This document shows positions 1-35,103 of a stretch of 35,103 nucleotides of DNA, in pieces. Every line of letters starts with the position of its first letter. The stretch's first letter is position 1. The notes beneath the pieces were generated by a model. The model worked only from the letters and a program-made list of their open reading frames with translations, had not been told where the DNA came from and did no database searches. A program made the position numbers and the translations under genes. This DNA is from Woeseia sp. (GTDB taxonomy: Bacteria; Pseudomonadota; Gammaproteobacteria; Steroidobacterales; Woeseiaceae), in NCBI GenBank assembly GCA_013003155.1, contig JABDKF010000014.1:1-35103 (forward strand), written 5' to 3'.

Positions 1-460
1 AGACCCTGTCAGCGCGGAATACGGTTTTAATCGCCCATTTGAAGAAGCCAGACATTTCCTCGTAGTCGAGGTCGAGGGCGTTGCCAAATTCACGAACGGC
101 GAGCGGAACGCGAAACAGCTTACAAAGGAACACCAGGAGGGGCCCAAAACCGACGGTCCCCGGGGTGGAAGAATGAAACGTCGCAACGTCGGCTCGCGGC
201 AGTGCACGCATCAGCCGGCCAATCACACGGAGCATTTGTACGGCATCGCGAAACAGCGATTTTTTGTGCGTCGCCCGTGACGTATCGATGACGCTGACGA
301 CCACGTCAGTGCGTTCCGAAAGCTCATTGGCCAGCTGTTGAAACAAGACGGTGGTGCCGCCATAAGGAGGCGGCAACGCACCGATCATGAGAATGTGAAT
401 CGCCTTTGCGTTGTCAGGGCGCTGGCGATCCGGCGTTTCGTCGCTCATCGTCAAGCTCAT
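1..460 (-). CDS. Glycosyltransferase, GT4-like N-terminal part (truncated by window edge)
   Basis: The frame opens with ATG at 460 (a second in-frame ATG is at 448) and is still open at base 1, so only about 153 residues are visible. Residues 21-35 (IHILMIGALPPPYGG) form a hydrophobic strand followed by a Pro/Gly-rich turn, typical of the N-terminal lobe of GT-B fold, GT4-type glycosyltransferases. HSSTPGTVG and VREFGNALD further on also fit that lobe. Such enzymes transfer a sugar from a nucleotide-sugar donor to a growing glycan at the cytoplasmic membrane. The gene lies 59 nt after the beta-helix gene in the same direction, in a polysaccharide-type neighbourhood. The start is weakly supported, with only an A-rich stretch in front of it. 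The donor-binding C-terminal lobe is outside the window, so the substrate cannot be predicted. Confidence 0.75.
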   Translation of the reverse strand, partial: MSLTMSDETPDRQRPDNAKAIHILMIGALPPPYGGTTVLFQQLANELSERTDVVVSVIDTSRATHKKSLFRDAVQMLRVIGRLMRALPRADVATFHSSTPGTVGFGPLLVFLCKLFRVPLAVREFGNALDLDYEEMSGFFKWAIKTVFRADRV

Positions 461-519
461 TTTTTATTTTTTCTTTGCAACGAGCCCGACTTTCTCGCCC
501 CGCACGGAACGAGAAAACG

Positions 520-1872
520 CTAATTGCCTGAGGTCATCATTACCGGAGGCTCCGGCTGCGCGATATAACTGCCGGTCCCGGATTCAAACGCGCCCGCGTC
601 GACGCTGCCCGACAAAAGGTCGCGTATATTGCCGTCAAAGTCGACCTGCGGCGCGATGGATGCCAAACCGTGTCCGATCGCTGCGCTGTTAGCGCCTATG
701 CGATAGTTATAGTTGCCTGGATCTGCAAAATCGAGGTCCGCGAAATCAGCATTCAATAGATTGTTTGATGTCGTTATCCACGAGCTGTAACTGCCAATTC
801 CTTCGTTACAGACCTTGTCGGTGATCGCAGTCGACTCTATTACGATGTTGTTCACGCAGAAGTTGCCGGAGAGGGGCGTCGTATAGCTACCTGACGGAAA
901 TCCGGAGTTCATAGACACAACAGATTTATCCGGTGGATTCGAGCCACTATTGTTAGGTTGGACAAACACGTTGTTGGCTATATAAAACCTGGGCTTGTCT
1001 GGGTTCTCAGGATTAATGAAGAGCGTAATCGGTTGACCCTGGTAGCCGTCCCAGGGTTGGCGCGAGGTGTTCGGGCCGAAGGTATTGTTAACAATCGTGT
1101 GGCTAAACTCACCGGCTGGCAAAACGCCGAAACCGTGTCCGTCCATTTTTATGCCATAACCGTGCGCGTTGTTATAAAACAGATTGTTTCTGATTACGTG
1201 TCCTTTACCTTTTGCGTAAATAGCGTGGTCGTGGCGGTATTGATGGCAATTGGCGTGGCCTTCCGCGTCACACTCCGCTGTCCAGACCCGGCCAGTATTG
1301 CGGAACACGTTTCTTTCAAAAAGTGTTCCATCCACATAGCGGCCAATGAAGACAGCGGTCTTACCGCCCGCATCGGTGTTTGTAATTTGACCCTTGCCGC
1401 AGCCATCGAAGTCATTGCCTATAATTTCAATGTCGCCGGTTGATCCGAGATTCTCAATCCACAGGCAGCTGGAAACCATGCCACGGAACGTTAGACCTTC
1501 AATACGAACGTGTCGGGAGGGGGCGATAATCATGATGCCGTATTGCTCATCGGTACGAGCAGGCCAGGCCCCAACTTGCGGCGAATGGCCGGGGTAGTTT
1601 CTGATGACAATCGGAGCACCCGGAGAACCGGCCGTAGTAAGACGTGCGATTTCGCCAATACCACCCGGACGAGGTCCCTGGCAAACGCCATTCATGACTT
1701 CAATTACCTGGCCAGCGGAAACGGCATTGAATGCCTGTTGCAATGCTTGAAACGGGTTGGCTTCCGTACCAACACTTGATCCCGTGTGATCGCAATCGAC
1801 GTAGTAGTCCGCCGCGAGCGAGTTCTGGCCTATGAAAAGACAAAAGACCAGTGCTGAAATGTAACTCTTCAT
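520..1872 (-). CDS. Secreted right-handed parallel beta-helix protein
   Basis: A longer frame runs up to 1977, but I start at ATG 1872. It has a good ribosome site (GAGGAAACC) and opens directly into a signal peptide (MKSYISALVFCLFIGQNSLAA), giving 450 residues. After cleavage the protein starts YYVDCDHTGSSVGTEANPF, the usual opening of pectate-lyase-like and DUF1565-type beta-helix proteins. Repeated Asn-rich turns follow (NDFDGC, RNVFRNTG, RNNLFYNNAHG, NNTFGPN, NNIVIES), as expected for a right-handed helix of about 25-residue coils. The end (VDFDGNIRD ... DAGAFES) resembles the choice-of-anchor-Q closing module. There is no PEP-CTERM anchor. Its position between a glycosyltransferase and an AsnB amidotransferase suggests a periplasmic polysaccharide lyase or epimerase, but no catalytic residue can be assigned. 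A hairpin (491-497 with 510-516) lies between this gene and the next. Confidence 0.8.
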   Translation of the reverse strand: MKSYISALVFCLFIGQNSLAADYYVDCDHTGSSVGTEANPFQALQQAFNAVSAGQVIEVMNGVCQGPRPGGIGEIARLTTAGSPGAPIVIRNYPGHSPQVGAWPARTDEQYGIMIIAPSRHVRIEGLTFRGMVSSCLWIENLGSTGDIEIIGNDFDGCGKGQITNTDAGGKTAVFIGRYVDGTLFERNVFRNTGRVWTAECDAEGHANCHQYRHDHAIYAKGKGHVIRNNLFYNNAHGYGIKMDGHGFGVLPAGEFSHTIVNNTFGPNTSRQPWDGYQGQPITLFINPENPDKPRFYIANNVFVQPNNSGSNPPDKSVVSMNSGFPSGSYTTPLSGNFCVNNIVIESTAITDKVCNEGIGSYSSWITTSNNLLNADFADLDFADPGNYNYRIGANSAAIGHGLASIAPQVDFDGNIRDLLSGSVDAGAFESGTGSYIAQPEPPVMMTSGN

Positions 1873-2287
1873 AGGTGGTTTCCTCGTTGAACGGTTCACA
1901 AGCTGTGAGCCGCCGGAAAGTCGCTTCGCGAAACGTCCAACGTTTCCAATGCGACTGCAGAATTTGGTGTTAAACATAGTAGATTACCTGTATTCGATAA
2001 TGTTCCGGTTAGCCATTGCACGCCCAACGCGAGTTCAATTAGCGCCGCCATTGCCCGAAAATCTATCACGCCCCAAAACCTGCCGATATAGCGCAAGTTT
2101 ACAGAATCCGAAAATGTTTTATCAAACTGTGACACGAGTCGCAAAGCAGTGTGTGATCTCGGTTTCGTAGTTTGTAATGCCAACGCGTTTATCATGCTCC
2201 TGCACCCGTCATTGGCGCACTTCGCGCGGGTATTCACGACTACAGGTGCAATTCATGCTAAAACTCCGGGTGTTTTATGTCTGCAAA
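1873..2287. other. Non-coding, AT-rich leader region of the beta-helix gene
   Basis: About 415 bp lie between the beta-helix gene and the asnB terminator. No frame here looks coding. The stretch is more AT-rich than its flanks and probably carries the minus-strand promoter for the beta-helix gene. A weak sigma54-like element, with GG and GC at the -24/-12 spacing, reads on the minus strand at 2027-2011 (see findings). Confidence 0.5.
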
Positions 2288-2318
2288 ATATAAAACTAAA
2301 ACCTGTAATTCACAGGTT
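2288..2318 (-). terminator. Rho-independent terminator overlapping the asnB stop codon
   Basis: AACCTGT (2300-2306) pairs with ACAGGTT (2312-2318) around a 5-nt loop. On the minus strand a T-rich run follows; on the plus strand ATTTTTTT follows, so it may work both ways. The asnB stop codon (2310-2312) sits in the loop and stem, so translation runs into the hairpin. Confidence 0.75.
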
Positions 2319-4208
2319 ATTTTTTTCGAACCATCTATTCAAGACGAGCATGCCCCACAAGTGCGTCGAGTTGTCTTTCTTTTGCGACAAAAACGCGTCG
2401 AGTTCAACGTTGACTGCTTTGTAATCGACATGCGAAAAAATAGGAGCGCTTTTATTTCGCAGTGTTCCCTTAACTTTTTCAATGTTCTGACTCATCATCG
2501 CTTGTATCGGCGGATTGAAGCCCCTCTTAGGCTGCCGCAAAATTTCTTTCGGAATCAGGTCAGCCGCGGCGTCGGCCAAAATAGGTTTGTTTCCTTTTAG
2601 CGACACCTTGTGTCGAGAATTTAGACTTAGCGTAAGTTCAACAAGTTCCTTGGCGAGAAACGGAACCCGCACCTCCAGTGAGTTTGACATGCTGGTTGTA
2701 TCGGCGCCGTGCAAAAGATTGTGCGGAATCCAGGAACTGAGATCCACCAGGCTGGCAGCGCGCAAAGGGTCGTCTTTGTGATCGGTGAACAGGTCTCGCA
2801 TGTTCAGAAAAAACCGGGTTTCAGGATCGGCATTCGGCAAAAACTTGGCAACCTGCTGACTGTTCAGATACGCGGTCCAATTCAAGAACGAATCCGCCAG
2901 CGGCATGGACGAGTTTTCGAGGAAGCCCCGCGCACGACGCTTGATGATTGCGAATTTCCCGGCTTCCGGAAACGCATTCACGGCACCCAGCGTGAGGCGC
3001 GTCAATGGGCCGGGCAGCGCGTTGAAGTAGCGCTTGTAGGTCAACGCTTTATGCCGCGGGTAACCGGACAGGATTTCGTCACCGCCGTCTCCGACGAGTG
3101 CCACACGGCAATGCTTCGATACGTTATTGAAAAGTCGCCAGGCGACGAGCGCCGTTGAATTGCCGTACGGCTGGTCAAAGGAGTTTGAAATGAGGTCGAT
3201 AGAGCCCTCGAGATCGAACTCTGATTCAAATTCGATCACTCGGCCTTTTATTTGCTGGTATTCCATCGCCGCCAGCGCCAGATGCGACTCATCGCCGCCG
3301 CCCACCATCTTGTGGCCTTTGTACGCGGCAGTGTAGGGATGAATCTTGTTACCGAGCCCCAGTTTCTTGATGAACCCGAGCAGGGCGTTGGAATCCAGAC
3401 CGCCGCTCAAGAGTAGAGCAACGGGCACATCGGCAATCATCCGCGTTTCCATCGTGCGGGTCATTGCCGCATAGAATGCATCGACGGTGTCTTTGTAGCT
3501 TAAACCACGATGTTTTTCGAAATCGAGACCGGCAAGGTCGTAGTACCGTGCGACGCGGGCCGAATTTTCCCTCAGGCTGATTTCCATCGCGTGACCCGGC
3601 GGCAATTCACGAATGTTGTCGTACAGGGTTTGCGGCGACGGTACGTATAAAAATCTCAGGTAGTTGGACAACGCTTCAACGTTGACTGAGCCTTTGGGAA
3701 CCAGCCCGAGCATGGCTTTTATTTCCGATGCGAAGACGAAATTCAGCTCACCCGCTGTTTTCTCAGCAAAGTAAAAAAACGGTTTCTCTCCAAGATGATC
3801 GCGTGCGCAGAGGAGCTTGCTGTTTTTTACATCGTACAGCGCGAATGCAAACATACCGTCCAGCCGGTTGATGCCGTCCATGCCGTGCTTCGCCAGCCAG
3901 TACAGCAGCACCTCGGTGTCGGAGTCAGTAGCAAAGGTCTGGCCAGAGCACTCCAGCTCCACCTTCAGCTCTTTGAAGTTATAAATTTCGCCGTTGAAGG
4001 TCAGAATATAGTTGCCGCAGGATGACTTGAAAGGTTGATTGCTGCGTTCGTGCAAATCAATAATTCGCAACCGCGTATGCGCCAAAGACAGCCGCTCGTC
4101 GTGAAACGTGACGTGGTGGGAATTGTCCGGGCCGCGATGTTGCAGCCGATCGCGCATGATCTCAATTTTCTCGTAGTTCTTTCCAAGGATTCCTGCGATT
4201 CCGCACAT
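2310..4208 (-). CDS. asnB: AsnB-type glutamine amidotransferase (asparagine synthase family, exopolysaccharide type)
   Basis: This 632-residue protein has the full two-domain architecture of glutamine-hydrolysing asparagine synthases. The N-terminal class II glutaminase domain has the nucleophile Cys2 right after Met1, RGPDNS (25-30), FNGEIYNF (71-78) and ARDHLGEKPFFY (135-146). The synthetase domain has the ATP pyrophosphatase loop SGGLDS (268-273) and GDGGDE (373-378). The family hydrolyses glutamine and passes ammonia through a tunnel to an adenylated carboxylate. Proteins of this length beside glycosyltransferases are usually polysaccharide-locus amidotransferases, such as the XrtA/PEP-CTERM-linked type, rather than housekeeping asparagine synthetase. 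That reading is inferred from context and is supported by prsR at 11832. The ATG at 4208 is preceded by only a weak ribosome site. Confidence 0.88.
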   Translation of the reverse strand: MCGIAGILGKNYEKIEIMRDRLQHRGPDNSHHVTFHDERLSLAHTRLRIIDLHERSNQPFKSSCGNYILTFNGEIYNFKELKVELECSGQTFATDSDTEVLLYWLAKHGMDGINRLDGMFAFALYDVKNSKLLCARDHLGEKPFFYFAEKTAGELNFVFASEIKAMLGLVPKGSVNVEALSNYLRFLYVPSPQTLYDNIRELPPGHAMEISLRENSARVARYYDLAGLDFEKHRGLSYKDTVDAFYAAMTRTMETRMIADVPVALLLSGGLDSNALLGFIKKLGLGNKIHPYTAAYKGHKMVGGGDESHLALAAMEYQQIKGRVIEFESEFDLEGSIDLISNSFDQPYGNSTALVAWRLFNNVSKHCRVALVGDGGDEILSGYPRHKALTYKRYFNALPGPLTRLTLGAVNAFPEAGKFAIIKRRARGFLENSSMPLADSFLNWTAYLNSQQVAKFLPNADPETRFFLNMRDLFTDHKDDPLRAASLVDLSSWIPHNLLHGADTTSMSNSLEVRVPFLAKELVELTLSLNSRHKVSLKGNKPILADAAADLIPKEILRQPKRGFNPPIQAMMSQNIEKVKGTLRNKSAPIFSHVDYKAVNVELDAFLSQKKDNSTHLWGMLVLNRWFEKNNL

Positions 4209-4686
4209 ATGACGTTCCAGTACAAGCTGTTAGGAGCCGGTGGGCTCAATTGGATGGTATACCTGAGCGCAAGCGTATCCCAGGTGGGCCCCCGAACCCG
4301 AGGCATAGTTCACGATGACGGATTTTCAGTCGACCAATTCCTGCACGTTAAGGCACTTGCAACTGAAAAAGGCCGGCGCAGTTAACGATCGAGCCGTTGC
4401 CCGGTTCACAATAGACCAGTTTTACGCAGCGGAGGGGGAAAGAGCTTATCGGTGACCGGCTATGCCCGCAAGATGACTAGACCAGACAGTTGACCAGGGC
4501 GGAAACAGAGCACTCGTTATCTCCAGATCAATTTGACTGCGACGAAGGTGTTTTTGTTGCCAAACAAAACTACGGGCACGGAAATCGAAAACGGGCAGGA
4601 ACGCCGGATGCCGTTGACATCGAATTGATCCGAAACGGGGTGACGTATCTGGTAACATTCCCAACCCCTCAAACCTGTGAGCAGTG
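4209..4686. other. Divergent intergenic region between asnB and gltX
   Basis: About 478 bp separate two divergently transcribed genes and should hold both promoters. Short frames on both strands have no recognisable domain, and the one running into gltX (4490-4687) has no family signature. I could not pick convincing -35/-10 pairs. Confidence 0.4.
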
Positions 4687-6096
4687 ATGACCGTTCGCAC
4701 TCGATTTGCCCCCAGTCCCACCGGCGTTCTACATCTCGGTAGCGTGCGCACCGCGTTATTTTCCTGGCTGTATGCGCGGCGCTTCAAAGGTGAGTTCATT
4801 CTGCGGATCGAGGACACCGACAAGGCAAGATCAACCCAGGAAAATGTGTCGGCGATACTTGAGGGAATCTCCTGGCTTGGCCTCGATGTTGACGACGGAC
4901 CACACCACCAGTCGCAGCGCTTCGTACGCTATTTGGAAGTCGCGGAAAAATGGTTGGAGCAGGGCAAGGCGTATCGCTGCGATTGCAGCAGGCAGAAACT
5001 GGAAGAACGGCGCGCAGCACAAATTGCCAGCGGTGGAAAAGTGGGCTATGACGGCCGCTGCCGCGATCGCGCAATCAGCGCTGACGCGGTGGATTCTGTT
5101 GTTCGATTCAAAAATCCCCTCGAGGGGCAGGTTGTCGTTGAAGACGCCGTTCGGGGCGAAGTTGTCTTCGAGAATTCGCAGCTTGACGACCTCGTTATTG
5201 TTCGCTCGGATCAGACACCAACTTATAATTTTTGCGTGGTCATCGATGATTCCGACATGCGAATTTCTCATGTCATTCGCGGTGACGATCACTTGAACAA
5301 CACGCCGAGGCAGATAAACATGCTCCGTGCGCTGCGGGTTGAGCTTCCCGTTTACGCGCATCTCCCGATGATCCTGGGTCCTGATGGGGCCAAGCTTTCG
5401 AAACGGCACGGCGCTGTAGACATCCGCGAATACAAGGAACAGGGGTATTTGCCGGAGGCGATGCTGAATTACCTGGTGCGTCTCGGCTGGTCGCACGGTG
5501 ATCAAGAATTGTTTGCCGTTGACGAGATGATCCGGCTATTCGATATAACGGATGTCAATCAATCTGCGTCATCTTTTAACCCAGAAAAGCTCCTCTGGCT
5601 TAATCAACAGCACATCAAGACTGGCAACGCCGCGGGGGTTGCCGATCAGCTCGTGCCGTACCTTGTGCAGGCCGGTCTGGATCCGGCAAAGGGTCCGAAT
5701 CCAGAGGACGTTGTTATTGCTTACAGGGAACGTGCTGAGACGCTCAAAGAGATGGCGGCCAGTGCTCGCTATTGTTACGAGGATTTTGATGCTATCGATC
5801 CGAAGGCGGCCAAGAAAAACCTCAGACCGGTGGTGCTTGAGCCGCTCAGGGAGGTGCGGGAGAAACTCTCGGATCTCGACGACTGGAGCGGCGAGGCCAT
5901 CGCTGCGGCGATTCAGGAGGTGGCCGCCAGCTTTGAGATAAATATGGGCAAGCTGGGTCAACCCATTCGGGTAGCTGTGACCGGTGGCGCCGTGTCGCCG
6001 CCAATCGATGTCACCGTCCAGCTCGTTGGCAAGAAGCGAGTTCTCGAGCGACTGGACGCAGCCATCACCTTCATAGAAGAGAGAGCCGCCGCTTAA
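4687..6096 (+). CDS. gltX: Glutamyl-tRNA synthetase
   Basis: This class I aminoacyl-tRNA synthetase charges tRNA-Glu with glutamate in the cytoplasm. It has 469 residues, matching the E. coli enzyme of about 471. Visible signatures are RFAPSPTGVLHLGSVRTA with the HIGH-type motif HLGS (16-19), a zinc-type cluster with Cys98, Cys100, Tyr121 and Cys125, the conserved TPTYNFCVVIDD and HVIRGDDHLNNTPRQ blocks, and the KMSKS-type loop KLSKR (236-240). The anticodon-binding helical domain follows (LVRLGWSHGDQELF, LLWLNQQHI). The frame could begin at GTG 4684, but the adjacent ATG at 4687 gives the family's usual N-terminus. A tRNA-Glu gene lies about 1.5 kb downstream with a methyltransferase gene between them. 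Confidence 0.98.
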   Translation: MTVRTRFAPSPTGVLHLGSVRTALFSWLYARRFKGEFILRIEDTDKARSTQENVSAILEGISWLGLDVDDGPHHQSQRFVRYLEVAEKWLEQGKAYRCDCSRQKLEERRAAQIASGGKVGYDGRCRDRAISADAVDSVVRFKNPLEGQVVVEDAVRGEVVFENSQLDDLVIVRSDQTPTYNFCVVIDDSDMRISHVIRGDDHLNNTPRQINMLRALRVELPVYAHLPMILGPDGAKLSKRHGAVDIREYKEQGYLPEAMLNYLVRLGWSHGDQELFAVDEMIRLFDITDVNQSASSFNPEKLLWLNQQHIKTGNAAGVADQLVPYLVQAGLDPAKGPNPEDVVIAYRERAETLKEMAASARYCYEDFDAIDPKAAKKNLRPVVLEPLREVREKLSDLDDWSGEAIAAAIQEVAASFEINMGKLGQPIRVAVTGGAVSPPIDVTVQLVGKKRVLERLDAAITFIEERAAA

Positions 6097-6151
6097 GACC
6101 GGACTGGGGCGCAAGCGAAGTAGACCGTTCGGAATGCCGTCGTGATCTGGC

Positions 6152-6180
6152 TCTACCCGCTGCAAGATACCTCGGGTAGA
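6152..6180. terminator. Inverted repeat between convergent gltX and methyltransferase genes
   Basis: TCTACCCG (6152-6159) and CGGGTAGA (6173-6180) form a perfect 8-bp stem around a 13-nt loop in the 98-bp gap between two converging genes. No T-run follows, so a terminator role is tentative. Confidence 0.35.
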
Positions 6181-6194
6181 CCCTCGTAGCGTTC

Positions 6195-7037
6195 TCAGGG
6201 CTTTCGATAGATGCCGACGACACTGGGGCTGAATCTCTTCATTCCCTTTGCCGGGAGCAGCACACGTGCTGGACGGCCGAAAGCGGACATCGAGTAGTTG
6301 AGCAGGTTGTATCTAAAGCTGCTCATTTGATTTCTTATCGCGGCCCACGGCGTCAGCATATGCTTGTCATATTTGCCCCGGTATTCCGCCGCCATCAGAA
6401 TCTCCAGGCCCGCCGCTTCGTGGATATGGTCAAATTCTTTCTTGTCGTAGGGAACGTGCTGCGACCACAGCTCAGGGTCGTATTTTTTCATCAGTCCGGC
6501 GTTCAGGAGATGCAAATTCGGAATCTGGGATAGAACTAGTCCGCCCGGTTTCAGCGCGACGTTTGCGAGCTTGATAATCTTTTCCGCGTCTTTGAAGTGT
6601 TCCAGGAATCCGAACGAGCAAATAACATCGAATGATTCTTCAATAGACTTCCAATCAAACGCGAATATGTCATCGCAATACAATTCCGGTTCTGTCGGAG
6701 CAGACGCAGCGAGGCTTTTGCGCGTCTTGTCGATGCTCTCCTGGTGGTAATCAATGCCGCCTACCGTCCAGCCGCGGCGGGCGGAGGCCTTCAGGAACTG
6801 GCTGCCACCGCAACCCAGCTCAAAGATTCGGCAGGGACCAGGTTGTCGGTGCTGATCCAGCAAATTCATAAACCGGTCAATGTAGACCTTCAGGTTTGGC
6901 TGGATCTGCGTCTTGTCGCGGTGATAGGCATCCCACGTGCTTTTCTTGGAGACCGCTCCGGTCCCAGCTACTTCTTGTTCCATTTGAGATAAGTTCCAGT
7001 GTGCTAAAACAGAACCAGTTTCTGGCTTCGCCTGCAT
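6195..7037 (-). CDS. Class I SAM-dependent methyltransferase
   Basis: This 280-residue protein has a Rossmann-type methyltransferase core. Motif I is IFELGCGGSQFL (71-82), followed by the acidic end of strand 2 (GGIDY, 93-97), a CDDIFAFDW segment (121-129) and FDVICSFGFLEHFKD (136-150), the usual motif IV/post-motif region of Methyltransf_11/23 enzymes. The substrate cannot be read from the sequence. The C-terminal part (SSFRYNLLNYSMSAFGRP) resembles small-molecule or glycan methyltransferases found near polysaccharide loci, which is only suggestive. The ATG at 7037 lacks a clear ribosome site, and an internal ATG at residue 19 is possible. The gene lies opposite to gltX and to the tRNA genes, between them. 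Confidence 0.85.
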   Translation of the reverse strand: MQAKPETGSVLAHWNLSQMEQEVAGTGAVSKKSTWDAYHRDKTQIQPNLKVYIDRFMNLLDQHRQPGPCRIFELGCGGSQFLKASARRGWTVGGIDYHQESIDKTRKSLAASAPTEPELYCDDIFAFDWKSIEESFDVICSFGFLEHFKDAEKIIKLANVALKPGGLVLSQIPNLHLLNAGLMKKYDPELWSQHVPYDKKEFDHIHEAAGLEILMAAEYRGKYDKHMLTPWAAIRNQMSSFRYNLLNYSMSAFGRPARVLLPAKGMKRFSPSVVGIYRKP

Positions 7038-7443
7038 TACGACGTAACGAGACTCTCGTCGAGTGGTGTTTGGTGAAACCTAACAGGTCGTGCGCCGCGA
7101 CGTAGTGAACCAGGTCAAGCAACCGACAATGCAGGTTTGGCTCACGGCAAAAGCGGAAGCATTCTATCAGAATGAACACATCGGCCGAAATATTCCGGAT
7201 TTGCGAGATGGCCTGCACCGATACCAAGGCCTTTGCATCTACTATTCGTATTCTCGGACGTTTTACGCGCAATGTTCGATACGATATTGTCGGGCCTGAC
7301 GCAGTTTTTCGACCGTTGCGCGGTAAGGGTTTCTCAGGACAGGGCTTGCCTCGTCCGCGATCAATTAATCCACTGGCTAGGATTTTCCCGTGCGCATCGC
7401 TCCGCCGTCCTGGGTTCGACGGCCGATGAGTCCTCGAGATTCT
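7038..7443. other. Non-coding region upstream of the methyltransferase and tRNA promoter
   Basis: About 400 bp before the tRNA promoter. An open minus-strand frame crosses it (6877-7449), but its N-terminal part is Arg/Pro/Ser-rich and its C-terminal part overlaps the methyltransferase in another frame, so I do not call a gene. The stretch should carry the methyltransferase promoter. Confidence 0.4.
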
Positions 7444-7472
7444 TGACACTGCCTGCGGTCAAACCTATAGTG
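7444..7472 (+). promoter_or_regulatory. Sigma70 promoter of the tRNA-Ala/tRNA-Glu operon
   Basis: A perfect -35 box TTGACA (7444-7449), a 17-nt spacer and the -10 box TATAGT (7467-7472) are followed by a GC-rich discriminator (GCGCGCC). The first tRNA begins 13 nt after the -10 box. A GC-rich discriminator is typical of stable-RNA promoters under stringent control. Confidence 0.85.
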
Positions 7473-7485
7473 CGCGCCTCCGTTG

Positions 7486-7560
<75 letters not shown>

Positions 7561-7583
7561 AGTCCTGCCGGGAACAATTCCAA

Positions 7584-7659
7584 GTCCCCATCGTCTAGAG
7601 GCCTAGGACACCGCCCTTTCACGGCGGTAACAGGGGTTCGAATCCCCTTGGGGACGCCA
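7584..7659 (+). tRNA. tRNA-Glu (anticodon TTC)
   Basis: Acceptor stem GTCCCCA/TGGGGAC, discriminator G and encoded CCA (7657-7659). The anticodon stem CCGCC/GGCGG encloses CTTTCAC, giving anticodon TTC. It starts 23 nt after tRNA-Ala. The last 20 bases of the gene region (7641-7660) recur downstream as part of a tandem array. Confidence 0.97.
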
Positions 7660-7705
7660 ACTCAAAAAAAAGCACCCGCCAAACGCGGGTGCTTTTTTTT
7701 GAGTT
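7659..7705 (+). terminator. Rho-independent terminator of the tRNA operon (repeat unit 1)
   Basis: A perfect 21-bp inverted repeat around a 5-nt loop: the core GCACCCGC (7672-7679) pairs with GCGGGTGC (7685-7692), with eight A before and eight T after. It can stop transcription in either direction. It lies directly at the end of tRNA-Glu. Confidence 0.93.
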
Positions 7706-7842
7706 GGCCGCAAGGCGAGTGGAGGCAAACCCTCGGGTTCGACAAAACGCGCCAGCGTTTTAGACGCACGCAGTGCGCCCCGCAGGGGTGAGAATCGCCC
7801 AACGGCGATCCGAATCAATCCCCTTGGATATTACAACTTACT

Positions 7843-7872
7843 AAAAAGTACCCGCCTTGCGCGGGTATTTTT
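7843..7872. terminator. Second terminator hairpin (repeat unit 2)
   Basis: TACCCGC (7849-7855) pairs with GCGGGTA (7861-7867), flanked by an A-rich and a T-rich run with one bulged G. It lies 176 bp after the first terminator at the same place in the repeat unit. On the minus strand it is placed to end bfr transcription. Confidence 0.75.
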
Positions 7873-8012
7873 AAATGAGCTCGCCGCAGGCGAGTGGAGG
7901 CAAACCCCCGAGTTCGACAAAGCGCGCGAGCGTCTTGGACGCACGCAGTGCGCCGCGCAGGGGCGAGGATCGCCCCAAGTCGACCCGAATAATTCCCTTG
8001 GGGACGCCAAGA

Positions 8013-8477
8013 TTACGCCTGCGACTGCAGATAGTTCTCCGTGCCCATTTTTTCGAGCAGCCCGAGCTGCGTTTCCAGCCAGTCGACGTGTTCTTCCTCG
8101 GAATCGAGGATGTCTGAAAACAATTTGCGGCTCACGTAGTCCTTGTGTGCCTCGCAGTAGGCGATCGCAGCCTTCAGGTCGGGCAGGGCGTCGTACTCCA
8201 TGTCGAGATCCGATTTCAGGATCTCGGGAACATCTTCACCGATGTTCAGTTTCCCAAGATCCTGCAGGTTCGGCAGTCCTTCCAAAAACAAGATTCGCTT
8301 GATCAACTCATCGGCGTGCTTCATCTCATCGATTGATTCTTCGTACTCCTTATCGCCCAATGTTTCGAAGCCCCAATCCTTCAGCATTCGGGAGTGCAGA
8401 AAATACTGGTTGATCGCGGTCAACTCGTTCTTCAAAACGCGATTCAAATGATCGATGACGGTGGCATCGCCTTTCAT
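8013..8477 (-). CDS. bfr: Bacterioferritin
   Basis: This 154-residue protein assembles in its family as a 24-mer cytoplasmic shell that oxidises and stores iron. It is collinear with E. coli Bfr: MKGD start, [17 protein letters not shown] and [21 protein letters not shown]. The dinuclear ferroxidase ligands are all present (Glu18, Glu51, His54, Glu94, Glu127, His130), as is the haem-binding Met52. A strong ribosome site (AGAGGAG) precedes ATG 8477. The gene is separated from upstream bfd by a terminator (8612-8633), so it probably has its own promoter. The stop codon abuts the last tRNA-Glu-like repeat, whose terminator (7843-7872) probably ends this transcript. Confidence 0.98.
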
Positions 8478-8611
8478 GAAATGCTCCTCTGCAGAGTGAT
8501 CAAGTAGATCCAGTCAATGATAGGCACGAATTCGTTTACTGCAAGCATCGATACCCGCAATCAGAATAAGAATGAGTTCGGTTTACAAGCAATTCGAACG
8601 GCCTGAAAATG

Positions 8612-8633
8612 AAAAAACCGGCAGCAAGCCGGT
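8612..8633 (-). terminator. Rho-independent terminator after bfd
   Basis: Read on the minus strand, ACCGGC-TTGCT-GCCGGT is followed by a T-run. It lies 28 nt past the bfd stop codon and uncouples bfd from bfr. Confidence 0.88.
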
Positions 8634-8660
8634 CGTGGATAAGGTTTGTGCTGTCGCCAT

Positions 8661-8870
8661 TCAGGCGGGAACGGGCACGTAAAGCGTCGGTGGTCTTGCA
8701 GGCTGCTTTGCGTGACCTTCACGCAAAATCTCGCGTGCATGATCTGCGCAGCTGCCGCAGCCCGCTGCCACACCCAGCCGACTCTGCAATGCATACAGGT
8801 TGTCCGCGCCATCGGCCGCCGCGCGGCGAATGTCTCGGTCAGTTATCGCGTTACAGATGCAGACGTACAC
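8661..8870 (-). CDS. bfd: Bacterioferritin-associated ferredoxin
   Basis: This 69-residue [2Fe-2S] protein has the Bfd-type cysteine set: Cys4 and Cys6 (MYVCIC) with Cys38 and Cys41 (GCGSC), the same positions as in E. coli Bfd. In that family it docks on bacterioferritin and passes electrons to the haem to release stored iron when iron is scarce. The C-terminal tail (AKQPARPPTLYVPVPA) is proline-rich and looks disordered. GGAG lies about 10 nt before ATG 8870. A Fur-box-like site overlaps the predicted promoter (8901-8929), which fits induction under iron starvation. The gene lies 94 bp after the TonB receptor gene in the same direction. Confidence 0.96.
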   Translation of the reverse strand: MYVCICNAITDRDIRRAAADGADNLYALQSRLGVAAGCGSCADHAREILREGHAKQPARPPTLYVPVPA

Positions 8871-8900
8871 GTTTAGCAGTGCTCCGGGATCGTTAAAGTT

Positions 8901-8929
8901 ATTGGATCCTGAATGAGAATGATTGTCAA
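8901..8929 (-). promoter_or_regulatory. bfd promoter overlapped by a Fur box
   Basis: TGAGAATGATTGTCA (8914-8928) matches 13 of 15 positions of the 7-1-7 Fur consensus TGATAATGATTATCA. On the minus strand the -35 box TTGACA (8929-8924) lies inside it, with TCCAAT (8906-8901) at 17-nt spacing as a -10 candidate. Bound Fur-Fe(II) would block this promoter. Confidence 0.75.
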
Positions 8930-8964
8930 TAGCGTTAACATAACCACGGGGCGCTTCAGTATTC

Positions 8965-11187
8965 TCAGAGCCGATAGCTCAGGCCAACCCAGGCCATGCG
9001 CTCGAGGCCCGGCCTGAGCCCCGCCGGGCGCCTCGCGGCGACGTAGGTCTCGTCGAACAGGTTGTCCACTTTCAGGTAGCCGCCCAGCTGCTCGGTGAAT
9101 TGGACGCGACCGACGATGTCCCACACGACGTGCGATTGAATGGTCCTGTCCGGCGTGTAGTCGCCCTGGCCAGCTTCGGTACGCATCCGGCCAACGTAAT
9201 TGGCGGCCAGGTTTACGCCGATCCGATCCGAGGCAAGCCCGCCTGCCAGCCGCAGCTGATGTTTGGGTATGTAAGGCAGCTCGTCGCCAACGGCCACGGT
9301 GCCCCAGGGTTCAAACGCGCTCTCGAACGCGTTACGGAACTCGGCCCGGGTTGTCCATGTGTACTCCAGGCTGACCGGGATACTCCAGTTTCCTTGCCCC
9401 CAGCCGTCAAAAGTGTAGTCCCCGCTGAGTTCAAGCCCCTGTACCGAAACCTCGCCGCCGTCGAACTGGTCACCGATCTGGCCATTGCCACCCGTTGATG
9501 CAGTGACCGTGCCGACAAGGTTCTCGTAGTCGTTGATGAAGTAGATCGATTCGAAACTTAGCGACTCGTCGCTGTAGCGAGCGCCGAATTCGACATTAAT
9601 GCTTGATTCCTCATCGGCGCTGCTGCCCGGCGAGGGAGGGTTATATCCGCGATGAATGCCTGCCAGCAAACGCCAGCTATCGTTCACCCGGTAAAGCGCG
9701 CCGAGCCCGGGGATCAACACGGAGGCCTCGTTCTCGCGGATCCGCGTCGGCCCCAGGCTGCGCGTCGGGTCAGAGGTCGAATAATCTTCCCGCGTGAGGC
9801 GCATGTCCTCGAAGCGCAGGCCCGGCGTCAGGATCCAGTCTCCACTACGAATCTCGGAGCTGACGAAGAATGCATTGACCCTGGCAGAGCTCACGCGATT
9901 CGTCGCCGAACCGGGTGGGCCTTCACTCGTTTGCACGAGCTGCAAGTCCTGCATACGAAAGCCACTGTCGCGTTGCAAACGATCTTCTTCATCTTCGTGT
10001 AGTCGCGCCCCGGCTGTCAGGCTCACGCTCGCCGCGTTCCATTCCAGATTCCAGGTCAGTGCCCCTTGCACGCCTTGCGAATAGTATGTGCGCGCATTGT
10101 GCCGTTTCAGAATCGCATCGTCGGGACTGGTATCGCCGGTCACGTAGCCGTATTCAGTGGCAAAAGAAACCGGATCGTCCAGAATCTGGCTGATGCCGAT
10201 GCCGTTGACGGACTGTACTTTAAACCAGTCGCGTTCAAAATCATTGCGGTAGACAGTGACTTTGCCGCGCCACGAGGCGTCGCTTTCAACCACGTAGCTC
10301 AACTGCAGCTGCTCGTGCTGGCCGTTAAAGACGTCGCCCGCCGAGGCCGCGTAACGACGGTTTGGATTGAGGCTGAAATCTTCGGCCGTCAGTCCCAGGT
10401 AGGTCTCATTGGAGACCTGGTTTGTCCGGCCAGCCTTGAGCCGCAGGCTCTGATAGGTGGCAGCTCCAGGATCACTGTCGAACTGCAGCTTCACCAGGTA
10501 ATCCTCCACGGCGTAGCCCGTCGTCTCGCCGGCCGTGCCCGGTCGACTGTCGATCGTCTTGAACCCGTCGCTGTCGCTCTGCACTGTCTCTACAAGCCAT
10601 GAGAAGCGCTCGCCGCGGTCGCCGGCATTCAGGTGAATATCAACGCTATCGTATTCGCCGAGGCGCAGGTCTATGTTGGCGCTCAGATCATCCGGTATCG
10701 GCGTTGAAATGAGGTTGATCGCTCCACCAGTCGTGCGCGGCCCGACGTTTACCGCCGAGGGGCCTTTCAGGACTTCCAGCGAATGCATGCGTCGTTGCGT
10801 CGGGAAGTAATACGCAGAGGCGGCGGCGTAGGGCGCCGGTGCGATCAGCACGCCGTCTTCAAGCAATGCAATTCGCGCGCTTCGATCCAGCCCGGACCCG
10901 CGAATGCCAATGTTGGGACGCAGTCCGAAGCCGTCCTCTTCCTGCACGTATACACCGGGAACGCTTCTCAGGACGCGCATGACATCCGATTGCAGGAAAA
11001 CTTCGAGCTCTTCTTCGCTAATGACATGGGCGGAGCCGGGCACGTCACTGACGTCGCGCCGGTGGCCAATGATCGTCACATTGTCGATAGCATCGAGACT
11101 CGATGCATTGTGAGCCTGAGGATCTGCTGCCAACGCCGGCACTGTGGCAAGAAGTACCAGGTGACCGAACTGGAAAGTAAAACGCAT
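8965..11187 (-). CDS. FecA-like TonB-dependent outer-membrane receptor
   Basis: This 740-residue protein begins with a signal peptide (to about residue 21, PALAA). A TonB-box-like stretch follows (DNVTIIG), then the plug domain with PNIGIRGSGLDRSARI, LLEDGVLIAPAPYAAASAYY and FPTQRRMHSLEVLKGPSAV, which are hallmarks of the FecA (ferric dicitrate receptor) subgroup. The rest is a 22-strand-type barrel ending in an aromatic-rich strand (AWVGLSYRL). It would import a ferric chelate across the outer membrane using TonB energy. The N-terminal signalling extension of E. coli FecA is absent and no fecI/fecR genes lie nearby, so control is probably by Fur alone. The ligand is uncertain. Siderophore biosynthesis and ABC importer genes are not in the window. 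Confidence 0.93.
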   Translation of the reverse strand: MRFTFQFGHLVLLATVPALAADPQAHNASSLDAIDNVTIIGHRRDVSDVPGSAHVISEEELEVFLQSDVMRVLRSVPGVYVQEEDGFGLRPNIGIRGSGLDRSARIALLEDGVLIAPAPYAAASAYYFPTQRRMHSLEVLKGPSAVNVGPRTTGGAINLISTPIPDDLSANIDLRLGEYDSVDIHLNAGDRGERFSWLVETVQSDSDGFKTIDSRPGTAGETTGYAVEDYLVKLQFDSDPGAATYQSLRLKAGRTNQVSNETYLGLTAEDFSLNPNRRYAASAGDVFNGQHEQLQLSYVVESDASWRGKVTVYRNDFERDWFKVQSVNGIGISQILDDPVSFATEYGYVTGDTSPDDAILKRHNARTYYSQGVQGALTWNLEWNAASVSLTAGARLHEDEEDRLQRDSGFRMQDLQLVQTSEGPPGSATNRVSSARVNAFFVSSEIRSGDWILTPGLRFEDMRLTREDYSTSDPTRSLGPTRIRENEASVLIPGLGALYRVNDSWRLLAGIHRGYNPPSPGSSADEESSINVEFGARYSDESLSFESIYFINDYENLVGTVTASTGGNGQIGDQFDGGEVSVQGLELSGDYTFDGWGQGNWSIPVSLEYTWTTRAEFRNAFESAFEPWGTVAVGDELPYIPKHQLRLAGGLASDRIGVNLAANYVGRMRTEAGQGDYTPDRTIQSHVVWDIVGRVQFTEQLGGYLKVDNLFDETYVAARRPAGLRPGLERMAWVGLSYRL

Positions 11188-11211
11188 GGGAAATCTGCCT
11201 GCTTCAGGGCG

Positions 11212-11256
11212 ATTATCAACTAAACGATAAAGCTATCGCAAATGATAATTATTCGC
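11212..11256 (-). promoter_or_regulatory. Promoter and Fur box of the TonB receptor gene
   Basis: On the minus strand TTGCGA (11241-11236) and GATAAT (11217-11212) form a -35/-10 pair with 18-nt spacing. The 19-bp element at 11238-11256 (core AATGATAATTATT) matches 14 of 19 positions of the classical Fur consensus and overlaps the -35 box. The left half-site TGATAAT is perfect. Confidence 0.72.
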
Positions 11257-11831
11257 AACAACTCGTCTCGCAGACGCGGAAACCGCTTCCCGGGCCACTT
11301 TGGCCAGCGCAGCCGGATATGAAGGATTGCGGCGTCGGAGTGGCCCCAACTTCCCTCCGACGTTATTTGCCCGTTAGTCACTCTTGCCGCCGGTTTTTGG
11401 ACCCGCTTCCGGGCCATGCCGAGTCTGCGCCCTTACCGGTTAGACGCCGCAGCTATCGGCACAGAGAGCTTGCTGCCCTATTTCGAGCCGCGCGTCCGGA
11501 TTCCGGCGATCTGTGTACAAGACTAGAGCCATTCTGAAATCAGAATCGCTAATACACCCGAGATGGCCGCGCCCCGCGAGCGATGCCGTCAGTCGGCGTT
11601 TCCGCCGAGTCTGCCTGGTGGCTGGGTCAAAAAGGGCGTGGCACGGTCCCCGAGGCCCGCAACCAAACGCTCGTGATTCGACGCCTGTTGGCTTCTGGCC
11701 AAGCACACACGCGCAGCTCAACCGTTCAGGGCTTCCAGCGCCAGCTGTGACGCGTGCAATACATTTACCAGGCCTGTCGTGGCACCATTACGTTAATTCG
11801 CAAGACGACATCCTCCAGAGAAAAGAAAGCC
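11257..11831. other. Long intergenic region between TonB receptor and prsR
   Basis: About 575 bp between divergent genes. Frames here (for example 11220-11417 and 11440-11721, minus) have no recognisable domain and look non-coding. A TGGCAC sequence at 11778 does not have the downstream TTGC needed for a sigma54 promoter. No RNA gene was recognised. Confidence 0.4.
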
Positions 11832-13232
<1,401 letters not shown>

Positions 13233-13263
13233 GCGCGAAAGCTCGATGATAACGTGAGAGTGC

Positions 13264-14622
13264 CTAGTTGCCCTTGAACGAGTCGGGATTAAGGTCGTGG
13301 CGGGAAAGGAGTTTGTAAAAGTCGGTCCGGTTGCGCTTGGCCAGTCGCGCCGCCTGGCTCACGTTTCCACCCGTGATTTGCAGAATCTGTGACAGGTAGT
13401 TGCGGGTAAACTCATCGCGCGCGTCGCTGAAGGAGGCGAGCTTGCCCGCGTGCTCGCCAAGTGACGATTGCACCAGCTCACCACTGATCACGGGCGAGCG
13501 CGATAGCGCGACATTCTGCTTAACCACATTATAGAGTTGGCGAATGTTGCCGGGCCATTCTGCCGATACCAGTAACTCGACGGCTTCCGGCGCATACACT
13601 TTTCGCTCGCTGGCCGTTTCCTCGGCAATCTCTTTTAGAAAATGAGAGACCAGCAGGGGTATATCTTCGCGCCGGTCATTCAGCGGCGGCAGGCGCATGT
13701 TCACCACGTTGAGCCGGTAATACAGGTCTTCGCGAAAACGTCCTTCGCGCATCATGTCTAATAAATCGCGATGCGTTGCCGACAAGATGCGCACGTTTAC
13801 GGGTAATGCTTCAGTGCTGCCAACCGGGCGCACCTGATTTTCCTGGAGTACCCGCAAAAGCTTAACCTGCAACCGCATCGGCATATCACCAATTTCATCG
13901 AGTAACAGGGTCCCGCCATCAGCAGCTTGAAACAGTCCCTTGTGATTTCTTGTCGCGCCGGTGAATGCCCCTTTCTCATGGCCAAACAACTCAGACTCCA
14001 GCAGGTTCTCTGCCATCGCGCTGCAGTTAATAGCAACGAAGGGTTTGTCGTGCCGTTCGCTGGCTTTGTGAATCGCCCGCGCCAATAACTCCTTGCCGGT
14101 ACCGGATTCACCGTTGATCAGGACGCGCGTGTCGGTCGCCGCCACCATCTTCGCCTGGTTAAGTGTTTCCTTGAGGCGCGAGTTGCGCGTGATAATCTCA
14201 GCCGCCCAGTCTTCCGCCACGTCAATGGCTGGCGAGCCCGACACTTTCATTGCGCGCTCGACCGTGGCAATAAGTTCGTCTTTGTCGACCGGCTTTGTCA
14301 GGAATCCGAATGCGCCGCCTTGCGTAGCGGTGACCGCGTCAGGAATCGTGCCGTGCGCTGTGATGATGACCACGCGAAGTCCGGGCGAGCGATTCTGCAA
14401 TTCTTTCAAAAGCGCAATGCCGTCCATCTTGTCCATGCGCAAGTCGGTTATGACGAGGTCGGGGTGAAAGTGATGGACAACTGACAGGGCACGCTCAGCG
14501 CTTTCTACAGCCTCCACTTCGTAGTCCTCCGCGCGGAGCCGAATACTCAGCAGCCGCAGCAAGCCGGGATCGTCATCGACCAGCAGGATTTTTCCTTTCC
14601 TATCAGTATTTTTTGGAGCCAT
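13264..14622 (-). CDS. glrR: Response regulator GlrR, sigma54-dependent activator
   Basis: Receiver, AAA+ and Fis-type HTH domains in order. Visible are ILLVDDDPG (12-20), phospho-acceptor Asp60 in DLVITDLRMD, the KPVD lysine loop, Walker A GESGTGKE (171-178), EKGAFTGA and DEIGDMPMRLQ. The C-terminal HTH is GNVSQAARLAKRNRTDFYKLL. It matches E. coli GlrR (QseF/YfhA), which activates sigma54 promoters such as that of the small RNA GlmY. The frame extends to GTG 14646 and ATG 14643. I prefer ATG 14622 because GlrR proteins begin only about ten residues before the first receiver strand. The gene order kinase, lipoprotein, regulator supports the assignment. Targets here are unknown, and no GlmY-like RNA was seen. 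Confidence 0.9.
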   Translation of the reverse strand: MAPKNTDRKGKILLVDDDPGLLRLLSIRLRAEDYEVEAVESAERALSVVHHFHPDLVITDLRMDKMDGIALLKELQNRSPGLRVVIITAHGTIPDAVTATQGGAFGFLTKPVDKDELIATVERAMKVSGSPAIDVAEDWAAEIITRNSRLKETLNQAKMVAATDTRVLINGESGTGKELLARAIHKASERHDKPFVAINCSAMAENLLESELFGHEKGAFTGATRNHKGLFQAADGGTLLLDEIGDMPMRLQVKLLRVLQENQVRPVGSTEALPVNVRILSATHRDLLDMMREGRFREDLYYRLNVVNMRLPPLNDRREDIPLLVSHFLKEIAEETASERKVYAPEAVELLVSAEWPGNIRQLYNVVKQNVALSRSPVISGELVQSSLGEHAGKLASFSDARDEFTRNYLSQILQITGGNVSQAARLAKRNRTDFYKLLSRHDLNPDSFKGN

Positions 14623-14738
14623 CGAGTTCCGGGATCCAGCCATCACGATCGACTATTATGGCGCTTATGGGAGCGTTTGTCCTACGGCAATCCGGTTGTC
14701 AGCCGGGGTTGACCATAATGCCGGTGTGAGAGAGAGCA

Positions 14739-15377
14739 CTACTCGGGATTGTCGTTGTCCGTTTGTTCACGAATCGAGCGTTCAATGGACGTGATCGCTT
14801 CTAATTTCTGTTCGGCCTCAGCGAGTGACTCGCGCAGTTGTTGATTCTCTTCTTCTGCAAGTGCCAACCTGCGGGCCGTGGCGCGGCGCTCGCTGTTTGC
14901 GGACTGGGCGGAATCGGCACGCAATCGTTCAGTCTCGCGGGCCAGTTGCAGACGCTGCTCCGCGTCGCGTAAACGGACTGTGGCGAAGGCCCGCTCCGTT
15001 TGCGTTAACAGCTCCGACTCGGATAACAGATCGCGAAATATTTTCTGGGCCCGTTCCAGATCGCTCTTTGCATGTCCTGCTACGGTCATGGCGAGTGCAA
15101 GGCGCAGGCGCGTCGAAGGGCCCGGCGTTAACGTTGCGGCGGCTTCGACGTCGGCGAATATTTCTGCTTGTGTCGCCGGATCTCCCGTTGCCATTCGATA
15201 CATTTCGTCAAGATATTGCTCAGCAGGTGGCGCTCCCAGAATTACGCCGTCAGCATTTGCGCTACGTCGTTCAAACTTCATCCACTCTTTGACTTGCGTG
15301 CAGCCGGCCAGCACTACGAGAAGCGTTAGTGTGACGGCGATGCGCGGCAATAAGCTTTTTGCCATAGCGTTAACCAT
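14739..15377 (-). CDS. qseG: QseG-like lipoprotein of the GlrK/GlrR system
   Basis: This 212-residue protein has a lipoprotein signal: a basic start, hydrophobic stretch IAVTLTLLVVLAGC and lipobox LAGC. The second half (about 130-200) is a charged coiled coil rich in Glu, Arg, Ala and Gln. It starts inside the end of the glrK gene (8-bp overlap) and is followed by glrR, the same position as qseG (yfhG) in E. coli, where QseG is an outer-membrane lipoprotein that stimulates the kinase. The assignment rests mainly on position and architecture, because this family is poorly conserved. ATG 15365 is an alternative start. Confidence 0.75.
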   Translation of the reverse strand: MVNAMAKSLLPRIAVTLTLLVVLAGCTQVKEWMKFERRSANADGVILGAPPAEQYLDEMYRMATGDPATQAEIFADVEAAATLTPGPSTRLRLALAMTVAGHAKSDLERAQKIFRDLLSESELLTQTERAFATVRLRDAEQRLQLARETERLRADSAQSANSERRATARRLALAEEENQQLRESLAEAEQKLEAITSIERSIREQTDNDNPE

Positions 15378-16842
15378 TCGCCGCCATCCTTGGACTCAGC
15401 TCCATGCGTTGCTGGGGAATAAACAATCGGAAGTGAGCACCCGTGAACTCTCCGGTGTCAGCAAGTTCGACATTGCCGTCATGGGCCTGCATGCACTCGA
15501 GCACCACGGACAAGCCAATACCGGTACCGGCAACCTGACCCCCTTGTTCCCGCTTGCCCTGGAAAAAGGCCTCGAAGATTCTGGGTTGTTCGTCCGCAGG
15601 AATACCGGGTCCTGAATCGGCAACCTCAAGCAGGTAGCCGTCATCAAGTCTTTGCCCGCGAATGGTGACTGTGCCGTTTTCCGGTGTGAACTTGACGGCG
15701 TTCGACAGCAAATTGTCCAGCGCGGTTCTGATCTTGTCTCGATCTGCGTTGATCACGTTATCCTTGATATCAACCTCAAGGTTGATTTTCGCTGCCTGCA
15801 AAGCCAATTGCTGTGCCGTGGTCACGGCCAGGACCAGGGCGCGAATAGGGAAGTCCGTTCTGGTCAATACCTCATTGCGCGTCTGCCACGCACTAAAGCT
15901 CAACAGATTCTCGATCAGCTGCTGCAATTTCAAGCCGTTGCTTCGCAAGATGCCGGTCACTTCACGCTGTGGCTCCTGCAGTTCCCCGACGGTGCCGTCC
16001 AACAAGAGCTCCGTCCCCTCGCGAATATTGGCAAGCGGGGTTTTTAACTCGTGCGACATGTGGCGCAAAAAGCGATTCTTTTCCTGCGCCAGTTCCAGCA
16101 AGCGCAAGCGCAACCAGTCCAGTTGGTGCCCCAGTTTTTCCAAATCGGTCGGTCCGCTAATCTCGATCGGTTGCGAAAATCCGCTTTGTCCGAGCTGATC
16201 GATTGCCTCGTCAATTTGCCGAATGGGGCGAGTCACTAACAGGGTAAAAAACAAAACGAGAATAATTGTGCCGGGCACCAGCAGCGCCGTTTGCCATGCG
16301 GATATTTGTTGAGCGCGCTGGATGTTGGCCTGCAGGTCATTAAGCTCCCGCTGTATCTGCGTCGATAGCACGTTGGTTAGACGATTGACGTTCTGGCGCA
16401 GCGGACCGAATTGAGAGAGTGCCTTATCTGCCAAAGCCGCGTCATCCTGCTTTGGCAATATTGCGCTGATCGCTTTGTCCGCGCTACTGGAAATATCGGC
16501 AGCGAGTGCCAGTGAATCTGCCTGCACGATAAGCGGCGCCATTGCTTGCAGCTGTTCACGTAGTCTGACGAGATCCTGCTCCAGCAACTCACGGCTATCG
16601 TTGTTTTGTAACACAACGTGCTGGCGGGCAATTCGCTCCAGTGAACCCAGGTGTTCTAGCAACAGCCGATTTTGCTCGGCCGCCGTAACACCCGTGATCA
16701 TCAATTCTTCACTCTGTGTCGCGAGCCGGTCGAGGCTAAACAACGCCCACACGACGGCAAGCAACAGCGGCGCCGCAACGAGTCCCAGTCCAACGAGGAT
16801 AAGGCCGTTCAGCGAGCGTGGGCGGGGGAATCTCATAGACAT
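15370..16842 (-). CDS. glrK: Sensor histidine kinase GlrK (QseE-like)
   Basis: A membrane histidine kinase of about 490 residues. TM1 lies near residues 12-35 (LNGLILVGLGLVAAPLLLAV). A helical periplasmic sensor of about 155 residues follows, rich in Leu/Gln/Glu. TM2 (TALLVPGTIILVLFFTLLV) leads to a HAMP linker starting TRPIRQIDEAI. The cytoplasmic part has H-box FLRHMSHELKTPL, N-box DNLLSNAVKF, G1 DSGPGIP and G2 GTGIGLSVV, so it looks catalytically complete. It would phosphorylate GlrR. The frame reaches GTG 16854; ATG 16842 or 16836 are more usual starts, and none has a strong ribosome site. It is the first gene of the glrK-qseG-glrR operon. Confidence 0.9.
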   Translation of the reverse strand: MSMRFPRPRSLNGLILVGLGLVAAPLLLAVVWALFSLDRLATQSEELMITGVTAAEQNRLLLEHLGSLERIARQHVVLQNNDSRELLEQDLVRLREQLQAMAPLIVQADSLALAADISSSADKAISAILPKQDDAALADKALSQFGPLRQNVNRLTNVLSTQIQRELNDLQANIQRAQQISAWQTALLVPGTIILVLFFTLLVTRPIRQIDEAIDQLGQSGFSQPIEISGPTDLEKLGHQLDWLRLRLLELAQEKNRFLRHMSHELKTPLANIREGTELLLDGTVGELQEPQREVTGILRSNGLKLQQLIENLLSFSAWQTRNEVLTRTDFPIRALVLAVTTAQQLALQAAKINLEVDIKDNVINADRDKIRTALDNLLSNAVKFTPENGTVTIRGQRLDDGYLLEVADSGPGIPADEQPRIFEAFFQGKREQGGQVAGTGIGLSVVLECMQAHDGNVELADTGEFTGAHFRLFIPQQRMELSPRMAANG

Positions 16843-16941
16843 GGATTGTAGCACCCGATTTGTCTGGCCTTTCAGACCCGCTAGCGCGCCCGGGGTCCCG
16901 CGAGAATTCTGCTGACGACAGAGCCTTTTTTGTAGCCGGGT

Positions 16942-17952
16942 TTATTCCGGCCAGTAGGCATCGCTATCACGCGCGGCTATTTTTCTTTCCCACTCGAGGC
17001 TCGTTCGCACAATCGTATCGAGGTCGTCGTACTGTGGTTTCCAGCTTAAAAACTTTTGGATCTTGGCAACCTCAGCCACTAATTCCGGTGGATCGCCGGC
17101 ACGTCGCGCCTCCTCAACAATCTTCAACGGCTCGCCGTTGACGCGCTCAACCGCCTGCAACACGTCGCGGACACTGTAGCCGTGACCGTAGCCGCAATTG
17201 AGTGTGGCTGACTTGCCGCCATCGCGGAGATAGCGCAGCGACTCAATGTGTGCCGAGGCAAGATCCTCTACGTGGATATAGTCGCGTAGCCCGGTGCCAT
17301 CCGGCGTCGGATAATCTGTTCCAAACACATAAACCTGCGCGCGTGTACCTACCGCCGCTTCGCAGGCAACCTTGACGAGCAGCGTCGCTTTGGGCGTCGA
17401 TTGGCCGATTCTGCCACCAGGTTCGCAACCGGCAACGTTAAAATAGCGCAGTGACACGTAGCTTGGGCCACCCGCAAGCGAGAGATCGCGCAGCATCCAT
17501 TCGGTCATCAGCTTCGATGTGCCGTACGGATTGATCGGCCGCGTCGGCGTTCTTTCTGACGCCTTGCCATCAGGTGGTATACCGTACACCGCGGCAGTAG
17601 ACGAAAATACGACGTGCTTTACGCCTGCATCGTGGGCACGCTCAAGCAACGTGCGACTGTTGGCCGTATTGTTTCCATAGTATTTCAACGGATTTGAGAC
17701 GGACTCAGGTACCACCGTGTGCGCGGCAAAATGCATCACGGTATCGATATCATGCTCAGCAAAAATCTTGTCGAGCAGTTCGGCATCGCCGGTATCGCCG
17801 ATCACAAGTTGGCCACTGGTGACGGCCTTTTCAAAGCCCGTCGAGAGATTGTCCAGCACGATAACGTCCTCGCCCAGCTCGCCGAGCTGGCGCACGACGT
17901 GGCTGCCGATATAACCGGCACCGCCGGTGACAAGAATCGATTTATGTCCCAT
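16942..17952 (-). CDS. galE: UDP-glucose 4-epimerase
   Basis: This 336-residue extended short-chain dehydrogenase has the NAD-binding motif GGAGYIGSH (10-18), the strand-end region VLDNLSTG, HFAAHTVVPESV, catalytic SSTAAVYG and the YGTSK dyad (YxxxK), followed by RYFNVAG. The size and motifs fit GalE, which interconverts UDP-glucose and UDP-galactose for surface glycans and galactose use. It lies upstream of glrK in the same direction with about 100 bp between, probably a separate unit. Its product would feed the polysaccharide locus at the left of the window, although related epimerases cannot be excluded. Confidence 0.93.
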   Translation of the reverse strand: MGHKSILVTGGAGYIGSHVVRQLGELGEDVIVLDNLSTGFEKAVTSGQLVIGDTGDAELLDKIFAEHDIDTVMHFAAHTVVPESVSNPLKYYGNNTANSRTLLERAHDAGVKHVVFSSTAAVYGIPPDGKASERTPTRPINPYGTSKLMTEWMLRDLSLAGGPSYVSLRYFNVAGCEPGGRIGQSTPKATLLVKVACEAAVGTRAQVYVFGTDYPTPDGTGLRDYIHVEDLASAHIESLRYLRDGGKSATLNCGYGHGYSVRDVLQAVERVNGEPLKIVEEARRAGDPPELVAEVAKIQKFLSWKPQYDDLDTIVRTSLEWERKIAARDSDAYWPE

Positions 17953-18232
17953 ATTTGACCTTTACCTTGTTCTTGATTGTTACGCTGCGCGGCGTAGCGT
18001 CCCCGCAACCGCGCAAGGTTGATTTGGGGAACTATCGCCCGTCAGGAATTCTAACAACTCTGGGGTCAGAAACCGGAATTGGGTCGCAGTTAGCCGCGTA
18101 TTCACTGGTCCCGCAGCGTCAAATTTCGTTAAATCGACCAAAGTTGTCGGCCCAGTTCCTGTTTACCCGGCCAGGTTCTGCTAGTTTCAAGCGTTAAAGA
18201 CCGCCGAACCTCGACAAAAGTTGGATTCTTTC

Positions 18233-20308
18233 ATGCGTCAATTTGCTTTACTGCCAGTCGGCCGTGCCATGCTGACAAGCCTCTTTTTTGGCTTGTTGTT
18301 GGCTGGCTGTGGCGGCGGTGGTGGCAGCGACGGCGGGGGTGGCAACACGGGCGAGACAAATGTCGCTCCCGTTGCGAGCGCAGGGACAGATCAGACGGTC
18401 ACGGAACAAACTACGGTACAGCTGCTGGGCAGTGGTTCGGATGCGAACAGCGGAGATCAGCTGACGTATGCGTGGACCCAAACTGCCGGAACCGAGGTCG
18501 CCCTGACGAATCCGAATCAGCCGACCGCCAGTTTCGTCGCACCGGACGTGCAGCCAAATACACCCGAAACTCTGACGTTTCAGCTCACGGTGACGGACGA
18601 TAGCGGCCTGTCAGGAAATGACGGCGTAAGCGTTACCACCGTAGAGGGCAGTGCCACTGTGACGATCTCCGGTGCTGCGCGTTACGAGTTTGTCCCTCCC
18701 AATCCGAATTGTTTTGGACTCAACTACAACGCGATCGAAGTGCGTCCGATCCGCGGCGCGACGATCCAGATTTTCGACGCTACGAGCGGTGCGGAAATCG
18801 CCAGAGATGTGACCGGTGAAGACGGCGGCTACGCTTTTACCGTCGACGGAGGGACTGATGTTTTCCTGCGCGTAGTTTCAGAATTAAAGCGCACTGGCGC
18901 ATCCGGCTGGGATGTGGAAATCCGGGACAATACTGCGAACACCAGCTCGCCGCTGCAGGCGAGGCCAAAATATGTCCTCGACAGCAGCGTCTTCAATGCC
19001 GGCGGCGCGGATCAGTCGCGCACTCTGACCGCCGCAACAGGCTGGGGCGGCAACAGCTACAATGAGCCACGTGCCGCGGCGCCGTTTGCAGTGATGGATG
19101 CTATCTACAGCGCGATGTTGCTGGTGCTCTCCGCCGACGCCGGCGCAACGTTTCCGCCGCTTGATGCCTACTGGAGCGTCAACAACCGGTCGACGCCGGG
19201 CGCCTCGGCGTTCGACGAAGAAGATATCAAGAACGGCGACCTCGTCACGTCGTTCTATCGCACCGACATCGATGCCCTGTTCCTGTTGGGTCAGGCCAAC
19301 GAGGACACCGAAGAATTTGACGATCACGTCATCGTTCACGAGTGGGGTCATTATTTCGAGGACAATTTCTCCCGTACGGACACCGTCGGGGGTCCGCACG
19401 GGCAAGGAGACAGGCTTGATATGCGGCTCGCTTTTGGCGAAGGCTGGGCAACGGCGCTGTCGGGTATTGCGCTTGACAATCCCAACTATTGCGATACGCA
19501 GGGTCCCCGCCAGGCGAGCGGTTTCATCATCGATATCGAAAACGGCACGTCATCGCCGCGCGGCTTTTTCAGCGAGTTTTCCGTGCTGGAGCTGATCTAC
19601 GATTTGTGGGATGACACGGTCGAGCTGGGTGGCGGCGACACGGGCAGCGTGCCGTGGTCATCGATCTACAGAACGATGGTCGACAGACAAGCTGTCACGC
19701 CTGCTCATACAAGTATCTTCTCGTTCATGCAGGAGCTACAGGATGAAGATTCGTCGAGTATGGCGCTGTTGAACGACCTGCGGGCATTTCATGATATCAA
19801 TGGCACCGGCATCTACGGTGATGGCGAGACTAATGACGCTGGCAGCAGTGAGCCCGATGACGTAATTCCGGTCTATACCGATATCAGCACAAACGGCGTG
19901 CCGGTCAAGATTTGCAGCAACCGCCAGCACGATAGCGGCGCCAGCGGCAACAAGCTGTCCGAGTACCGCTTTCTGCGCATGACGATTACCATACCGTCCC
20001 GTTACGAGTTTGACATCGTGACCGACGCGGCCACTGTGGCAGAGCTGCCTGCCAATGACCCGGCGAACCAGAGCGATCCCAATCTACTCTTTTATCGCAA
20101 CGGCCAGATCCAGAATGTTTTCGTCAATGGCCAGCCACAGGGGCGTAGCACCGAGGCCAACCGCGAGAATTTCACCACGCCGAATATCCTGCAGCCGGGC
20201 GACTACGTCATGGACGTGGTGGAGTTTCGCCATACCGACCCGAATACTGACCGGAACGAATTTCCCGCGCGTAGCTGCTTTGACATGACCATCAATCCGT
20301 CAGCCTGA
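18233..20308 (+). CDS. PKD-type lipoprotein with gluzincin-like metalloprotease domain
   Basis: The frame can start at TTG 18221, but ATG 18233 begins the signal (MRQFALLPVGRAM ... LLLAGCGGGGG) with lipobox LAGC and a Gly-rich linker, giving 691 residues. Residues about 40-145 are a PKD/REJ-like Ig module (APVASAGTDQTV, LTYAWTQTAG, FQLTVTDDSG). About 150-240 looks like a carboxypeptidase-regulatory fold (RGATIQIFDATSG, GEDGGYAFTV). The zinc-site candidate is HEWGHYFED (His369, His373) with GEGWATALSG (Glu403) 30 residues later, the HExxH...E layout of gluzincins. The C-terminal part has several Cys and a beta-rich tail. It is probably anchored on the outer membrane or exported, acting on extracellular protein. 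The protease role is inferred from the motif. Confidence 0.75.
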   Translation: MRQFALLPVGRAMLTSLFFGLLLAGCGGGGGSDGGGGNTGETNVAPVASAGTDQTVTEQTTVQLLGSGSDANSGDQLTYAWTQTAGTEVALTNPNQPTASFVAPDVQPNTPETLTFQLTVTDDSGLSGNDGVSVTTVEGSATVTISGAARYEFVPPNPNCFGLNYNAIEVRPIRGATIQIFDATSGAEIARDVTGEDGGYAFTVDGGTDVFLRVVSELKRTGASGWDVEIRDNTANTSSPLQARPKYVLDSSVFNAGGADQSRTLTAATGWGGNSYNEPRAAAPFAVMDAIYSAMLLVLSADAGATFPPLDAYWSVNNRSTPGASAFDEEDIKNGDLVTSFYRTDIDALFLLGQANEDTEEFDDHVIVHEWGHYFEDNFSRTDTVGGPHGQGDRLDMRLAFGEGWATALSGIALDNPNYCDTQGPRQASGFIIDIENGTSSPRGFFSEFSVLELIYDLWDDTVELGGGDTGSVPWSSIYRTMVDRQAVTPAHTSIFSFMQELQDEDSSSMALLNDLRAFHDINGTGIYGDGETNDAGSSEPDDVIPVYTDISTNGVPVKICSNRQHDSGASGNKLSEYRFLRMTITIPSRYEFDIVTDAATVAELPANDPANQSDPNLLFYRNGQIQNVFVNGQPQGRSTEANRENFTTPNILQPGDYVMDVVEFRHTDPNTDRNEFPARSCFDMTINPSA

Positions 20309-20342
20309 TACGCTGCGTGACACTGACAAACAGGTTAGAACC

Positions 20343-20909
20343 ATGCGAACGAAAACCATCATTGGCAAATTGGGCCTCATCCTGTTGCTCGGTGCTGCCA
20401 CCGCCTGCCAGGAGAAAGCTCAGGCTCCGGCGATCGATGCCACGGCAACGACAGTTACACCTGCTGATAGCAGCGCTGTCTCGCCCGGGAAACCCTCGGC
20501 GCCTATAGCCATCGAATACCAGGTACTGGGTACGCCCATGGTCGGGCAACCCGTCGCTGTTGAGATTCGCGTGGTGTCCGAGCAGCCAGGCCAGACAATG
20601 AGACTTAGCTATTTTATTGATGACACTGACAGCCTGATGTTCGCCGACGCGCAACCGGAAAGTATCGCAATTGAGATTCCGGGTGACGCCGCATTCGCCG
20701 CGCGCCAGGTGCGTCTCGTACCGCAGCGCGAGGGTCGTGTTTATTTCAACGTGACGGCCGAAGTCCAGACAGCGAATGGCATGATGCTGAAATCACTAGC
20801 GGTGCCTATCGCGGTTGGCAGCAGCGCAGTCACGCTCGAGTTGAACGGTGAGCTGCAAGAAACTGCCGATGGAGAAAGCGTTATCTCCATGCCCGCGCGC
20901 GAGAACTGA
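20343..20909 (+). CDS. Small lipoprotein of unknown function, partner of the metalloprotease gene
   Basis: This 188-residue protein begins with a lipoprotein signal (KLGLILLLGAATAC; Cys22). A Ala/Thr/Pro/Ser-rich linker of about 30 residues follows, then a beta-rich domain (IAIEYQVLGTPMVGQPVAVE, MRLSYFID, VRLVPQREGRVYFNVTAEV) that looks like an immunoglobulin-type sandwich. It contains no recognised catalytic motif. It lies 34 bp after the metalloprotease-like gene in the same direction, so the two are probably co-transcribed and may act together at the cell surface. I know no family name for it. Confidence 0.7.
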   Translation: MRTKTIIGKLGLILLLGAATACQEKAQAPAIDATATTVTPADSSAVSPGKPSAPIAIEYQVLGTPMVGQPVAVEIRVVSEQPGQTMRLSYFIDDTDSLMFADAQPESIAIEIPGDAAFAARQVRLVPQREGRVYFNVTAEVQTANGMMLKSLAVPIAVGSSAVTLELNGELQETADGESVISMPAREN

Positions 20910-21021
20910 TCAGGACGACTGGCGGGCGGCGTTTGTCGAAGCGTTCAAACATTATGTCAAGGAGAAATCGAGCGTCGTAGCGGCGGTCGCCGAGCCGCAA
21001 TTTATACGAACTCTGAAGTAA
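20869..21021 (+). CDS. Possible 50-residue ORF overlapping the lipoprotein end
   Basis: An ATG at 20869 opens a frame that overlaps the last 41 nt of the lipoprotein gene and ends at TAA 21019-21021. The second half (DDWRAAFVEAFKHYVKEK, then VVAAVAEPQFIRTLK) reads like an amphipathic helical protein segment, and about two thirds of its third codon positions are G or C. There is no good ribosome site, so it would rely on translational coupling. It could be a real small protein, a gene remnant or chance. I know no homologue. Confidence 0.25.
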   Translation: MEKALSPCPRARTDQDDWRAAFVEAFKHYVKEKSSVVAAVAEPQFIRTLK

Positions 21022-21271
21022 AACGCGTAAGCTATTGAAAAGTATATAAGTGATTGATTCCGGGAATAATTTCCCAATGCCTTTCCGGAATCGAGACAGA
21101 CATCACAGTCGCCGATCACCCGCGTTACTAAAGTGAGCGATCACTGTTGTCGGTTGGTGTAGCGAGGCGCCCGCAGGCAGCGAGAACTATAAACTTTGTT
21201 TGGAATCGCAGGTTTAGCAAACAAGGATTAGTGCGCGATTAATCGCGCCATGATGCGGGGCGCATTGGCGA
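21022..21271 (+). other. Leader of the GGDEF-EAL gene with a 16-bp perfect palindrome
   Basis: This stretch holds no gene. At 21233-21248 lies the perfect palindrome GCGCGATTAATCGCGC, ending 23 bp before the start codon of the c-di-GMP gene. An 18-codon frame (ATG 21250 to TAA 21306) overlaps the main start in another frame. The palindrome could be an operator or a 5' UTR hairpin. Confidence 0.5.
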
Positions 21272-24200
21272 ATGGAAATCGACGAGCAGCAGACAGTCGA
21301 CGCTAAACAATCCGAGCAACAGCAAATAGATCTCAAGCTTCTGGTCCAGTTACTTAACGACCAGTATGCGCAGTTGCAGGAATCCGTTAGCGAGTCGTTA
21401 ACGCAAACGTTGACGCAAACTCTGGCAGGCAAGCTCGCTATCCCAGGCGTTGCAGACTCTGCGGCGCCGCCGGACAAGATCGTGTCATCGGTCGAAGCCA
21501 TTTTCGATAGCGTGACTGACGCGTTGTTGTCGGTGAGCGCGGGCGGCCTCATCCGGAATTGCAACAAGGTCTGTTCCCGCTACTTCGATATCAGCAAGGA
21601 AAAACTGATTGGCTTGCCTTTGAGCCATTTGCTGCCGGATGCGAAGGATGAAAATCTGGTCGAGTTTCTGCAGCCGTTCATGACAAACCTCGACGATACG
21701 CATGTTGAACTTCACAGTGGTGAGATAACGGCGATATCGCAAAGCGGCCGCGAATTTATCACTGAAATCAACGCGAGTCGGCTAGCCTCTGCGGATGAAG
21801 ATGTCTTTGTCATCAGCTTGCGGGATATAACCGGTCGCCATGAGGCAGAGTGCGCGCTGCGCGATAACGAGGAGCGCTATCGGGCGCTCGTCGAGAACGC
21901 TCCGGAAGCAATCGTCGTTCTGGACGTCGATGCCGCGTGTTTCTGCGACGCGAACGAGAATGCCTGCGAGCTTTTCAATTTGCCCCGCGCACGGCTCTTA
22001 AGCGTTGGTCCGGAAGCCATCAGCCCTGAATCACAGCCAGATGGGACCCCATCGTTCGGTGTACGACGCGGCTATGTTGACCGCGCATTAAACGGTGAAC
22101 ACCCCATTTTTGAATGGCTGCACCGCGACTCCAACGGCCGCAATATCCCTTGTGAGGTTCGCTTCAGCCGTTTGCCCGCAGGGGAACGCCGGCTAATACG
22201 CGTTAGCATTACTGATATCAGCGAACGCAAACGCAATGAGGAGCTGGCGTACGCACAGAACAAAATTCTGGAAATGATTGCGGCAAGCACGCCGTTTGAT
22301 CGCACGATGCGTTCAATTTGCCGCTGCACGGAAAGAATCGGCAGCGGCATGCGCGCGGCGGTCATGTTACTGGACGGTACGCAGACGACACTCAGTGTGG
22401 AAGAGGCACCGGGCCTGCCGGATCCGTTTCGGGTTCAGCTTGATTTTTCCCGTATCGCTGATCACAGCATCGCCTGCGGCGTCGCCGCGCACCGTGGCCA
22501 GGAAAAGATTGTGCAAAACATCGCACAGGATGGCGGTTGGCAAAGACTGCATGCGCTCGCTGACAAGTACGGAATTCGTGCGTGCTGGTCTTTTCCGCTG
22601 TTTGGCGAGGCGGGCCAGGTTATTGGCACATTAGACGTGTACCTGGACGAGGCGCGTCAGCCGAGCACGGACGAGTTGGACAAAATGGGCCGCATGACCA
22701 AGCTGGCCGGAATCGCCATCAAACGCCAGCAGGATGAAGAAAAACTGCGGCGTAGTGAAGGTCGCTATCGCGGCCTGTTCGAGAACGTCATCGACGGCGT
22801 GTATATCGCATCGCGCGAGGGTGATTTGCTCACCGTCAACCCGGCACTGGTCGATATGCTCGGCTACGACAGCGTGCAAGATCTTAAAAGCGTCGGGCGT
22901 ACGCCGATATTGTATGTAAACCCGATTGATCGGGAACGCGTGTTCGCGCGCCTCGAAGCCCAGGGCGTCGTTAAAAACTTTGAATACCGTTTGCGCCGCA
23001 AGGACGGTCGCGAGATCGTCGTGCTGGAGAATTCGCGCGCTGTTTACGACAAGGACGGAAAGATTGTTGCGCATGAAGGTACGATCACGGATATCACCGA
23101 GCGCAAAATTGCCGAAACGCGGGTCTTCGAAGAAAAAGAACGCGCCCAGGTCACCTTGCAGTCTATTGGCGATGGCGTAATAACCACAGACTCAAACGGT
23201 TGCATTGACTACATCAACCCTGTCGCGCAGGACCTCTCCGGCTGGGATATTCGTTCGGCACGCGGCAAGCCGATCGAAAAAATCATGACGATCGTTAACG
23301 AACATACCCGCAGGTCCGTGGAAAACCCTGTGACGCGTTGCCTCAAGGAAGGAAGATCCATAGCACTTGCTGAAAATTCTGTGCTGATTTCGAAGCAGGG
23401 CGGCGAGATACCGATCCAGGATTCCGCGGCACCAATCAGAGATCGAATTGGCAATATTGTGGGCGCCGTGATGGTGTTTCATGATGTCAGTAAGGAAACA
23501 CGGCTGTTCCGCCAGTTGTCGTACCAGGCCTCGCATGACCCGATTACCGGCCTGATCAATCGTCGTGAATTTGAAAATCAGCTTGTCTCCGCGCTGGACA
23601 GCACACGTAGCAATACGGAGCTGACGCACGCCGTGCTTTATATTGACCTGGATCAATTCAAGGTAGTCAACGACACTTTTGGCCATACGTCGGGCGACGA
23701 GCTGTTGCTGCAAGTTTCCGAGATTATAAAAGCCAACATCCGTTCAACCGATGTTCTTGCTCGCCTCGGTGGCGACGAATTCGGGGTACTGCTTGAACGC
23801 TGTGACGAATGCCGCGCGATGGACGTTGCCGAGTCGATTCGTTCGGCTATCGAAGAGTATCGCTTCTCGTGGCAGGGCGCGTTTACCAACGTTCGCTGCT
23901 CGATCGGCGTTGTTGTCGCAGATTATGAAAGCCCAAGCGTTGCCAGCGTCATGAGTTCCGCCGACGTCGCCTGCTACTCGGCCAAGGATATGGGCCGCAA
24001 TCAGATTCACCTGTACCAGGACAGCGACGCATCGGTACGCCACGAGGAAATGAAGTGGGTTTCAAGGATAACGAGTGCGGTAGAGGATGACCGGCTCGAG
24101 CTTTACTTCCAACCCATTGTCGGCATCGGCCCCGCCCATGAAAATGCTGCCGGGCATTACGAACTATTGTTGCGTATGCGGGATGAAAACGGTGACCTTG

Positions 24201-24841
24201 TCACGCCGGATCAATTTATCCCGGCCGCAGAGCGCTATAACATGATGTCAACTCTGGATCGTTGGGTTGTCCGTGAAGCGTTGACAAAACTCGCAGATCG
24301 CAGCGATGTTGAAAATGCACACTACACGCTTGCGATAAACCTGTCCGGTACGAGCCTTAGTGAAGACAGATTTCTCGAGTACGTGATCAAGGAGCTCGAG
24401 ACGCATAAGCTGCCGGCAGGCGCTATCTGCTTTGAGATCACAGAAACCGCAGCAATCTCAAATCTGTCGCGGGTCGTGCACTTCATGCAGGTGCTCAAGA
24501 AACTCGGCTGCAAATTCTCGCTGGATGATTTCGGCAGTGGCCTGTCGTCATTTGCATACCTCAAAACCTTGCCCGTCGATTACATCAAGATTGACGGCCA
24601 CTTCATTCGTAATGTTGCGGAAAACACGGTCGACGAAAGCATGGTTCGTGCGATCAGCCAGGTTGGTAACGCGATGGGTATCGAAACCATTGCGGAGCGT
24701 GTGGAAACCCAGGTCGTAATGGACAAGCTCGGTGAGATTGGCGTGGCCTACGTGCAGGGCTACCTGATTGCACGGCCGACATCCGTGGCATCTTTCCGGC
24801 CATGGGGCGCGGAGGACGATGTCGCACCCATGCTCGCCTGA
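21272..24841 (+). CDS. PAS-GAF-PAS-GGDEF-EAL cyclic-di-GMP signalling protein
   Basis: This 1189-residue cytoplasmic protein has no membrane segment. In order: a helical N-terminus, two PAS domains (about 75-195 and 205-325), a GAF domain (about 335-480), two more PAS domains (about 485-605 and 615-740), GGDEF (about 745-915) and EAL (about 930-1180). The GGDEF motif is intact (RLGGDEF, about 831-837) and preceded by an RxxD inhibitory site (RSTD) five residues upstream. The EAL domain keeps the key residues: ELLLR near 963, AINLSG, EITET, DDFGSG, YIKIDG, AERVET and VQGYLIARP. Both synthesis and hydrolysis of c-di-GMP are therefore possible. Input signals are unknown. ATG 21272 has no classic ribosome site, and a palindrome sits just upstream. 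Confidence 0.93.
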   Translation: MEIDEQQTVDAKQSEQQQIDLKLLVQLLNDQYAQLQESVSESLTQTLTQTLAGKLAIPGVADSAAPPDKIVSSVEAIFDSVTDALLSVSAGGLIRNCNKVCSRYFDISKEKLIGLPLSHLLPDAKDENLVEFLQPFMTNLDDTHVELHSGEITAISQSGREFITEINASRLASADEDVFVISLRDITGRHEAECALRDNEERYRALVENAPEAIVVLDVDAACFCDANENACELFNLPRARLLSVGPEAISPESQPDGTPSFGVRRGYVDRALNGEHPIFEWLHRDSNGRNIPCEVRFSRLPAGERRLIRVSITDISERKRNEELAYAQNKILEMIAASTPFDRTMRSICRCTERIGSGMRAAVMLLDGTQTTLSVEEAPGLPDPFRVQLDFSRIADHSIACGVAAHRGQEKIVQNIAQDGGWQRLHALADKYGIRACWSFPLFGEAGQVIGTLDVYLDEARQPSTDELDKMGRMTKLAGIAIKRQQDEEKLRRSEGRYRGLFENVIDGVYIASREGDLLTVNPALVDMLGYDSVQDLKSVGRTPILYVNPIDRERVFARLEAQGVVKNFEYRLRRKDGREIVVLENSRAVYDKDGKIVAHEGTITDITERKIAETRVFEEKERAQVTLQSIGDGVITTDSNGCIDYINPVAQDLSGWDIRSARGKPIEKIMTIVNEHTRRSVENPVTRCLKEGRSIALAENSVLISKQGGEIPIQDSAAPIRDRIGNIVGAVMVFHDVSKETRLFRQLSYQASHDPITGLINRREFENQLVSALDSTRSNTELTHAVLYIDLDQFKVVNDTFGHTSGDELLLQVSEIIKANIRSTDVLARLGGDEFGVLLERCDECRAMDVAESIRSAIEEYRFSWQGAFTNVRCSIGVVVADYESPSVASVMSSADVACYSAKDMGRNQIHLYQDSDASVRHEEMKWVSRITSAVEDDRLELYFQPIVGIGPAHENAAGHYELLLRMRDENGDLVTPDQFIPAAERYNMMSTLDRWVVREALTKLADRSDVENAHYTLAINLSGTSLSEDRFLEYVIKELETHKLPAGAICFEITETAAISNLSRVVHFMQVLKKLGCKFSLDDFGSGLSSFAYLKTLPVDYIKIDGHFIRNVAENTVDESMVRAISQVGNAMGIETIAERVETQVVMDKLGEIGVAYVQGYLIARPTSVASFRPWGAEDDVAPMLA

Positions 24842-24899
24842 TACCGATAGCAACCCTCCTGCGGTACACTGTGCGTCACGCATTCTGTGACTCCAGGTA

Positions 24900-25721
24900 A
24901 TGACGGACAATAAGAGCAATAAAACTCTGCCCGCGGACACCCTGCTGGCGGCCGACGAGCCCGCGCCATTTCGCGTATTGAACCCTGATTCGACGAGCTC
25001 CCTGTTGCTGGTTTGCGACCATGCAAGCCGTCGTATTCCGGCTGCACTGGGCGTAATGGGGCTTGATCCGCCTGCGCTGCGCTGTCATTTGGCCTGGGAC
25101 ATCGGCGCGGGCGCCCTCACGGAACACCTGGCAAAGCGCCTCAACGTGACCGCGGTGTTGTGCAACTATTCGCGCCTGGTGGTTGACTGCAATCGGCAGC
25201 TTCTCGATCCACAGGCATTTCTCGAATACAGCGATGGTGTCATCGTCTATGGCAACCGCGGTTTGAGTGAAGAACAAAAAGAAACCCGCGCCCGGGAAAT
25301 ATTCTGGCCGTATCACGAGGCCGTTGCCGGGCAAATCAGCCGTCTGCAGAAACTGGATGCGACGCCTGCCATTTTGGCCATTCACAGTTTCACGCCGGTT
25401 TTTAACGGTGTATTCCGTCCCTGGGAAATCGGAATCCTGTGGGACAAGGACGCTGATGTTCCTGATATTTTAATACCGGCGTTGCGCGAGGCTGGCTTTA
25501 ACGTCGGTGACAACGAACCGTACTCGGGACGCGCGCCTCAGGACTACACGCTCGATCACCACGCCGAAGCGGCTGGCCTGCAGCACGCCGGCGTCGAGGT
25601 GCGTCAGGACCTCATCGCCCATTCGGACGGCGTATTGAAGATGGCCGACGCATTCGAAAAGGTCTTGAAAACCATGCCCGAGGCGCTTGGGCGAAAAGGC
25701 TCAGCTGCGTTGTTGGCTTAG
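24900..25721 (+). CDS. N-formylglutamate amidohydrolase family protein
   Basis: This 273-residue protein has the family blocks LLLVCDHASRRIP (36-48), the HLAWDIGAGALTEHLAKRL segment, the SRLVVDCNR motif and AIHSFTPVF, with DHHAEAAG and VEVRQDLI near the end. Characterised members (HutG type) hydrolyse N-formyl-L-glutamate to glutamate and formate with a metal ion. This gene belongs to the broader predicted group, and no other histidine-degradation gene is nearby, so the true substrate may be another N-acyl or amide compound. It lies 58 bp after the c-di-GMP gene and 41 bp before a YbdK-type ligase, and the three probably share a transcript. The start is ATG 24900 with AGG close in front. Confidence 0.85.
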   Translation: MTDNKSNKTLPADTLLAADEPAPFRVLNPDSTSSLLLVCDHASRRIPAALGVMGLDPPALRCHLAWDIGAGALTEHLAKRLNVTAVLCNYSRLVVDCNRQLLDPQAFLEYSDGVIVYGNRGLSEEQKETRAREIFWPYHEAVAGQISRLQKLDATPAILAIHSFTPVFNGVFRPWEIGILWDKDADVPDILIPALREAGFNVGDNEPYSGRAPQDYTLDHHAEAAGLQHAGVEVRQDLIAHSDGVLKMADAFEKVLKTMPEALGRKGSAALLA

Positions 25722-25762
25722 CATCGGGAAAACGAAAAAACATAAAAAGCAGGGGTACATCC

Positions 25763-26899
25763 ATGTTTCTACGTGATCCGGAATTTACGATCGGAATCGA
25801 AGAAGAGTACTTGCTGGTTGACAAGGAACACCGGGGGCTCGTCGCAGATCCGCCTGCTTCATTCATCAGCGAATGCGAGGATGAAATCGGTAGCCAGGTG
25901 ACCCCCGAGCTGTTGCGCTCGCAGGTCGAGGTGGGCACAAAGGTGTGCGCCAATGTGCAGGAAGCACGCGCCGATTTGGCAAAGTTGCGGCGTGGCATCA
26001 TCAAAGTGGCCGATCGTCACGGTATCGCGCCCATCGCCGCATCAACGCATCCGTTTAGCCGCTGGGTTGATCAAAAGCACACAGACAAAGAGCGCTACGA
26101 CTCGCTGACAACGGAGATGGCCGGGGCTGCCCGGCGCCTCGTGATCTGCGGTATGCACGTGCATGTCGGCATCGGCGACGACAACCTGCGCATCGACATC
26201 ATGAATCAGCTGAGTTACTTCCTGCCACATCTGCTCGCACTTTCCTGTTCATCGCCGTTTTGGGAAGGGCACGACACGGGCCTGAAAAGTTACCGACTCA
26301 CTATTTTCGATGCGCTGCCCCGTACGGGTGTGCCCGAGCGGTTCCAGAGTTATGCCGAGTACCAACGTCACGTCGATATCCTCGTCAATGCCGGCATGAT
26401 CCAGGACTCCACCAAGATCTGGTGGGACCTGCGTCCCAGCGGCCGGTTTCCAACCCTGGAATCGCGCATCATGGATGTCTGCACGCGGCTGGACGACGCC
26501 ATCGCGATCGCAGCATTGCTGTTGTGCCTGATGCGAATGCTGTATCGATTGCGCTGCAGGAACCAGCGCTGGCGCCAGTACACACCCATGCTGATTCGCG
26601 AAAATCGCTGGCGGGCCATGCGTTACAGTTTTGACGAGGGCATGATCGACTTCGCGAAGGGTGAGCTGGTGCCCTACAGCGAGCTGATTGCGGAAATTCT
26701 GGATCTGACCTACGAGGATGCCGAGGCTCTCGGTTGTGAAGCGGAAGTGGGCTCTGTGAGGGATATTCTTAGCCGCGGTACCAGTGCGCACCGCCAGCTT
26801 CGTGCCCACGGCCTGGCGGCCGCGGCCGGCAAGACCCCCCAGGAGTGCCTGAACGCCGTCGTCGACACGCTGATTGCCGATACCCGCGAGGCTTTGTAG
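25763..26899 (+). CDS. ybdK: YbdK-type carboxylate-amine ligase (GCS2 family)
   Basis: This 378-residue protein is close in length to E. coli YbdK (372). It has the GCS2 opening FTIGIEEEYLLVD (8-20) with clustered metal-binding glutamates, ASTHPFSRW, the CGMHVHVGI strand and the RFPTLESRIMDVC block. The family uses ATP to join glutamate to an amine; YbdK has weak gamma-glutamylcysteine ligase activity in vitro and its physiological substrate is not settled. A strong ribosome site (AGGGG) precedes ATG 25763. The gene pairs with an amidohydrolase, so the two may make and break the same kind of amide bond, which is an inference. Confidence 0.9.
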   Translation: MFLRDPEFTIGIEEEYLLVDKEHRGLVADPPASFISECEDEIGSQVTPELLRSQVEVGTKVCANVQEARADLAKLRRGIIKVADRHGIAPIAASTHPFSRWVDQKHTDKERYDSLTTEMAGAARRLVICGMHVHVGIGDDNLRIDIMNQLSYFLPHLLALSCSSPFWEGHDTGLKSYRLTIFDALPRTGVPERFQSYAEYQRHVDILVNAGMIQDSTKIWWDLRPSGRFPTLESRIMDVCTRLDDAIAIAALLLCLMRMLYRLRCRNQRWRQYTPMLIRENRWRAMRYSFDEGMIDFAKGELVPYSELIAEILDLTYEDAEALGCEAEVGSVRDILSRGTSAHRQLRAHGLAAAAGKTPQECLNAVVDTLIADTREAL

Positions 26900-26998
26900 G
26901 CCACCGTTAGCCCCTTCCAGGCACCACGGCTTTACGGCACTAACTGCCGGGATTGCGGCACAGGTCGCATTGTCGTCGACCGGGTCTGCCTAAACTCC

Positions 26999-28972
26999 GT
27001 GGATGTATGTCGACAACTTCCCCTCCGTGAGAGCGGCAGGCTCGTGGTAGACCAGCTCGCATCGATTTTGCCGGCGACGTTCGGTGTGACGGGACTTTTG
27101 TACCTGTGGCTGGCCGCGCGCGTCCAAAGCAAATCCGGGGAAACGGCAAACCACGCGATTGCGCTGTTTTTGTTCCTGGTCGGCGCGATGATCCTCGGCT
27201 CTGCGCTTACCTACAACACACAAGACCTGACGCTGTATTCGATAGGCAGGGTGCTGTCGCTTGCAGGCGGTGGTTTCGTCCCGGTCGCGGTGTATTACGT
27301 GTACCGTGATTACACCTTCGGTCCACCCACGCGTGCGTTCCTGGCCATGCTCTGCGCAATCCCTGTTGCGACGACCCTCATGGCATTGACCAACCCATTG
27401 CACGAGATTCTGTGGTCCGTAAATGGCGTTCCCGGTGGGCTGCAATTTACGGATGCGAGACAGCACGGCTGGTTCCGCTTTGTGCATGCGCCATTCGCCT
27501 ACGGCCTTTTTACCTATTCAATCATCGCACTGACCGCCCGGCTTCGCGATATTGCGACAGCCCATCGTCGCAACGTATTGCTGTTCATGCTGGCAGCGGT
27601 AATGCCGCTTGCGGTCAGCTTCGGCAATACAATCTTGCGATTAGGCCCCTACGACTTCCCGTTTACGTCAATCACTCTGACTGCGTTGTTGCCGTTTTAC
27701 TGGTACCTCTGTCTCGGCTTGCGGGTCTATGACTTCAGCCCGCTGACTTACCACACGCTGCTGAATCATCTGCACGACCCGATTATCGTACTCAACAAAT
27801 CGCAGCGTATTCTCGCGGTTAACAGCGCAGCGCAAACGCTGCTTGAAAGGCCGGAGAGAGAATTGATCGGTCGGCACCTTTGGAACGATGTGCCGGAAGC
27901 GCAGGTCTTGCGTGAGCATGCTGCCAGTACCGACCTGTCGCAAACCGTGCGCATGCAGCGCGACCAGTTCTACGAGATTTATACGTCGCGGCTCATTGGT
28001 CCGAATGGCAGCGAGCAAGGGATTCTGCTGGCTTGCCGCGATGTCACAAAACGCAAGCTTGCGCAAAAGGCCCTTGCCGATAGCGAACACCTCATCCGCT
28101 CGCTGGTTGAAAATTCATCCAATGGCATTCTGCGATTCGCACTGGAAAATGATGACGAAACCAACGAAATTGTTCGGTTTCGCTGCACATTTGCGAACCG
28201 GGCCGCTGAAAAATTTCTACGCACAGACGGTGTGACTCTCGTCGGAATGCCGCTCGACAAGATCGAACTGCTGGATCCCTCGCGCCTGCTCGATCGCTTC
28301 ATGGGAAGCTCCGCAACCAACTCGCGGGTGAACTACGAAACCAGTATTGAATTGGAGGAGTCTGAATGCTGGTTGCGCGTTGTAGGCGAACCGGTTGGCG
28401 AGGATATTTCTGTCACACTTATCGATATTACTGCAAGAAAACGCAACGAAAATAAAATCTTGCGTGATTCCCTGCGGGACCCACTCACGGGCGTATTGAA
28501 TCGGCGCGGCTTTGAGAAAGAAGGTATCGACAGCATTAGCCGGACAACGCGTGGAGCCGTGCTATATCTGGATCTCAATCAATTCAAGACGATTAACGAC
28601 CGCTTCGGACACCAGGCCGGCGACGCGTTATTGAAAGCGTTTGGTCATCGCCTCGAATACTGCCTGCGGCCCGAAGACCTCCTCGCGCGGCTCGGCGGCG
28701 ACGAATTTTCGATCATCTTGCCTGACGTTGATATCGAAGACGTCAAGCATGTCGCCACGCGACTGGTTGAGACGGGTTCTGAGCCGTACATTATTCAGGG
28801 TCAGGAAATTACCTGCACCGCGAGCGTTGGCATTGCGCTGATTCCGCAACACGGTGACACGCTGTGGGAGCTTGTCAGCGTTGCCGATCGGGCGATGTAC
28901 AACGTGAAGTCAATGAGCCAGTCTGCATCAAACGATTGTGCCGCCTACGTCGACGCGGCAATCGCTTCATGA
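26999..28972 (+). CDS. 7TM-PAS-GGDEF membrane diguanylate cyclase
   Basis: About 657 residues from GTG 26999; GTG 27044, after GGCAGG, is an alternative start. The first 230 residues form about seven hydrophobic helices (LPATFGVTGLLYLWLAARV, IALFLFLVGAMIL, FAYGLFTYSIIAL, NVLLFMLAAVMPLAV and others), resembling the 7TM histidine-kinase-associated sensor module. Two PAS domains follow (about 245-350 and 360-480), then a GGDEF domain (about 490-655) with LARLGGDEFS and an RxxD inhibitory site (RPED). It would make c-di-GMP at the inner membrane in response to a ligand or membrane state. There is no EAL partner in the same chain. The gene is about 100 bp after ybdK in the same direction. Confidence 0.88.
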   Translation: MDVCRQLPLRESGRLVVDQLASILPATFGVTGLLYLWLAARVQSKSGETANHAIALFLFLVGAMILGSALTYNTQDLTLYSIGRVLSLAGGGFVPVAVYYVYRDYTFGPPTRAFLAMLCAIPVATTLMALTNPLHEILWSVNGVPGGLQFTDARQHGWFRFVHAPFAYGLFTYSIIALTARLRDIATAHRRNVLLFMLAAVMPLAVSFGNTILRLGPYDFPFTSITLTALLPFYWYLCLGLRVYDFSPLTYHTLLNHLHDPIIVLNKSQRILAVNSAAQTLLERPERELIGRHLWNDVPEAQVLREHAASTDLSQTVRMQRDQFYEIYTSRLIGPNGSEQGILLACRDVTKRKLAQKALADSEHLIRSLVENSSNGILRFALENDDETNEIVRFRCTFANRAAEKFLRTDGVTLVGMPLDKIELLDPSRLLDRFMGSSATNSRVNYETSIELEESECWLRVVGEPVGEDISVTLIDITARKRNENKILRDSLRDPLTGVLNRRGFEKEGIDSISRTTRGAVLYLDLNQFKTINDRFGHQAGDALLKAFGHRLEYCLRPEDLLARLGGDEFSIILPDVDIEDVKHVATRLVETGSEPYIIQGQEITCTASVGIALIPQHGDTLWELVSVADRAMYNVKSMSQSASNDCAAYVDAAIAS

Positions 28973-28990
28973 CTCGCTAGACATTTCGTC

Positions 28991-29051
28991 ATGTCGCGCC
29001 TCAACACGCGTTGGCCGGCGCATCCCTGAAACGTACGCCGAGGCGCGACAT
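28991..29051. repeat. 12-bp perfect inverted repeat between convergent genes
   Basis: ATGTCGCGCCTC (28991-29002) and GAGGCGCGACAT (29040-29051) form a perfect 12-bp stem around a 37-nt loop between the 7TM-GGDEF gene (+) and the DUF4397-type gene (-). It lacks a T-run, but its position suggests a bidirectional terminator or an mRNA 3'-end stabiliser. Confidence 0.6.
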
Positions 29052-29062
29052 CGACAGCTGGG

Positions 29063-30412
29063 TCAGGGGCCGTAGCGTATGATTTTGACCTGCGCGACGC
29101 TGGGATCTGCGGTGTCGAGTATAAAGATTTCCAGAAGCTCGCGGTTACTGATGGCTAATGGAATGGGGCCAGCCAACACCGTTTTCTCGCCAAACAGTGT
29201 GATCGTCAATTCGTAATCTTTTGCTTCGACTGCCGCGAGCGGTACCGCTGACTTGAATTCCGCGAAAGAAAAATACGCTGCCTCTTCGTCGATTGCGGTG
29301 CCGGCATCGAGGAGGTAAATATCGACCGCCTCAAAGGAAGACGCCGCGTTCACGAAATTCAGCCTGCCGCTCGCCGCAAACGGTCGGCGCACGCTGACGG
29401 TTGCGAGGATATCGGGTTCACCCGGTGGGCCCACCAGCGTTAACGTTTGGTTGGCGCCTGCACTGATTGTGAATTCTTCCTCGACGAGCGGCGCACCCTG
29501 GTTACCGGCGTCGGTAAAGGTGTAGGTGTTTGTTCCGGCGGTAAGCGGTAGATCATCAGTGAGCTCCGCGAACGCCAGGTTGCTTGCGATCAGGTTATCA
29601 AAATCACTGTTCTCAGCGAGGTCAATATTGCCAACACCCTCCGCCGCGTGCAGCACGCGCGCCGCGGGTGGAAACCGCGGATCAGTCAGCAGTACACTGC
29701 CGCCAGCTGCGGTAATGAGGCTTGCAGTTACGCCACCGGTGCGCGATGGATTTGAATCGAGAATTACCACCGTGTCCGTGCGTGCTGGCGTCCAGGTACG
29801 GGTTTCCGATGTATACAGGATGGTCTGCGGTTCGCCAGCGGCTGTTACTGTCAGCACATATTCGCCGGTTGCGTATTCAGCTTTGGGAACGCGTTCGCCG
29901 AGATTCACGCTAGCAATTTCGTTGCCGGCGACCGGCGCAACGCCCGGTTCAGCAAAGTAAACGTCGATCGCGCCGAGCGTGTTGTTGGCATGTACAAGTG
30001 ATAATTCGAAAACAGTTTCGGTTCCATCCCAAAGGCGCTCGTCCTCCTCGAACAAATAGATGCTCGGGGCGGCGATCGAGCCGCCGAGTACGAACAGATA
30101 GGCTTTGTCGCGCACCACGTCGAGCGTTTGTGAGGCGAGTCGTCGGCGGCTGGCTTCGCCAGGAACAAAGATATCGAAATTGAAGGTATAGCTCAGATCG
30201 TCATATCGGCTGGCTTGTGTTGCGTTGCCAAAGCTTGTGGCACCCAGCGACCGCTCCTCGATAAGAAAAGTCGCATCCGGCGCATCAACTATGCCATTGA
30301 TCGCCAGCAATGCCGCCTTGCCCGATGCTTCCGGTCGATCGCTTTCCGAACAGCCGCTCACAACACCGATGGCGAGGGCGACGACAAAGAGGGAGCGAAA
30401 AAATCGATTCAT
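29063..30412 (-). CDS. DUF4397-like lipoprotein
   Basis: The frame extends to 30634, but its first 74 residues are Arg-rich and unlike a protein start. ATG 30412 opens a lipoprotein signal (MNRFFRSLFVVALAIGVVSGC, lipobox VSGC), giving 449 residues. Three repeats have the form hydrophobic-strand, H/N-A, then a VDVYL-type strand: LVHANNTLGAIDVYFAEPG, VLHAAEGVGNIDLAE and LNFVNAASSFEAVDIYLLDAG. This is the pattern of DUF4397 beta-sandwich surface proteins. No enzyme motif is seen. It is probably anchored in the outer membrane as a surface or adhesion-type protein. The ribosome site is weak. It diverges from the FAD-oxidase gene across a 292-bp gap in which I see no gene. Confidence 0.75.
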   Translation of the reverse strand: MNRFFRSLFVVALAIGVVSGCSESDRPEASGKAALLAINGIVDAPDATFLIEERSLGATSFGNATQASRYDDLSYTFNFDIFVPGEASRRRLASQTLDVVRDKAYLFVLGGSIAAPSIYLFEEDERLWDGTETVFELSLVHANNTLGAIDVYFAEPGVAPVAGNEIASVNLGERVPKAEYATGEYVLTVTAAGEPQTILYTSETRTWTPARTDTVVILDSNPSRTGGVTASLITAAGGSVLLTDPRFPPAARVLHAAEGVGNIDLAENSDFDNLIASNLAFAELTDDLPLTAGTNTYTFTDAGNQGAPLVEEEFTISAGANQTLTLVGPPGEPDILATVSVRRPFAASGRLNFVNAASSFEAVDIYLLDAGTAIDEEAAYFSFAEFKSAVPLAAVEAKDYELTITLFGEKTVLAGPIPLAISNRELLEIFILDTADPSVAQVKIIRYGP

Positions 30413-30704
30413 AAAAAATGCTCGTTGCAAAAATGTTGGAGAGGCCCGGCTCCTTGCCAGGCAGAACAGCGTTGGACCTGCCGTATGGTAATCCGTGCCG
30501 CGAATCTTGCCAGAACCTGGATCAGTGGCACGACGTTGCCGGCCAAATAGCTCTCGGCCATGTGCCGGGAGCCGCGCATGATAACGCAATACTGTCCGCG
30601 GGTTCACGGTGCGCAGCGTCGACGCGCAATTCATTGGTTAGCGGAGCTTTTTGCCGTTAGCATGATGGCCTGAACGGGCGCCAGCCGCGCCCCGGGGGTA
30701 GGCT

Positions 30705-32081
30705 GTGAGCGTTGCGATGCTGCTTTGCGAGTTGAGGTCAATGCTGGGCGACGCGCATGTCGTACCCGGCGAGCAAATCAGGGCGGTGCCACCTGCATGG
30801 GAAACGCACCAGCCCTGCCATGCGCGATACCTGGTCGCGCCCGCCACAACGGCGGAAGTTGCCGGGGTCCTTGCGGCTTGCAACGCAGCAGGGCAGTCGA
30901 TAGTTCCATACGGTGGCGTGACGAACCTGGTGCAGGGCTGCGCGACCCGGCCGGAGGATATTGCGCTTTCATTGGCCCGCATGAATGGTATAGAAGAACT
31001 CGACGCGACAGCGCAGACGCTTACCGCAGGCGCAGGTCTTACTCTGCGCGAAGCCCAGGCGGCGGCCGACTCTGCCGATTTGTTGTACCCCGTTGATATC
31101 GGCGCGCGCGACAATTGTACGCTCGGCGGAAATATCGCGACCAACGCGGGCGGCACCCGCGTGATTCGTTACGGCATGACGCGCGATTCGATACTCGGAC
31201 TTGAAGCCGTACTGGCTGATGGCACCGTGCTGTCGTCTATGAATCGCTATATCAAGAATAATTCCGGATTCGACCTGAAACAATTGTTCATCGGTACCGA
31301 AGGCGTGCTCGGTATCGTGACCCGGGCCGTCGTACGTTTGCGTGCCAAGCCGCGTTCGCACAACGTCGCATTGCTGGCGTGCGACAGTTACGACGACGTC
31401 CTTGCGGTACTAGGCGTCGCGCGCAGTACGCTCGATAACTCCTTGTGCGGCTTCGAAGTCATGTGGGACAGCTTTTATCGCAAGGTAACGCAACCGTCGG
31501 GACGGCAGCCTGCACTATTACCTGCGGGGCATGAATGCTATGTGCTGGTCGAGGCGATGGGCAGTGATCCGGCAACGGATGATGCCGCTTTTGCCAGCGC
31601 TCTCGAGAAACTCCTGGAAAGCGATAACGTCGTAGATGGCGTACTCGCGAAGTCCGAACAGGAACGTGCCGCTATTTGGGCCATTCGCCACGACGTCGAA
31701 TGGATCGTTACGGGGGCGCAGAATTTTGACGTTAGCTTGCGCGTTAACGATATCGGCAAATATGTTGAACAGCTCGAACAAGGGATTCTTGCTAAGCTTG
31801 ATACCGCGCACGTTGCGGCGTTTGGTCATCTTGGCGACAACAATTTGCACGTGTCAGTCTTGAATGCCAAGAGTGCTGCGCAACGGGCCTTCGTTGAACA
31901 GCAGGTATACGAGCAGCTGCGGCCGTTTGCCGGTGCCATTTCTGCCGAGCACGGCATCGGCCTCGAGAAGCGCGCCTGGCTGCCGCTATCGCGAACCGCC
32001 GCCGAGATCCAATCGATGCGCCAGCTGAAAACCCTGCTCGATCCCCGCAACATACTGAATCCCGGTAAGGTTATCGGCTGA
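30705..32081 (+). CDS. FAD-linked oxidase, GlcD/D2HGDH-like D-2-hydroxyacid dehydrogenase
   Basis: This 458-residue flavoprotein has the FAD_binding_4 (PCMH) fold, with VAPATTAEVAGVLAACNAAG, the glycine motif PYGGVTNLVQG, GGNIATNAGGTRVIRYGMTRD and IKNNSGFDLKQLFIGTEGVL. The C-terminal oxidase domain has AFGHLGDNNLHVSV and AEHGIGLEKR, whose histidines bind the catalytic metal in D-2-hydroxyglutarate and D-lactate dehydrogenases. It would oxidise a D-2-hydroxy acid and pass electrons to a carrier. There is no C-terminal iron-sulphur domain, and no glcE/glcF genes follow. The annotated start is GTG 30705 after GGGGGTAGG; ATG 30717 is possible. D-2-hydroxyglutarate versus D-lactate cannot be decided from sequence alone. 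Confidence 0.88.
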   Translation: MSVAMLLCELRSMLGDAHVVPGEQIRAVPPAWETHQPCHARYLVAPATTAEVAGVLAACNAAGQSIVPYGGVTNLVQGCATRPEDIALSLARMNGIEELDATAQTLTAGAGLTLREAQAAADSADLLYPVDIGARDNCTLGGNIATNAGGTRVIRYGMTRDSILGLEAVLADGTVLSSMNRYIKNNSGFDLKQLFIGTEGVLGIVTRAVVRLRAKPRSHNVALLACDSYDDVLAVLGVARSTLDNSLCGFEVMWDSFYRKVTQPSGRQPALLPAGHECYVLVEAMGSDPATDDAAFASALEKLLESDNVVDGVLAKSEQERAAIWAIRHDVEWIVTGAQNFDVSLRVNDIGKYVEQLEQGILAKLDTAHVAAFGHLGDNNLHVSVLNAKSAAQRAFVEQQVYEQLRPFAGAISAEHGIGLEKRAWLPLSRTAAEIQSMRQLKTLLDPRNILNPGKVIG

Positions 32082-32206
32082 ATCGTCAGCGTCTCCTGGC
32101 TGTGCTTGGCCGACCGTTGGTCGGCAGCCTATACTCCCCGCCACTTCAATAATTATAAAACTCACCCTTCCGGCGACGGGACGGTTTCGGATCCTGGAGT
32201 TTCCCT

Positions 32207-35103
32207 ATGAAAATTGCTTCTACCATTGCGGGAGTGCTGCTTTTTTTGGTTGCGCCACTGTCGTTGGCCGAGCAAACGTTGCTGTTACGGCAACCCGCTC
32301 TGTCCACCGACAAGCTTGCCTTTGTTTACGCAGGCGATATCTGGGTCGCCGAGCGCGATGGCTCCTCGCCGCGTCGGCTGACGTCGCATCCTGCGGAGGA
32401 AAACACGCCGCTTTTTTCACCCGATGGAAAAACGATTGCGTTTGCGGGTGAATACGAGGGTGGGGCGGATGTTTATCTGATTTCCGTTGATGGCGGGCAG
32501 CCGAGGCGCCTGACCTGGCATCCGGGTGGCAATGTTCCGACCGGTTGGGGCGCCGATGGCAAATCAGTGACCTTCGTCTCTGCACGTGAAACCGATCACG
32601 GTCGCTCCGGCCAGATTTTCCGCATTTCTGTTGACGGCGGATTTCCTGAAAAGCTGATGGACGCGAGAATTGTGCGCGGTGTTTTTGACCGGACCGACGC
32701 GAAGCTTGCCTACATCCCTTTTGGTTCCGGTTATAACGGGCTCTTCGGCGGAACTGCGGGCTGGAAGGGTTACCGTGGTGGGACAACGCCAGCGATCCAG
32801 ATCATGGATACGCAGGCAAATACGGTGACTACCGTGCCTGGCGCGGGCGCCACCAATTTCAATCCGCTGTGGTTGGGCGATCAGCTGTACTTTCTGTCGG
32901 ACCGCGACAACAAGCAGTTCAGCATTTTTCATTACGACCCCGCCACTCGGGCTATCAACAAGATATCCAGCGAGGCGCAGTGGGATATTCGCGCGGCTGA
33001 CGCATTTGGCTCGACCATTGTCTTCGAGGCGGGCGGCCGACTGAAAAGCCTTGACGTAACGACGGGCGCGACCCGGGAAATCGCAATCGATATCAAGCCG
33101 GACCTTGAGCAGCGGCGCGTTGCATGGCGGGACGCCAGCAAGATGATCCAGGCAACCGACATTTCACCGACCGGCAAGCGCGTCATCGTGACCGCGCGCG
33201 GTGAGGTGTTTACCGTGCCGACCGACGATGGCTCGACCCGCAACATTAGCCTGTCGGGAACGACGCGTGAGTACAGCGCAATCTGGTCGCCAGAGGGTGA
33301 ACAGGTCGTCTGGATTGCCGATGGCCTGGAAGGCCAGACTCTGGTTGTTGCGGATCAGACCGGCACGGGCAATCGCCAGGAGTTTGCACTGGGCCCGCAC
33401 TTTTACACGCTGCACGGTTTTGCCGGCACGGACAGTAAACGCGTCGTGTTCGCGGATAACCACCTGAAGCTCTATTCCATCGAGCTTGCCCGCGGCAAGA
33501 TCACAAGCATCGCCACGGGCGCTCGTCGGGAAGGTGTCTCTACGGCGATTTCACCTGACGGCGCCTGGCTTGCGTACACCCGGGAGTTGCCAAACTATAA
33601 CCGCGACTTGCTGCTCTACAATTTTGCGTCTGACCGCCATTATCCGGTAAGCGATGGCATGGCAGACGTGGCTGCGCCTGCGTTCAGTCGGGATGGCAAA
33701 TACCTCTTCTTTGCGGCGTCGACCAACTCGGGTCCGCTGCAGGTCGGCCTTAACATGACGAGCCAGGAGCGTCCGTATCGTGCAGGACTCTATGCTGCTG
33801 TGCTCGCTGCTGATGGTAAATCGCCGTTGCTGCCGGGTAGCGGTGATGAGGGTGCCGACGACGAAGCTGCAGACGGCGAGGATGAGGAAAACAAGAAGGA
33901 CGAGGAGAAAAAACCGGCAACCCGGGTCGACACCGACGGTCTGGCAGCGCGCGTCGTCGCATTGCAGGTTGCGGAACGCAACTATGAAAACCTGGCCGTC
34001 GCGGACGATGGCAAGCTCTATTTTCTGCAGCGCGTCCAAGGGGGCGCAACGAACGAGCCCCCGGGCAGTGACGAGCAGGAAGCCAATGAGTTGCAGCGAT
34101 TTGACTTCAAAGAACGTGAAGTCAGCACGGTGCTTACCGGCATCGACGAATTTCGCGTAAGTGCTGACGGCAAGCACTTGCTGCTCACCAAGGTCGACGG
34201 CAGCCTCGCCGTCGCGGAAGTGGGTGACGAGCTGAAACCGGAGGCGCTGTCTCTTGACGGCTTGCAGGTCCGTATCAATCCGCGCGAAGAGTGGGCGCTG
34301 ATCTTCGATGAAGTCTGGCGCATGGAGAAGGAATACTTTTACGACCCGAACCTGCACGGCCTTGATTGGCAGGCCGTTTACGAGCGCTACCAACCACTCG
34401 TGGCGCACGTTGGCCGACGCGAGGACCTGACCGCGCTGATGGTCGAAATGATTGCCGAAATGCAGGCTGGACATAACCGCACCGGCGGCGGCGATCAATA
34501 TCGCGGCAGCAGCGCCAAGACCGGCTTGCTGGGCGCGAATCTTGAAATTCGCAACGGCCGGTACCGGATAGCAAGGGTCTATTCCGGTGAAAGCTGGAAC
34601 CCGTTCGTGCATGCGCCGCTCGCAACGCCCGGCAACCGAGCGACCGCGGGCGAGTACATCCTCGCCGTGAACGGCCGCAGCATCGACAGCAACGACAATA
34701 TTTTCGAATTCCTGCAGGGAACCGATGGAAAACAGGTCACGCTGCGCGTCGGACCGCGTGCAGACGGTCGCGATGCGCGCGATATTGTTATTGAGCCAAC
34801 CGGCTCAGAGCGCGAACTCCGCCTGTGGCACTGGATTGAAAACAACCGACGTGCCGTGGATGAAGCAACCGACGGCAGGGTGGGCTATGTCTATTTGCCG
34901 AATACTGCGGGTGCCGGCTACACGTTTTTCAACCGCATGTTTCATGCGCAGGTGGACAAGGATGCATTAATCATCGATGAGCGCTCCAACGCCGGCGGTC
35001 AGGCGGCAAACTACATTACCGACGTCCTGAGCCGCAGGCATTTATCGGGCTGGAAAGACCGCGACGGTCTCGTATACAACACGCCGGCGGGTGCCATGCA
35101 CGG
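32207..35103 (+). CDS. Tricorn-like S41 family peptidase (truncated by window edge)
   Basis: ATG 32207 follows a good ribosome site (GGAG) and begins a signal peptide (MKIASTIAGVLLFLVAPLSL). About 965 residues are visible before the edge. Residues about 25-540 are TolB/tricorn-type beta-propeller blades (FSPDGKTIAFAGEYEGGADV, YLISVDGGQPRRLTWHPGG, SPTGKRVIVTARGE, SPDGAWLAY). A strongly acidic linker (about 544-570) follows, then the C1 domain with EMQAGHNRTGGG carrying the conserved His, a PDZ domain (about 770-850, LLGANLEIRNGRYRIARVY) and the start of the S41 catalytic domain (DALIIDERSNAGG, near 919). The catalytic Ser and Glu lie beyond the edge. Such enzymes degrade peptides in the periplasm or outside the cell. 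The residue before the conserved His is Gly, where archaeal tricorn has Ser. Confidence 0.92.
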   Translation, partial: MKIASTIAGVLLFLVAPLSLAEQTLLLRQPALSTDKLAFVYAGDIWVAERDGSSPRRLTSHPAEENTPLFSPDGKTIAFAGEYEGGADVYLISVDGGQPRRLTWHPGGNVPTGWGADGKSVTFVSARETDHGRSGQIFRISVDGGFPEKLMDARIVRGVFDRTDAKLAYIPFGSGYNGLFGGTAGWKGYRGGTTPAIQIMDTQANTVTTVPGAGATNFNPLWLGDQLYFLSDRDNKQFSIFHYDPATRAINKISSEAQWDIRAADAFGSTIVFEAGGRLKSLDVTTGATREIAIDIKPDLEQRRVAWRDASKMIQATDISPTGKRVIVTARGEVFTVPTDDGSTRNISLSGTTREYSAIWSPEGEQVVWIADGLEGQTLVVADQTGTGNRQEFALGPHFYTLHGFAGTDSKRVVFADNHLKLYSIELARGKITSIATGARREGVSTAISPDGAWLAYTRELPNYNRDLLLYNFASDRHYPVSDGMADVAAPAFSRDGKYLFFAASTNSGPLQVGLNMTSQERPYRAGLYAAVLAADGKSPLLPGSGDEGADDEAADGEDEENKKDEEKKPATRVDTDGLAARVVALQVAERNYENLAVADDGKLYFLQRVQGGATNEPPGSDEQEANELQRFDFKEREVSTVLTGIDEFRVSADGKHLLLTKVDGSLAVAEVGDELKPEALSLDGLQVRINPREEWALIFDEVWRMEKEYFYDPNLHGLDWQAVYERYQPLVAHVGRREDLTALMVEMIAEMQAGHNRTGGGDQYRGSSAKTGLLGANLEIRNGRYRIARVYSGESWNPFVHAPLATPGNRATAGEYILAVNGRSIDSNDNIFEFLQGTDGKQVTLRVGPRADGRDARDIVIEPTGSERELRLWHWIENNRRAVDEATDGRVGYVYLPNTAGAGYTFFNRMFHAQVDKDALIIDERSNAGGQAANYITDVLSRRHLSGWKDRDGLVYNTPAGAMH

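Follow-up and report, generated by a model that had tools for sequence, protein, structure and literature searches.

Introduction

The closest described systems are the tRNA-linked repeats (TLRs) of Escherichia coli (Egan and Landy 1978; Rudd 1999; both as cited in PMC8144298). They have been known since 1978 and are without known function; 22 units are found at ten loci of E. coli, with the 3' 18–19 bp of a unit identical to the upstream gene, and conservation has been reported for Enterobacterales (PMC8144298). One of them, RttR, is annotated as a 171-nt RNA that ends at the CCA of the copied tRNA end. RrA, RrB and RrF of E. coli contain the same module between the terminators T1 and T2 and end in the 3' end of the upstream 5S gene. 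REP/BIME elements with their RAYT are comparable in being short intergenic palindromic repeats with variable stems.

In this study, a window of 35,103 nucleotides from Woeseia sp. (Woeseiaceae; assembly GCA_013003155.1, contig JABDKF010000014.1, positions 1 to 35,103) was analysed, in which a tandem array follows a tRNA-Glu gene.

Models and samples

The repeated block of the window was used to build the covariance model R1. A broader covariance model, R2, is based on 91 copies from the window's family and from other Gammaproteobacteria and contains no enterobacterial sequence. For E. coli, the tyrT-tyrV region served as control and ten further regions were taken, five of which carried tRNA or rRNA genes. 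Unit anatomy was described from 135 copies at 89 loci. The tRNA-Glu(TTC) site was compared at 22 loci in 21 genomes, and stem pairing was examined in an alignment of 86 distinct copies.

The array behind tRNA-Glu

A sigma-70-like promoter (TTGACA-17-TATAGT, 7443–7471, plus strand; 11 of 12 positions in a consensus scan) precedes a tRNA operon with tRNA-Ala(GGC) at 7485–7560 and tRNA-Glu(TTC) at 7584–7659, both on the plus strand and both identified with ARAGORN and Rfam. The last 19 nt of tRNA-Glu, AATCCCCTTGGGGACGCCA (7641–7659), are repeated at 7991–8009 with one mismatch (18/19 including CCA, or 19/20 counting the next A), for which the chance expectation in shuffles is 0.00. A middle copy at 7817–7827 keeps the first 11 bases, and the three 3' ends are spaced 176 and 174 bp apart. 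Repeat comparison confirmed in these points a preliminary description of the locus, which had reported the double recurrence, its spacing and the unequal preservation of the two extra copies.

The terminator hairpin t1 (7656–7708, plus strand) is a perfect 24-bp inverted repeat that extends into the tRNA-Glu 3' end, taking in its GCCA (z −10.2). Terminator t2 (7837–7879, plus strand) was recognised from its fold; it is weaker (z −3.5), yet above shuffles. No terminator was found behind the last copy at 7991–8009, where the stop codon of a convergent gene starts 4 bp further. This gene (bfr, 8013–8477, minus strand), delimited as an open reading frame and by comparison with relatives, adjoins the last copy and is presumably bacterioferritin-like, judging from its sequence. 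The earlier statement that each unit has a terminator applies to t1 and t2 and not to the last copy. As for structural selection on the terminator stems, both are foldable as claimed, and the case is thin within the window, where units 1 and 2 differ by a single compensated swap (C-G to T-A).

Each unit begins with a left flank, here called Q'. Q'1 (7709–7735) resembles, in degenerate form, the 3' half of the tRNA read as its reverse complement; this likeness is weak at the window locus and clear in relatives, where it was assessed in a pooled test. Q'2 (7880–7910) is homologous to Q'1. The flank is followed by a module, M. In M1 (7736–7821; found with R1 and R2, E=5e-23) the order is GGTTCGA, hairpins at 7743–7762, 7765–7777, 7778–7788 and 7792–7811, and CGAATC; M2 occupies 7911–7996 (R2, E=4e-19). 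All these features lie on the plus strand. The block 7713–7827 is 85% identical to 7888–8002 over 115 nt, and its hairpins are supported by the fold, in agreement with the conserved hairpin block per unit proposed before. Identity between 7641–7712 and 7817–7888 is 74% over 72 nt. Four block pairs are broken in unit 2 and two in unit 1; the second unit is decaying.

Relationship to the repeats of E. coli

The array (7660–8010) agrees with the description of TLRs in lying directly after a gene of a tRNA operon and in comprising two units with a period of 176 and 174 bp, within the range of one to five units and approximately 150–178 bp. An identity of 18–19 bp to the 3' end of the upstream gene is seen in unit 2 (18/19), while only 11 bases are left in unit 1. 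The hairpin core is homologous to that of the E. coli TLRs, as judged by R2. In the tyrT-tyrV region, where the order of the parts also proved by eye to be that of the window, the matches of this model were exactly the four tyrT repeats, of which three are spaced by 178 bp. It also matched the T1-T2 spacer of rrnB (E=3e-6, L300:533–623) and four units in the lysT operon, whereas the argVYZQ copies were recognised by eye only. Since R2 finds the tyrT, rrnB and lysT repeats without containing E. coli sequence, the array of the window is a two-unit TLR array, an assignment that we regard as nearly certain, and the independent origin assumed in the preliminary description is wrong. That a known kind of repeat occurs here in a new lineage is a sound observation.

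The likeness to tyrT that had been drawn earlier was right and is broader than claimed, comprising architecture, module and family. Like the tyrT repeats, the units end in a copy of the last 18–19 nt of the upstream tRNA, carry an inverted T-arm flank with RTGAGAA, and share the series GGTTCGA, hairpins, CCCGAAGGG, CGA(A/G)T or GAGT, and AATCC. The period, too, is alike (178 bp in tyrT, 174–176 bp in the window). The host tRNA differs (tRNA-Tyr and tRNA-Glu, respectively). The Rfam model RtT (RF00391) gave four matches in E. coli and none in the window (L097) or in the loci L138 and L091 at E values up to 5, because the stem sequences diverge too far from those of E. coli tyrT.

Unit anatomy and host genes

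Across the family, units composed of Q' - M - Q lie downstream of a tRNA gene, whose 5' and 3' parts are here designated P and Q, and of its terminator t. The module M, 90 nt long, contains four hairpins and is bounded by T-arm-like ends (GGTTCGA ... CGAATC-AATCC). Its linkers are constant (GGTTCGAC, GGACG, GGG-TGAG and CGAATC), whereas the stems vary freely. Among the 135 copies, 53 lie 55–95 bp downstream of a same-strand tRNA, and at 54 of the 89 loci the distance between a copy and such a tRNA is no more than 135 bp. Ser, Arg, Glu and Gln tRNAs predominate as hosts.

The trailing segment of the 53 first units was compared with the last 19 nt of the local tRNA, which yielded a mean of 15.7 and a median of 17 matches. 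Against tRNAs of other amino acids the mean was 10.6 of 19, and the own tRNA was the best match in 40 cases. The left flank Q' likewise scored higher against the reverse complement of the 3' half of its own tRNA than against others (26.7 vs 16.9) and has a recurrent GATGAGAACC motif, which is also present in E. coli.

A mirror arrangement was observed in several genera, in which an intact tRNA-Ser(GGA) or tRNA-Met is closely preceded by a tRNA copy truncated at its 3' end, with the module in the T-loop of this copy (L141:747–839 with tRNA-Ser at 870–960; L149 with tRNA-Met, minus strand; L117, L120, L129, L134, L151 and L189). At the tRNA-Arg(CCT) locus L089 (500–880), the module lies between direct repeats of approximately 95 bp that include the tRNA 3' end and the inverted T-arm, resembling a long target duplication.

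Distribution and spread

When the genome of origin was queried with the 372-bp array, further matches were obtained on other contigs. R1 detects 12 module copies in this genome. Sites lie behind tRNA-Arg(CCT), tRNA-Ser(TGA), tRNA-Ser(CGA), tRNA-Glu(CTC) and tRNA-Pro(CGG), and downstream of the block the 3' end of the respective tRNA is usually found copied; the tRNA-Ser(CGA) copy is truncated before this segment.

With R1, copies were found in 34 of 60 close relatives; at the level of the order 78 of 196 genomes were positive, and at that of the class 93 of 369. The broader model R2 detects copies in 125 of the 370 genomes sampled from the Gammaproteobacteria, which represent 109 of 273 genera, and also matches genomes of the phylum outside the Gammaproteobacteria. 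The distribution of TLRs is thus wider than in the papers found, which were mostly from the non-subscription literature; wider reports may exist. In the matches outside the class, the module core occurs as several scattered copies that have other ends and no tRNA in their vicinity (L292, L293 (G583), L294 (G614) and L295 (G633)). Modules also occur after tmRNA genes, e.g. at L156:728–818 and 910–1000 behind the tmRNA at 293–655, and at L290 and L296; tmRNA is not mentioned in the E. coli description, which covers tRNA and rRNA.

Presence of TLRs at the tRNA-Glu(TTC) site of relatives is patchy. A clear module was found in the own genome and in G009, G016 and G006, and a weaker one in G002; G010 and G039 appear by eye to have diverged or decayed remnants. 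No module was detected in at least 12 of the 22 loci compared, including that of G001 from the same genus. In four genomes with tRNA-Glu beside bfr, three of them also with tRNA-Ala, the site is empty.

Units of one array are most alike (51 vs 36 vs 31). In a nearest-neighbour test of spread within genomes, whose outcome was weak, the neighbour was in the same genome in 5 cases (3.7 expected) and at the same tRNA in 9 cases (3.2 expected), a number reached by 26 of 1000 shuffles.

Stem pairing at the RNA or the DNA level

The check for stem covariation in relatives that had been proposed earlier gave an overwhelming result. Among the 86 distinct copies, each of the 25 stem pairs has changed on both sides, and 96.7% of cells are paired. 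Covariation amounts to 0.60, compared to 0.125 after shuffling and a maximum of 0.052 in slid controls. These figures are favoured by an alignment fitted to the structure. The covariation is strand-symmetric, so it is no proof of selection for RNA structure. RNA under selection tolerates G-U pairs, while a DNA-level palindrome treats G-U and A-C alike. The count of G-U against A-C in stems is therefore a simple test that separates RNA function from upkeep at the DNA level.

In the M stems, G-U accounts for 0.7% of paired cells. Well-aligned M pairs comprise 12 G-U and 11 A-C, and a model-free parse of the stems gave 4 and 9, respectively. By comparison, the acceptor and T stems of tRNAs in the same loci contain 27 G-U and no A-C. 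The contrast between M and tRNA stems has a Fisher p of 4e-5 with relatedness ignored, and TLR copies are not independent observations. As G-U is no commoner than A-C in the M stems, their covariation is not readable as RNA function; the counts point to the upkeep of palindromes at the DNA level rather than to RNA selection. Strand-symmetric stems would also suit a comparison with REP/BIME. At L091, adjacent units of one array have quite different hairpin 4 sequences, which suggests that hairpins are replaced.

Outside M, substitutions in Q' lean to wobble-preserving changes (38 vs 17), a modest sign of RNA pairing. Folding of a Q':Q2 duplex was rejected as proof of such pairing, as values for the own tRNA (−19.7) and other tRNAs (−16.1) do not discriminate when the tRNA itself gives −21.4.

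Loops with GGA occur in over half of the class-level copies (24/41 and 23/41 for two loops) and in few copies from the window's family and order. They are strand-polar (GGA 47 vs TCC 2), which would fit a CsrA-binding RNA. At L187–L206, hairpins 1 and 4 have GGA loops (CAGGGATG, GCAGGAT) like those of CsrA/RsmA binding hairpins. By sequence, no CsrA-type GGA is present in the hairpin loops of M1 or M2, in contrast to RrA, RrB and RrF, which have GGA loops and bind CsrA.

These data bear on the possibility that the units encode small RNAs, which would result from transcripts that read through and are processed like tRNAs, and would have a regulatory role, for instance in binding CsrA or Hfq; the hairpins would then be maintained for the sake of the RNA. 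We consider this unlikely for the window. It is favoured by the GGA loops of many class-level copies, by the wobble bias of Q', by the annotation of RttR, by the binding of Hfq and CsrA by the E. coli RrA/B/F TLRs (PMC8144298) and by the detection of RtT RNAs of A. pleuropneumoniae on Northern blots (PMC4986893). It is opposed by the missing G-U preference in the M stems and, for the window, by loops free of GGA, a decaying second unit and patchy presence among relatives. Moreover, deletion of rrA/B/F had modest effects only, and for tRNA-type TLRs the prediction was that CsrA is not bound (PMC8144298). That the array could yield a small RNA ending like a tRNA, as suggested in the preliminary description, is plausible by analogy with RttR, whose annotated end is the copied CCA.

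Origin of the array

With moderate confidence, we interpret the array as a DNA repeat of the non-autonomous type, which undergoes duplication at the 3' ends of tRNA genes and owes its transcription to read-through. The presumed course is as follows. M would be a small non-autonomous DNA repeat that settles in genes for tRNA, tmRNA and rRNA, at the palindromic region of T-arm and terminator. Template switching or break repair between T-arm-like ends could then copy the local 3' end and terminator, which would leave the functional gene intact and result in tandem units, while the palindromes of M may be kept or reset at the DNA level. Transcripts would arise only via read-through of the tRNA terminator and, as with RttR, might be cut back to the copied CCA in the way of tRNA precursors. 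A dedicated function would not be required at the window locus. In favour of a DNA repeat are the module in E. coli, its 12 copies in the own genome and its presence in 125 of 370 genomes, the copying of each host tRNA's own 3' end, the match of left flanks to their own tRNA, the two-sided change of all stem pairs combined with the ratio of G-U to A-C, the patchiness and the likeness of units within an array; against it are the lack of a linked enzyme, the wobble bias of Q', the strand-polar GGA loops and the non-independence of the copies.

As to a linked enzyme, mobility by a RAYT/Y1 transposase was rejected. No module copy was found in 30 Y1_Tnp loci, and the genomes G001, G006 and G009 have module copies without that transposase. 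The module thus differs from REP/BIME, being tied to tRNA 3' ends and having no Y1 transposase beside it in these 30 loci. On the minus strand of L094, after a module in a tRNA 3' fragment, a sequence resembles by eye an IS91-type transposase in its C-terminal part. From this one fragment came the idea of rolling-circle insertion at GTTC in the manner of IS91, which found no further support and was dropped.

A role in cis is rather improbable. Here, the second terminator and the tRNA-like 3' end would insulate downstream genes (in the window the convergent bfr) or buffer processing of the tRNA 3' end. The position of first units directly after the tRNA terminator and the repetition of terminators along with units would suit such a role, as would rrnB of E. 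coli, in which T1 stops 87% of transcripts and the remainder ends at T2 (cited in PMC8144298). However, most tRNA-Glu(TTC) loci of relatives do without units, and the last copy of the window has no terminator.

The 3' ends of tRNA genes are classic att sites, and some copies lie inside 3'-half tRNA fragments of the island-end type, as would be expected if the repeats were att remnants of lost integrase-inserted elements. This origin is very improbable and was rejected as a poor fit, given that the repeats enclose one fixed 90-nt module and a terminator at constant spacing, that many different tRNAs and tmRNA are affected, each with its own 3' end, and that no integrase was noticed beside the array of the window. 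A local tandem duplication by chance, with an independent origin at tRNA-Glu, would agree with the greater likeness of units within an array, yet it is refuted by the module copies at 12 places in the own genome, in relatives and in E. coli and can hardly be credited.

Returning to a non-autonomous DNA repeat, we tentatively extend this interpretation to TLRs as a whole. They may be phylum-wide non-autonomous mobile modules whose homing target is the T-arm/terminator zone in genes for tRNA, tmRNA and 5S RNA, where they would restore the 3' end of the host gene around themselves; the rrnB T1-T2 spacer and the tyrT repeats would then be copies of a mobile palindrome that are domesticated or decaying. 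We hold this as possible, short of probable. The occurrence of the same module in 109 of 273 gammaproteobacterial genera and outside the class, behind many tRNAs and tmRNA, provides hundreds of natural replicates. In addition, the rrnB T1-T2 spacer, which is used in many plasmids, is now tied to the TLR family.

Inverted repeat elsewhere in the window

At 11754–14646 of the window, two oppositely oriented genes for sigma-54-type response regulators give rise to an inverted repeat of 96 nt at 76% identity.
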